Assembly (NCBI GenBank): GCA_030066085.1
Contig: JASJCI010000021.1
Location: forward strand, 1-53,937
Direction: 5' to 3'
Source of the DNA: Gammaproteobacteria bacterium
GTDB lineage: Bacteria; Pseudomonadota; Gammaproteobacteria; GCA-001735895
Length of the DNA: 53,937 nt
In this document: piece by piece, positions 1-53,937 of the stretch
Numbering within the stretch: position 1 is the stretch's first letter
How the letters are laid out: every line of letters begins with the position of its first letter
Translations under genes and position numbers: made by a program
The notes under the pieces: model-generated
What the model saw: the letters and a program-made list of their open reading frames with translations, nothing else
Told to the model about the DNA's origin: nothing
Database searches by the model: none

Positions 1-5
1 TTCAT
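1..5 (-). CDS. start codon of a gene cut by the window edge
   Basis: Read on the minus strand, an ATG lies at 5-3 with a GGAG ribosome-binding sequence a few bases upstream (GGAGAACCGACATG). It follows the stop of the NmrA-like gene by about 40 bases, so it would be the next gene of the same transcript. Only the start codon is inside the window, so nothing can be said about the product. Confidence 0.3.
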
Positions 6-43
6 GTCGGTTCTCCGGTCAGGTTATCGATGTGCTGCAGTAA

Positions 44-886
44 TCAGGCCTGCCGCAACCCGCTACGGTCCCAGGCGCCGGACGCCATGACCTTGCGGAT
101 GTACTCGTCGAAATCGGTCGCCGGGCGGCCCAGCGCTTGCTCGACACCCGCAGTCGGCGCGGAGTTGCGACCGTCGAACACGACCGTGAACAGTTCGCGC
201 ATCAGCCACAGCAGCGGATCGGGCAAACCCTGTGCGCGCAGGCCGTCGATGAACTGGTCGACCGGAATCTGGCGGTACTCGACGGGGTAACCCGTGGCCG
301 CGGAAATGGCCGCGACACACTCGGCGAAAGTCATCGCGTGCGGGCCGCTGACTTCGAATACGCGGTTGCGCAGCTCGGGCCGGGTCAGGGTCGCGACCGC
401 GACCTCGGCGATGTCGTCGACGTCGACGAAGGGTTCGACGGTATCGCCGGCCGGCAGCGCCAGTTCTCCGCCGAGGATACCCTCGATCATGAAGTTTTCG
501 CTGAAGTTCTGCATGAACCAGTTGGCGCGCACGATGTTCCAGTCGAGTCCGCCCTGCTCGAGCGCGATCTCCGCGCGGCGCGCACCGTCCTCGCCGCGGC
601 CCGACAGCAGCACGAGATGTTCGAGACCTGTTTCGGCGGCGAGTGTAACGAAGTCCTTGATGGTCTGCTCGGCGGTCGGGATCGCGAGGTCGGGGTGGAA
701 AGTAATGTAAGCGGCGCGGGTGCCTTGCAGCGCGTCGCGCCAGGTACCCTGGTCTTCCCAGTCGAACGCGGGCGTGGTCGAGCGCGACACGGCGCGGGTC
801 GCGATACCCTCGGCCTGCAGCAGGCGGTCGACCCGCCAGCCGGTCTTGGCGTTTTTGCCGACGATGAGAATCGGTGAAGTATTCAT
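44..886 (-). CDS. NmrA-like NAD(P)-binding reductase (atypical SDR)
   Basis: A 280-residue protein of the NmrA/atypical short-chain dehydrogenase type. It opens with a beta strand and a glycine-rich dinucleotide loop (ILIVGKNAKTGWRV), followed by the usual run of short Rossmann segments; the region near residues 90-110 (LVLLSGRG) and the late FEVSGPHAMTFAE segment are typical of NAD(P)H-binding NmrA homologues and quinone reductases. The start was chosen at 886 because an AGGAG sits 9-12 bases upstream and the glycine loop then begins within the first 15 residues; the reading frame stays open to 982 but without such a site. It is transcribed away from the AraC-type regulator at 1031, which suggests, but does not prove, regulation by it. 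Substrate unknown. Confidence 0.82.
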   Translation of the reverse strand: MNTSPILIVGKNAKTGWRVDRLLQAEGIATRAVSRSTTPAFDWEDQGTWRDALQGTRAAYITFHPDLAIPTAEQTIKDFVTLAAETGLEHLVLLSGRGEDGARRAEIALEQGGLDWNIVRANWFMQNFSENFMIEGILGGELALPAGDTVEPFVDVDDIAEVAVATLTRPELRNRVFEVSGPHAMTFAECVAAISAATGYPVEYRQIPVDQFIDGLRAQGLPDPLLWLMRELFTVVFDGRNSAPTAGVEQALGRPATDFDEYIRKVMASGAWDRSGLRQA

Positions 887-1030
887 GGTTCCAGTCTCCT
901 GTTTCGATTTGCAAGTTAGGCGGCGATCTGTTGTTTGCCGACACAGTGAATTTTGGGCCAGGATTTCTGGATAAAAAATCACGTAAAAACTAGAATAATT
1001 AACAATTCGTCCAAATCATGTCAAAAATTA
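887..1030. promoter_or_regulatory. divergent promoter region, NmrA-like gene / AraC gene
   Basis: This 144-base gap between two divergent genes is clearly richer in A and T than its surroundings, especially from 950 to 1030, and must hold the promoters of both. I could not pick out a convincing pair of AraC half-sites or a clear -35/-10 pair. Confidence 0.4.
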
Positions 1031-2014
1031 ATGACTGAACCGCTATTGGCCACGCCGAACGTCGATCCCGAACTGCCGCCGAGCTCGGACCCGCTCGGCG
1101 AGGTGCTGCAGCTGCTGCAGCTGACCGGCGTGCTCTACTGCAACGCCGAATTGACCGATCCCTGGGGCATCGAGGTGCCCGAGTTGCCTGGCGTCATGAA
1201 CGTCGAGGTCGTGACCTCGGGGCACTGCTGGCTCGAGCTCGACGGCGAGGCGCCGGTGTTCCTGCCCGAGGGCAGCCTGGTGCTGATCCCGCGCGGGCGC
1301 CAGCATCGTTTGCGCGGCAACCGCGGCGATCGAACCACGCCGCTGCAAGACATCCCGGTCGAAATGATCGGTGAGCGTTTCGAAATCATGCGCTTCGGCG
1401 GCGGCGGCCGGCCGACCGAGGTGACCTACTACGGCGTGCGCTTCGATCCCTACCTGGCCGACCGGTTGCTCCAGCTGCTGCCGGAGCTGCTGCACCTGCG
1501 CACGCACGTCGACGACGGCAGCTGGCTGCACAGCACGATCCGCTTCATCGCGCAGGAAGCCCGCCAGCGCCTGCCCGGCAGCGAGACCGTGATCACCCGC
1601 CTGGCCGACATTCTCGTGATCCAGGCGATTCGCACCTGGATCGAGCAGGTGCGTGATGAAGACCGCGGCTGGATCGCGGCGCTGCACGATCGCCAGGTCG
1701 GCCAGGCGATGGCGCTGATGCACCGCCAGCCGGCGCGCGCCTGGCGCGTGGATTCGCTCGCACGCGAAATCGGCATGTCGCGTTCCGCTTTCGCCGCGCG
1801 CTTCACCGAGCTGGTCGGCGAGCCGGTGCTGCAGTACCTGACCGGGCTGCGCATGCAGCTCGCGCACCGCGAGTTGCGCGAGACCGGCGACACGCTGGCG
1901 CAGATTGCCGAACGCGTCGGTTACAACTCCGAGCCCGCGTTCAACCGCGCATTCAAGCGCGTCGTCGGCATGCCGCCCGGCGCGCTGCGCAAACGCCATT
2001 CGGCAACTGCCTGA
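1031..2014 (+). CDS. AraC-family transcriptional regulator
   Basis: A 327-residue regulator. The N-terminal ~180 residues look like the cupin-type sensor domain of the AraC 'cupin_6' group (GHCWLELDGEAPVFLPEGSL, then IPRGRQHRLRG). The C-terminal ~100 residues hold the two helix-turn-helix motifs of AraC/XylS: WRVDSLAREIGMSRSAFAAR and then IAERVGYNSEPAFNRAFKR, ending in the usual GMPPGALRK. The ATG at 1031 was preferred over the in-frame ATG at 953 because the upstream part is AT-rich and codes for an atypical peptide. It lies head to head with the NmrA-like reductase, a common arrangement for a local regulator responding to a small lipophilic or aromatic compound; the ligand is unknown. Confidence 0.88.
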   Translation: MTEPLLATPNVDPELPPSSDPLGEVLQLLQLTGVLYCNAELTDPWGIEVPELPGVMNVEVVTSGHCWLELDGEAPVFLPEGSLVLIPRGRQHRLRGNRGDRTTPLQDIPVEMIGERFEIMRFGGGGRPTEVTYYGVRFDPYLADRLLQLLPELLHLRTHVDDGSWLHSTIRFIAQEARQRLPGSETVITRLADILVIQAIRTWIEQVRDEDRGWIAALHDRQVGQAMALMHRQPARAWRVDSLAREIGMSRSAFAARFTELVGEPVLQYLTGLRMQLAHRELRETGDTLAQIAERVGYNSEPAFNRAFKRVVGMPPGALRKRHSATA

Positions 2015-2038
2015 CCACCGCCGAAAACGCACTATACT
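2011..2038 (+). promoter_or_regulatory. possible sigma-70 promoter for the HD-GYP gene
   Basis: CTGACC at 2011-2016 and TATACT at 2033-2038 are separated by 16 bases and lie about 30 bases before the HD-GYP start codon. The -10 is five of six to consensus, the -35 four of six. It overlaps the last codons of the AraC gene. Position and fit are reasonable but not decisive. Confidence 0.35.
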
Positions 2039-2068
2039 CAGGACTGTTCCAGTCTGCCCCGATCGCCC

Positions 2069-3196
2069 ATGACTACGCATAACGATGCGCTCGCCGAACT
2101 CGACCAGATCGTGCCGCTACAGCACAAGCTGAAGGCGACCCACCGCTCGATCGCCGAACTGTTTCCGTTCATCGTGCGCGTCGCGATTGCGCTCTACGAT
2201 CCCGAGACCAGCCTGCTCAAGACCTTCCTGCACAGCAGCGGCGACGACAATCCGCTGGAGCACTACAGTGCGCTGCTCGAGGATGCGCCGTCGCTGAAGC
2301 AGATCCTGAAAACCGGCGCGCCGCGGGTGATCAACAACATGCTGACCTTCGAGGGCGAGGGCCACGAGCACACCCGGCGACTCGGGCGTTACGGCTACGC
2401 CGCGAGCTATACCATGCCGATGTTCGACCACGGCGTCTTCTGCGGCTTCGTGTTCTTCAACGCGGACCGGACGGACGTGTTCGACGAGAGCACGCTGCGC
2501 CAGATCGATACCTACGGTCACCTGATTTCGCTGATGGTCATAAACGAGATCACGCCGCTCAGGGTATTGAATGCCGCGGTCAAGACTACCGGCAAGATCA
2601 CCCACCTGCGCGATCCGGAAACCGGCAGTCACCTCGATCGCATGTCGCGCTACAGCCGCCTGATCGCGCGCGCCATCGCCGACGACTTCGAACTCGACGA
2701 CGACTACATCGAGCACATTTTCATGTTTGCGCCGCTGCATGACATCGGCAAGATCGGCATTCCCGACGATATCCTGCTCAAGCCCGACCGGCTCGACGAC
2801 GGCGAAACCGAGGTCATGCACGGCCACGCCGATCTCGGCAAGCGCATGATCGACGAAATCCTCGCGGACTTCGGTCTCGACAACATCGAGCATGCCGACA
2901 TGCTGCGCAACATCGCCGGTTACCATCACGAAGCGGTCAACGGCGGGGGTTACCCACGGGGTATGCAGGGCGAGCAGATTCCGCTGGAGGCGCGCATCGT
3001 CGCGGTGGCCGACGTGTTCGACGCGCTCACCAGCGCGCGGCCCTACAAGTCGGCCTGGAGCAACGACGAGGCTATTGCCGAGCTGCGCCGGCTGGCGGAC
3101 GAACAGCTGGACCGGGCCTGTGTCGACGCACTGCTGCAAAACCTCGACCAGGTCGAGCAGATACAGCAGCGCTTTCGCGAGGACTACTACGGCTGA
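2069..3196 (+). CDS. GAF/HD-GYP cyclic-di-GMP phosphodiesterase
   Basis: A 375-residue cytosolic signalling protein. Residues ~10-160 form a GAF-like sensor domain. Residues ~165-370 are an HD-GYP domain that hydrolyses cyclic di-GMP: LRDPETGSHLDRMSRYS, the metal-binding LHDIGKIGIP with His224-Asp225, then HHE at 286-288 and the hallmark GYP at 294-296 (NGGGYPRGM). All key residues are present, so an active enzyme is expected. The ribosome binding site is weak, but the ATG at 2069 fits the domain start. The gene follows the AraC gene by about 55 bases with its own candidate promoter. The window also contains a diguanylate cyclase at 10489, so synthesis and breakdown of c-di-GMP are both represented. 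Confidence 0.9.
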   Translation: MTTHNDALAELDQIVPLQHKLKATHRSIAELFPFIVRVAIALYDPETSLLKTFLHSSGDDNPLEHYSALLEDAPSLKQILKTGAPRVINNMLTFEGEGHEHTRRLGRYGYAASYTMPMFDHGVFCGFVFFNADRTDVFDESTLRQIDTYGHLISLMVINEITPLRVLNAAVKTTGKITHLRDPETGSHLDRMSRYSRLIARAIADDFELDDDYIEHIFMFAPLHDIGKIGIPDDILLKPDRLDDGETEVMHGHADLGKRMIDEILADFGLDNIEHADMLRNIAGYHHEAVNGGGYPRGMQGEQIPLEARIVAVADVFDALTSARPYKSAWSNDEAIAELRRLADEQLDRACVDALLQNLDQVEQIQQRFREDYYG

Positions 3197-3225
3197 GCAG
3201 CGGCCTGCCGGGGAGCGGCTGTGTA

Positions 3226-4533
3226 TCAGGCGCGCCTGAACACGCTCAGCACTCCGGCCAGCGCGGCGCCTGCGACCACCAGCCCGATCGCGCCGACGTC
3301 GAGCCCCGCGACCGGCGCATTGCCGTAACCGAAACGCGCCAGTAACGCGACCCCGAGGCAAAACATCATCGCGCCGCCGACCTGGCGCCACGCGGCCACG
3401 GTTGGTGCATCGGCGCCGCGCGACAGGCGCTCCAGCGGTGAAAGCAGCAACGCGGCCGGCAGCAGCAGGACCCACAGGGCCAGGATCCACAGCGGGCGCG
3501 TTCCCCACCAGCCGGCACTGCCGGGCTCGACACCGAGGCCGACGCCTCCCGCCCAGTAGAGCAGCGCGATCAGCAATATCGACAGCGTGATGTGCCAGAG
3601 GTAAATCGTCATGATCATGCTGTTGATCAGCACGGTTGCGGTCCACAGGCCGAGGCCGTCGAGCGCGCGGCGCATCGGCTTTTCGATCAGCATCAGCAGG
3701 CTGAACTGGAACAGCCCGAGCGCCAGCAGCGTGATCTTGGGCGGCGTGGTGTTCGAGATTTCGATGCCGGGAAAACCGACCATCGGCAGGGGGTAGGGTC
3801 CGAGGAACACCAGCATCCACAACGCGTCCAGGCCCACGGCGGCGTAAAGCAGGTGGTGCCAGGCGGAACCGAGGCGGCCGTCGCGCCAGGCGAAACCGAG
3901 GCTGTGAATCGCGAGCCAGATCCAGAAGTAGTTGCTCCACGACGGCCAGCGGATATCGAGCGCAAAGAAGGCGTAGTCCAGGATTACCGCGACCGCGACC
4001 AGGATCGCGGTCGAGACGAAACCGAGCCGTCGCCAGAAGCGGTACATCAGCGGCGCGAGCAACACCACCATGATGTAGATGGCGAGAAACCAGGTCGGGA
4101 TCAGCGCGGCGGCGGTGATCAGCTGCACCAGCGCGGCATCGGTACCGAGCAGCCGCAGCAGCAGCGCCAGAATCCCCCAGGTGACCAGCAGCACGATCAG
4201 CGGCGTCATCAGGCGGGACAGGCGCGCCGACAGCCAGCCCGCGTAACCGAGCCCCTTGCGTTGGGCGCTTTCGAGGGATACCGCGTTGGAGTAGCCGCCG
4301 ACGATGAAGAACACCGGCATGACCTGGAAGGCCCAGGTCAGCCACTGTGTCCAGGGCTGGACCTCGAACAGGTGGCCGAAGGTCATCTCGCCGTCGGCGT
4401 AATAAATGGCCTGGATCAACCAGTGGCCGACGATGACCACCACGATCGACACGGCGCGCAGGAAGTCGACGTAACGATTGCGCTCGGCCGGCGTTTGCGC
4501 CGCGAGTTCGCGCGCGCGGCTCCAGATATTCAT
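3226..4533 (-). CDS. acyltransferase family 3 membrane protein
   Basis: A 435-residue integral membrane protein with roughly ten hydrophobic segments. The start matches the acyltransferase_3 family (OafA/NodX/OpgC type): RYVDFLRAVSIVVVIVGHW, where R, the D of VDFLRA and the late H are the conserved family residues, then VMPVFFIVGGYSNA. This family moves acyl groups onto sugars, lipids or peptides at the inner membrane. A strong GAGGGGGA precedes the ATG. It converges with the HD-GYP gene and is divergent from the thioredoxin-like gene at 4750. No sugar-synthesis genes are nearby, so the acceptor is unknown. Confidence 0.86.
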   Translation of the reverse strand: MNIWSRARELAAQTPAERNRYVDFLRAVSIVVVIVGHWLIQAIYYADGEMTFGHLFEVQPWTQWLTWAFQVMPVFFIVGGYSNAVSLESAQRKGLGYAGWLSARLSRLMTPLIVLLVTWGILALLLRLLGTDAALVQLITAAALIPTWFLAIYIMVVLLAPLMYRFWRRLGFVSTAILVAVAVILDYAFFALDIRWPSWSNYFWIWLAIHSLGFAWRDGRLGSAWHHLLYAAVGLDALWMLVFLGPYPLPMVGFPGIEISNTTPPKITLLALGLFQFSLLMLIEKPMRRALDGLGLWTATVLINSMIMTIYLWHITLSILLIALLYWAGGVGLGVEPGSAGWWGTRPLWILALWVLLLPAALLLSPLERLSRGADAPTVAAWRQVGGAMMFCLGVALLARFGYGNAPVAGLDVGAIGLVVAGAALAGVLSVFRRA

Positions 4534-4749
4534 TGGCGTTCCCCCTCGCTGACATGGTACGGCAAGCGCGTCGAGGATGCGATGCGGGCCGGATACGACC
4601 TTGACCCTTTTGCGGCGGGCAACGCCCCCGGATATGGTCGATTGCCGGGTTGCTGATGTCGGTCAAAAACCCGGCTCGAGAAACGATAATAGTCTGTCGG
4701 TAACCAACGGATGGCAGGTATCGGATTCGATAGCCCGAACGCAAACTTG

Positions 4750-5883
4750 ATGCGATCTACAACCACCTCGTTTTTTACTCGCCCGCTGCGACTGTTCGGC
4801 TTCGTGATCCTGTTGCTGGCCGGTTCCGCCGTCGCGGCCGAACCGACCTGCCGCGATATCGAGGTTTTCGTGCGTGACGGCTGCCCGCACTGCGCCGATG
4901 CCAAGGTTTTCCTCGGCGGGCTCGCACAACGTTACCCCGACCTCTCGGTGCGCTACCACGAGGTCGGCACCGATCTCGTGGCGCGCGAGCGCCTGCTGGC
5001 GCTGAGCCGGCAGCACGGGGTTGCGCGCCCGGGGGTACCGTCTTTCCTCGTATGCGGCGCCTTTCAGGCCGGTTTTTCCGAGCTCGCGGGCAGCGACGAA
5101 TGGATCGAGAACCGGCTTGCCGATCCCGCCGGCGAAGCCGACCCTGAGCGCGTGACGACACCGTTCGGCAGCCTCGCGGTCGACGATCTCGGGCTGCCGC
5201 TGTTCACCATTGCGCTGGGCCTGGTCGACGGCTTCAATCCTTGCGCGATGTGGGTACTGCTGTTCCTGCTGTCGATCCTGGTCAACGTGCGCCGACGCGG
5301 CCGCATGATCCTGATCGCGGGGACCTTCGTGCTGGTCAGCGGCGCCGTCTACTTCGCGTTCATGGCGGCCTGGCTGAACCTTTTCCTGCTGATCGGATTC
5401 GCGCGCTGGCTGCAGCTCGCGATCGCGCTGCTGGCGCTCGCTATCGGCGCGATCCACATCAAGGACTTTTTCCTGCTGGGCAAGGGAATCTCGCTGTCGA
5501 TCGGCGACTCGGTCAAGCCCACCCTCTATGCGCGCGTGCGCAGCGTGCTGCACGCCGAGACGCTGTGGGCGGCGCTGGCCGGCGTGATCGTCGTCGCGGT
5601 CATGGTCAATGTCGTCGAACTGCTGTGCACCGCCGGCCTGCCCGCGCTCTACACGCAGATACTCAGCCAGCAGCCGATGCCGGGTGCGCACTACTACGGC
5701 TACCTGCTGCTCTACAACATCGCTTACATAGCCGACGATACGCTGATGGTTACGCTCGCGGTGGTCGCGATGCAGCGTTTCAAACTACAGCAGCGCCAGG
5801 GGCGCTGGCTCAAGCTGATCAGCGGCCTGGTCGTGTTTGCGCTGGGCCTCGCATTGCTGCTGGCGCCGGACATGCTGTTCTGA
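4750..5883 (+). CDS. glutaredoxin-like/DsbD-type membrane thiol oxidoreductase
   Basis: About 377 residues. A signal-anchor (residues ~12-30) is followed by a periplasmic glutaredoxin/thioredoxin-like domain with the redox motif GCPHC (Cys45, Cys48) and the cis-proline loop GVPSF (Pro97). From residue ~145 come about six membrane segments with two isolated membrane cysteines, Cys165 in GFNPCAMW and Cys293 in ELLCTAG, which correspond in position and context to the reactive pair of the DsbD/CcdA membrane domain. Inference: it passes reducing power across the membrane to its own periplasmic domain and then to a partner such as a cytochrome c maturation or metallo-protein factor. The ATG at 4750 was chosen over 4711 because it gives a normal signal length; neither has a strong ribosome site. 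Confidence 0.8.
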   Translation: MRSTTTSFFTRPLRLFGFVILLLAGSAVAAEPTCRDIEVFVRDGCPHCADAKVFLGGLAQRYPDLSVRYHEVGTDLVARERLLALSRQHGVARPGVPSFLVCGAFQAGFSELAGSDEWIENRLADPAGEADPERVTTPFGSLAVDDLGLPLFTIALGLVDGFNPCAMWVLLFLLSILVNVRRRGRMILIAGTFVLVSGAVYFAFMAAWLNLFLLIGFARWLQLAIALLALAIGAIHIKDFFLLGKGISLSIGDSVKPTLYARVRSVLHAETLWAALAGVIVVAVMVNVVELLCTAGLPALYTQILSQQPMPGAHYYGYLLLYNIAYIADDTLMVTLAVVAMQRFKLQQRQGRWLKLISGLVVFALGLALLLAPDMLF

Positions 5884-6015
5884 GCGGGTTTGCGCGGCTA
5901 CGACTCGCGGCGAGTTTTCGCCGATAACGGGAATTGGGGTCCCGAAACTACTAATAAAACCGCCGTTGCGGCCGATAAAGACTGCTGGAGTTCTCTACCG
6001 ACGGTGGGTTTACCC

Positions 6016-7236
6016 GTGAAAACAACCTTGATAAGCCTGTTCGCCGGGCTGCTGTGCTGCTCGGCGGCGTCCGCGCTGGCGAATACCCTGCGGATCTATC
6101 ACGACGCGGACTACAGCGTGCATGCCGAGTCGGCTCGTTCGATGGCGATGGGTTTCCGTACGGCGCTGGCCGAGGTCGACAACCGGATCCAGGGTTACGA
6201 GATCGAGCTGGTCGCCAGGGACCATCGCGGTAACAGCAAGCGCAGCCTGCACAACATGCGCCAGTTCCTCGACGATCCCGCGGCGCTGTTCGTCCTCGGC
6301 GGGTTGCATTCGCCGCCGTATATCCAGAACCGCGACTTCATCAACCAGAACGGGGTATTGTTACTGGTGCCCTGGGCCGCGGGCGGTCCGATCACGCGTT
6401 ACCCCGGTGACACCAACTGGGTGTTCCGCCTGTCGATCGACGATACCAAGGCCGGCTACCGCATTGCCGAGTACGCGATCGACAGCAAGGGCTGCAACAG
6501 CCCGCACCTGCTGCTCGAGGACACGCCCTGGGGCAAGTCCAACTACCAGACCATGTCGGCGGCGGTCAAACAGCAGCTGGACCGGCAACCGGACGTGACC
6601 TGGTTCCGCTGGAACATCAAGTCCGGTTCCGCGCGTATCCTGCTGCGCGAGGCGCGGCAAAAGGGCGCGGACTGCGTGCTGTTCGTCGGTAACGCAGTCG
6701 AGGGCGAGGAATTCGCGCGCGCGATGGCGTCGCTCGATACGGCGCAGCGGATGCCGATCATCAGCCACTGGGGCATTACCGGCGGCGATTTTCACCTCAA
6801 GGTCGATGCGGGACTGCGTCGCGAACTGGACCTGCATTTCATCCAGACCTGCTTTTCGTTCATGTCGCCGCGGCAGACGCCGCTGTCACGCGCCGTGCTG
6901 CAGCGTTCGAAAACGCTGTTTCCGGGCGAGATCGAACGGCCCGGCGACATTTCCGCACCGCCCGGGTTCATCCATGCCTACGATCTCGGCCGCCTGTTCA
7001 TCGCCGCGCTGGAACAGGTCGAGCTGAGCGGTGACGTTGCCGCTGACCGCGCCCTGCTGCGCGATGCGCTGGAGCAGTTGCGCCAGCCGGTCGAAGGCCT
7101 GGTCAAGACCTACCGCAAGCCTTTCAGGGCCTGGTCGCCGACCCACCACGACGCCCATGAAGCTCTCGGCCTGCAGGATTTCTGCATGGCGCGCTTCGAC
7201 GAGCAAAACCGCATCATCGTCGATTCGGAAAGCTGA
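6016..7236 (+). CDS. periplasmic LivK-type binding protein (probable kinase sensor)
   Basis: A 406-residue secreted protein. A GTG start at 6016 gives a clean signal peptide ([18 protein letters not shown]). The mature part is a type I periplasmic binding fold of the branched-chain amino acid / amide family: [15 protein letters not shown] and [15 protein letters not shown] match the ligand-cleft strands of LivK-like proteins. No permease or ATPase genes follow. Instead the next gene, 22 bases downstream, is a membrane hybrid histidine kinase, so it more likely presents a ligand to that sensor than feeds a transporter. The ligand is unknown. Confidence 0.8.
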
Positions 7237-7258
7237 TGCAGGCGAAAGGATAATCGAC

Positions 7259-10200
7259 ATGACGGCGCGCTGGTTCTACGGGTTGATCCTGCTCAACCTG
7301 GTGGTGACGATCTTCATCAGCATGCTGCTGGTGGGCGGGCGTGCCGAACAGTCGGTGTTCGAACTGCTCGAGGTGGCCAAGCAGCGCCAGGCCAGCCTGG
7401 CCACCAACCACTTCGAGGAATTTTTACGCGATCGCGTGATCCTGCTGCGCGACCTGTCGCGGCGCCCGCTGCTGGCCAACACGGTGATGGGAACCGGGGT
7501 CTCGGAAGCGGATCTGCGCGATTTCCTCGACGACTACCGCCTGCTCGACAAGAAAGAGCCGCTGTTCCTGCTCGATTTCATGGGCCAGACGGTGCACGTG
7601 CACAACTACATCGGTGAGCGCCTGCCGCTGGATACGACGCCCTGGCTCGATGCGCTGATGACCGATCAAATCCCGGTCGCCATCTCGCTGCATGAAATCA
7701 ACGGCCCGCCGGCCTTCGCCATCGCGGTGCCGATTCGTTACGGCGGGTTTACCGAGGGTGTGCTGGTGGCATTGCTGTCGCAACCCATCGGCCAGATTCT
7801 CGATACCGGCAGCGATAACCTGGCGGCCGGCGCCATTCGCCTGTCGAATCCCTATTTTACCTACTCGAACCGCCCCGACCTGGACGATTACCAGGTGATC
7901 GGGGAAAGCGATATTGCCGAGACCGGCGTGCATTTCACCTATCTCACCAACCGCGCCGCGCTGGCCGAGCAAAAAGCCGGTTTCATGAGCGACATCGCGG
8001 TCGCGATCATGATCAGCCTGGGCTTGTCGTTCGTTATCCTGGCGGTGTCCGGGCGCAAGTTCATTCTCAATCCCTACGCGCGCCTGGAAAAGTCGAGCCG
8101 AGAAATCGCCGCCGCCAAGAAGCGCAACGACCTGCTGGCTTCGGCGATCGAGGCGAGCCCGGTGGGTATATCGATTTCCGACCCGTCGCAACCCGACGCG
8201 CCGCTGACCTACGTCAACCCGGCCTTTACCCAGATGACCGGTTACCAGTTCGCCGAGGTAGTCGGCAAGAACTGCCGCTTCCTGCAGGGCACGGACACCA
8301 GCGCGCAACAGGTCGAGCGCCTCAGGGAAACCATCGGCGCCAGCGGCGAAGACCGGGTGGAAATGCTGAACTATCGCAAGGACGGCAAGCCGTTCTGGAA
8401 CCTGCTGCAGGTGTCGCCGGTGTTCGACGACGACCAGCAGCTGATGGCTTACGTCGGTATCCAGCAGGACATCAGCGAACGTAAACAGGCCGAGGTCGAG
8501 CTGCAGCAGGCCAAGGAATCGGCCGAGCAGGCAAGCCGCGCCAAGAGCGATTTTCTCGCCAACATGAGCCACGAGATTCGCACGCCGATGAACGGCGTAA
8601 TCGGCATGACCAACCTGCTGCTCGACACCGACCTCGACCGCCAGCAGCACGACTACGCCAGGACCGTCAAGGGCAGCGCGGAAGCCCTGCTCGGCCTGAT
8701 CAACGACATTCTCGATTTCTCCAAGGTCGAGGCCGGCATGCTCACGCTGGAACCGATCGCGTTCGACATGAAAGCATTGCTGGCCGAAATCGGTGCGTCG
8801 ATGGCGATTCGCGCGCACGAAAAGGACCTGGAGCTGGTGTGCCCGGCCAATCCGTTGGCCAGACACTGGTTCAACGGCGATCCCGGCCGTATTCGCCAGG
8901 TGCTGACCAACCTCGTCGGCAACGCCATCAAGTTCACCGAACGCGGCGAGGTCGCCCTGTACTTCGATATCCTCGAGCAAACCGGGGCGGATTCGCGGAT
9001 GCGCTTCCGCGTGGTCGACAGCGGGATCGGCCTCGGCCCGGGCGAGCAGGAAAACCTGTTCGAACGTTTCAGCCAGGCGGATAACTCGACCACCCGTCGG
9101 TACGGCGGTACCGGGCTCGGCCTGTCCATCAGCAAGCAGCTGGTGGAAATGATGGGTGGTGAAATCGGCGTCGACAGCCGGCCGGGCGAGGGCTCGACCT
9201 TCTGGTTTACGCTGACACTGGAAAACGCCGAGGCACATGAAACGCTGGAGCAAAAGACCGGTCTGCAGGGCCAGCGGGTTCTCGTCGCCGACGACAATCG
9301 CACCATGCGCGCGCTGCTGGGCCAGTTGCTCGAACGCTGGCAGGTCGAGCACGACCTGATCGACGACGGCGCACGGGTGCTCGCAGCGATGCACGCGGCG
9401 GCGGACGCGGGCAGGCCATACGATATTGCCATCCTCGACCTCGAAATGCCCGATACCCGGGGCTTCGAGCTCGGCCGCCGGATCAAGCAGGACCCGGTGG
9501 TAGGGGACACGCGGCTGGTGGTGCTCGCTGCGCGCGGCCGGCGCGGTGACGCGCGCCGCTTCGAGGAGGCCGGGTTCTCCGGTTATCTCGGCAAACCGAT
9601 CGAACAATCCGCGTTTTACAACCTGTTGCTGCAGGTAGCCGGTAACACGATCGACGAGACAGGTATCGCCACCTGCCGGCCGGGGCGGCGGCAGGCACGT
9701 TTCGCGGCGCAGGTGCTGGTGGTGGAAGATAACCTCACCAACCAGGCGGTCGCCCGCGGCATGCTGGAAAAACTCGGTCTCGACATCGATCTCGTCGCCA
9801 ACGGCGAGGAAGCGATCGAGGCCCTGAAAAAGACGTCCTACGATCTCGTTTTCATGGATTGCCAGATGCCGGTCATGGACGGCTACGAAGCCACGCGGCG
9901 TATTCGCGATCCGCAAACCGGCATCATCGATGCGCGGGTACCGATCGTCGCGATGACCGCCAACGCGATGAAATCGGACCGCGAGAAGTGCCTCGCTGCC
10001 GGCATGAACGAGCACATCGCCAAGCCGGTCGATCCGAGCCGGCTGGAACAGGCGCTGATGCGCTGGCTGCCGGCCGAATGCCGGCTGGACCGCTTCGATG
10101 GCGATGGCCCGAACCCCGCCGCGGAGGCACAAGACCAGCGGGCAGGCGTTACCAGCGAAGCCGTGTTCGACCAAAACGCACTGCAAAATCGGATGATGGG

Positions 10201-10492
10201 TGACGAGGCCCTGATACGCGCGGTGGCCGAGGCTTTCGTGCTCGATATGAACGGCATGGTCGAACAGTTGAAAACCCACGCCGATTCCGGCGACATGCCC
10301 AACGTGCGCGCGCTGGGCCACAAGATCAAGGGTGCCGCGGTCGCCATGGGCGGCATGGCGCTCGGCGAAGTTGCGTTCGAGGTCGAACAGGCCGGCAAGG
10401 CCGACGAGCCTGAACGCGTCGATCAGACCCTGCCGCTGCTCGAACAGCGTTACGACGAACTGAAGCACGCCATGCGAGGAATCCTGTCATGA
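7259..10492 (+). CDS. membrane hybrid histidine kinase with LOV, two REC and Hpt domains
   Basis: A 1077-residue phosphorelay protein. Order: membrane segment ~5-25, periplasmic sensor ~26-240, membrane segment ~246-266, LOV-type PAS ~295-410, HisKA with His438 in [11 protein letters not shown], HATPase with [11 protein letters not shown], receiver 1 (Asp727), receiver 2 (Asp867), and a C-terminal Hpt domain with His1021 in LGHKIKGAA. The PAS part carries the blue-light signature GKNCRFLQG with the photoreactive Cys339 and the flavin-contacting NYRKDG.PFWN and VGIQQDI segments, closely resembling bacterial YtvA. Receiver 1 has LAARG where a Thr/Ser is usual. An AAAGGA precedes the ATG. The stop overlaps the next start by 4 bases, so the REC-GGDEF protein is the likely output. 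Confidence 0.93.
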
Positions 10493-11436
10493 AGATATTG
10501 ATCGGAGACGACAGCCTGACGCAGCGCGTCATGCTCGAGGCGATCGTCAGTAAATGGGGCTTCGATGCCGTGCTGGCCGAGGACGGCCAGCAGGCCTGGG
10601 ACATCCTGTCCGCCGCCGACGCACCGCGACTGGTGTTGCTCGACTGGGAGATGCCCGGGATCGACGGGCTCGAAGTATGCCGCCGTGCGCGCGCCCGGCA
10701 GGATCGCGATCCACCCTACATCCTGCTGTTGACCGCGCGCAGCGAGACCGCCGATATCGTTGCCGGGCTCGACGCCGGAGCCAACGATTACATTCAGAAA
10801 CCTTTCGAGAACAATGAACTGCACGCGCGCCTGCGGGTCGGCGCGCGTATGCTCGACCTGCAGCGCGCACTGATCGACGCGCGCGAAGCGCTGGAATTCC
10901 AGGCCAGCCACGACGACCTCACCGGGTTGCTCAATCGCGGGGCCATCATGCAGGCGGCGGAACAGGCGGTCGAACGCACCCGTCGCAGCGGTCGGCCGCT
11001 GCAGGTCGGCCTGCTCGACATCGATCACTTCAAGCAGATCAACGATACCCACGGGCACCCGGTGGGTGATGCCGTGTTGCGCGAGGCGGCCGAGCGTATC
11101 CACTCGACGCTTCGCTCCGGCGATCTCGTCGGCCGCTACGGCGGCGAGGAATTCCTGCTGCTGGTGAACGGTGAAATGACCGACGCGCCCGCCTTTTGCG
11201 AGCGCCTGCGCGGCGCGATCGCCGATAGGCCGTTCGAGCCCGGCGAGGTTGCGCTGCGCGTGACCCTGAGCGGCGGGTTCGTCGCGGTCGATCCGCGAGA
11301 CGACGGCAGCGTTGCCGATATCCTCGCGGCGGCGGATAAATTCCTGTACCAGGCCAAGACCGGGGGACGTAATCGCATCCTGTTCGACCAGCCCGCCGGC
11401 GCGGCCACACCCGCCAAAAAAAGATCTGCCGGCTGA
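10489..11436 (+). CDS. REC-GGDEF diguanylate cyclase response regulator
   Basis: A 315-residue response regulator of the PleD/WspR kind. The receiver (1-125) has the acidic pocket and phospho-acceptor Asp52 (VLLDWEMPG), with Lys in the QKPF loop. The GGDEF domain (~135-300) has the active-site GGEEF at 218-222 and an RxxD inhibitory site (Arg209-Asp212) exactly five residues before it, so it should make cyclic di-GMP and be product-inhibited. Its start overlaps the stop of the hybrid kinase (ATGA), implying translational coupling and that the kinase controls it. Downstream it converges with the methyltransferase-like gene; an 8-bp inverted repeat (GCGGGTCG/CGACCCGC, 11442-11489) lies in the gap, without a T-run. 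Confidence 0.94.
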
Positions 11437-11511
11437 ATCAAGCGGGTCGTTGGTGAAAGACCGACACCTGTTGCAGTTGCGCGACCCGCCGACGCCGATC
11501 CCGGTGAAATT

Positions 11512-12453
11512 CTAGCAAGCTTCACCGTAGACCTGCGGGCTCAGCGCCGCTATGTGATCGGGACGGATGCCGCAGCAGCCGCCGATGATCTGCACCTTGC
11601 GCTGCAGCCAGCGCTGACTCGCCAGCGCAAAATCCGCGGGCGTGATCGTACCCTCGAAGATCCATTTGTCGTCGATAAATTCTCCCGAGTGCGCGTAGAT
11701 ACCGACCAGCCCGTGCCAGTGCGCTTCGACGACGTCGAGACAGGCGTCGATGTGAGCCACGTCGGTGTGCATGATGCTAAGCAGCGCCACGTCCTGGCCG
11801 GCCAGCGCTTCGATCGCATCGCGCAGCGTTTCGCCGTCGCCGGCTTGCATGACCCCGTTGTCGTCAGCCTCGGCCGATTGCAAACACATGACGCCATTGG
11901 CATCCGGTGCACAGGAGACGCCGACCCAGACCGGCAGGCCGCTGGTTTTTGCGCCTTCCAGCACCGCCAGCATGCGCGCTATATCGATCATCATTTCCAG
12001 CATGACGAGATCGGCGCCGGCGTTTCTCATGATTGCGGCCTGCTCGGCGGCGCCGTCCCTGAGCGCGTCGAGAGACGGCAACCTGCCGGAAAAGGACCAG
12101 TGCGATATGCCGCCGGCAACCAGCACGTCCGGCTGCTCCAGCGCTGCGCGCGCCTCGCGGGCCAGCTCGACTCCACGCCGGTTGTAATCGGCAAACAGCT
12201 CGGGCACGCCGGCGTCCTCCAGCAGGTGGCGCGAAGTGGCAAAGGTATTGGAAATGACGATCTCGGCGCCGTGACGGATGTAGTCGGCATGGATATCACG
12301 CACGATATCAGGGTGACTCAGGGCGCCGCCGCCGTTCCATGCATTTTCGAGTTGCGGCACGCCGCGACGCTCCACCTCGGTGCCGGTGCCGCCGTCGATC
12401 ATGACCTGGGCGCCGGCACGCAGGCGCTGCAGCAGTTTTTCGTAGCGCGACAT
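11512..12453 (-). CDS. homocysteine S-methyltransferase-like protein
   Basis: A 313-residue protein of the MmuM/BHMT barrel family, which moves a methyl group from a donor such as S-methylmethionine or betaine to a thiol. The N-terminus (MIDGGTGTEVERRGVP), the SNTFATSRHLL segment and the C-terminal zinc site GGCCGIRPDHI (Cys293, Cys294) are all typical. The first zinc ligand is altered: where family members have a Cys in a GxNC motif, this protein reads SIMHTD, with His229 at that position. A His-Cys-Cys site is possible but unusual, so the activity is uncertain. ATG 12453 was taken as start; an in-frame GTG lies 12 bases upstream (12465), and neither has a strong ribosome site. Confidence 0.82.
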   Translation of the reverse strand: MSRYEKLLQRLRAGAQVMIDGGTGTEVERRGVPQLENAWNGGGALSHPDIVRDIHADYIRHGAEIVISNTFATSRHLLEDAGVPELFADYNRRGVELAREARAALEQPDVLVAGGISHWSFSGRLPSLDALRDGAAEQAAIMRNAGADLVMLEMMIDIARMLAVLEGAKTSGLPVWVGVSCAPDANGVMCLQSAEADDNGVMQAGDGETLRDAIEALAGQDVALLSIMHTDVAHIDACLDVVEAHWHGLVGIYAHSGEFIDDKWIFEGTITPADFALASQRWLQRKVQIIGGCCGIRPDHIAALSPQVYGEAC

Positions 12454-12600
12454 TGAATGGCTCACTGTATCTATGGTTTGTCATGGCCGGGCAGGGAAGC
12501 GTAACCGCCTGCTCTCGGCCTGGCAATGCGGACGGTCGCGGGCAAATCGCAATTCAGGACCAGGCCGCGCATGCTGACTCGGGCATGACGGCTCTTGTGA

Positions 12601-15336
12601 TCAGGTTCCCGCAGCCAGTTTCCTGGTTCTCTGCCGATATCTCCAGAGGAAAAGTACCAGGCACGCAAACACTGGCAGGAACGGATAGCGAATCGCATAA
12701 ATTATCGGCGTCAGCCCCGCACGTACAAGGGCTCTGAGGCCATCGCGCTCGCGGATGTAATCCGCGATCGGCGGTGAATGCCGGTAGTAAAACTCGACCA
12801 GCCAGGTTCCGGCGGCGTTGGTCAGCAGGTGGCGATCGCGGAATTCGCGCAGCGTATCGACCTCTGGCTCGAGGCCCGTGCCGTAGGCTGCGGTCGCGAT
12901 GAAACAATTCGGATCATCATTCGGTCCTGTTCCGGGAGGCGGCGTTGCGTTGACAGGTTCGAAATTGGCCACACAGAACAGATCGCTGTTAATGGTGACG
13001 AATCCATCCGTGCAATCGGCATCACCCGACCAGCCGCGAAAGCGAAATCCTGCAGCCGGGTAAGCGGACAGTGACACGGTTTCGCCGAGGCCGAAAGTCG
13101 TTTTGCAGGCATTGCCGCAATTGATTCCCTCGGGGGTGCTGGTCACCAGGCCGATACCATTGCCCTGTTTGCTGATCGAAAGTGTGCGCTGGTTACTGAT
13201 CTCGACCACCCGCCCCTCCGCGGCCAGGGTCACGTAAGCGCGTTTGCCGTCACGGCTCACGGTAACATCGGATGGATTGCCGCCGACGTCGACCCAGATC
13301 GAGTTACCCGTCTGTACGTCGATTGCATAAACCCGCTGCGTCTCGGTGCTGACGAGCACCCTGGCACCATCCGGCGAGATCACCAGCGACGTAGGGTAAT
13401 TCGGCGCCCCCAGATCAACTTCACCGGAAACCCCGGCGCCGATGTCGTGGTAGTGCAACTGGCTCGAACCTTCGCTGATGATGTACAGCCGGCGCGCGTC
13501 CGGCGTTACCGCGACAGCGATCGGGCTGGTGCCCACTTCTATCGTCGCACCGGGAATTCCGGTCTCGAGGTCATAAACCTGGACCTCGGGATCGCCGCCC
13601 GAGACCGCGATGAAAAGCTTGCCGCCGTCCGGTGAAACCGCAAGGCCCCGGGCGGTGCTGCCGGCCGGCATCGACAGGCTGGCGACGAGCGCGTGATCGT
13701 TGTCGATATCCATGATGTTGACGACACCCCCGGGTATCGCCTGCGATGCGATCAGCCAGCGACCGTCGGGGCTAACCGTGATTCCGAGGGGATTCGGATC
13801 ACCGGTATTCATGGGCTGGCCAAGCGTATCGAGCAGCGCGAGCGTATGTGCATGCACGATCCCGATTACGCCATCGCCCGCGGCGTAAATCCGTCGGCCA
13901 TTCGGATGGACGGCGAGCGCGTGAATTCGGGCGGGGGCTGAACTGCCGGATATCGGCGTCGCTATCCACTCGACGGCCTTGTCCGTGTTGATCATGCTGA
14001 CAGTACCGTCACCCCGGTTGGCGACAAAAACACGCCGGTCGTTGATCGACATCTGGATCGCCGCGGGTGCGGCCGAGGCATTCCCGAGTGGAATGTCGCG
14101 GGTAAAGGCAAACCCGGGGTGGGTGACCGCCGTGTTGAACGGCAGCGGGCTGATCGCATCGCCATTCAGCGTACCCAGGTAAAAGGGCTGGTTAACCTCC
14201 GCGAGCCCGGGTAGTTCGACCCTGATCCGGGTCTCGGTCGCATCGAACGGCGTCAATACGGTGCCGCCTTCGCCCAACAGCAGGATGTCGTTGATCAAGT
14301 CGATATCGAGGTTTTCGCCGACCAGGGTGATGTAAGACCCGCCCGCGGCCGCCGGCGGATAGACAAACCTGATCCGCGGGCCCCCCGGGATTGCGATTCG
14401 CCGACCCGCGAATGCACCGTTGGAAAGCCCCGACTTGAACCAGGTGCCGGTGGCCGAAGTCTCGGTTTCGTCGAACGCGGTGAATAACCACGAGTTGGAC
14501 GGACAGGGATCGCGGGTGACCTGTCCCGAGATTTCCTCTCGCGCCGGATCCATAATGCCGGTCATGCGTCCCTCGGCGCAATCGAGATCGCCACCGAACT
14601 CGACCGGGCCCGACAGGCGCACGTTGTCCTGTCCCAGCCGGGTAACCCAGGTGCCGGCTACGAAACCAAAGGTCGAATCGCTTCCCTCCCAGGTGCCTGC
14701 CCAGGTGCCCGCCATGTCCGGGATCTCGATAAAGTTTGCGTTGATGACACAATCGAAATTGACGGAAAAAACCCTGTAGGTTTCACCTTCCATGATGCCG
14801 TTGCAACCGGTTACCTCACCGGTGACATATCCATCGTCGGCCCTGATCTGGAAGCTGGTATCTCTGCCAGCCGCAACCAGCCGGCTGGCCGGTTCGATAC
14901 TACCGTTCAGGCTTGCGCCGGCAATGACTTCGAATTCAGGAGAAAAGCGCACCAGGACGTGGCAGGAGTCTTCGATCTTGCCGGTTTGATACACGGTACC
15001 CTTGAATATCCCCCGGTATTCGATACTGCCGTCGGGCATCGGGATCGACAGGCGGTTTTCCAGCGGGCTGCCGGGTGCACAACTGGTTCTGATTTCAGCC
15101 ACGGCATTGGTCTCTCGCTCGATCCGGAAATTCGCGCGCTCGCCGCTTTTGACCGAGACCGACTCTGGCCCTATGTTCCCGCCGGCACAATCGAGCGTCC
15201 AGCCATAACCGTCTACGCAAAACGAGGAGGAGTGAACGAGGTACGCTTCGCTTCCGCCGCTACCGCCTCCGCCGCAGGCGGACAGCAGGAGCAGTGAAAT
15301 TCCGATCAGCCCAAAAGCAATGCGAACTTTTTTCAT
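12601..15336 (-). CDS. YVTN beta-propeller lipoprotein with CFI-box C-terminus
   Basis: A 911-residue exported protein. A lipoprotein signal ends in LLLLSAC, followed by a glycine linker. The middle (~420-720) has repeated propeller blades of the YVTN type ([55 protein letters not shown]). Around 735-805 is an InlB-like bacterial repeat ([12 protein letters not shown]). The end has the CFI-box sorting-type motif ([16 protein letters not shown]), [12 protein letters not shown], a membrane helix near 885-900 and a basic tail. It is therefore both lipidated and C-terminally membrane-anchored, or processed. A role at the cell surface is likely; its partner is unknown. It lies 147 bases upstream of the methyltransferase-like gene on the same strand. 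Confidence 0.85.
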
Positions 15337-15741
15337 GCCAGCCCCGGTAACAAATTGTCCCCAGGCCCTGACGATAGGAATTCAGTTTCAATTAGCAACT
15401 TTTAGCTCAGGGGTAGCGCTATACGGTACGCAGGGGTCAATAATCCTGACCTTTACAGGGTTTTACGCAGCTCGGACAACTCAGGCCCGGGTCTGCTGGC
15501 ATGCATTCGACTCGTCACCCCGCTGCGGCGGTCGACAGTTCCGCTGGCTCTGAAACAGCCCGCCTTGTTCGTGATGCGTGATCGCTTTGCTGCTGCGCAT
15601 GGATGGAGTTACGAACGTCGTCGACGCACGCCGGACAGATTTCCGCGCGGGGTATCAGGTTGACGGCGACTATGCCCCAGGTCACGCGCGCGGCCCTGCG
15701 CGTCGAGAAAATGGTCGAGGGGCTGCCGCTTGTTACGCCCG
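15337..15741. other. 405-base gap without a recognised gene
   Basis: The gap separates the alpha/beta hydrolase end from the lipoprotein start, both on the minus strand, so it should contain the lipoprotein promoter in its left part. I see no open frame with a ribosome site, no strong terminator and no repeat. A tRNA-like A-box match at 15403-15413 is not supported by the rest of a tRNA. Confidence 0.4.
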
Positions 15742-16500
15742 TTACAATCCAGCCTGCCCGAGAAACCGGGTCACGATTGTATTGAAGGCCAAGGTCTGTT
15801 CGAGGTGAACGATGTGGCCCGCCCCGGGGGCAATGAACAGCTGTGCTCGCGCAATCTTTTTCCACATCGCGATGGAAAGATCGGGATGGGTCGAGCGATC
15901 GCTGTCGCCGCAGACGATGAGCGTCGGCGTTTCGACTGCGTCCAGGCGATCGCCCGCTCGCCACTGGTTCCAGGATTCGACGTGGCGGATTGCCGCCGCC
16001 TCGTTGGCATGGCTGCCGGCTTGCCGCGCGAGCGGATACATCGGGTCCTGCTTGCCACGCAGGAACCATTCCGCCGCCAGCTCGGCCGCGAACGAGTCGA
16101 TTCCCTGCGCGCGGATTCTCGCTATGCTTTGTTCGTAGGTTTCGAAGCGCGCGGGACAATAGCCGTCCGGTGAGCCGCCGTAGAGCACCATGCGCTCGAG
16201 CAGCGCCGGCTGTTGCAGGCTGATTTCGAGCGCGATCCAGGCGCCGAGCGAGTGGCCGAGGATGGCGCAGCTGTCGAGTCCGGCAGAGCGGATCGTTGCG
16301 GCCACCAGCTCGCCCAGCGCTTCGACGGTAGCCGGGACGGATGCATCATGGCTGCGCCCGAAGCCCGGCAGGTCGATGGTGGTTACCGTGAAATGCCGGA
16401 CCAGGTGCTCGGCGAGTGGTTCGAATACCATGCTGCTGCCGAGGAAACCGTGCACCAGTACCACGTTCGGGCCCTCGCCCCGTCGCTGCCAGTCGAGCAT
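15742..16500 (-). CDS. alpha/beta hydrolase
   Basis: A 252-residue alpha/beta-hydrolase fold protein. The oxyanion loop is LVHGFLGSS, the nucleophile elbow is GHSLG (Ser), the acid is probably the Asp of VCGDSDRSTHP, and the base is the His of GAGHIVHLEQ, so the triad is complete. The size and the single small cap domain fit esterases, C-C hydrolases of ring-cleavage pathways, or MenH-like proteins. It lies 60 bases downstream of the MmgE/PrpD gene on the same strand, so they may be co-transcribed and act on the same carboxylic acid substrates; that link is inference. Confidence 0.87.
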   Translation of the reverse strand: MLDWQRRGEGPNVVLVHGFLGSSMVFEPLAEHLVRHFTVTTIDLPGFGRSHDASVPATVEALGELVAATIRSAGLDSCAILGHSLGAWIALEISLQQPALLERMVLYGGSPDGYCPARFETYEQSIARIRAQGIDSFAAELAAEWFLRGKQDPMYPLARQAGSHANEAAAIRHVESWNQWRAGDRLDAVETPTLIVCGDSDRSTHPDLSIAMWKKIARAQLFIAPGAGHIVHLEQTLAFNTIVTRFLGQAGL

Positions 16501-16560
16501 TTGTTTTTCCGCCTGTCGAAGTTGCGGGCAGTATAACCGGGCGCTGAGAGCGCGACGAAT

Positions 16561-17910
16561 CTACCGGATCGGCGGGTAGAGCAGGTCCCCCAGTTCACTC
16601 GCCGGGCAGCCGGGACGATCGAGCGTAAAAACCACTTCCTCGATCCGGTTTGCCCGCTCGGGAGCGAGCACGGGTCGCACGAATTCGCGGTACTTGTCGA
16701 CGATGCCGGCCCGCTCCACCGGGTTGCTGTGTTCACCCGGTGCCCTCACCAGGCCCGAATCCAGGCGTCGCCCGTCCCGGGTTTCGATCACCGTGCGCCC
16801 GAGCCGGTCCTGCGGGAAGTTGGCGTTGCATTCGTCACATTCGCTGATCGTCGTAAGCCCGACCAGCCGCGCGATGTCCGCGTCGGCAAAGGTCTCCCCC
16901 GCAACCTCCCGGGCCCCCACCTGCCCGTATTTGAGCGCGGCCGCAACCGGGTAGCTGATGCTGTATTGCGCCTTGCCGGTGGTTGCGGGCATATCCCGCG
17001 CCAGGCGGGTCGCCTCCTGGAAGGCGCTGATTTCGATTTTCTCGATGTCGTCGACCGTGAGCGAGTGCTCGGCACGCAGCTCGAGCGCGGCCTGGATCGG
17101 CGCGTGGGCCCAGCGGCATATCGGAAACAGCTTGATGTTTTGCTGGCAGGTCAGCCAGTCCTGGCCGAGGTCCTGCCAGTATTCGCCCGCGGCATCTGCC
17201 TCGACGGTGATCGCGGGCGCGCCTGCGAATCCCGCCAGCGCCAGCTCGGCGGCAACCACGCCGACCATCGAGCCCCAGCCGGAGCCGTCGTGCAGCATGC
17301 TCGGATTGTCGATCTCGCGCATCATCTGGCTACGCGGCCCGTGGTACTCGGCGATACCGATCGCGTGGCGCAGGGTATCCGGGTCCGCGCCGTTCAGGCG
17401 CACGCCGAGCGCGGCAACGGCCAGTGCAATCCAGGCGCCGGAGGTATGGTAATCGGATACCGTTCCGTGCAGGGCCAGCCCGGCGCGACAACCGATCTCG
17501 TAGCCAACCACCATCGAGCAGAGCAGGTCCCTGCCGTCGAGGCGATCGTTTTTTTCGGCGAAAGCCAGCACGGCGGGTAACAGGCCGCAGCCTGCGTGAC
17601 CCTTGGCGCGGCTGAATCCGTCGTGCGCATCGAGACTGTCGATTTGCGTGGCGCCGGCGTAAGCGGCGCCGGCCAGGCTCGCGCGCCGGCCGTCGAACAG
17701 GATGCGGGCGCTGGCTGCGCCGTCGGCCGTGTTGAAAAGCCGGACGGCGGTTTCGCGCGCGAGCCTGGATGCATCGATCGCGTGGGCCGCCGCGCCGACC
17801 GCGACCAGGTCCAGGATCAAATCCTGGGCCCGTTCGATAACCTCGGCGGGGATATCCTCGTAGGCGGTACCCAGGACGAAGTCCGAAAATGTCATGGCCT
17901 GTTGCAACAT
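16561..17910 (-). CDS. MmgE/PrpD family protein
   Basis: A 449-residue member of the MmgE/PrpD family, which includes 2-methylcitrate dehydratase and cis-aconitate decarboxylase. Typical features are the all-helical N-terminal half (DLILDLVAVGAAAHAID), the region QIDSLDAHDGFSRAKGHAGC with its Asp-His pair, the HGTVSDYHTSGAW segment, and ICRWAHAPIQAALELR in the second half. The methylcitrate-cycle partners prpB and prpC are not adjacent, so it may act on another hydroxyacid; the substrate is not known. Start 17910 is the first ATG; an internal ATG 15 bases later (17895) has a slightly better upstream AACAGG. Confidence 0.86.
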   Translation of the reverse strand: MLQQAMTFSDFVLGTAYEDIPAEVIERAQDLILDLVAVGAAAHAIDASRLARETAVRLFNTADGAASARILFDGRRASLAGAAYAGATQIDSLDAHDGFSRAKGHAGCGLLPAVLAFAEKNDRLDGRDLLCSMVVGYEIGCRAGLALHGTVSDYHTSGAWIALAVAALGVRLNGADPDTLRHAIGIAEYHGPRSQMMREIDNPSMLHDGSGWGSMVGVVAAELALAGFAGAPAITVEADAAGEYWQDLGQDWLTCQQNIKLFPICRWAHAPIQAALELRAEHSLTVDDIEKIEISAFQEATRLARDMPATTGKAQYSISYPVAAALKYGQVGAREVAGETFADADIARLVGLTTISECDECNANFPQDRLGRTVIETRDGRRLDSGLVRAPGEHSNPVERAGIVDKYREFVRPVLAPERANRIEEVVFTLDRPGCPASELGDLLYPPIR

Positions 17911-18438
17911 GGCAGCGTTAGCGGCTTCCCGTCGGCGTTAATGTTCCCGTGTACATCGAGTGCGTGCAGTACATTTCTCGAGAATACCACAGGAACGGCG
18001 TTCGGGGCTGCGCATCCCTGCCGGTCCGGGCCTGACCAAGACTTCGCACCGTGGCGTGGTTTCTTCCCGGGCGTCGCGCCGGCTGTCGGGGCGATTTATT
18101 CGGCTTATGTGCCGCCCTGGCCGATAACATGTTTTTATCAAGTCTTTTGCGGGTGGCGGCTTTTGTTGGCGAGGTAAAGCCAAATTGGGCCACGCCGGGT
18201 CGCGCAGGGCATCGGGATCGGTGTGTTTAGGGTATACTGGCTCTCCTGGCTGGCGCCCTCGGGTTTTGCAGGAACTGCGCTCACGGAACCGTGACAAGGT
18301 CTCCGGAGACTAACAACAGCGAAAGGCGTCAGCCGGACGACAGCGTGAACGTCGGCGTTTTTGCGTCAAGCAAGCGCTCACCATCGTGTGTCGTTTACCT
18401 TTCAGCGTTGAGAGAAAACTGAAAACCGAGGAGAAGAC
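17911..18438 (+). promoter_or_regulatory. 528-base divergent gap with a long leader before the binding-protein gene
   Basis: The gap divides the MmgE/PrpD gene from the divergent family-5 binding protein. The best promoter-like element for the rightward gene is TATACT at 18233-18238, without a good -35, which would leave a transcribed leader of about 190 bases. The leader has some short inverted repeats, but I could not match it to a known riboswitch core. A good GAGGAGAAG precedes the ATG at 18439. No open frame in the gap looks like a gene. Confidence 0.35.
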
Positions 18439-20067
18439 ATGAGCGACAAACCCCATTCAACCAGGCCGGACACCCCTGAACTCGACAAACTGGACCTCGC
18501 CGATCGCGAGCGTCTCGTCGACCAGGTCAAGCGCGGCATGAACCGGCGCGAGGCGATTACGCTGATGGCTGCCAGCGGCGTGACCGCGGCGATGGCCGGC
18601 AAGCTGTTTACCCAGGCCGGTGAAGTGGTCGCGGCGACGCCCAAGCAGGGCGGCACGATTCGCTACGCCACCAACCTGCATGGACCCAACGACCAGAGCG
18701 ATCCACCGCAGTTCACGTCGAATATCGACTATTCGCGCGGACGCACGATCTACAACAGCCTGATCCAGCACGCCAACGACCTGTCGCCGCAACCGGAACT
18801 GGCGACTTCATTCGAGCCCAACGCGAACGCTACCGAATGGACCTTCCAGTTACGCAAGGGCGTCGAATTCCATGACGGTTCGCAGTTCACCGCCGACGAC
18901 GTCGTTTACAGCATGAATCGGCACCTGACCGAAGACTCCACCTCGGTCATCAAGTCGGTCATGGGCTCGGTCAAGGAATGGAAAAAGGTCGGCACGCACG
19001 AAGTCAAGGCCATCATGAACACGCCGAATGCCGATCTGCCGACGCTGCTCGGTATTTTCCAGAACAAGATCGTCAAGAACGGCACCAAGGGCGAATGGAT
19101 CGGCACGGGCCCGTTCACGATGGAAGTGTTCGAACCCGGGGTCAAGTCTATCTCCAAGCGTAACGAGAACTACTGGCGCAAGCCGGCCAACGTCGATGCG
19201 ATCGAGATCACGGCCATCACCGATCCGGTAGCGCGGGTCAACGCGTTGATCGCCGGCGACATGAATATCGCCACCAACATCGATCCCAAGGCTTTTCGCC
19301 AGGTCGAAGCGGCGGACGGCGTGACGCTGTTATCGGTGCCGGCCGCGGTGCAGCTCGGTATCTGCTGCCTGAAAAATGCCGAGCCCGGCAGTAACGACGA
19401 TTTCGTCAAGGGTATGCAGTACATTCAGAACCGCGAACGTATCGTCAAGCGGATCCTGAAAGGCAAGGGCTCGGTCGGTAACGACACGCCGATTTCGGCC
19501 GCGCACGGCAAGGATTTCTGCAGCGAACTGCCGCAGCGTGAATTCGACCCGGACAAGGCCAAGTTCCACTTCAAGAAATCGGGCTATGACCGCGCCGAGC
19601 TGTTCGTGGCGCCGGTGGCCTCCGGCATCGAGGATGCCTGCCTGCTGGCCCAGGCCAATGCCGCCAAGATCGGTTTCAATCTCGATATCAAGAAGGTGCC
19701 GTCCGACGGTTACTGGGGTGCGGTCTGGATGAAAGAGCCGCTCAACGTCGTGACCTGGAACATGCGCCCGACCGCCAATTCACAGATGGCGATCCAGTTC
19801 GGCCCGGGAGCTGCCTGGAACGACACCTTCTGGAACAACGAGCGCATGGGCGAGTTGCTCAAGATGTCGCTGGCGGAAATCGATCCGGTCAAGCGCCACG
19901 AAATGTATTGCGAGATGCAAACCCTGATCCACAACGGCAGTGGCATGGTCATCCCGGCCTTCACCAACATGAACGACGGTATTGCCAACAACGTCAGGGG
20001 TATGCCGACCGTACCGCTGGGACAGGCGGGTGCCTCGGAATGGCCGGAGTTCGTGTGGCTGGCCTAG
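18439..20067 (+). CDS. ABC transporter substrate-binding protein, family 5
   Basis: A 542-residue periplasmic solute-binding protein of the DppA/OppA/NikA family. An unusually long N-terminal region (33 residues) precedes a Tat-type signal, NRREAITLMAASGVTAAMAG with Arg36-Arg37. The mature protein has the family pattern: GGTIRYATN, TSFEPNANATEWTFQLRKGV and FHDGSQFTADDVVYSMNR, the motif region that binds peptides, heme, nickel or opines. No permease or ATPase gene is next to it, and a strong terminator follows directly, so it is a single-gene transcription unit whose transporter is elsewhere. The ligand cannot be told from the sequence. Confidence 0.92.
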   Translation: MSDKPHSTRPDTPELDKLDLADRERLVDQVKRGMNRREAITLMAASGVTAAMAGKLFTQAGEVVAATPKQGGTIRYATNLHGPNDQSDPPQFTSNIDYSRGRTIYNSLIQHANDLSPQPELATSFEPNANATEWTFQLRKGVEFHDGSQFTADDVVYSMNRHLTEDSTSVIKSVMGSVKEWKKVGTHEVKAIMNTPNADLPTLLGIFQNKIVKNGTKGEWIGTGPFTMEVFEPGVKSISKRNENYWRKPANVDAIEITAITDPVARVNALIAGDMNIATNIDPKAFRQVEAADGVTLLSVPAAVQLGICCLKNAEPGSNDDFVKGMQYIQNRERIVKRILKGKGSVGNDTPISAAHGKDFCSELPQREFDPDKAKFHFKKSGYDRAELFVAPVASGIEDACLLAQANAAKIGFNLDIKKVPSDGYWGAVWMKEPLNVVTWNMRPTANSQMAIQFGPGAAWNDTFWNNERMGELLKMSLAEIDPVKRHEMYCEMQTLIHNGSGMVIPAFTNMNDGIANNVRGMPTVPLGQAGASEWPEFVWLA

Positions 20068-20106
20068 GGTGCCGCTGAATTAACCGGTAACTCCTTTCCA
20101 GGAATA

Positions 20107-20138
20107 CCCGCGTGGCGTCAGGCCACGCGGGTTTTTTT
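20107..20138 (+). terminator. rho-independent terminator after the binding-protein gene
   Basis: A 10-bp perfect GC-rich stem (CCCGCGTGGC / GCCACGCGGG) with a five-base loop, followed by seven T, about 40 bases after the stop at 20067. This is the clearest terminator in the window. Confidence 0.92.
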
Positions 20139-20212
20139 CCGCGAGATAGCCGGTCGTATCCGGTTGCACCGATGTTGCCGGTTCCCCGCCGCGATAATCG
20201 GTGCCCGGGTGC

Positions 20213-20566
20213 TCAGTCGAGGAACGGCTCGACGTAGTTCCTGTAGTAGTGAGCGGCCAGTTTCCTGGCGAAGTAAATCTGTTTTTCGGACATGCGAGCG
20301 CGCAGCTTGCCGAGGTTTTTTTCTGCTCTCGAAGATCCCTGCGAGGCGGCTGCCTTGATCCACGCGTAGGCCCGGATATAGTCCCTGGGCACGCCATACC
20401 CGAGGGCGTACAGCGCGCCCAGGCGCCGCTGCGCTTCGCGATATCCCTGCCTGGCCGAACCCAGGTACCAATGGGCAGCCAGCTCGTAATCACGGGTGCT
20501 GTTGCCCCGGATGAACATCTGGCCCATGCGGAACTGGGTAACGCAGCTGCGGTCTTCGTCATGCAT
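20213..20566 (-). CDS. small Sel1-repeat protein
   Basis: About 117 residues with two Sel1-like (TPR-related) repeats: AAHWYLGSARQGYREAQRRL followed by GALYALGYGVPRDYIRAYAW, then IKAAASQGSSRAEKNL. Sel1 repeats are protein-interaction scaffolds. There is no signal peptide from this start. The start is uncertain: ATG 20566 and an in-frame GTG at 20572 both lack a clear ribosome site, and the repeat pattern begins soon after, so the true N-terminus might differ. The C-terminus (YYRNYVEPFLD) lies outside the repeats. Confidence 0.65.
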   Translation of the reverse strand: MHDEDRSCVTQFRMGQMFIRGNSTRDYELAAHWYLGSARQGYREAQRRLGALYALGYGVPRDYIRAYAWIKAAASQGSSRAEKNLGKLRARMSEKQIYFARKLAAHYYRNYVEPFLD

Positions 20567-20711
20567 AAGCACGGTTGTGGCGTGTCGGGTCTGTCTTTTA
20601 TATAGCAGATGTGCCCGATCCGGGTGGCAGGGCGGTTTTCCCGATCACGGGCGTTCACGCTCCGGGTACCGTCTCTGCCGCGATTTCGGCCGAGTGGCTA
20701 TTGGCGGTCAG

Positions 20712-21281
20712 CTAGAGCTCCCCGGTAAACACGACAAACAGGCCGGTGCTGCTGGCATCGAAGGAAGAACTGCCGATTTCGTAATCGATCTCGGTGCGCC
20801 TCAGGCCAAAGTAGAAACCATCGGTGAACTGGTAGCGGTACTGCAGGATCAGGCCGGCCGCATCGTCGAAATCGATATCGGTATCGGGCAATCCGTCGAT
20901 GTCGTCCTCGTAATGCGGGTCTATATGGTAGGTTGCGCCGATACCGACGTGATGATTGTCGAAGTGCAGGTTAAAGATGGCATCCACGGTGAACGTATCG
21001 AACTCGGCATCGCCGTTGTCGGCATCGATGCTGTCCCAGAGATACCCGAACGCCAGCGATATCGACTTGTCGCTCTCTTCGCCCAGGATCCTGGCGTAAC
21101 CGCCGGCTAGCTTGAAACCGCCGCCAATGTTCAGGTCCTGGTCGAAGGAGAAGTCGTCATCGGAACTCGAGGCGCTGGCAAAAGTCTCGCCGCCGCCTTC
21201 GAGCCCGATCTCCAGGTAGATATCCGCGCTGGCCAGGCAAGGGAGCGCTAACAGGAATAAAGCAAACCACATTTTTTTCAT
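20712..21281 (-). CDS. probable outer-membrane beta-barrel protein
   Basis: A 189-residue exported protein. The signal peptide (MKKMWFALFLLALPCLASA) is cleaved before DIYLEIG. The rest alternates hydrophobic and polar residues in short strands (GGGFKLAGGYARILG, ISLAFGYLWDS, HVGIGATYHI, GLILQYRYQFTDGFYFGLRR), typical of a small outer-membrane barrel, with many Asp residues in the loops. It ends in Leu rather than the usual aromatic residue. I do not recognise a named family. The ATG at 21281 was chosen because it starts the signal peptide; the frame stays open upstream to 21371. Confidence 0.72.
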   Translation of the reverse strand: MKKMWFALFLLALPCLASADIYLEIGLEGGGETFASASSSDDDFSFDQDLNIGGGFKLAGGYARILGEESDKSISLAFGYLWDSIDADNGDAEFDTFTVDAIFNLHFDNHHVGIGATYHIDPHYEDDIDGLPDTDIDFDDAAGLILQYRYQFTDGFYFGLRRTEIDYEIGSSSFDASSTGLFVVFTGEL

Positions 21282-21525
21282 GGTTATATCTCGTTCCCGG
21301 CCCCGGTTTTCGGCATGACATGGGTCAAGCAAGATAGATTTATGCGCGCGTTTTCGAACGGCGCGGGCCACGACACATCGTGTCGTCCGCGGTGCCGTCA
21401 GCGATGTCGGGCCGCCTCCGAACGCCGATTTTCGATGGCGCTCGAATCCCCGGCTTGGTCCTGCGCAAGATCACGGGATTGGGCCTGTGTTAGACTTTCG
21501 CGGATCACTCCCAACATGGTCGGCC

Positions 21526-23307
21526 ATGGAAAAGGAGCAACTAACCCGCAAGCTGGCAGTCATCCTCCATGCCGACGTGGTCGGTTCGACCGCTCTTGTC
21601 CGGCAGGATGAAACCCTCGCGCACCAGCGCATCCAGCAGGTTTTCAAACTGTTTTCCCGAACGATCGCGCAGCATTCCGGTACCGCGCACGAAATCAGGG
21701 GGGATGCGCTGGTTGCCGAGTTTGCCAAAGCCTCTGACGCGGTGGCGGCGTCGACGCAGTTCCAGGCGGCAAACTCCGAGGTCAATCGCGGTTTATCCGA
21801 CGGGATTCGACCCGAAATAAGAATCGGTATCGCCATGGGCGAGGTCGTGGTGGCCGACAATACCGTGACCGGGGAAGGGGTCGTGCTGGCGCAACGGCTC
21901 GAGCAACTGGCCGACGCTGGTGGTATCTGTATCCAGGGTGCCGCGTACGAGACCGTACCGAAGCGACTGCCGTACCGGTTCGAAAACCTGGGTGAGCAGC
22001 AGTTGAAGGGATTCGACGAACCGGTCAGGATTTACCGGATCCGGACAGGTCACGAGGATTCCGCTGAAAAACCGGAAGTTGATCTGCCGGCCGTCGAGTC
22101 GATCGCGGAAGGCGCATACAAGCCGTCCATCGCGGTGCTGCCGTTTAACAACATGAGCAGCGATCCCGAGCAGGAGTTCTTCAGCGATGGCATCACCGAA
22201 GACATCATCACCGAGTTGTCCAGGATTCCGGACCTGCTGGTCATCGCGCGCAACTCGACCTTCGTCTACAAGGGCAGGGCAGTGGATATCAAGCAGGTCG
22301 GCAAGGATCTCGGGGTGCGTTACGTGCTGGAGGGCAGCGTGCGTAAAGCCGGCAGTCGGCTGCGCGTCACCGCGCAGCTGATCGACTCGACCACGGGGCA
22401 GCATGTGTGGGCCGAGCGCTACGATCGCGAGCAGGAGGATGTGTTTGCCGTGCAGGACGAAATCATGCGCCAGGTTGTCGTGGCGCTCGACGTGCAGCTG
22501 CTGTCCGGCAGGCAATCGCAGTTCTGGTCCGATGGCACGCGCGACCTGCGCGCGTGGCAATTGTTTCGCAGCGCGAGAGGCCTGTTCAGTCATTACCGCG
22601 CCGAGGATCATCACGAAGTCATCCGGCTGTTGCAACAGGCCCTGGAAATCGATCCGGAGTATTCCGCTGCCTGGGGCCTGTTGTCAGGCGGTTACTTTCA
22701 CATGGAAGAACATGCCGGTTATCCCGCGGAAATGCGCGCGGAATATGCGCGCTTGTCACGCGACTGCGTATCCCGCGCACTGGCCTGCAATCCCTCGAAC
22801 GCGGATGCCTGGTCGATGATGGCTATACACCACCTGTCCGCGAACGAGTTCGACCAGGCCGTGGAAAAAGCGCGCAAGTCGATCGAAATAGCCCCGAACC
22901 ACAGCATCAACCTGGCCATGTCCGCGATCGTGCTGAACAAGTGCGGCCAGTCGAATCTGGCCATGGAGCGGATAAAAAAGGCGATTCGCCTGTGCCCGGT
23001 GACGCCGGCGTGGTTTCTGCATGCGCTGGGCCAGGTTTCACGGGCACTGGGTGATACGCAAAATACGATCGGGGCCTACCGGGAGCTGATTGCGCGGGAT
23101 CCCGATTCCCAGGAGGGACACATTGGACTGGCGGAAATCCTCGGCGAGTCCGGGCGCATCGACGAGGCCATCGCTGCCGCCGCGGAAGTCATGCGCATCA
23201 ACCCGGATTTTTCCATCCGCGAATACACGGGCAACCTTGCCTATCGCGATCCGGGGCAGATTGCCCGGATTGCCGAGGGGTTACGTAACGCCGGGCTCCC
23301 GGATTAA
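21526..23307 (+). CDS. class III cyclase-domain/TPR regulatory protein
   Basis: About 593 residues. Residues 1-170 are a class III nucleotide-cyclase domain: metal-binding Asp17 (LHADVVGST) and Asp60 (IRGDALVAEF) are present, but the transition-state Asn is replaced by Val120 (GEGVVLAQR; Arg124 is kept), so activity is doubtful. Residues ~195-320 form the TolB/FlgO-like domain that often follows such cyclases (PSIAVLPFNNMSSDPEQEFF). The C-terminal part is a set of TPR repeats (ALEIDPEYSAAWGLLSGGYF and similar). ATG 21526 gives the usual short lead-in to the cyclase; an upstream GTG at 21487 is possible. It faces the larger cyclase regulator at 23518-27072. Confidence 0.85.
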   Translation: MEKEQLTRKLAVILHADVVGSTALVRQDETLAHQRIQQVFKLFSRTIAQHSGTAHEIRGDALVAEFAKASDAVAASTQFQAANSEVNRGLSDGIRPEIRIGIAMGEVVVADNTVTGEGVVLAQRLEQLADAGGICIQGAAYETVPKRLPYRFENLGEQQLKGFDEPVRIYRIRTGHEDSAEKPEVDLPAVESIAEGAYKPSIAVLPFNNMSSDPEQEFFSDGITEDIITELSRIPDLLVIARNSTFVYKGRAVDIKQVGKDLGVRYVLEGSVRKAGSRLRVTAQLIDSTTGQHVWAERYDREQEDVFAVQDEIMRQVVVALDVQLLSGRQSQFWSDGTRDLRAWQLFRSARGLFSHYRAEDHHEVIRLLQQALEIDPEYSAAWGLLSGGYFHMEEHAGYPAEMRAEYARLSRDCVSRALACNPSNADAWSMMAIHHLSANEFDQAVEKARKSIEIAPNHSINLAMSAIVLNKCGQSNLAMERIKKAIRLCPVTPAWFLHALGQVSRALGDTQNTIGAYRELIARDPDSQEGHIGLAEILGESGRIDEAIAAAAEVMRINPDFSIREYTGNLAYRDPGQIARIAEGLRNAGLPD

Positions 23308-23517
23308 GCAGTTCGATCACTGCAACCGTTTTTGCTTCGAATGCCGCGTTCCGGGGTGGCTGAGATTGCAGCGCGGATTAACGGGTGAAATGCGTCCGCG
23401 ATTTTCAACTGCCGCTGCTACGCGCCCATGATCTCGCCGAGCAGCCGGGTATTGTCAGTCAAACGAAAACAGCTCCGCGCAGTGCGGTAAACCCTCGCCC
23501 CGGGTCAGTCACCTGCT

Positions 23518-26500
23518 TCAGTGTTCGGTCGGTCTGTCGCAGAGATTGTGTTCGGTTGCAAACGCGGCGGCCTCGGTGCGGTTGGCCGTGTGGGTTTTGC
23601 TCAGAATCGAGCGTACGTGGGTGGCTACCGTGGCCAGGCTCCGGTTCAGTTCGGCAGCGATATGCTTGTTGCTTTTTCCCTGGGCGATTAGCTGCAGTAC
23701 CTCGAGTTCGCGACGGGTAAGCCCGATATTCTGCTCGCCGCTTGCGAGCGAATCGGCCCGCTCCAGTTGCTCGAGCTTGGCCAATACGTTCACCATGCCG
23801 AGAATTTCGGCATTCTGGCGCGCATGCCGAACCAGTTCCTCGAATTCCGATTTGCCGCCGCTGAAGTTATGTCGTTTCAACACCTGCGCATGCCGATACT
23901 GAATGTGGGGCTGCCACATGTTGGGTGCCGATTGCTCGCAAAGTGCCATCGCCTTGCTAAACATGGCTTCCGCCTCGCTGAGATGGTTCATCTGGCTCGA
24001 CAGCATTCCAAGGTAGAGATCCGTCGGGCCGTAACATACGGCGGTCGGGTGTGACAGCATTTGCCCCGAGTAAGGCACGAGACGCTGGTATAGCGCACTT
24101 GCGAGTCCGGTGCGGTTCAGTTCGAAGCAGGCTTCGACCAGGTAGACGAGGCAGGTCTGGTACAGCTCGTCCTCGGCCACGGCGCGAAAATTATCGGCAA
24201 CCAGCTCGTCGAAAATTGCGCCGGCCTCGTCGACCAGGCCGAGATCGACAAAAGTTGCGAGCAGGCCCGGTTTCCAGATCCCGCTGTTGCTTTCGAGCAT
24301 CTGTTCCAGCGCGGGCCTGATCATCGGCAGCCGGCCCAGCTCGCGGTTCAGCAGGAACATTTGCGCGCCGAATACACCCTCGGCACCGCCGTCGAGTTTG
24401 CCGACACCGAGCTCGCCAGCCTCTTCGATCAGCGGCTCCGCCTGCGCCCAGCGCCCATCGAACAGCGCCAGGCTGGCCGCGGCACCGACCACGAAGTAAC
24501 GAGACTTGAAACGCAGCGAGCGTGACACCGCGACCTCGAGATCGGCAATCAAATCGCGCACCCGGTTCATATCGCCCTTTTCCTGGTACGAGAGAATCAG
24601 CCATTCCAGCGAATCCTGGCTCGCCGAGTTGTTTTGCTCGGATAACACGAGCGCATGCTCGCCGAGTTCGATACGTTCAGACAGTTTTTCGGGCCGCCCG
24701 CGCAGCACCAGCAGCGCCATGCACAGTGCGTTGCAATGTGCAAGCGCGTCGCCGCTTTCGACCGCTACTTCGACCGCCTGCTTGGCGACCCGCTCGGCTT
24801 CGCGGCGGCGGTTGTTGAAACTCAGGGCCATCGAGTGATGTGCCATCGTGTTGGCACGCGTGGCGAGATCGTCGTCACCGAGATACGACAAGGCCTCTTC
24901 GATAGTCAGCAACGATTCTCTTGCACGGGTGACGGCGCGTCCCACGTAGACGATGCGACAGGCGGCATCGGCGAATACCTTGTAGTTCTTCTGCTCGCGG
25001 GCGACCTCGATACAGCGGTAGTAAGGGATCAGGCTTTCAGCAGTTGCCGCTCCCGAACCGTGCTTGCACATGGCGATATTGAAATGAATTTCCGGTCGTC
25101 GCTCCCGGTATTGCCCCTCGTCGACGCTGATGACGTCGAGTGCCAGTTCGTAGTAGCCGATCGCCTCGTCGAAGGCCGCCATTTTCTCGGCGTGATCCGC
25201 CGCTTCCAGCGCATAGTCCACCGCCCGGGTGCCCTGGCCGCCCTGCAGCGCCTGGTAGTAGTGCCGCGCGATTTCGCCAGCGGAGTAGTCCGAGCTCTCG
25301 TGGCGTAGCTCTACCAGGGCATCAGCGACCCGTTTGTGCAGCAGAATTTTTTTCGCGAGACTCAGTTCGTCGTAGAGAATGTCCCGGAACAGGACGTGGC
25401 AAAACTGGAACTCCGCCAGCGCGCCCGATTGTTCTTCGAGGATTCCCCGGTTGACGGCATCCTCGAGCGCTTCGAGCAGGCCGAGCTGCTCCGTATCGGG
25501 CACCAGTTTGTTCAGCACCTGTAAATTGAACTTGCGGCCGATAACGGCCGCCAGCGACAGCAGGTCGTTACACTGCTCGGATAGCTGGTTCAGGCGCCGG
25601 CCGATGGCTTCCTGGATACCCTCCGGAATCTCGACCACCCACTGGTTGCCGGTCAGGTTGCTCCGTTCCTGCTGCAGCATCCTCGCGACCTCGGACACGA
25701 ACAGCGGATTACCCTCGGTTTTTTCGTACAGGGACTTCAGAATTCCGGGCGGCAGAACTTCGCTGACCGTGCTCTCGATGTATCCGGTCACGTCCTGTTC
25801 GGACAGCCCCTTCAGGGAGATCCTGCGCACGGTCGTCAGGCGGTTGATCTCGCCCAGCGCCTCGGACAGCGGATGCTTGCGCGTAACCTCGATATCGCGA
25901 TAGGTGCCTATCACCAGTACGGCTTTTCCGGGGAGTTTGCGGCACAGGTGATTCAGCAACAGCAGCGAGGAACGGTCGGCCCAGTGCAGGTCGTCGATCA
26001 CGAGCACCAGGGTTCTGCGCGACGCGTACTGAAAGAGCAGGTTGGATATTTTAGTAAACAGCCGGAACTGTTCGGCGCCGCCGTCGCCGGTAAACAACGA
26101 GGCATTGCGCATTTGCGGCTGCGACTCGGCGCTTGCCAGGCTCTCGAAAATCGATGCGGGTGACAGGTCCTGGCTGTCGTCGATCAACTGCAGGGCCTTG
26201 AGGATTTGCAGCCATGGCCAGAACGGCGGCGATCCCAGGGTTTCGTGACACTGGCCGTAAATAATCCAGGTGTCCTCGTCCTCGACCGACTCGGCAAAGG
26301 TACTCGCCAGGCAGGATTTGCCGATCCCGGGTTCACCCCGAATCAGGGCAATATTGCCGCTGCCCCGGCGTGCCTCCAGCAGGGCCTCGGCCAGCACCTT
26401 TTTTTCTGCTTCGCGCCCCACCACCAGTGTAGCCGGCCGTTGCTCCTTGCCGGTTATGTTGGTGAGCATGTCTTCGAAATCGCTGTCGGCGGACTTGCCG

Positions 26501-27072
26501 GGCGTGTCGGCTGGCGCAGGGTCAGAGGCAGCCTCCCGGGTGACCTTGCGCTCGGCCGGGTCGCCGCAAACGCTGTAAACCTGGATCGGCGCCTCGATGT
26601 TCTTGACGCTGTGTTCGCCCAGGTCCTCGAACCTGAAGCCCGGCTTGTTCCTGACCTGGCGATAAACATCGGCGGAAACGCAAACGCCGCCAGCCTCGGC
26701 GATGCTCTCGAGACGCGCCGCAATGTTGACCCCGTCGCCGTGTATGTCCTCCGCGTCGACGATAATGTCGCCGAGGTTGATGCCGATGCGAAACTGGAAT
26801 GGCTGGCCGTTCGCAAGGCATTTGTTGCGGCTGCCCATTTGTTGCTGAATCTCGACCGCACATTCGACCGCGGCCAGCACGGTCGGAAATTCAGCCAGGA
26901 AACCGTCGCCGGTGTGCTTGACGATGCGACCGTGCGAGATCTCGATGCTCGGATCGATGATCTCGTTGCGGGCGGAGCGCCAGGCGTGGTAGGTGCCGTC
27001 CTCGTCGGCATTCATCAGCAGCGAGTAACCGGCTACATCGGCTGCCAGTATTGCTGCTAACCTCCGCTCCAT
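23518..27072 (-). CDS. cyclase-domain, AAA-ATPase, TPR and LuxR-type HTH regulator
   Basis: A 1184-residue multidomain regulator. Residues 1-170 are a class III cyclase domain with both metal Asp (Asp12 in LAADVAGYS; GDGFLAEF) and the Asn/Arg pair (GVNIAARLE), so it looks catalytically complete. Next is an AAA-type ATPase with Walker A GEPGIGKS and a LVIDDLHWADRSS Walker B/sensor block, then long TPR-like helical repeats, and at the C-terminus a LuxR helix-turn-helix (LTRRELEVLQLIAQGKSNKH). This layout is that of LAL/MalT-like ATP-dependent activators with a cyclase module added. It is the last gene after the acyl-CoA-dehydrogenase-like and DUF4242 genes, about 40 bases downstream. The start at 27072 puts the cyclase at the N-terminus. 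Confidence 0.9.
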   Translation of the reverse strand: MERRLAAILAADVAGYSLLMNADEDGTYHAWRSARNEIIDPSIEISHGRIVKHTGDGFLAEFPTVLAAVECAVEIQQQMGSRNKCLANGQPFQFRIGINLGDIIVDAEDIHGDGVNIAARLESIAEAGGVCVSADVYRQVRNKPGFRFEDLGEHSVKNIEAPIQVYSVCGDPAERKVTREAASDPAPADTPGKSADSDFEDMLTNITGKEQRPATLVVGREAEKKVLAEALLEARRGSGNIALIRGEPGIGKSCLASTFAESVEDEDTWIIYGQCHETLGSPPFWPWLQILKALQLIDDSQDLSPASIFESLASAESQPQMRNASLFTGDGGAEQFRLFTKISNLLFQYASRRTLVLVIDDLHWADRSSLLLLNHLCRKLPGKAVLVIGTYRDIEVTRKHPLSEALGEINRLTTVRRISLKGLSEQDVTGYIESTVSEVLPPGILKSLYEKTEGNPLFVSEVARMLQQERSNLTGNQWVVEIPEGIQEAIGRRLNQLSEQCNDLLSLAAVIGRKFNLQVLNKLVPDTEQLGLLEALEDAVNRGILEEQSGALAEFQFCHVLFRDILYDELSLAKKILLHKRVADALVELRHESSDYSAGEIARHYYQALQGGQGTRAVDYALEAADHAEKMAAFDEAIGYYELALDVISVDEGQYRERRPEIHFNIAMCKHGSGAATAESLIPYYRCIEVAREQKNYKVFADAACRIVYVGRAVTRARESLLTIEEALSYLGDDDLATRANTMAHHSMALSFNNRRREAERVAKQAVEVAVESGDALAHCNALCMALLVLRGRPEKLSERIELGEHALVLSEQNNSASQDSLEWLILSYQEKGDMNRVRDLIADLEVAVSRSLRFKSRYFVVGAAASLALFDGRWAQAEPLIEEAGELGVGKLDGGAEGVFGAQMFLLNRELGRLPMIRPALEQMLESNSGIWKPGLLATFVDLGLVDEAGAIFDELVADNFRAVAEDELYQTCLVYLVEACFELNRTGLASALYQRLVPYSGQMLSHPTAVCYGPTDLYLGMLSSQMNHLSEAEAMFSKAMALCEQSAPNMWQPHIQYRHAQVLKRHNFSGGKSEFEELVRHARQNAEILGMVNVLAKLEQLERADSLASGEQNIGLTRRELEVLQLIAQGKSNKHIAAELNRSLATVATHVRSILSKTHTANRTEAAAFATEHNLCDRPTEH

Positions 27073-27112
27073 CGAATCAGCCCTGATCGTTACCGCATTG
27101 GCGGGACGAAAT

Positions 27113-27373
27113 TCAGGCAGTGGCGAATGCCGGGCCCACCGGCGCGTCGACCTGGATGACGGTGTCTGCCGGCACCTGTGCCCGGCGCGCCGCCTCGTAA
27201 ACCGCATCGGCGTTGGGCGCCTCGTAGAGACAGTAGGTCTTTTTCTTGTCGAGGGACAGAAACGAGTAGAGCCACTTCACCCCGACATCTTCGTTGATCT
27301 TCAAGATGACTTCGTTGTTCGGGTCCAGTTCAATTTCTTCGGCGAAATTGCGTTCGATGATAAACATTGGCAT
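27113..27373 (-). CDS. DUF4242 small protein
   Basis: An 86-residue protein resembling the DUF4242 family of small ferredoxin-like-fold proteins, some of which bind nickel: MPMFIIERNFAEEIEL, then GVKWLYSFLSLDKKKTYCLY, EAPNADAVYEAARRAQVPAD and a terminal VIQVD. A strong GAGGAGG precedes the ATG. It lies 36 bases after the acyl-CoA-dehydrogenase-like gene and 40 bases before the cyclase regulator, so the three are probably one operon. Its role is unknown; the family often sits near regulators and redox enzymes. Confidence 0.82.
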   Translation of the reverse strand: MPMFIIERNFAEEIELDPNNEVILKINEDVGVKWLYSFLSLDKKKTYCLYEAPNADAVYEAARRAQVPADTVIQVDAPVGPAFATA

Positions 27374-27409
27374 GACAAAGTCCTCCTCGAGCCAGTCATG
27401 TTAACACTT

Positions 27410-28600
27410 TTAGCCCCAACGGGGCGCCGCGTCGATGTCGAGGCCCAGGTAGGACTTGCCGACGAACTCGGTCGTGATCGCGACATTTCCCGGATGAATT
27501 CTGCCGATCCGGCCGTCGCGCAGGATGCGTTCCCATCCGGAGGCGTGAAATATTCCGAAACCTCCGGCCAGTTCGAAGGCGCGATCGATCACGCGCCATG
27601 ACGACTCCGCGGCGTGGTACTTGGTCATCAGCGCCTTGGCACCCCACAGTGCTCCGTGATCTACCCCGCTGCTCCAGTCGTCGGCGGTACGGTCGAGATG
27701 TGCCTTGATGCCGTCGAGTTCCACGGCCATTTCCATGACGCCCTTTTGCACCTCGGGATGCCAGGCCATGGTGCGGGACATGGCGACCGATTCCTTGCCC
27801 GGAAAAGCCTTCAAGGCCTTATCGAAAGCGTACTGGGCCAGCCCGCAATAGACGTTGCCGAATCCGAGCAGGGCCCAGACGAAGATACTGAGGATAAACA
27901 GGTCGGCGCCTTTCATACCCTCGTCGACAACCCGCGCAATATACTTGTCTGGAACGAAGGCGGCGTCGAGCACCGTATCGTGACTCTGCGTGGCCCGCAT
28001 GCCCATCACGTCCCAGTTCTCGATGATCTCGAAACCCTCCGCGTCGCGCGGCAGAAAAGCATGTACGATCTTCGGATTATCGGGGTCAGAGTTGTCGATG
28101 CCGTGTATCCCGAGGCGTGTCCATACCGGCGACAGCGATCCGAAATTCTTGCGCCCGGTAAAACAGTAACCGCCGTCGACGCGCTCTGCCTTGCAGGTCG
28201 AATGCAGCAACGGCACATCGTTGCCTTTCTCGGCATGTCCAGCGGCGAAGACCTCACCGGCGCAGGCCTCGCGCAGGATCCATTCGAGCGAGTGATCGCC
28301 GCTGCGCCACAGGTCGGCGGCGACCCCCGTCCAGTACAGGTGCATGTTGAGCGCGAGCGCATCGGCCGGTGCGTGGTAAGCGAGTCGACGCTGTTGCTGG
28401 CAGACTTCGGCCAGCGTCAGGCCGAGCCCCCCGAGTTCCTCGGGAACCGCCTGTATCAGGTAGCCGGATTCCTTTAAATCCTCGAAATCTTCGTGGAAGA
28501 ATTCGTTGTTCTCATCGTATTTTGCCACCCTGGACTGGAAAGCTTCGAGCTGTTCTGTTGACAGGATGTCGTCAAGTTGCCTGGTCGTTTTTGCGTCCAT
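27410..28600 (-). CDS. acyl-CoA-dehydrogenase-like flavoprotein
   Basis: A 396-residue member of the acyl-CoA dehydrogenase superfamily: helical N-terminus (LKESGYLIQAVPEELGGLGL), middle beta domain (FTGRKNFGSLSP; WDVMGMRATQSHDTVLDAAF) and C-terminal helical bundle (AFELAGGFGIFHASGWERIL). In true dehydrogenases the last segment carries the catalytic Glu shortly after the GGxGY motif; here the sequence is GIFHASGWERILRD, without it in place. It may therefore be a flavin monooxygenase-like branch (DszC/HpaH-like) or use another Glu. GGAGAA precedes the ATG. It is first in a likely operon with the DUF4242 and cyclase-regulator genes. Confidence 0.84.
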   Translation of the reverse strand: MDAKTTRQLDDILSTEQLEAFQSRVAKYDENNEFFHEDFEDLKESGYLIQAVPEELGGLGLTLAEVCQQQRRLAYHAPADALALNMHLYWTGVAADLWRSGDHSLEWILREACAGEVFAAGHAEKGNDVPLLHSTCKAERVDGGYCFTGRKNFGSLSPVWTRLGIHGIDNSDPDNPKIVHAFLPRDAEGFEIIENWDVMGMRATQSHDTVLDAAFVPDKYIARVVDEGMKGADLFILSIFVWALLGFGNVYCGLAQYAFDKALKAFPGKESVAMSRTMAWHPEVQKGVMEMAVELDGIKAHLDRTADDWSSGVDHGALWGAKALMTKYHAAESSWRVIDRAFELAGGFGIFHASGWERILRDGRIGRIHPGNVAITTEFVGKSYLGLDIDAAPRWG

Positions 28601-28973
28601 TGGTTTTCTCCGGAATGGAAACTGGTATCAGCCTAACCATCAACCCGGGCCGGCGGTATCGTTCAAATTGATGATTTTGCTGCAGCGATCGGCTGGTCAA
28701 TTGATGAGTTTTTCGCCAACTAACTGTTTCAAATGGATTTATCCGGCTCTCGATATTATTGCCGATTCAGCCGGGTCGGCCTGGCTCGAGCAGGCAGGCG
28801 CCCGGTGTGCGCTTCGCGGGCAGTTCGGTTGGGCGCCAGCTGTGCAGGTGGGCTGAGCGTTGCGAGTATTGGTCGGCAAGTCGGCACCAAACCGGAAAAA
28901 CCCGGGCGCGGTCACGGAATTGTTGCCGAATCGATCTATGGTAAGAGTCTTCAATTGAACCGGTTTGCCCGTG
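28601..28973. promoter_or_regulatory. upstream region of the acyl-CoA-dehydrogenase-like gene
   Basis: About 370 bases with no supported gene. The part near 28660-28740 is AT-richer than its surroundings and includes two similar stretches, TTCAAATTGATGA and GTCAATTGATGA, about 35 bases apart, which could be binding sites for the downstream LuxR-type regulator. This is a visual observation only. Confidence 0.3.
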
Positions 28974-29108
28974 ATGGAAGAAGACGACGACAAGACGGTC
29001 ATTCAGACCAGGAAAGACAAGAAACTGTTGATGCGGGAACTGTTCGGCGAAGATTGCGACGACACGACGGATTCGGACACGGAGCTCGATATCACGCGAA
29101 CGGACTGA
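28974..29108 (+). CDS. possible 44-residue acidic small protein
   Basis: An ATG at 28974 opens a 44-codon frame ending at TGA 29106-29108. The peptide is very charged: acidic at both ends (start MEEDDDKTVIQTRKDKK, then LMRELFGEDCDDTTDSDTEL) with a basic centre. It is in a gap that otherwise has no gene. No convincing ribosome site is visible and no family is recognised, although DDDKTVI-like starts occur in small signalling-associated proteins. Confidence 0.35.
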   Translation: MEEDDDKTVIQTRKDKKLLMRELFGEDCDDTTDSDTELDITRTD

Positions 29109-29137
29109 GGCCGCCGTCGTACTCGCCCGGCTCCTGC

Positions 29138-29158
29138 AAAAACGGCCTGCGAGGCCGG
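29138..29158 (-). terminator. probable terminator after the LysR gene
   Basis: On the minus strand a 6-bp stem (CGGCCT / AGGCCG, loop CGC) is followed by TTTTT, about 30 bases downstream of the LysR stop. The stem is short but GC-rich and the T-run is well placed. Confidence 0.6.
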
Positions 29159-29189
29159 TTTCGACCGCGGAAACCGCCTCGGTGCAGCC

Positions 29190-30116
29190 TCAGGGCAGGC
29201 GAACCATCGCCGCGGCGCGGGCTTCCTCGATGATCCAGTTGCGCACCTGCTGCGCGGATTCGCTGAGCTCGGTGCGGCTCGACCAGATCAGGTGAAACTC
29301 TTCGCCGGTAATCCAGCTCTGCGCCAGCACCGGCACCAGCAGGCGTTTCTTGATCAGCGACTCGGTCACGTGGCGCCAGCCGATGGCGATGCCTTCACCG
29401 GCCATCGCCGCCTGGATCACCAGCGCATAGTCGTTGAGTCGCAGACCTTCTCCGCGGTCGACGTATTCGACGCCGAAAGACGCGAACCAGTCGTGCCAGG
29501 TCGGCCGTGGTCGGAAGGGTTCTTCCAGGTGGATGAACTGGTGCTGGAGCAAATCCTCGATCGTCCGCGGCCGCGGATTCGACTGCAGGTACGCCGGGCT
29601 GGCGACGGCGAAAATTTCCTCGCGCGCGATGTTGGCCGAGTCGTAGCCCACCCAGCCGCCGCGCCCGCGGCGAATGCCGAGCGATACGTTTTGATACTCG
29701 AGATCGACGTCCCGGTCGACTACCTGCAGGCGCAGGTCGACATTCGGCTGCGATCGATGCAGGCGCGTCATGCGCGGCATCACCCAGTAGTTCGCGAACG
29801 CGGTCGAAATCGACAGCGTAACGAGGCCGGCGTCGTCACCGCGATTGATCGCGCGCGCGGCCTGCAGCAGGCGTTCGAGACTGGCCGATACCTCGCCAAA
29901 GAACTGCTCCCCCGCCGGCGTGAAGCGGATCGCGCGGTGCTGGCGCTCGAACAGGTCGCAACCGATGGCCCGCTCCAGCTGGCGAATGGCAAGACTCACC
30001 GCCGGCTGCGATACACCGAGCTCCTCGGCCGCACGGGTGAAAGACAACAGCCGCCCGCAGACCTCGAATACGAACAGGTGATGCGGCGAATGCACCAGGC
30101 GGCGCAGCTCACGCAT
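29190..30116 (-). CDS. LysR-family transcriptional regulator
   Basis: A 308-residue LysR regulator: N-terminal winged helix-turn-helix (GRLLSFTRAAEELGVSQPAV, LAIRQLERAIGCDLFERQ) and a C-terminal effector domain (LVTLSISTAFANYWVMPRM ... GEGIAIGWRHVTESLI). The DNA-binding part resembles the GcvA subgroup that regulates amino-acid and C1 catabolism. Start 30116 gives a normal N-terminus; an in-frame ATG at 30134 adds six residues and lies in the palindromic repeat. It is divergent from the MttB-family methyltransferase, with LysR-type T-N11-A sites between them, so it most likely controls that gene set. Confidence 0.92.
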   Translation of the reverse strand: MRELRRLVHSPHHLFVFEVCGRLLSFTRAAEELGVSQPAVSLAIRQLERAIGCDLFERQHRAIRFTPAGEQFFGEVSASLERLLQAARAINRGDDAGLVTLSISTAFANYWVMPRMTRLHRSQPNVDLRLQVVDRDVDLEYQNVSLGIRRGRGGWVGYDSANIAREEIFAVASPAYLQSNPRPRTIEDLLQHQFIHLEEPFRPRPTWHDWFASFGVEYVDRGEGLRLNDYALVIQAAMAGEGIAIGWRHVTESLIKKRLLVPVLAQSWITGEEFHLIWSSRTELSESAQQVRNWIIEEARAAAMVRLP

Positions 30117-30128
30117 CGGGAATAACCA

Positions 30129-30205
30129 TGTCATCCCGCGGTTCAACCGCGGGATCCAGAATTTTCGGGGGCCGCTGGATACCGCGGTCAAGCCGCGGTA
30201 TGACA
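30129..30205. repeat. palindromic repeat, copy 1 (TGTCAT...ATGACA)
   Basis: A 77-base imperfect palindrome bounded by TGTCAT and ATGACA. It holds two hairpins, CCCGCGGT/ACCGCGGG and ACCGCGGTC/GCCGCGGT, and an outer pairing ATCCAG/CTGGAT. A second copy lies at 32633-32734. The structure is that of REP/BIME-type elements of Gammaproteobacteria. It sits directly upstream of the LysR coding region. Confidence 0.8.
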
Positions 30206-30280
30206 AGTGACATTGTGTGAGTGGTGAGCGCAACAACTCGCATAAATTAGATGTATTGCAGACGCTAATATACGGTGATT

Positions 30281-30309
30281 TTATGACGATAACATAAGTT
30301 GAAATTATG
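30281..30309. promoter_or_regulatory. LysR-type operator array between LysR and MttB-family genes
   Basis: TTATG-N7-CATAA-N7-TTATG: two overlapping perfect inverted repeats with a strict 12-base step (30281, 30293, 30305). TTATG-N7-CATAA contains the classic LysR T-N11-A box. The surrounding ~110 bases are strikingly AT-rich and lie between the divergent LysR and methyltransferase genes, the expected place for this regulator to bind. Confidence 0.65.
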
Positions 30310-30389
30310 TATGGAATGAAATTTTCTAGCGGTCACAGGTGCGCCGGGCGTTGTTACACTCCTGATTTCATTCGACCGGGAGGTGGCTC

Positions 30390-31937
30390 GTGAGCGAACA
30401 GAGGCAGGCCCGCGCGGCCCGCGGCAGCGCGCGGCGACGTGGTGGGCGCGGGCGCGAACGCAGTCCGGTCGCCGCGGCGCCGGCGTTCATCAAGCGCGAA
30501 ATTCCGTTCTACGAATGCCTGCACGAGGAAGGCCTGGTCAAGCTCGAGCAACAGGCCGACTGGATCATCAGCGAAATCGGCCTCGAGTTCCGCGACGATC
30601 CGAAAGCGCTCGAAATCTGGAAAGCCGGCGGTGCCGACGTCAGGGGCACGCGCGTGCGTCTCGATCGCGGCGCCGCGCGCGAACTGTGCCAGAGCGCGCC
30701 GACGAAGTTCATCCAGCACGCGCGCAACCCGGCGAAGAGCGTCGAGATCGGCGGCAGCTCGCAGGTGTTCGCGCCGGTCTACGGTCCGCCGTTCGTGCGC
30801 GACCTCGAAGGGGGTCGACGCTACGGCACGATGCAGGACTTCGAAAACCTGGTCAAGATCGCGACCCGGCTGCCGTCGCTGCATCACACCGGCCTCGTAA
30901 TCGTCGAACCCTGCGACGTCCCGGTGTCGAAGCGTCACTTCGACATGGTGTACGCGCACATGAAGTACAACGACAAGCCGCACCTTGGCGCGATCACCGA
31001 AAAATCGCGCGCGCAGGACAGCGTCGACATGGCGCGCATCCTCCACGGCGAGGAGTTCATGGAGCAGAACTGCGTGATCATGGGCAACGTCAATACCAAC
31101 TCGCCGCTGCTGGTCGACCGGGTCGTGACCGAGGCCGCGCAGGTCTACTGCGGGGCCAACCAGGGACTGGTGGTGGCACCGTTCATTCTCGGTGGCGCGA
31201 TGGGCCCGGTGACCACGGCCGCGTCGATCGCGCAGGCCTTCGCCGAGGCGATGATGGTCGGCGCCTTTACCCAGCTGGTGCGCAAGGGTGCGCCGTTCGT
31301 GCTCGGCAACTTCCTGTCGTCGATGAGCCTGAAGAGCGGTGCGCCGACCTTCGGCATGCCCGAACCGGTGATGTCGAACCTGATCATCGGCCAGCTCGCG
31401 CGCCGGCTCGGCGTGCCGCTGCGCTGCGGCGGATCGCTGACGGCGTCCAAGCTGCCCGACGCGCAGGCCGCGGCCGAAAGCGCCGATTCGATGCTGTCGA
31501 CCGCGCTCGGCGGCGCCAACTTCGTGCTGCATGCGGCCGGCTGGCTCGAGGGCGGCTTGTGCACCGGTTACGAAAAACTGGTCATCGACGCCGATCGCCT
31601 CGGCGGTTACCAGGTGCTGCTCGGTGGATTGCCGCTGGACGACAATGCACTCGCGCGCGATGCCTACAGCGAGGTCGAGCCGGCCGGGCACTTCCTCGGC
31701 TGTGCGCACACCATGGCGAACTACGAAACGGCTTACTACGACGCGCAGCTGTCCGACAGCGAAAACGTCGAGAGCTGGGAAGAGCAGGGCGCCAAGGATA
31801 CCGCGCGCCGCGCATACGAGCGCTGGAACCAGCTGCTCAACGATTTCGAGGCGCCGCCGCTCGACGAAGCGAAGGACGAAGAGCTGCGCGCCTACGTCGA
31901 GCGCCGCAAGTCCGAGATCCCCGATGCCTGGTATTGA
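30390..31937 (+). CDS. trimethylamine/betaine methyltransferase (MttB) family protein
   Basis: A 515-residue MttB-family barrel protein. After a basic tail (RGSARRRGGRGRE) come the family regions: IISEIGLEFRDDPKALEIW, FIQHARNPAKSVEIGG, LHHTGLVIVEPCDVP and LGGAMGPVTTAASIAQ. Archaeal MttB uses pyrrolysine at an in-frame amber codon; this gene has none, so it belongs to the non-pyrrolysine branch, characterised members of which demethylate glycine betaine or related quaternary amines onto a corrinoid protein. No corrinoid protein gene is in the window. A GTG start follows GGGAGGTGG. Downstream are a thioesterase and a dimethylglycine-dehydrogenase-like gene, suggesting stepwise N-demethylation; the LysR gene upstream is the likely regulator. 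Confidence 0.88.
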   Translation: MSEQRQARAARGSARRRGGRGRERSPVAAAPAFIKREIPFYECLHEEGLVKLEQQADWIISEIGLEFRDDPKALEIWKAGGADVRGTRVRLDRGAARELCQSAPTKFIQHARNPAKSVEIGGSSQVFAPVYGPPFVRDLEGGRRYGTMQDFENLVKIATRLPSLHHTGLVIVEPCDVPVSKRHFDMVYAHMKYNDKPHLGAITEKSRAQDSVDMARILHGEEFMEQNCVIMGNVNTNSPLLVDRVVTEAAQVYCGANQGLVVAPFILGGAMGPVTTAASIAQAFAEAMMVGAFTQLVRKGAPFVLGNFLSSMSLKSGAPTFGMPEPVMSNLIIGQLARRLGVPLRCGGSLTASKLPDAQAAAESADSMLSTALGGANFVLHAAGWLEGGLCTGYEKLVIDADRLGGYQVLLGGLPLDDNALARDAYSEVEPAGHFLGCAHTMANYETAYYDAQLSDSENVESWEEQGAKDTARRAYERWNQLLNDFEAPPLDEAKDEELRAYVERRKSEIPDAWY

Positions 31938-31944
31938 TTTTTAT

Positions 31945-32019
31945 TCGTCATCCCCGCGTAGGCGGGGATCTCGTGACGGTGCCTATATTTCAAGGTCCCC
32001 GCGTGCGCGGGGACGACGA
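31945..32019. repeat. REP-like double hairpin after the MttB-family gene
   Basis: Two hairpins in tandem: ATCCCCGC/GCGGGGAT inside a TCGTCA...TCGTGACG frame, and GTCCCCGCG/CGCGGGGAC, ending GACGACGA. The consensus GTCATCCCCGCG is shared with the elements at 53783-53842, so it is a dispersed palindromic repeat. It begins a few bases after the stop codon and could also stabilise the mRNA end. Confidence 0.7.
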
Positions 32020-32034
32020 GTCCGCGATCCCTAT

Positions 32035-32088
32035 CGGGGTCAGATCACAATTGTTTCTAATATTATAGAAAAACGTGATCTGACCCCG
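32035..32088. repeat. 54-base long inverted repeat
   Basis: CGGGGTCAGATCAC at 32035-32048 and its exact 14-base complement GTGATCTGACCCCG at 32075-32088 flank an AT-rich core that has its own TTTCTA/TAGAAA pairing. The AT-rich core differs sharply from its GC-rich surroundings, which suggests a small inserted element rather than an ordinary terminator. Confidence 0.72.
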
Positions 32089-32191
32089 GTTAAGAGGGCT
32101 GTTGCGGTATTCAGGGGGCGGGTAATGGGATCTGCTGTCACGCCGCGGGATGATAAGGTCGCCCGGAAATACACAACAACCCGGAAAAACT

Positions 32192-32599
32192 ATGGCTGAT
32201 ATCGAACTCGCACCCGGTTTGTGCGCCAGCACCGAAATCCTGGTCGGCACCCGGGATACCGCGCACCACGTCGGCAGTGGCAAGATCAAGGTGCTGGCGA
32301 CACCGGTTATGGTCATGCTGCTCGAAGAGGCCGCGTTGAACGCGGTCGAGCACCTGCTGCCTCCCGGTCACCAGACCGTCGGCACTCATCTCGATATCCA
32401 GCATGTCGCGGCCACGCCGGTGGGCATGCGGGTAACGGCCAGCGCCGAACTCATCGCGGTCGATGGCCGCAAACTGACCTTCGAAGTCTGGGCCGAGGAC
32501 GAAAAGGAACGTATCGGCGGCGGCATCCATGAGCGCATCGTGGTCGAGGTCGCGCGCTTCGACAGGCGCGTCAGTACAAAATCCGCGGCAGATGACTGA
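32192..32599 (+). CDS. FlK-type hot-dog thioesterase
   Basis: A 135-residue single-domain hot-dog protein of the fluoroacetyl-CoA thioesterase (FlK)-like family. The pattern LATPVMVMLLEEAALNAVE supplies the Thr and Glu, and VGTHLDIQHVAATPVGM the His, of the catalytic set of FlK-like enzymes; VTASAELIAVDGRKLTFEVW is the central strand pair. Family members hydrolyse short acyl-CoA thioesters; the substrate here is unknown. It lies between the MttB-family and dehydrogenase genes on the same strand, with repeats on both sides, so it may or may not be part of the same transcript. Confidence 0.82.
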   Translation: MADIELAPGLCASTEILVGTRDTAHHVGSGKIKVLATPVMVMLLEEAALNAVEHLLPPGHQTVGTHLDIQHVAATPVGMRVTASAELIAVDGRKLTFEVWAEDEKERIGGGIHERIVVEVARFDRRVSTKSAADD

Positions 32600-32632
32600 T
32601 TTAGCCGGGCAGCGCACGCAAAACACTAAAAC

Positions 32633-32734
32633 TGTCATCCCGCGGTTCAACCGGGCCGCGCAGGCCGCGGGATCCGGAAACGACCGCCAGATTGCAGGTA
32701 CCCATGGATACCGCGGTCAAGCCGCGGTATGACA
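32633..32734. repeat. palindromic repeat, copy 2 (TGTCAT...ATGACA)
   Basis: 102 bases with the same ends and half-hairpins as 30129-30205: TGTCATCCCGCGGTTCAACC at the left and GGATACCGCGGTCAAGCC at the right, closing with ATGACA. The left hairpin is interrupted by an extra GC-rich stretch (GGGCCGCGCAGG). It lies in the gap before the dehydrogenase gene. Confidence 0.8.
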
Positions 32735-32769
32735 ACCATTCACATAGCAATGTTGCAGGGAGATCTCTA

Positions 32770-35181
32770 GTGGAATCACATGCGAGAGTAGTCATCATCG
32801 GCGGCGGGGTCGTCGGCTGTTCGATCCTGTTCCACCTGGTCAAACATGGCTGGCAGGACACCGTGCTGCTGGAGCGTAACGAACTCACTTCCGGCTCGTC
32901 CTGGCACGCCGCCGGGCAGATTCACACGATCAGCTCGGATCCGAACATTTCCCGCCTGCAGGGCTACACCATCGAGCTGTATCCCGAGCTCGAAAAACTC
33001 TCCGGGCAATCGGTCGGTCACCACCAGACCGGCGGCTTCTACGTCGCGTCGAACCAGACCTGGTACGACTACCTCAAGCGCGAGCGCTCCAAGGCGCGCT
33101 ACATGGGCCTCGACCAGGAATTCATTTCGATGAAGGAACTGGCCGAGCTGCACCCGCTGATCGACCCGAGCCGCTACCTCGCCGCGCTGTGGGACCCGCT
33201 CGACGGCGATATCGATCCGTCCGGCGTGACCTACGCCTACGCCAAGGCGGCGAAGAAACTCGGCGGCAGTTATCACACCCACAGCCAGGTCATCGAAACC
33301 AACCAGCGCAAGGACGGCAGCTGGGACGTGGTGACCGCGAAAGGCACGATCCACGCCGAGCACATCGTCAATGCCGGCGGCCTGTGGGCGCGCGAGGTCG
33401 GGCAGCTGTCCGGGCTCAACCTGCCGGTGCAGCCGATGGAGCATCACTATCTGATCACCGAGGCAATCCCCGAGATCGAGGCGCGCGAGGAACGCCTGCC
33501 GGCCGGTATCGACTACGAGGGCAATATCTACTTCCGCCAGGAAGGGCAGGGCATGCTGCTCGGCACCTACGAGCCGAGGGCCACGCCGTGGATGGTCGGC
33601 GGCACACCCAACGACTTCGGTCACGAATTGCTCGAACCGCAACTCGATCACATCGCCGAGCGCCTGGAACTCGGCTTCGAGCGTATCCCGGCGCTCGGCG
33701 AAGCCGGCATCAAGGACATGATCAACGGTCCGTTCACCTTCGGCCCGGACGGCAACCCGATGATCGGCCCGGTGCCCGGCATGAAAAACTACTGGGCCGC
33801 GGTCGGCGTCATGGCCGGCTTCTGCCAGGCCGGCGGCGTCGGCAAGTGCCTGGCCGAGTGGATGATCGATGGCGAACCCGAAATCGACGTCTGGGCGATG
33901 GATATCGCGCGTTTCGGCGACTACGCGTCACCTGACTACGGCACCATCAAATCGAGCGAAAACTACGAGCGCCGCTTCGTCATGACCTTTCCCAACGAAA
34001 CCCTGCCCAAGGGCCGGCGCATGCGTACCACGGCGCTATACGACCGGCTGACCGCCAGGGGTGCGGTCTGGGGCGACGGCTTCGGCCTCGAGGCCGCGCT
34101 CTGGTACGCCAACGATTCGGAGGATGCGCACGAGGAACCGACCTTCCGCCGTTCGCGCGCGCACGACTACGTCGCGCGCGAGGTGAAAGCCGTGCGCGAA
34201 GCGGTCGGACTGACCGAGATCGCGAACTTCGCCAAGCATTCGATCCGCGGCGCGGACGCGCGTAAATTTCTCGATTACGTCATGGCCGGCCGCGTGCCGC
34301 AGCCGGGACGCATCTCGCTGTCGCCGATGCTGACGCCGAAAGGCAAGCTCTACGGCGACCTCACCATCGCCTGCCTCGCCGAGGGTGACTTCATGATCTT
34401 CGGCTCCGGCGCCGCGCAGGAAATGCATCGCCGCTGGTTCGAAAGCCATCTCGACGGCTTCGACGTCACCTACGCCAACGATTCGAGGCGTTACCACGGT
34501 ATCGGCCTGTCGGGTCCGAACGCGCGTGAACTCTTGTCGCGGGTTACGCGTGACGATGTCTCTGCTGAAGGCCTGAGGTTTCGCGATATCCGGCGCACTT
34601 TTGTCGGTACCGTGCCGGCAATTTTGACCCGCCTGTCCTTCTCCGGCGAACTCGGCTACGAAATCTATGTCGAGCCCGAGTACCAGTTGAAGCTCTACGA
34701 GGAAATAACCGCCGCCGGCGAGGACCTGGGCCTTACGCACTATGGCCTGCGCGCGCTGATGAGCCTGCGCCTGGAAAAGAACTGGGGCGCGTGGACGCTG
34801 GATTTCCGTCCCGACTTCACCGCCGCGCAGTCCGGTCTTGACGCGTTCATCGACTGGGACAAGGACTTCATCGGCAAGGAAGCCGCACTCGCCGAGCGCG
34901 CTGCCGGGCCGACGATCAGGCTGGTGACGATGACGATCGACACCGACGACATCGATGTCAGCAACGACGAAGCGATCCTGAAGGACGGTGAATGCGTCGG
35001 CTACGTCACCTCCGGCGGCTACGCGCACCACGTGCGGAAATCGATGGCGCTCGGCTACGTACCGGCGCAGCTCGCTGCCGCGGGCACGACGCTCGAGGTC
35101 GAGATCAACGGCGAGATGTATCGCGCCGAGATCGTCGGTGAACCGCTGTACGACCCGTCCGGCGAACGCATGCGCGCCTGA
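32770..35181 (+). CDS. dimethylglycine/sarcosine dehydrogenase-like FAD/GcvT protein
   Basis: An 803-residue two-part protein. Residues 1-400 are a DAO-type FAD oxidoreductase: nucleotide loop VVIIGGGVVGCS, and SGSSWHAAGQ whose His46 matches the residue that holds FAD covalently in dimethylglycine and sarcosine dehydrogenases. Residues ~440-800 are the GcvT-like folate domain (GLTEIANFAKHSIRG, HYGLRALMSLRLEKNWGAW). Such enzymes remove an N-methyl group and pass it to tetrahydrofolate. The GTG start follows AGGGAGA and gives the correct short N-terminus. With the MttB-family protein upstream it would act on dimethylglycine or a similar methylamine; the exact substrate is inferred. Confidence 0.9.
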   Translation: MESHARVVIIGGGVVGCSILFHLVKHGWQDTVLLERNELTSGSSWHAAGQIHTISSDPNISRLQGYTIELYPELEKLSGQSVGHHQTGGFYVASNQTWYDYLKRERSKARYMGLDQEFISMKELAELHPLIDPSRYLAALWDPLDGDIDPSGVTYAYAKAAKKLGGSYHTHSQVIETNQRKDGSWDVVTAKGTIHAEHIVNAGGLWAREVGQLSGLNLPVQPMEHHYLITEAIPEIEAREERLPAGIDYEGNIYFRQEGQGMLLGTYEPRATPWMVGGTPNDFGHELLEPQLDHIAERLELGFERIPALGEAGIKDMINGPFTFGPDGNPMIGPVPGMKNYWAAVGVMAGFCQAGGVGKCLAEWMIDGEPEIDVWAMDIARFGDYASPDYGTIKSSENYERRFVMTFPNETLPKGRRMRTTALYDRLTARGAVWGDGFGLEAALWYANDSEDAHEEPTFRRSRAHDYVAREVKAVREAVGLTEIANFAKHSIRGADARKFLDYVMAGRVPQPGRISLSPMLTPKGKLYGDLTIACLAEGDFMIFGSGAAQEMHRRWFESHLDGFDVTYANDSRRYHGIGLSGPNARELLSRVTRDDVSAEGLRFRDIRRTFVGTVPAILTRLSFSGELGYEIYVEPEYQLKLYEEITAAGEDLGLTHYGLRALMSLRLEKNWGAWTLDFRPDFTAAQSGLDAFIDWDKDFIGKEAALAERAAGPTIRLVTMTIDTDDIDVSNDEAILKDGECVGYVTSGGYAHHVRKSMALGYVPAQLAAAGTTLEVEINGEMYRAEIVGEPLYDPSGERMRA

Positions 35182-35193
35182 CCGTACTCATCG

Positions 35194-35224
35194 GCCCGCA
35201 TCCCGGGCACCCCGGGGTGCGGGC
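35194..35224. other. GC-rich hairpin after the dehydrogenase gene
   Basis: GCCCGCA / TGCGGGC form a 7-bp stem around an inner CCGGG/CCCGG pairing, 13 bases after the stop codon. No T-run follows, so it may slow RNA decay or be a weak terminator. Confidence 0.45.
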
Positions 35225-35246
35225 GACGGAGTAACCGCCACTGACT

Positions 35247-35732
35247 TCAGATTGCCCCGGGCGGAGGAGGAATATCCGCATCCTCGAACGCGTGCGCCAT
35301 CGCCGCCGGCGTCAGCTTACGCACCTCTTTGAGCGAATGCAGTTGCTCCTTGCCGCAGGCCGAGCACTTGTAAACCGGCATCGACAGGTCGACCGCGAAG
35401 GGCGCGAGGTCATCGAGCTCGATATCGATTGAAAAAGTATGTCGGTGGTCGGGCTTGGCCTCGAGCTCCGCGTGGCAGCTTTCGCACAGGTACTTCTTCA
35501 TGATCAAGCCCTTTTCTTCACCAGCCGGCAGTTCGGGCTCGTCTTCCTCGGTCAGGTGATGCAGCAGCTCGGCGGCAAAACCCGGGCGCACGAACTGTCG
35601 GTGCCCCTCGGGACAGGTGCGCAGCGGGAATTCCTTCAGGCTAATGTGCAGCTGATCGGCGTCACCATCGGCGATATGAATGATCTGGATTTCGGTTTCG
35701 GCGTGGCATCGGTTACAGGATGTCGACGTCAT
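35247..35732 (-). CDS. cysteine-rich zinc-ribbon-like protein
   Basis: A 161-residue cytosolic protein that I do not recognise. It has four evenly spread metal-binding-type motifs: CNRC near residue 6, CPEGH near 39, CESC near 83 and CSAC near 122. The first and second, and the third and fourth, could form two zinc ribbons, giving a duplicated layout (HAETEIQIIHIADGD versus HAELEAKPDHRHTFSIDI). It ends in a proline-rich tail. It lies tail to tail with the dehydrogenase and divergent from the Na/Pi gene. A regulatory or chaperone role is possible, but nothing in the context decides it. Confidence 0.68.
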   Translation of the reverse strand: MTSTSCNRCHAETEIQIIHIADGDADQLHISLKEFPLRTCPEGHRQFVRPGFAAELLHHLTEEDEPELPAGEEKGLIMKKYLCESCHAELEAKPDHRHTFSIDIELDDLAPFAVDLSMPVYKCSACGKEQLHSLKEVRKLTPAAMAHAFEDADIPPPPGAI

Positions 35733-36137
35733 GATGTCCTCCTGAGTCCTCCACCGGCGATCCCCGGGGCGCCAGGCATTGCGCCCGCGATTCGGGTTGA
35801 GAGACGGCTGGCCGCCTCGCTCGAGCAGGGGTTCTCGGGATCCCCGGCATTGTCATTATTGCGAACCCCTGAACGATCATCTAACCACCGGCCGCGTCGA
35901 AGGTCAATTCATTACGCAAAGTGCGGTTTTATCGATCGGTCCGATTAATCGATTGAAGGCAGCCGCCGAAGCGGCTCGAAAATACCCACAAGCCCATTGT
36001 GGTAAACTATCCGGTCGATGCAGATTTGCCCCGGAAACAGGATTTTCGGAGATCGAGCTGCGTCGCAGGAAGAGCTCGAAGAAGCTCGCGGTTGGAACAA
36101 TAAGAACCATCACCAAAGACAACCAGGGGGGATCTCG
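35733..36137 (+). promoter_or_regulatory. 405-base divergent gap before the first Na/Pi gene
   Basis: No gene is visible. A TAAACT box near 36003 directly follows a CCACAA-N5-TTGTGG inverted repeat (35986-36002), which could be an operator next to a promoter for the rightward gene. A strong AGGGGGGAT ribosome site precedes the ATG at 36138. I see no clear Pho box. Confidence 0.35.
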
Positions 36138-37943
36138 ATGTTAAAGAAAATTCTGCTTCCGAGCATTCTGCTCGTTCTCGCTTACGGCTTCTGGGTGAGC
36201 CCCGATTTCAAGGAAATCGCGGCCGGCGTGTCTATTTTCCTGTTCGGCATGCTGTTTCTCGAAGAGGGATTTCGCGCCTTCACCGGCGGATTGCTGGAAA
36301 AGCTGCTCAAGAAAACCACCGACAAGACCTGGAAAAGCCTGCTGTTCGGGGTTGTCTCGACCACGGTGATGCAGTCGAGTTCGCTGGTGTCGGTGATCAC
36401 GATATCCTTTATCAGCGCCGGTATGGTCACGCTGGTGGCCGGCATCGGGATAATTTTCGGCGCCAACATCGGCACCACCACCGGTGCCTGGCTGGTGGCG
36501 GCCTTCGGCCTCAAGGTCAAGATATCGGCCTACGCGATGCCGATGCTGGTGTTCGGTATCGTGCTGTCGTTTCAGAAATCGAAATACCTGAAGGGTATCG
36601 GCGCGGTGCTGGCCGGGCTCGGCTTCCTGTTCCTCGGCATTCACTACATGAAGGAAGGTTTCGAAGCCTTCAAGGACAGTTTCGACCTGGCCGCGTTTGC
36701 GGTCGAGGGTTATCCCGGCCTGTTCCTGTTCGCGGCGATCGGCGCGCTGGCAACCGTGGTCATGCAGTCGAGCCACGCGACGCTGGTGCTGATCCTGACC
36801 GCGCTCGCGGCCGGGCAGATCACCTACGAAAACGGGCTGGCGCTGGCCATCGGCGCCAATGTCGGCACCACGATCACCGCGATCATCGGTGCGCTGAGCG
36901 CCAACGTGCAGGGTAAACGACTGGCCGGCGCGCACCTGATCTTCAACGTGGTCACCGGCGTGATTGCGATCATATTCATCAGCCAGTTTGTTTGGGCCGT
37001 GGATGCGGTCAGCGCCCGCTTCGGCATTGCCGCCGACAACTACACGATGAAACTGGCGGTATTCCATACCCTGTTCAACCTGGTCGGCGTGATCGTCATG
37101 GTGCCTTTCATTCATCGCCTGGCGGACTACCTGTTCAAGGCGCTGCCCGAGCGCGAGCTCGAGATCGCCGAGCCCCGCTACCTGAACGAAGCCGCCTACG
37201 AATTCCCCGAAACCGTGCTGAAAGCGGTCAAGCAGGAAGTCTGGCACCTGTTCGATTCGGCCTTCGAACTCATGGCGCACGGTTTGAACCTGCACCGCAC
37301 GGAGATACTGCAGGCCGAGGACCTGAAAAAAACCATCGACGATGACCGCGAAGTACACGAGTTCGACATCGACGAGCAGTACGAAATCAAGGTCAAGGGG
37401 CTTTACAGCGCCATCATCGAGTTCATCTCGCGCTCGCAGTCCGAGTTACCGAGCGTCTTCGCCGAGGAAATGTTCCGCCTGCGCACCGCGGCGACCGATA
37501 TCGTCGAAAGCGTCAAGCATATCAAGCACCTGCGTAAAAACACGACCCAGTACATGCTGTCCGACAACGAGCACATCCGCGACGAGTACAATCGCATGCG
37601 CCTGCAGATCGCGACCCTGCTGCGCGAAATCTATCGCATGCGGGAAGAAGACGACCTCGATCATAAGCTGGCGGTGAAAGATCTGAAGAAGATGCGCAAG
37701 GAAATCAGGATGTCGCACGGCGAGATGAACGACCACATTTCAGGCGTACTGCGGGCCCAGGGGATTACGCCCAAGATGGCGACCTCGTTGCTGAACGATT
37801 TCAACTATGTCGACGGCACCCTGAAAGAGCTGTACAGCTGTGCCAGGGCGCTGCTGTCGTCGCACGAGGAGCTGCTTGCCGAAGCTCGCGCGCAAATCAG
37901 CCTGGACGATGACCCGACGGAGGAGGCTACTGCGGCCGCCTGA
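36138..37943 (+). CDS. Na/Pi-cotransporter family protein with PhoU-like tail (1)
   Basis: A 601-residue membrane protein of the Na/Pi cotransporter (NptA/YjbB, PF02690-type) family. The duplicated transport motif appears as VMQSSSLVSVITIS and VMQSSHATLVLILT, each followed by GANIGTTTGAW or GANVGTTITAI. The last ~220 residues are cytosolic and helical with PhoU-like character (LHRTEILQAEDLKKTIDDDR). Such proteins import or, like E. coli YjbB, export phosphate. The ATG at 36138 follows a strong ribosome site; the frame is open further upstream without one. It converges with a second family member (38006-39775). Confidence 0.9.
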   Translation: MLKKILLPSILLVLAYGFWVSPDFKEIAAGVSIFLFGMLFLEEGFRAFTGGLLEKLLKKTTDKTWKSLLFGVVSTTVMQSSSLVSVITISFISAGMVTLVAGIGIIFGANIGTTTGAWLVAAFGLKVKISAYAMPMLVFGIVLSFQKSKYLKGIGAVLAGLGFLFLGIHYMKEGFEAFKDSFDLAAFAVEGYPGLFLFAAIGALATVVMQSSHATLVLILTALAAGQITYENGLALAIGANVGTTITAIIGALSANVQGKRLAGAHLIFNVVTGVIAIIFISQFVWAVDAVSARFGIAADNYTMKLAVFHTLFNLVGVIVMVPFIHRLADYLFKALPERELEIAEPRYLNEAAYEFPETVLKAVKQEVWHLFDSAFELMAHGLNLHRTEILQAEDLKKTIDDDREVHEFDIDEQYEIKVKGLYSAIIEFISRSQSELPSVFAEEMFRLRTAATDIVESVKHIKHLRKNTTQYMLSDNEHIRDEYNRMRLQIATLLREIYRMREEDDLDHKLAVKDLKKMRKEIRMSHGEMNDHISGVLRAQGITPKMATSLLNDFNYVDGTLKELYSCARALLSSHEELLAEARAQISLDDDPTEEATAAA

Positions 37944-38005
37944 TGGTGGCGTGTTCGGGCGGCGGCGGGCAGTTGATGCCCGTTACGGCGGCTGCCCGGG
38001 TCTGG

Positions 38006-39775
38006 CTAGGCTGCGACCAAAAGCGACTCGTCTTCTTCTTCGACGTCGAGGAACGAATCACGCTGCAGGTAGAGCAGCGATGATACGTCTACCAGGTCGT
38101 GGGCAATCTGGATCGCGATCGCGCTGTCATTCATTAGTGAAGTCGCCATCTGGCTGGTGATCAGGTTGTCTCGAACGAGGTGATCGATGGTGCCGTTCAG
38201 CAGCACATCGTACTGCTCGACCTTGTCTCGCAGGTCCTGGATCTTGACCAGGTATTTTTCCTCCAGTTTGCCTATCCGGGCCTTACGCGACAGGCGCAGG
38301 ATTTTTAATATCATGCGTCGCAGCTTGTTGTATTCATCGCGTATGTGCTCGTTATCCGAATTGAGGTAATGATACATGTTGGCGTGCAGCGGTTTGATCT
38401 CCTTGACGATCTCGACCATCATTCGGTCGGCGCGCAGGATGCTGCGGATGGCGACAATTTTTTCCTCGTCGAGGTCGAAGCGGCCCTGCAGCGCGGTGGC
38501 GTATTCGACGATCTTGCCGTAGATATTCTTGAACTTGTTGTAATAGACGGCGTCCACGTCGAGCTCGAGTAAATCGATATTGGCAACGATCTGGCGCAGT
38601 TTCTTGTTCGATTCGATTTCCGTGCGATGTACGTGCAGGCCATGGGTAATGACCTTGTAGGCGGTTTTCTCGAACAGTCTCAGGGATTCGTCGAGCAGCG
38701 CCTTGATCCCGGTTTGCGGATACCTCAGCGACGACTCGTCGAGAAAATGCGGTTGTTCGATGATCATTTCTTTTGGTACTTCCTTTGGCACCAGGCGTTT
38801 GACCGTCCTCGCGATCAGGGGTACGAAATTGATCAGCACCGTCGTGTTGACGATGTTGAAGGTCGTGTGGAACAGTGACAACGCAACCGGAATCGCCGAT
38901 GCCTGCACGAAAGGCGAAACGCCCTCGATACTTTCCACCGTATGGCCGATGGCGCCGATGAAGGGCACGAAAAAGACCAGCATCCAGCTGACGCCGAATA
39001 TGTTGAAGATGAAGTGCGCGCGTGCGGTGCGCTTGGCGCGGTAGTTGGCGACCAGCGCCGCGAGATTGGCGGTGATCGTGGTGCCGATGTTTTCTCCGAG
39101 CACCATCGCCGCCGCCATGTCGAAGGGTATCCAGCCCTCGAAACACATGATGATCGTGATCGCCATGGTTGCACTCGACGACTGGATAACGACAGTCAGC
39201 AAGGTACCGATAAACATGAACAGCAGGATCGAAAGGTAGCCCTTGCTGGTGTATTCGCCGAGGAATGCAAGCACCTCGGGACTCGATTTCAGGTCCGGTA
39301 CCGAGTCCTTCATGAATTGCAGGCCGATGAACAGGATCGCAAAACCGACGATAAAATATCCCCAGTGCCGCAGGTTTTTTTTCTTGCTGAAACTGAGCAA
39401 AAAACCGAGACCCACCAGTGGGATGGCAATCGCGGCCATGTTGACCTTGAAACCGAGCAGGCTGATCAGCCAGGCGGTGACCGTGGTGCCGATGTTGGCG
39501 CCCATGATGACGCCAATCGATTCACCCAGCGATAACAGCGATGCATTGGCGAAACTGACGACCATCAGCGTGGTGGCGGAAGACGACTGGATAATCGATG
39601 TGATCGTGAATCCGGTGAGCACGGCGAAAAAGCGATTCGAAGTCGCAGTCGCCAGGATGTTACGCATGCGGTCGCCGGCGAGCTCCATCAGCGCATCGCT
39701 CATGACCTTCATGCCGTAAAGAAACAGCCCCAGCGAGCCGAGCAAGGTCAAAAAGTCGAAAAGACCGTAATCCAA
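38006..39775 (-). CDS. Na/Pi-cotransporter family protein with PhoU-like tail (2)
   Basis: A ~590-residue paralogue of the preceding protein, on the opposite strand. The transport repeats are IIQSSSATTLMVVSF with GANIGTTVTAW, and VIQSSSATMAITII with GENIGTTITAN. The C-terminal cytosolic region is helical and PhoU-like (LHVHRTEIESNKKLRQIV) with the same NSDNEHIRDEYN stretch seen as SDNEHIRDEYN in the first protein. No ATG fits; the TTG at 39775 is chosen because GGGAGAAA lies upstream and the first membrane helix (LTLLGSLGLFLYGMKVM) follows at once. It is divergent from a PstS-like gene, so both may answer to phosphate. Confidence 0.86.
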   Translation of the reverse strand: MDYGLFDFLTLLGSLGLFLYGMKVMSDALMELAGDRMRNILATATSNRFFAVLTGFTITSIIQSSSATTLMVVSFANASLLSLGESIGVIMGANIGTTVTAWLISLLGFKVNMAAIAIPLVGLGFLLSFSKKKNLRHWGYFIVGFAILFIGLQFMKDSVPDLKSSPEVLAFLGEYTSKGYLSILLFMFIGTLLTVVIQSSSATMAITIIMCFEGWIPFDMAAAMVLGENIGTTITANLAALVANYRAKRTARAHFIFNIFGVSWMLVFFVPFIGAIGHTVESIEGVSPFVQASAIPVALSLFHTTFNIVNTTVLINFVPLIARTVKRLVPKEVPKEMIIEQPHFLDESSLRYPQTGIKALLDESLRLFEKTAYKVITHGLHVHRTEIESNKKLRQIVANIDLLELDVDAVYYNKFKNIYGKIVEYATALQGRFDLDEEKIVAIRSILRADRMMVEIVKEIKPLHANMYHYLNSDNEHIRDEYNKLRRMILKILRLSRKARIGKLEEKYLVKIQDLRDKVEQYDVLLNGTIDHLVRDNLITSQMATSLMNDSAIAIQIAHDLVDVSSLLYLQRDSFLDVEEEDESLLVAA

Positions 39776-39980
39776 GGCTTGTATTTCTCCCGGATTCAAA
39801 ATACGTAGACACCCGCCGCACCTTTGGTAGAACCCGGTGCCGCTCGTATCCGTGTTGTATAAGCCGACTTTATACGTCAAATCAGGACACGGTTGCTTGT
39901 CGCAGGTCAATTTACCCTGCTCCCTTTACCGGTAACGTCTTAAAGCACACGACACGATTCGTCTCCCCAAGGAATCCGGA

Positions 39981-40823
39981 ATGAAAATCTTCAGCAATAT
40001 CTGGCTGCATACCGCGCTTGTCGTGTTGATCGGTCTGCAACTCGGGATCCCTGGCGAATTTGCGCGGGCCGAATCCACGACTATACGGATCATGGGTTCG
40101 ACGACGATTCGGCCCCTGGCGGCAGGTATTGGCGAGGCTTTCACGAAGTTGAACCCGGGAGTCGTTGTCGAGGTTACCGGCGGTGGTTCGGCGGCCGGCA
40201 TCCAGGCCTTGATCGACAGCAGGGTCGAAATAGCCGCCAGTTCGAGTTTTATTTCCGAAGCCGATATCGAGCGCTCTTTTGAGCGCGGTGTCTACCCGGT
40301 GCCGATTCAGATTGCCAATGATTGCATCATCCCGATTGTCCACCGCAGCAACCCGCTGGCTGAAATCAGCCGCCGGGATCTCAGGCGGATTTACACGGGC
40401 GAGTTGCGCAACTGGAAAAAGCTCGGTGGCAAGGATCTCGAAATCGAGGTGCTGCAGCGCGATGAAACCTCGGGGACTTTCGAGGTATGGCAGGAACTGG
40501 TCATGGATCAGCAAAGAGCGGGGCCGCCGTTACTGGTTAGAAATTCCAATGCCGCCATCGTTGCGGCGGTGGCCGACAATCCCGGCGCAATCGGCTACAT
40601 CAGTCTTTCGTTTCTCAGCGCGGGAATAAAACCGCTGAGCGTCGATGGCGTGATGGGTTCGAGTCGGAGTCTGCGCGACGGTAGCTATCCGATCAGTCGA
40701 CCGCTGTTCCTGTTTACCAATGGATGGCCCGAGGGCAAGGTGCGGCAATTCGTGAATTTTGTCCTCGATGCCGATACGGGACAAAAAATAATTGCCGACG
40801 CGCAATACATCCCGCTGCGTTAA
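39981..40823 (+). CDS. PstS-like phosphate-binding protein (orphan)
   Basis: A 280-residue secreted protein. After a signal peptide (residues ~1-30, ending FARA) the mature protein shows the PstS/PBP-like phosphate pocket: IRIMGSTTIRPLAAGIGEAF, VTGGGSAAGIQALIDSRVEI, LQRDETSGTFEVW and NPGAIGYISLSFL. AAGGA precedes the ATG. No permease follows, and the full pst operon has its own pstS, so it could be a second affinity or a sensing protein. It is shorter and quite diverged from the pstS at 51103-52011. Confidence 0.85.
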   Translation: MKIFSNIWLHTALVVLIGLQLGIPGEFARAESTTIRIMGSTTIRPLAAGIGEAFTKLNPGVVVEVTGGGSAAGIQALIDSRVEIAASSSFISEADIERSFERGVYPVPIQIANDCIIPIVHRSNPLAEISRRDLRRIYTGELRNWKKLGGKDLEIEVLQRDETSGTFEVWQELVMDQQRAGPPLLVRNSNAAIVAAVADNPGAIGYISLSFLSAGIKPLSVDGVMGSSRSLRDGSYPISRPLFLFTNGWPEGKVRQFVNFVLDADTGQKIIADAQYIPLR

Positions 40824-40955
40824 GTATCCCCGAGATCGCGGGCGAATGCCGCGAACCTGTTGGCCACGATGAGTCCGGCAGCCTTTGCCAGGTTCATGAA
40901 CCGGTTTTGCGGCATTCACCGCACGAAGAAACGATTCGAAACTGTCGCAACCAGC

Positions 40956-42194
40956 TCAGTCGATACTGACCGGCCTGCGGATAGCAACCCCCTCGATACG
41001 TCGGCTCGATGCCTTGATGATTTCCACCTCGAGACCGTCGATCACAAAGACTTCTTTTTCCCGGGGAATGTACTCGACGCTGGACAGCACCCAGAAGCCT
41101 ACCGTGTCGGTGGGCTTGCCCGGCAGATCGATACCGAAATACTCCTCGATCATGCGCAGCTCGGCGATGCCATCGATGCTGACCTCGTTGTCGGAGATCA
41201 CCACCATTTCGATCGGCTCGACATCGGACTCGTCGTAGATTTCGCCCACCAGTTCTTCGATCAGGTCTTCCATGGTGACGACGCCACGTACGGTGCCGTA
41301 CTCGTCGACCACGCTGGCAAACTGCCGGTTCGTTTCGCGAAACTTCTGGAACAGTTCGCTGATCTTCTGTTGCTGCGGCACGTACATCAGGTCGCGGGCG
41401 ATATCGATCAGGCGCAAACCGGTTTTTCCGACGGCGACGGCTTCGAGCAAATCACGCAAAAACAGCACCTTTTTCAGGTTGCCGGCCTGTGTTTCGTATA
41501 GCGGAATGCGCGAAAAGGTGCCACGGGTTACCTCGGACAGGGCCTCGTCGATCGTGAGCTCGCCGTCGAGCGTGAATATACGCTCGTTCGGTGTCATGAC
41601 ATCGCGCACGTGTAAATCGTTGAAGCTGAACACGCGTTCGATGATTTCACGTTCCTCGTGCTCGATGGCACCTTCCTGTTCGCCGTAATCCAGCATGCTG
41701 ATCAATTCCGATTCGGTTACCACGGGCTCCGGCCGGCCGCCGGTCACCCGGTGTACCCAGGTGGTGAAGTGCCCGAATATCCAGACCAGCGGGTAAATCA
41801 GGCGCATGAAACCGAGCAGCGGCATCGCGATCAGCAGCGAGATACGCTCCGAATGACGCGTTGCCAGGCTCTTGGGCGTGATCTCGCCGAACACCAGGAT
41901 CACCAGGGTCAGCACGCCGACCGCGATGCCGGGTCCCGCCGCACCGAACAGGCGTGTGGCGATCACGGTGGCAATCACCGAGGCGCCGATATTGACGATG
42001 TTGTTACCGATCAGGATGGTGGTCAGCATGCGCGACGGATCCTGCTTGAGCCGGGCCAGCGCCCTGGCGCCCGGCCGGCCTTCCTTGACCAGTGCATCGA
42101 CCCGAGCCATCGAGATCGCCACCAGCGCGGTTTCGGATCCCGAAAAGGTGCCCGATAGAATCAGCAGGAGAACCAGGGTGACGGCTTCGCCCAA
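40956..42194 (-). CDS. CNNM/CorC family membrane protein (1)
   Basis: A 412-residue protein with an N-terminal CNNM (DUF21) membrane domain (FSGSETALVAISMARVDAL), two CBS domains (VRDVMTPNERIFTLDGELT; FASVVDEYGTVRGVVTMEDL) and a C-terminal CorC/HlyC domain. These proteins are linked to magnesium and cobalt efflux, older annotations calling them hemolysins. The start is a TTG at 42194, since no ATG lies before the first helix; its ribosome site is weak. A paralogue follows upstream on the same strand 110 bases away, so they are probably co-transcribed. Confidence 0.88.
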   Translation of the reverse strand: MGEAVTLVLLLILSGTFSGSETALVAISMARVDALVKEGRPGARALARLKQDPSRMLTTILIGNNIVNIGASVIATVIATRLFGAAGPGIAVGVLTLVILVFGEITPKSLATRHSERISLLIAMPLLGFMRLIYPLVWIFGHFTTWVHRVTGGRPEPVVTESELISMLDYGEQEGAIEHEEREIIERVFSFNDLHVRDVMTPNERIFTLDGELTIDEALSEVTRGTFSRIPLYETQAGNLKKVLFLRDLLEAVAVGKTGLRLIDIARDLMYVPQQQKISELFQKFRETNRQFASVVDEYGTVRGVVTMEDLIEELVGEIYDESDVEPIEMVVISDNEVSIDGIAELRMIEEYFGIDLPGKPTDTVGFWVLSSVEYIPREKEVFVIDGLEVEIIKASSRRIEGVAIRRPVSID

Positions 42195-42304
42195 GTCACT
42201 ATCCCACGGTAGAAAACCGGTTTTCGACCATATTTGCGAACCAACATACCCTGAAGCGCTGATCCCCGGTGACTGGCGTTCCCTGGTTGGTCATCTGTCG
42301 CGAT

Positions 42305-43717
42305 TTACGGGTTGTCTTCGGCCTGAATTTCGTTCTCCGGCTGGGCCGGGTCATCGGGCGCCTCGGCCTCCTGGAACTCGAATCGCACCTTGAGAATCTG
42401 GTGCCGGTCCATCTTCAGGACTTCGAGGCGAGCTCCCTCGAGCTGAACCCGGTCACCCTCGGTGGCAATACGGCCGAGGCGATGGTTGATGAATCCGCCC
42501 AGGGTTACATAGTCGCCGGTTGGGAACGGGTAATTCAGCTTGTGCTCCAGTTCGGTGACACGCACACCGGCACTGATCTTGTAACAATCGGGCCCTTCCC
42601 GTTTGATGTGTCGGTGTCTTGGGGAAAACTCGTCCTCGTAATCGCCGACGATTTCCTCGAGTATGTCTTCCAGCGTTATCAGGCCCTCGGTTCCGCCGTA
42701 CTCGTCCAGCACGATGGCGATCTGCCGCCGGTTGCTGGTGAAGTCCAGCAGCAATGCCTTGAGCGGCATGGTGTCGGGGATGTAGTAGGCCGGCATCATG
42801 ACATCGGCAATCGGCTGCGCCAGGATGTCGACGATCAGCTCGGGTTTTTCCGCGGCCGCGATGTTATTGAGCAATTTTTTCATCGAAACGATGCCGATGA
42901 TGTTGTCCATCGTCGTTTCGTAGACCGGGTAACGCTCGCGCAATTCCTCCTTGAACAGGTTGAGCACGTCCGCAACGATGGCGGTATGCGGAACCGCTTC
43001 AACCTCGGTGCGTGGAATCATGGCGTCTCGCGCCGAGTGTTCGTCGAGATCGAACACGCCGCGAAGCATCATGGTCAACTGGGGGTCGAGCACCCCCTCC
43101 TGTTCGCTGGCGCTGAGTATGGTGCGAATTTCCTCCCCGGTTATCGAGAAATGCGCTTCGCCCTCGCCGGTCAGCTCACGCTGCCCGATCAGCCACAGCA
43201 GGCCGTTCGACGAATGATTCATGAACCAGATGATCGGGCGCAAAACGACGTGCAGCCAGTTGATGATTCTTGCAACCGACAGGCTCATCGCCTCCGCCTT
43301 GTGAAAGGCGAGCACCTTGGGTGCCAGTTCACCCACGACAACGTGCAAAAAAGAGATGATGGCGAACGCAAAGATATAGGAAACAGTCTGGCTCAACTGC
43401 ATAAATTCTTCGCTGTTACCCAGTAGACCGAAGGCCGCCTGGATCCCCGGAAACATCAATTGATTAACCGTGATGATCCCGATCGCACCCAGGCCCAGCG
43501 ATACCAGCGTAATACCGATCTGGGTCACCGAGTAAAAACGCTCGGGTTGATCGTGGAGTACCTGCACGATCCTGGCCGATTTACTGCCGCTGCCTGCCAG
43601 CTGGTTGATCCGACTTCGTCGTGCCGACGTGAGTGCGATTTCCGAACTGACAAAAAAAGCGTTACCCACGATCAGGAACGCGATCAAGAACAGCTTTCCG
43701 ATCAGTATCCAGTCCAT
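42305..43717 (-). CDS. CNNM/CorC family membrane protein (2)
   Basis: A 470-residue paralogue of the neighbouring protein: CNNM membrane domain (IVGNAFFVSSEIALTSARRS), CBS pair (ARDAMIPRTEVEAVPHTAIV; IAIVLDEYGGTEGLITLEDI) and CorC domain (GDYVTLGGFINHRLGRI). The ATG at 43717 has a strong GGAGGAGC upstream; the frame reads on to 43759 without one. The two proteins share order and motifs but not much sequence, so the duplication is old. The expected role is divalent cation efflux; a link to phosphate, whose uptake brings Mg, is inference. Confidence 0.89.
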   Translation of the reverse strand: MDWILIGKLFLIAFLIVGNAFFVSSEIALTSARRSRINQLAGSGSKSARIVQVLHDQPERFYSVTQIGITLVSLGLGAIGIITVNQLMFPGIQAAFGLLGNSEEFMQLSQTVSYIFAFAIISFLHVVVGELAPKVLAFHKAEAMSLSVARIINWLHVVLRPIIWFMNHSSNGLLWLIGQRELTGEGEAHFSITGEEIRTILSASEQEGVLDPQLTMMLRGVFDLDEHSARDAMIPRTEVEAVPHTAIVADVLNLFKEELRERYPVYETTMDNIIGIVSMKKLLNNIAAAEKPELIVDILAQPIADVMMPAYYIPDTMPLKALLLDFTSNRRQIAIVLDEYGGTEGLITLEDILEEIVGDYEDEFSPRHRHIKREGPDCYKISAGVRVTELEHKLNYPFPTGDYVTLGGFINHRLGRIATEGDRVQLEGARLEVLKMDRHQILKVRFEFQEAEAPDDPAQPENEIQAEDNP

Positions 43718-44102
43718 ACCTTGCTCCTCCACGGCACCTGCGGTTGCACTGCCGGTCAATTGCGCCGCGTATCGTTTTCTCGAGTCTATTTCATCGCTGG
43801 CTCGATTTTCGTGACTTCAATCAATGGCTTAAACCAGGGCGATCTCGTATGAAATCAGTAACGGATCCCGTTGCCAGTGACCCAAGTCAAAAAGCCACGA
43901 TTAATAAGGGGTTTTATGACAGCAACCGGTAGAGCGAGGAAAAGGTGCACAGGGAAAAACGAACAGTTAACAGGGAAAGCAAAAACAGCAGCGAAGATAG
44001 TGCCAGGCGAACCGGTCATTCGGTCGTAAACAAACCTGTCGCGCGTATGGTCGCGCCGGTCACGGGGTTTTTATTGTTGCAACAGTTGTCTATGCTGGGG
44101 AC
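43718..44102. other. 385-base divergent gap, no gene seen
   Basis: It separates the CNNM/CorC gene from the histidine phosphatase and must carry their promoters. A purine-rich stretch (43930-44010) is noticeable. A TATGCT box lies at about 44091-44096, within 10 bases of the phosphatase ATG, probably too close to be its promoter. No ribosome site or recognised family supports a gene here. Confidence 0.35.
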
Positions 44103-44750
44103 ATGCGCGCGCTAGTTATCCGACATTACAGGACTGAATTCAACGAAACCGGCCGTTTGATGGGGTGGGAGGATTCGCCGCGCGGGCGCGAATGGAAAGC
44201 CGATTTCGATTTTGTCGATGCCTGCCTGCGCGAGCACGGCATCCGCTTTGATGCGATCTACTCCAGCGATCTCGAGCGTTCGCGCCAGACGGCCAAACTC
44301 CATGCCGATAATCACGACATATCCGCGGTTCAAGACACCCGGCAACTGAACGAAATCAACTACGGCAGGCTGCAAAAGCTGAGAAAGTCGTGGATTCGGC
44401 GTTTTTTTCCGCAGCACAAGAGCAGTGCCGACCTGGTCTACCCGGGTGGCGAAAGCTTTCGCCAGATGCAGCTTCGCAGCGTCGATTTTTTTACGTCGCT
44501 GGCCGCGTCGAACCCGGAGCAAACGATCCTGATCGTAACCCACGCGGGTGTCATTCGCGGATTCGTCAGTCACTTCCTCGGTCTCGATTTTAACGATCAT
44601 CTCAAGCACCCCGTATCGTTCCGATATATCGGTGACTACGAGTTCGATGGCCCGGTGTTAAAGCGTTACGACGAACTGGGGGATCCATCGGGTTTCGTGG
44701 AAAGCGGTGCTATAAAACTGCCCATGATCATCGGCGAGAGTTTGGATTAA
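44103..44750 (+). CDS. histidine phosphatase family protein (phosphoglycerate-mutase-like)
   Basis: A 215-residue branch-1 histidine phosphatase. The phospho-acceptor motif is VIRHYRTEFN (His8; the usual RHGET reads RHYRT), followed by YSSDLERSRQTA with the second Arg, an acidic loop (LNEINYGRLQ) and the second catalytic His in LIVTHAGVIRGF. The family includes phosphoglycerate mutases and phosphatases of sugars, cobalamin precursors and proteins. It converges with the 2-phosphoglycerate-kinase-like gene 49 bases away, so a shared phosphoglycerate-type substrate is possible but unproven. Confidence 0.88.
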   Translation: MRALVIRHYRTEFNETGRLMGWEDSPRGREWKADFDFVDACLREHGIRFDAIYSSDLERSRQTAKLHADNHDISAVQDTRQLNEINYGRLQKLRKSWIRRFFPQHKSSADLVYPGGESFRQMQLRSVDFFTSLAASNPEQTILIVTHAGVIRGFVSHFLGLDFNDHLKHPVSFRYIGDYEFDGPVLKRYDELGDPSGFVESGAIKLPMIIGESLD

Positions 44751-44799
44751 CCCGGGCGGTGAGGTAGCGCGCGATCCAGACCCGAATCGGGTACGGGAC

Positions 44800-46020
44800 T
44801 TATTTTTTACCTTGCTTCGACTCAGCCGGGACGCCGAATACCTTTTCCGGCGTGCTGTCGAAGTCCCTGGCCAGCATCGCGATGGTGTAACGCATGATTT
44901 CGGCGAAGGTCTTGTCGCGGCTTTCGTTGAGCGTGATGTGAATGTTGGCCCGGTCCGCCTCGGACAGCAGGTAGGACTGCAGCCGCCAGATTTCATCGAA
45001 GTGTTTCAGGTAGTGGGCCGCGCCGCGATCGGGCACGTTAGTGCTGCGCCGCTTGATTCTTTGCTGCAGTTGTTTGCGTTTCAGCAATCCGAGCATGACC
45101 GGGATGACCACCGAATTGGTTTCGACTTCGAGTTTCTCGACAAACGCCGGATGCAGGTGCACCCCCTCGAGAACCAGCGAAACCCGTTCGCGCATGGTGC
45201 GCTCGATGACGGCCTCCATCGCGAGTGCGAGCAGGTCGGCCTGGGTGCGGTAACCCTGAATCAGTAAGTCTTCCGAAACCGAGTCTCCAGCCTGTTGCTG
45301 GTCGGGCAGGCCCCGCCAGGCGGTAAACGATGACTGGTGCAGCACCGGCATCAACTGTTCCGGCATCATCGTGCGCATGACTTCGCGCAGCATGTCGGTG
45401 GACTGGGAGCGCACGATTTCCAGCCGGCTGGCGAGAATGTTGGCGGTGGTACTTTTTCCGCTACCGGCGGTACCGCCGATCAGAAAAATCAGCTCGCGGT
45501 TGCTGTTGAGAAAATCGTGCCACACCAGCCAGCGTTTTGCGACCGCCGGTCCCAGCTTGTTCGACTGGCGCAGGTAGCGATAGGTCAGCATCGCCAGCCG
45601 TCCGCCGGTGACATGCTTGATATTTCGATTGAACAGATGCTCCTGCATCATCTGCACCACGCTGTCGGACTCGCGCGAATTGAGACCGATGGTCTCGAGG
45701 CTCTGGCGGTATTGCTGGCGCGAAAAGTTGGTAATGCGGCCGTCGCAGTGTTCGACCTGCACGGTGATCGGTATATTCCGATTCTGGTAGCGGGTCGAGA
45801 CCTGTTGCTTGTGTATCGAGCGCAGGCGCTCGAGCACCATCTGGCTCAGCTCGTCGGTGGAAATGATCGAGGTATCCGCCAGGTCGCTGCGAATGTCCGA
45901 GGCAATGTCCGAAGCCTGGTCGAAATGAATGCCCGAGTCCTGCAGGCTGCGAATCAGGATACCGCGAAGAAAAGGTACCCGGGTGTGGTCTTCGGAATCT
46001 TCGACGAGGGTTTTGGCCAC
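44800..46020 (-). CDS. ATP-cone/P-loop kinase, 2-phosphoglycerate-kinase-like
   Basis: A 406-residue protein. Residues ~1-75 and ~80-160 are helical with ATP-cone character (RITNFSRQQYRQSLETIGL), followed by a P-loop kinase domain with Walker A GGTAGSGKS at 182-190 and a downstream RSQSTDMLREVMRTMMP. This order matches archaeal 2-phosphoglycerate kinase, which makes 2,3-diphosphoglycerate, the precursor of cyclic 2,3-DPG; bacterial relatives are of unknown role. The start is a GTG at 46020. It is downstream of pstB by ~200 bases on the same strand and may be the end of the pst transcript. An 11-base palindrome TTGTAATACAA (46068-46078) lies upstream. Confidence 0.75.
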   Translation of the reverse strand: MAKTLVEDSEDHTRVPFLRGILIRSLQDSGIHFDQASDIASDIRSDLADTSIISTDELSQMVLERLRSIHKQQVSTRYQNRNIPITVQVEHCDGRITNFSRQQYRQSLETIGLNSRESDSVVQMMQEHLFNRNIKHVTGGRLAMLTYRYLRQSNKLGPAVAKRWLVWHDFLNSNRELIFLIGGTAGSGKSTTANILASRLEIVRSQSTDMLREVMRTMMPEQLMPVLHQSSFTAWRGLPDQQQAGDSVSEDLLIQGYRTQADLLALAMEAVIERTMRERVSLVLEGVHLHPAFVEKLEVETNSVVIPVMLGLLKRKQLQQRIKRRSTNVPDRGAAHYLKHFDEIWRLQSYLLSEADRANIHITLNESRDKTFAEIMRYTIAMLARDFDSTPEKVFGVPAESKQGKK

Positions 46021-46228
46021 GGGCTTGCTGTATACAGGGATGTAACGTACTGCTATTCGTGTTTACATTGTAATACAAGAAGTGTGGGATTTCTAACGAA
46101 TGTGAACTATTTCCCCCGGCGAGATCGGAAGGGCTTCGGGAATCTCGAGGGCTAATCAGACCTCGGCTGGCGAGACCGATTTACGACCCGGCAGCGCGGT
46201 AGTTTATGATAAGACCTGCCGGTCAGCT

Positions 46229-47047
46229 TTAACCGTACCGGCCCTCGATGTAGTCCGCGGTTTCCTGGTGCTCGGGCGTGACGAACATGGCGGCGGTATC
46301 GGTGTGCTCGATGACCTTGCCCATCAGCATGAAAATACACTCTTCGCTGGCGCGCCGGGCCTGCGCCATGTTGTGCGTAACGATCAGGATGGAGTACTGG
46401 CCGCGCAGTTCCCACACCAGTTCCTCGACCGCGGCGGTGCCCTTGGGGTCGAGCGCGGAGCAGGGCTCGTCCATCAGCAGCACGCTGGGCTTGACCGGCA
46501 GCAGGCGCGCGATGCAGAGTTTTTGCTGTTCCTCGAGCGACAGTTCCGTGGCGCGGCGCTTGAGGTGATCCTTGACCTTGTCCCACAGCAGCACCTGCTG
46601 CAGTGATTCTTCGACGATTTGATCCTCTTCGTCGCGGGAATACTTCTTGTCGCGGTTATGCAGCTTGTGGCCGTAGAGGATGTTTTCGCGAATCGACGTC
46701 GGCAACGGGTTGGGGCGCTGGAACACCATGCCAACCTGCTTCCTGACCTGTACCAGTTCGACCTCGGGGGCGTAAATATTTTCGCCGAAGACGTTGATCG
46801 ATCCGTTGATCTTGACGTAACCGAGCCGCTCGTTGATCCGGTTCACGCTGCGCAGAAAGGTCGATTTGCCACAGCCCGAGGGGCCGATCAGCGAGGTCAC
46901 CATGCCTTTCTTGATTTGCAGGTTGATATCGTACAGCGCCTGGAAATCGCCATACCACAGGTTCAGGTCGCTGGTGCTGATGGCCATGTCGATGCCGGGC
47001 TCGACTTCGGTCGTGGTCAGTTTTGATGCCGCGCTCATTTCCATCAT
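46229..47047 (-). CDS. pstB: phosphate ABC transporter ATPase PstB, copy A (degenerate signature)
   Basis: A 272-residue PstB. Walker A GPSGCGKS (55-62), Q-loop Gln110 in MVFQRPNPLP, Walker B Asp193-Glu194 (LLMDEPCSALDP) and H-loop His225 (VTHNMAQA) are all canonical, and the end DYIEGRYG is the PstB hallmark. The ABC signature is not: where PstB has LSGGQQQRLCIAR, this protein reads LSLEEQQKLCIAR (169-181). The missing glycines should weaken the half-site this protein offers to its partner. The gene lies 8 bases after the second pstB, with a GGGGGAG ribosome site. See the paired finding on the two ATPases. Confidence 0.9.
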   Translation of the reverse strand: MMEMSAASKLTTTEVEPGIDMAISTSDLNLWYGDFQALYDINLQIKKGMVTSLIGPSGCGKSTFLRSVNRINERLGYVKINGSINVFGENIYAPEVELVQVRKQVGMVFQRPNPLPTSIRENILYGHKLHNRDKKYSRDEEDQIVEESLQQVLLWDKVKDHLKRRATELSLEEQQKLCIARLLPVKPSVLLMDEPCSALDPKGTAAVEELVWELRGQYSILIVTHNMAQARRASEECIFMLMGKVIEHTDTAAMFVTPEHQETADYIEGRYG

Positions 47048-47055
47048 ATCTCCCC

Positions 47056-47859
47056 CTAACCGAAACGGCCCTCGATGTAATCGGTGGTGCGTGAATCCTG
47101 CACCTTGCCTGTGAACAGGTCCTCGGTGTCACCGATTTCGACACATTCGCCCTCGAGGAAAAACGCGGTACGGTCGGCCAGCCGGCGAGCCTGCTGCACC
47201 AGGTTGGTGACGAGGATAATCGTCATTTCTTTTTTCAGTTCTTTCAGCACGTCCTCGATCCGCATGGTCGTGACCGGGTCGACCGCGATCGAAAACTCGT
47301 CCAGCATTAGCAGGTCCGGGTCCTGCGACAGTGCGCGCGCGATCGTCAGGCGCTGCTGCTGGCCGCCGGACAGCAGGCTGCCGAGAGAATCGAGCCGGTC
47401 CTTGACCTCGTCCCACAGCGCCGCCCGTGTCAGGCAGCGCTCGACGATGGCGTCGAGTTCGGCCTTGTCGCGAATACCGCACAGCCGGGGTACGAAGGCC
47501 ACGTTTTCGTATACCGTCAGCGGCAGGCCGACCGGTAGCGGAAACACGACACCAATCCGATTTCGCAGCGCGTAGACGTTGCGTACGTCGCGAATATCGA
47601 TGCCGTCGAAGGTGATTTCGCCGTCGACCCGCATCCCGCTGTTGAAGTCGTTCATCCGGTTAATCGTCTTCAAGAACGACGTTTTGCCCGCGTTGGCCGG
47701 GCCGATGATGCCGAAAATCTCGTTCTCGCGAACCTCGAGATTAACCCCCGAAATCGCGGTGTCGGCGCCGTAATGGATCGCGAGGTCGCGCACCGCGAGT
47801 TTGACCCGGGGCTCGGTACCTGTTTCGAGGTCGCTCATCTGTTCGGCTGTGCTTACCAT
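47056..47859 (-). CDS. pstB: phosphate ABC transporter ATPase PstB, copy B (degenerate Q/H loops)
   Basis: A 267-residue PstB-like ATPase, clearly diverged from copy A. Walker A is GPANAGKT (Lys59), the signature is intact (LSGGQQQRLTIARAL, 163-177) and Walker B is LLMLDEF with Asp187-Glu188. The Q-loop Gln is replaced by Pro107 (VVFPLPVGLP against VFQRPNPLP) and the H-loop His by Asn219 (VTNLVQQA against VTHNMAQA). It still ends in DYIEGRFG. Its start overlaps the pstA stop by 7 bases. Its defects fall in the half-site opposite to those of copy A, as expected for two subunits of one heterodimer. Confidence 0.87.
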   Translation of the reverse strand: MVSTAEQMSDLETGTEPRVKLAVRDLAIHYGADTAISGVNLEVRENEIFGIIGPANAGKTSFLKTINRMNDFNSGMRVDGEITFDGIDIRDVRNVYALRNRIGVVFPLPVGLPLTVYENVAFVPRLCGIRDKAELDAIVERCLTRAALWDEVKDRLDSLGSLLSGGQQQRLTIARALSQDPDLLMLDEFSIAVDPVTTMRIEDVLKELKKEMTIILVTNLVQQARRLADRTAFFLEGECVEIGDTEDLFTGKVQDSRTTDYIEGRFG

Positions 47860-48749
47860 TTCTTCTTACCCCGCAGGTACATGCGTAACGCAATCGACAC
47901 GCTGTTCATCAGCAGTACCAGGCTGATCAGTACCAGCGCGACCCCGTAAGGCAGGGCTTCGGGTACGTTGGGTACCTGGGTCGAGACCACGAACAGGTGC
48001 AGCGACAGCGCCATGGTCTGGTCGAATACGCTCTCCGGCAACACCGGGATGAAAAAAGCGGCGCCGGTGAACATGACCGGTGCCGTTTCGCCTGAAGTGC
48101 GCGAGACTTCGAGGATGACACCGGTCAGGATGCCGCTGATCGAGTTCGGCAGCACCACGCGGCGTATCGTTTGCCAGCGCGTCGCACCCATGTTCCAGCA
48201 GGCTTCGCGAAAGGCCGGCGGCACCGCCTGCAGCGATTCGCGGGTGGCGACGATGACCACCGGCATGGTCATGACCGCGAGCGTCGCGCTGGCGGCCAGG
48301 ATACTGGTGCCGAAACCGAAGAAGATGACGAAAGCGCCGACGCCGAACAGCGCATGCACGATCGACGGTACGCCGGCGAGGTTGATGATCGCGAGGTTGA
48401 TCGCGCGCGTGAACCAGTTGTCCGGCGCATATTCGCTGAGATAGATCGCCGCGGCGACGCCGACCGGCACCGAGATCAGCAGCGCCACGCCGACCAGCCA
48501 CACGGTGCCGATCAGCGCGGGAAAAATGCCGCCCTCGGTCATGCCGTTGGTTGGGTCCTGCAGCAGGAAATCGAGCGATATCACCGGGCTGCCCTTGACC
48601 ACCAGCGTGGTCAGGATGATCAGGACCGGCAGGATCAGCAGCCCGGCCATCATGCCGAACAGGATCTGAAACAGCTTCTCGTTGCGCTTGGCCTTTGCGT
48701 TCAGGTCGGTTTCAAGGAACTGGCTGGCGACGGCTTCTGGAGTACTCAT
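47853..48749 (-). CDS. pstA: phosphate ABC transporter permease PstA
   Basis: A 298-residue inner-membrane permease with six membrane segments. The family fold and the cytosolic coupling (EAA) loop are clear: FREACWNMGATRWQTIRRVV followed by LPNSISGILTGVIL; the N-terminal TEGGIFPALIGTVWLVG and EVSRTSGETAPVMFTGAAF are typical of PstA. A GGAGAAAA precedes the ATG, made partly from the CTAG at the edge of the inserted element. The gap to pstC is filled by that element; the next gene, pstB copy B, overlaps by 7 bases. Confidence 0.94.
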   Translation of the reverse strand: MSTPEAVASQFLETDLNAKAKRNEKLFQILFGMMAGLLILPVLIILTTLVVKGSPVISLDFLLQDPTNGMTEGGIFPALIGTVWLVGVALLISVPVGVAAAIYLSEYAPDNWFTRAINLAIINLAGVPSIVHALFGVGAFVIFFGFGTSILAASATLAVMTMPVVIVATRESLQAVPPAFREACWNMGATRWQTIRRVVLPNSISGILTGVILEVSRTSGETAPVMFTGAAFFIPVLPESVFDQTMALSLHLFVVSTQVPNVPEALPYGVALVLISLVLLMNSVSIALRMYLRGKKKW

Positions 48750-48758
48750 GATTTTCTC

Positions 48759-49009
48759 CTAGCCTGCACGTTGTATGAAGGGAACGAAACTCAGGGGGAA
48801 TCTGGCAAACAAGGTCGGACGATCGTCCGCCGAGCCATAGCCATAGCTATGGCTCAAGGGGGATCGTTCGAGATTGGCAGCCAGATTTTTCCTGATTTCG
48901 TTCAGGTACAAACTGTTCCACGCACATTTATGGAAAATTAGATTTAAGACTCGGATGTTCATGCCATATCTCTCTTGTTTGTTCCGCCTTCGTGCAATGT
49001 GCAGGCTAG
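48759..49009. mobile_element. MITE-like element inserted between pstC and pstA
   Basis: 243 bases (48763-49005) flanked by CTAG on both sides (48759-48762 and 49006-49009). The ends are inverted repeats: CCTGCACGTTGTATGAAGG at the left and, on the other strand, CCTGCACATTGCACGAAGG at the right (16 of 19 equal). Inside is a second large imperfect inverted repeat (~48783-48902) with arms AACGAAAcTCAGG...AATCTGGC and a central 9-bp hairpin GAGCCATAG/CTATGGCTC (48832-48855), plus the palindrome GGACGATCGTCC (48817-48828). It encodes no transposase; the 67-codon frame inside is a by-product. The 4-bp CTAG is consistent with target duplication as in IS5-type elements, but the family is not identified. 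Confidence 0.82.
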
Positions 49010-49938
49010 CTCTTGCGGATGCCGCGTACTATTAGGTCGGCAGTCAGGTTGATGATAAAGGTGATCGTGAACAGGAAGATTCCGATCGTAAACAGGGCCT
49101 GGTAATGCGGTGAGCCGACAGCAGTTTCACCGAGCTCGGCCGCAATGGTCGCGGTCAGCGCGCGCACCGAGTCGAATATGCTGCCCGGGATGTTGATCGC
49201 GTGGCCGGTCGCCATCAGTACCGCCATGGTTTCGCCAAAGCCGCGGCCGACACCGAGCAATACGCCACCGAGCAGGCCATTCTTGGCTGCCGGCAACACC
49301 GTCTTGTAGATCACCTGCCAGCGGGTTGCACCCATCGCTTCGGCGGCCTCGCGGTAGCGGTCCGGCACGGCCTTGAGCGCGTCCTCGCAGATCGAGGTCA
49401 TGATCGGCGCCGCCATCAGGCCGAGAATAACACCGGCGTTCAGAATATTGAGCCCGACCGGTACGTCGAACACGTCGATGATCAGCGGGTTCATGATCGA
49501 CAGGCCGATGAAACCCCAGACCACCGACGGGATTGCGGCCAGCAGCTCGATCAGGACCTTGAGCGTTTCGCGGGTTTTACCGGTGGCGAACTCGGCGACG
49601 TAAATCGCGGAGCCGAGCGAGAAGGGAATCGCGATCAGCATCGCAAGCCCGGTGACGCTGGCGGTACCCGCCATCAGCGCGAGTATGCCGTAGGTCGGTT
49701 CATCCTCGTCGGTCGGTTCCCACCACTGCGACAGGAAAAATTCGCTGAAGCTGAAATCCTCGAGCAGGAAGCCGAAGCCCTCGATAGTTACGAACACAAA
49801 GATGCCGATGATTAGAACGATCGCGGAAATACCGCTCAGGAAAACGAAATACTGGACGCCCTTGTCGATATACCAGTCCAGGTTGCGCTGGTTGATATCG
49901 GGCATATTGCCTGCCGGCTGGCGGGTCGAGTCTGTCAT
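49006..49938 (-). CDS. pstC: phosphate ABC transporter permease PstC
   Basis: A 310-residue permease with six membrane segments after a 25-residue cytosolic lead. The family parts are FFLSQWWEPTDEDEPTYGIL, IPFSLGSAIYVAEFA, IPSVVWGFIGL and the coupling loop YREAAEAMGATRWQVIYKTV, with GRGFGETMAVLMATG in the pore. The stop codon TAG lies within the CTAG copy at the right border of the inserted element. The start is 1 base after the phoU stop, so translation is tightly coupled to phoU. Confidence 0.95.
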   Translation of the reverse strand: MTDSTRQPAGNMPDINQRNLDWYIDKGVQYFVFLSGISAIVLIIGIFVFVTIEGFGFLLEDFSFSEFFLSQWWEPTDEDEPTYGILALMAGTASVTGLAMLIAIPFSLGSAIYVAEFATGKTRETLKVLIELLAAIPSVVWGFIGLSIMNPLIIDVFDVPVGLNILNAGVILGLMAAPIMTSICEDALKAVPDRYREAAEAMGATRWQVIYKTVLPAAKNGLLGGVLLGVGRGFGETMAVLMATGHAINIPGSIFDSVRALTATIAAELGETAVGSPHYQALFTIGIFLFTITFIINLTADLIVRGIRKS

Positions 49939-49939
49939 C

Positions 49940-51019
49940 TCAATCCGCCTCTTCGCCGCGCAACAGCTCCATCAATTCCCTGATTTGCAGTGCCAGGGTT
50001 TTGTACAGCGCCTCCCAGGCTTCCTGGTTTTCATCCGCGGGCACCTCGAGCTTCATCCAGTTCAGCGCCGAGGTGCGGAACGGAATCTTGCCGACCGCCT
50101 TCATGACTTTCTGGTTCAGGCCGACGATGACGTGGAAATCGGACAGCGATTCGCGGCTGGTATCGGCCTCGCGCGGCGCGGTATCGGCCAGGCTGAATCC
50201 CCGGCCCTGCATGAATGCGACCATGCTGGAGTCCAGGCCGCTGGCGGGATTGATACCGGCGGTGGTGAACTGGCCGCGGTCGTGGAAGGCCTTGTCCGCG
50301 ATCGCCGCGGCCATGGGACCCAGGCTGCTGTTGTCGTCGTCGAGAAACAGGACCCGGTAAACCTTCGGCTTCTTGGTCTCGCCGGTTTCGACGAAAACCG
50401 CCTCCTCGGCGAGGTTCTTGGCCTGGTCGGCAACCCGTTTGAGCTGACTGAAGATAATGAGGTAAATCATCGTGTTGCGCCCGCAGCCGCCCTCGGCGTC
50501 ACCGCACTCGAGCAGTTCGGCGTAGATGGCGTCCATCTCGTGCTCGACCTGGTTGGCCATCGTGATCGCGTGCCGTGCGCGCTCGGCATTGGCCGAGTTG
50601 AACGCGATGATGGCTTCGCTCAGCACTGCCATGGCCTCGGCGCTGACTTTCTTGATTTCCGACGACATGTAACCCTCGGGTATCTCGCCGAGCTGAACCG
50701 CTTCGCGTGCGATCGTGACCGCGTAGTCGCCGATACGCTCGAGAATGATATTGGCGCGAATCACCGACGAGATCAGGCGCAGATGCCCGGCGCTCGGCAG
50801 GTGTACCGCGATAAAGGCGTGACACAGGCGATCGATCTGGCGCATGTGCCGGTTGATCGGCAGGTCGGACAGGATGGTCTTGAAGGCCAGCTTGTCACTG
50901 TTTTTTTCCAGTGCCTCGAACGCATTACCGAGGGACTGTTCGACATTGGCGCCCATTTTTGCAATATGGTCGCGGATTTCGTTTAAATCGTGTTCCAGGC
51001 GTTCTTCGAGATGAGACAT
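49940..51019 (-). CDS. phoU: PhoU fused to an inactive LMW-phosphatase/ArsC-like domain
   Basis: A 359-residue protein, about 120-140 residues longer than ordinary PhoU. Residues 1-210 are the two PhoU three-helix repeats with their metal-binding lines LERIGDYAVTIARE and LKRVADQAKNLAEE. Residues ~220-335 resemble the low-molecular-weight tyrosine phosphatase/arsenate reductase fold (VLFLDDDNSSLGPMAAAI, FTTAGINPASG, then FHVIVGLNQK), but the P-loop CX5R is lost: Asp227 replaces the Cys and Leu233 the Arg. It should bind rather than hydrolyse. The ATG at 51019 (GGGAAC upstream) is preferred to 51055. It lies between pstS and pstC, the expected site for the negative regulator of the Pho response. 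Confidence 0.86.
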   Translation of the reverse strand: MSHLEERLEHDLNEIRDHIAKMGANVEQSLGNAFEALEKNSDKLAFKTILSDLPINRHMRQIDRLCHAFIAVHLPSAGHLRLISSVIRANIILERIGDYAVTIAREAVQLGEIPEGYMSSEIKKVSAEAMAVLSEAIIAFNSANAERARHAITMANQVEHEMDAIYAELLECGDAEGGCGRNTMIYLIIFSQLKRVADQAKNLAEEAVFVETGETKKPKVYRVLFLDDDNSSLGPMAAAIADKAFHDRGQFTTAGINPASGLDSSMVAFMQGRGFSLADTAPREADTSRESLSDFHVIVGLNQKVMKAVGKIPFRTSALNWMKLEVPADENQEAWEALYKTLALQIRELMELLRGEEAD

Positions 51020-51041
51020 GGTTGTTCCCGTTGATTGGTTA

Positions 51042-51068
51042 AACCGGGAGAGCAAAACTCTCCCGGTT
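51042..51068 (-). terminator. hairpin between pstS and phoU
   Basis: An 11-bp perfect stem, AACCGGGAGAG / CTCTCCCGGTT with a 5-base loop, in the gap after pstS. On the transcribed strand only three T follow, so it is more likely a partial terminator or RNA stabiliser that keeps pstS mRNA in excess over the downstream genes, as is common after binding-protein genes. Confidence 0.65.
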
Positions 51069-51102
51069 CTTTTCTAGCCCCTGGTATAGCCCCAGGTTCG
51101 AC

Positions 51103-52011
51103 TCAGCTGTCAGACGGGCAATCGACGTCGCGCATCGGGGCATAACCCTTGTCTTTCAGGATACACTGGCCCACATCGGACTTGATCCAGTCCATGTATG
51201 CCTTGATATCACCCTCGGGTTCGCCGTTGGTGTACATGAACAGCGGGCGGGCAATCGGGTAGCTGCGATCGCTCGCGGTCTTGACGCTCGGCAGGACGCA
51301 ACTTTCACCTTCTTTTTTCGACACGCAGGCCAGTTTCAGGTGATCGGTGGCGTAAGCCAGGCCGCTGTAGCCGATCGAGCAGGGGGTTTTTTCGACCAGG
51401 TCGACGACATCTTTGGAACCGTGCATGTCGAGCGTGCCCTGGCGGAAGCTGCCCTTGGAAATGACCCCGGCCTTGGCCGCGGCTTTCAAAACCGCCTTTT
51501 TGAAGTAGGCGTAGGTGCCCGAGTTGTTCTGCCGGCTGACGACGACGATCTTGTCGCTGCCACAGCCCGGTACGCTGACACCGAGATCCGACCACTTGGT
51601 GGCGCTGCCGCCACGGCCGAAAATTGCACCCAGCTGCTCGTAGCTGATGGTATCGATCGGGTTATCCTTGTGCAGGAAAACCGCCAGCGCGTCGTAGCCG
51701 ACGACGTGCTCGACCGGATTCTGCCCCATTTCCTGGGCCTTTTTCAGCTCCTTCTTCTTCATGCTGCGGCTGGCGTTGGCGATATCCACAGTACCGTTGA
51801 TCATGGCCGCGATGCCGGTACCCGAGCCGCCGCCCGAAACGGCCACGGCAACGTCCGAATTGACCGCCTTGTATTCTTCGGCCCAGGCCTGGGCGACATT
51901 GACGAGGGTGTCGGAACCCTTGTTCTGAATGAGCTCGGCCGCTGATACGGCTGTGGTGACACTGGCGACTACCGTCAGCAGTCCGGCAGTCAGTTTTGAC
52001 TGAAACTTCAT
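51103..52011 (-). CDS. pstS: periplasmic phosphate-binding protein PstS
   Basis: A 302-residue secreted binding protein. The signal peptide (LTAGLLTVVASVTTAVSA) precedes AELIQNKGSDTLVN. The phosphate pocket is clear: GSDTLVN, VSGGGSGTGIAAMINGTVDI and SRQNNSGTYAYF, then PCSIGYSGLAYAT. Four Cys in the mature part (GCGSDK, PCSIGY, LACVSK, SCVLP) may form disulfides, as may the C-terminal CILKDKGYAPMRDVDC. It is the first gene of the operon pstS-phoU-pstC-pstA-pstB-pstB and is followed by a hairpin. Confidence 0.95.
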   Translation of the reverse strand: MKFQSKLTAGLLTVVASVTTAVSAAELIQNKGSDTLVNVAQAWAEEYKAVNSDVAVAVSGGGSGTGIAAMINGTVDIANASRSMKKKELKKAQEMGQNPVEHVVGYDALAVFLHKDNPIDTISYEQLGAIFGRGGSATKWSDLGVSVPGCGSDKIVVVSRQNNSGTYAYFKKAVLKAAAKAGVISKGSFRQGTLDMHGSKDVVDLVEKTPCSIGYSGLAYATDHLKLACVSKKEGESCVLPSVKTASDRSYPIARPLFMYTNGEPEGDIKAYMDWIKSDVGQCILKDKGYAPMRDVDCPSDS

Positions 52012-52406
52012 TGATAAATCCTCCGGTTGGTTTGGGCGTTAATATCCCGCGCAATGGAAATTAATTTTTATATTTTCCGCTTTCATTAAATTCCTCGGTG
52101 CGCGGGGATTAATTGACTTGCGTCATCTTTAGCGGCGATTTCCCCTTAAAAGAAATGGTTTTGTAATGCTGCTGTAACGTCAATGTGTTAACAGCCGCAA
52201 TCCAATGTAGGGCAGGACGCTCGATTTTTTTTGCAGCAGGGTTATCCGACATTTGGATTTTGCCACGGTTCGTTTGCGCGAATTGACCGCGGGCCGGACG
52301 ACGGCGAGCTGATCGAATGTTCGTTGAGAGTTGATCGAAAAATCGAATTGGTCAGCGCCGCGGATTCATGCTTATATTACGGCGACGAAGCCAGCTCGCC
52401 TTGCCC
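52012..52406. promoter_or_regulatory. 395-base divergent region with possible Pho boxes
   Basis: The gap separates pstS from the divergent dioxygenase gene and is AT-rich near pstS. On the minus strand CTGTTAA-N4-TTGACGT (52194-52177) resembles the two 11-base-spaced half-sites of a Pho box (5/7 and 4/7 to CTGTCAT). On the plus strand TTGTAAT-N4-CTGTAAC (52161-52178) fits equally well (5/7 each). One or both could be PhoB sites; the match is loose, and neither is followed by a clear -10. Confidence 0.35.
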
Positions 52407-53624
52407 ATGTCAGCGGAACCCGGTATCACGATCGATTCGCGTTACGTCATCACCGCGGCCACCATCCTGGACAACCAGTTGCACATCGACTGGGCCGACG
52501 GACATCACAGCGAATTTCATCCCACCTGGCTGCGTCACCAGTGTTACTGCGAGACCTGCGGCACGCCGCTCAACGGGGTACGCGGCCTGCGTCTGCATCA
52601 CCTGCCGGACACCCTCGAACCGCGCCTCGAATCCTTCGCTGCGGATGTCGTCGAACTTTCCTGGTTACACGACGGCCATCGCTCGCGCTATACCGCCGAG
52701 TGGCTGCGTGATCACTGTTACTCGGCCGTCGAGCACGCGCGGCGCAAATACCGCCCCATCCTGTGGGATGCCACGATCATGGACAGCTGCCCGAGCGCGG
52801 ACCTGCTCGAATGCGAGCGGTCTCCCGCGGAGCGCCTGGCCCTGCTGGAACACATCCGCGATTATGGTTTTGCCTATGTGCGCAACGTTCCCGGCACCAT
52901 CGACGAGGCCAGCCGGCTGATCGAAATCATCGGCGCGCAGCGCCATACGCACTACGGCAACTACACGCTGGGGAAAAAGAAATCGGTCGATAATGTCGGT
53001 GACACCACCACGGCGCTCGATCCGCACACCGACGAAAGCTATCGCACGTCGACCGTCGGTATTACCGTGTTCCAGGTGATCCGGCCGGCAGCCGACGGCG
53101 GCCACTCGACCCTGGTCGACGGTTTCGAGGCCGTGCGTCGCCTGCGCGAGTCCGCGCCCGACGAGTTCGATCTGCTGACTCGCCTGCCGATTACCGGCGC
53201 GCGCTTCGACCCGGCGGCCAACAGCGGCGGCAACAGCAAGTGGTACTCGACCACGATGCCGATGATCCGCGTGGATTTCGACGGTGAGGTTTGCGGCATA
53301 CGCATGAACGAACGCCAGATCATGCCGCTCGACGTACCGGCGGAGCTGATCGAACCCGCCTACCGTGCAATCAGGCACCTGTTCGAAATCCTCTATGATC
53401 CCGACCTGCGCCTGACGTTTCCGCTCGAGACCGGCGAGGGCCTGATCTTCGACAACCAGCGCGTGCTGCACGGACGCACGGAGTACCAGGCCGGGAATCC
53501 GCCGCGCTCGGTGCTGACGAACTCGGTCGACATCGAGGATTTTCACTCGACGCTGCGCATGCTGACCGAGTCCCTGCGTGGCAAGCTGCCGCCGACCCGC
53601 CTGCCGCAGGGCATGGTTCGCTGA
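52407..53624 (+). CDS. gamma-butyrobetaine-hydroxylase-like Fe(II)/2-oxoglutarate dioxygenase
   Basis: A 405-residue protein of the carnitine-biosynthesis dioxygenase type. The N-terminal zinc domain has the Cys set CYCETC (Cys46, 48, 51) with a later His103 (WLRDHC). The C-terminal TauD-type catalytic domain has the iron triad His207-x-Asp209 (LDPHTDESY) and His355 (NQRVLHGRTEY), and the Arg for 2-oxoglutarate near RSVLTNSVD. Such enzymes hydroxylate gamma-butyrobetaine or trimethyllysine. A role in quaternary-amine metabolism would agree with the MttB/dehydrogenase module, but the exact substrate is not determined. The ATG at 52407 starts a normal N-terminus; an earlier in-frame ATG at 52368 is also possible. 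Confidence 0.88.
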   Translation: MSAEPGITIDSRYVITAATILDNQLHIDWADGHHSEFHPTWLRHQCYCETCGTPLNGVRGLRLHHLPDTLEPRLESFAADVVELSWLHDGHRSRYTAEWLRDHCYSAVEHARRKYRPILWDATIMDSCPSADLLECERSPAERLALLEHIRDYGFAYVRNVPGTIDEASRLIEIIGAQRHTHYGNYTLGKKKSVDNVGDTTTALDPHTDESYRTSTVGITVFQVIRPAADGGHSTLVDGFEAVRRLRESAPDEFDLLTRLPITGARFDPAANSGGNSKWYSTTMPMIRVDFDGEVCGIRMNERQIMPLDVPAELIEPAYRAIRHLFEILYDPDLRLTFPLETGEGLIFDNQRVLHGRTEYQAGNPPRSVLTNSVDIEDFHSTLRMLTESLRGKLPPTRLPQGMVR

Positions 53625-53665
53625 ACCCCTCCTGTCCGTGCATCGCCCCAACCACACCACAACTT

Positions 53666-53842
53666 CATCCCCGCGGCGCCAGCGCAGGCGCTAGATCCCA
53701 TCGCCATCCCCGCGGTGCCTACGCAGTTACCAGGTCCCATCATCATCCCCGCGGTTCCAGGGCAGTTACCAGGCCCCATCGTCATCCCCGCGCAAGCGGG
53801 GATCTTGTGACAACGGCACTGTCCGGAGATCCCCGCTTGCGC
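53666..53842. repeat. tandem 39-base repeats and palindromic repeat cluster
   Basis: Three 39-base units (53666-53704, 53705-53743, 53744-53782), each beginning CATCCCCGCGG and sharing GCAGTTACCAGG in units 2 and 3, are followed by a fourth partial unit. This one forms a perfect 16-bp inverted repeat GCGCAAGCGGGGATCT (53790-53805) with AGATCCCCGCTTGCGC (53827-53842). The set is related to the repeats near 31945. From 53843 to the end of the window I see no gene or further repeat. Confidence 0.8.
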
Positions 53843-53937
53843 GCACTACTGTCCGGGATATTTTAAACGCCTGATCAAAAACACTTTTAAAAACGATGTT
53901 TTGCTACGCTAAAGCCGTACTCCGACTTAATTCTCTA

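Follow-up and report, generated by a model that had tools for sequence, protein, structure and literature searches.

The stretch of DNA analysed here (hereafter the window) spans the first 53,937 nucleotides of contig JASJCI010000021.1 and carries on its reverse strand an operon in the order pstS-phoU-pstC-pstA-pstB1-pstB2. The first gene, pstS (51103..52011), encodes the phosphate-binding protein (TIGR02136, 230.9 bits, cut-off 206.6), and the permeases are encoded by pstC (49006..49938; TIGR02138, 276.9 bits, cut-off 196.45) and pstA (47853..48749; TIGR00974, 260.3 bits, cut-off 193.45). The locus is assigned to a Pst importer by the scores of PstS, PstC and PstA, which lie beyond the curated cut-offs. 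The phoU gene (49940..51019, reverse strand; an ORF of 359 amino acids plus stop) codes for a PhoU followed by a C-terminal, catalytically dead ArsC-like domain and is called the fused phoU below. Beyond the operon lie a gene for a 2-phosphoglycerate-kinase-like protein with an ATP cone (44800..46020, reverse strand), which does not reach the curated cut-off of the kinase models, and, on the strand opposite to the operon, a histidine-phosphatase (phosphoglycerate-mutase-like) neighbour (44103..44750, forward strand). Upstream of pstS, the interval 52012-53937 contains a TauD-type gene but lacks phoBR. This gene, beside pstS (52368-53624, forward strand), encodes a TauD-family dioxygenase whose best resemblance is to the 2-trimethylaminoethylphosphonate dioxygenase TmpA (258 bits, cut-off 400). 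No match to the E. coli Pho box was found near pstS; the box matched once in the whole window, at position 39178, with 2.74 matches expected by chance. An additional set of canonical type is located on contig C15 of the same genome, where PstC, PhoU and PstB all exceed their cut-offs, the PhoU copy adjoins the full-score PstB, and phoB-, phoR- and pstS-like genes score below cut-offs.

Regarding the 95 genomes of the window's relatives (its own included), the fusion was present at full length in 11 and partially in two more. A scan of contigs with two search peptides, both from the window's clade (other clades would be missed), yielded 60 loci, by their titles mostly gammaproteobacterial: symbionts of tubeworms and clams, Sedimenticola, Thiodiazotropha, Thiomargarita and Lysobacterales bins. 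Of 48 genomes from a second class within the phylum, 22 also carry the fusion, four of these in two copies. Counting contigs that reach far enough, and genes on the same strand with at least 55% identity, pstS was upstream of the fused phoU in 56/56 cases, and pstC (56/56), pstA (48/49), pstB1 (40/42) and pstB2 (37/39) were downstream; in loci L045 and L085 pstB1 and pstB2 are absent from the expected place. The same operon order was found in 10 of the 11 stretches fetched from the second class, L192 being a divergent paralogue. In L192 (genome G431; 5067-7712, reverse strand) the gene of a second fused PhoU precedes those of a divergent PstC-like protein and of a PstB-like protein whose Q-loop and signature are altered; this paralogous locus may no longer transport. 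A 2-phosphoglycerate-kinase-like gene lies near the operon, upstream or downstream, in 18 of the 60 loci, and an apgM-type phosphoglycerate mutase in 11, in eight of them immediately upstream of pstS; phosphate import may be connected with the metabolism of 2,3-bisphosphoglycerate. Nine of the 60 loci contain a Na/Pi symporter with PhoU.

The PhoU domain of the window protein comprises residues 1-214 (50378..51019, reverse strand); TIGR02135 recognizes residues 7-214 with 133.7 bits, just above its cut-off of 130.25, and the model of the whole protein had a mean pLDDT of 89.8 and a pTM of 0.79. Like canonical PhoU (the solved 4q25 and 1t72, and the copy on contig C15), the protein has two PhoU repeats and stands in the company of pst genes, but it differs in its extra domain and in the alteration of the second ExxxD motif. 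Full-length sequences were compared in a set of 84 rows (the first clade and 26 second-class sequences, minus L038, which has runs of N, and the incomplete L082 and L091). Two of the alignments used 52 of the 60 loci, with the near-duplicates L047, L089, L066, L074 and L055 also left out, and rows L073 and L080 begin at the column aligned to Met1 without a Met there. The first metal motif (E94..D98 in the window protein) is unaltered in 84/84 rows, and the second (K194..D198) is changed in 77/84: it reads K..D in 58/58 rows of the first clade and, among the 26 rows of the second, E..N in 18 and K..N in one, the other seven having the unaltered E..D. The 22 canonical PhoU proteins compared have ExxxD in both halves, with the single exception of ERIGE. 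If ExxxD in both repeats is taken as the mark of membership, the fused protein falls outside, a complete second motif being found in 7 of 84 rows; it is filed under PhoU because of its overall similarity, despite the one-sided motif. Judged by these motifs, the PhoU part is one-sided, and the two clades have altered the same (second) motif in different ways.

The C-terminal domain was delimited by profile and fold comparisons to residues 219-355 (49955..50365, reverse strand). The window protein by itself gave no match to LMWPc (Pfam) at E<=10 and matched arsenate reductases among the PDB sequences only weakly (3t38, E 0.0054; 3rh0, E 0.0071). Its relatives are more informative: five of seven full-length ones passed the Pfam cut-off of LMWPc, with matches starting at residue ~222, while L085 reached a sub-cut-off 15.9 bits and L090 gave no match. 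A profile of 53 C-terminal domains of fused PhoU proteins retrieved ArsC of B. subtilis (1jl3) with an E-value of 1.3e-7, and, at 3.2e-5 or better, eight further sequences of ArsC or LMW phosphatases. The isolated domain, modelled from the 53-row alignment, had a mean pLDDT of 90.7 and a pTM of 0.87, and a Foldseek search of the PDB placed arsenate reductases on top (3rh0, 2.7e-9; 1jf8, 2.8e-9). In VIA-align 2 the model gave a Z of 19.1 with S. aureus ArsC (1jf8; rmsd 1.9, 129 residues) and a Z of about 16 with LMW-PTPs, and because of the higher value for ArsC the domain is classified, from profile and model, as an ArsC-type (thioredoxin-coupled) member of the LMW-PTP superfamily. Chance resemblance is ruled out by the LMWPc, profile and structure-comparison results. 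A reading of the segment FLDDDN as the acid pocket of a response-regulator receiver domain was likewise dismissed, the profile and fold searches giving ArsC/LMW-PTP. In some tblastn matches on plasmids, the alignment extends from phoU into an adjoining response-regulator gene.

The initial annotation had read the ORF as a PhoU with a catalytically dead domain of the LMW-PTP/ArsC fold, with which profiles and fold agree. It had placed the domain at residues ~220-335, about right for the start (~219) and wrong for the end (about 355), and its choice of superfamily was correct, although the domain resembles thioredoxin-type ArsC more than it does LMW-PTP. It had also stated that no described PhoU was known to have such an addition; none was found in the open-licence literature, where PhoU together with arsC matched genome papers alone.

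Thioredoxin-coupled ArsC (S. aureus pI258, B. subtilis) has in common with the fused domain the fold of nearly its whole length, the spacing of the loop, N-S within it and Q-M-A after it; the fused domain differs in being joined to PhoU, in its acidic loop, in having no catalytic Cys and in retaining the Arg in 1/84 rows. The LMW-PTPs (Pfam LMWPc, PF01451) belong to the same superfamily, but their CX5R is absent from the fused protein. The former CX5R loop (residues 227-233, D-D-D-N-S-S-L; 50321..50341, reverse strand) has Asp227 at the position of the Cys and Leu233 at that of the Arg, exactly as initially read. The first clade, with 61 rows, has Asp at 227 in 58, Gly in two and His in one, and Arg at 233 in none; L082, with Gly at 227, is counted here and left out of the 84 rows. 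In these 84 full-length rows from two classes, position 227 is Asp in 81 and Gly, His and Glu in one each, so that among homologues of similar length, whose comparison had been proposed with the first reading, Cys is back in none and Arg in one (L146). The catalytic and resolving residues of ArsC are Cys10, Arg16, Cys82 and Cys89; the PDB titles of the matched arsenate reductases mention C10S, C15A and C89L. The column aligned to Cys82 holds Gln (46), Asn (15), Glu (13) or others (10) and Cys in 0/84, and no Cys occurs at residues 309-310 in the 84 rows, where the column for Cys89 is aligned less surely. CX5R is retained by 21 of 23 profile-matched stand-alone relatives (24 stand-alone loci were scanned, L001 being without a profile match) and altered in L116 and L119. 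In the stand-alone ArsC-like protein of L116 (1399-1917, reverse strand), another pseudo-ArsC, the Cys is replaced by Gly and the Arg by His. No PhoU-ArsC fusion with a working loop was noticed among the domain-profile matches listed for the class and phylum genomes. The fused domain is, by its residues, catalytically dead across the family in both classes, and a sequencing artefact or local decay as the cause of the dead loop is ruled out by the 84 sequences.

The loss of the catalytic residues bears on the role that had been proposed for the loop, namely that it directly senses phosphate, arsenate or a phosphoprotein. The ancestral loop of LMW-PTP and ArsC proteins is an oxyanion binder, Asn230 is kept in 71/84 rows and L146 still has the Arg, all of which would suit such a sensor. 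The mean net charge of the loop is -2.3 in the fused family, however, and +1 (17) or 0 (4) in the 21 stand-alone relatives with CX5R; together with the lost Cys and Arg, this acidity argues against direct sensing of phosphate or arsenate, while a phosphoprotein is a conceivable ligand. An arsenic function of the domain was rejected, since none of the ten flank proteins scanned, nine of which could be assigned to a family, is encoded by an arsenic gene, and the direct-sensor proposal is, on balance, quite improbable. The acidic loop could instead be a cation site (Mg, Mn, Fe or K), formed by Asp227 with Glu/Asp at 228-229 and serving metal sensing or the tuning of the PhoU metals. This would fit the conservation of Asp227 (81/84) and of Asp or Glu at 229 (71/84), the alteration of the second PhoU motif in 77/84 rows and the CNNM-type transporter gene found in 8/60 loci, but in 25 or more of the 84 rows position 228 is occupied by Gln, Arg or Lys, and we consider a cation site unlikely, though a serious rival.

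Selection has maintained the dead domain. In comparisons with eight relatives, dN/dS ranged from 0.079 to 0.254 in the domain and from 0.060 to 0.135 in the PhoU part (0.079 and 0.060, respectively, for the closest pair), synonymous sites being close to saturation for the more distant relatives. F225, A237, F314 and W321 are invariant (84/84), and residue 315 is His in 73 and Arg in 11 of the 84 rows. With dN/dS of the domain well below 1, the pseudo-ArsC domain is a pseudoenzyme maintained by purifying selection. That it is instead a decaying passenger left from an accidental fusion would be compatible with the loss of its catalytic residues and with a dN/dS exceeding that of the PhoU part in 7/8 comparisons, but the low dN/dS values, the invariant residues and the full-length retention in two classes make this very hard to credit. 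Regarding the origin of the fusion, an unfused ArsC-like gene lies directly downstream of canonical pstB-phoU in L106 (1477-1896, reverse strand) and L119 (1348-1743, reverse strand), that is, in 2 of 22 stand-alone loci (with ~1.5 kb of flank for most); the loop of the former is intact and that of the latter has Ser for the catalytic Cys. Such unfused pairs represent an arrangement from which the fusion could form, and it could have arisen from an arsC adjoining phoU.

The operon ends in two ATPase genes with different losses. PstB1 (47056..47859, reverse strand) has kept LSGGQ and has Pro for the Q-loop Gln (P107) and Asn for the switch His (N219); PstB2 (46229..47047, reverse strand) has kept Walker A and B, Q-loop and switch His, and reads LSLEE for LSGGQ (residues 169-173). 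Neither reaches the TIGR00972 (PstB) cut-off of 343.2 bits (PstB2 322.3, PstB1 289.6). These features were counted across the relatives, with rows of less than 50% identity or less than about 200 aligned residues left out. In PstB1, Walker A (of the type GPANAGKT) and Walker B are present, LSGGQ is found in 43/43 rows, Pro at the Q-loop in 42/42 (one more row being gapped) and Asn at the switch in 43/43. In PstB2, Walker A, Walker B, the Q-loop Gln and the switch His are each found in 41/41 rows, as is LSLE for LSGG, the fifth residue being Glu in 38 and Gln, Ala and Lys in one each. Ten second-class stretches contain the same pair, and LSGGQ is retained in 11/11 of the PstB matches that rank next in the class sample (identity of 54% or less). 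Each ATP site of an ABC dimer consists of the Walker motifs of one subunit and the signature of the other. The complementary losses therefore leave one complete site, predicted to combine the Walker motifs of PstB2 with LSGGQ of PstB1, and PstB1 and PstB2 would form a heterodimeric ATPase in which a single site works. Known heterodimeric ABC transporters in which one ATP site is degenerate include TM287/288, TAP and CFTR; these combine a consensus site with a degenerate one, as predicted here from the motifs, but are exporters or channels, whereas the present system is a Pst importer. Two adjacent pstB genes are also found in the pst operon of a member of the Firmicutes, Enterococcus faecalis, where, according to PMC12096839, the four ATPase motifs sought by its authors are present in both PstB1 and PstB2; the adjacency is the same, whereas the losses in the present pair are complementary and invariant. 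No report on a degenerate heterodimeric PstB was found among open-licence papers.

The fusion and the asymmetric pair largely occur in the same genomes. With PstB2-type proteins defined by at least 76% identity and the fused domain by an E-value of about 1e-51 or better, each was present in 8 of the 369 genomes of the class, and the genomes were identical. Among 398 genomes of the phylum, the PstB2 type was found in 23, the fusion in 23 and both in 22, considering the best PstB candidates (up to six) and, in the phylum search, the best domain-profile matches (up to ten) of each genome. The two are on separate contigs in G303 and G534, and G488 has the fusion without a PstB2 match because its contig terminates inside pstC. 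G475 has two asymmetric pst operons (L196, L197) with no fused phoU between pstS and pstC and gave no match to the domain profile; the asymmetric pump can therefore exist without the fused PhoU. The fusion accompanies the asymmetric PstB pair regularly, though not obligatorily. This co-occurrence is also explained by shared descent of one operon, and it shows association, not contact.

According to PMC4423584, PhoU of E. coli binds PstB and PhoR, the latter through its PAS domain. The fused PhoU is tentatively interpreted as the PhoU of a distinct Pst importer, in which the pseudo-ArsC domain would be a docking or regulatory module for the asymmetric ATPase, docking being its most likely role, as far as can be inferred. 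In this mechanism, ATP would be hydrolysed solely at the site made of the PstB2 Walker motifs and the PstB1 LSGGQ, the pseudo-ArsC domain would let the fused PhoU recognize and orient itself on the asymmetric ATPase, and the protein, neither phosphate sensor nor enzyme, would act as a brake on import under phosphate sufficiency.

The domain might alternatively dock on PhoR or another kinase, not on the transporter, and so modify Pho signalling. PhoR is a possible partner since phoR lies immediately upstream of pstS in 6/60 loci (at least 45% identity to phoR of L033), all close relatives of the window and with phoB in the same locus; weaker phoR matches (at least 30% identity) were found in 17/60 loci and may be other sensor kinases, and the PhoR PAS domain bound by E. 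coli PhoU (PMC4423584) points the same way. The window itself lacks phoBR upstream of pstS, however, the phoB- and phoR-like genes found in its genome lying on C15 with the other pst set, and it is the PstB pair that regularly accompanies the fusion, which leaves kinase docking unlikely, though a serious rival. Docking on the asymmetric ATPase is preferred, and an extension of it is possible yet doubtful: the operon would represent a separate Pst lineage with an obligate one-site heterodimeric ATPase, whose asymmetry would be read or locked by a PhoU carrying a pseudo-arsenate-reductase, with Asp227 mimicking a bound oxyanion so that the loop is permanently occupied; the importer would then have its brake, a pseudoenzyme, built in.

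The system bears on the old open question of how PhoU reports transporter activity. Both the ATPase halves and the PhoU halves can be told apart here, and the added domain is deletable; with distinguishable halves it can be asked which PstB is touched by PhoU and which ATP site matters, questions that a symmetric homodimer forbids. The fused PhoU is also a clear example of an arsenate-reductase fold turned pseudoenzyme in phosphate control.
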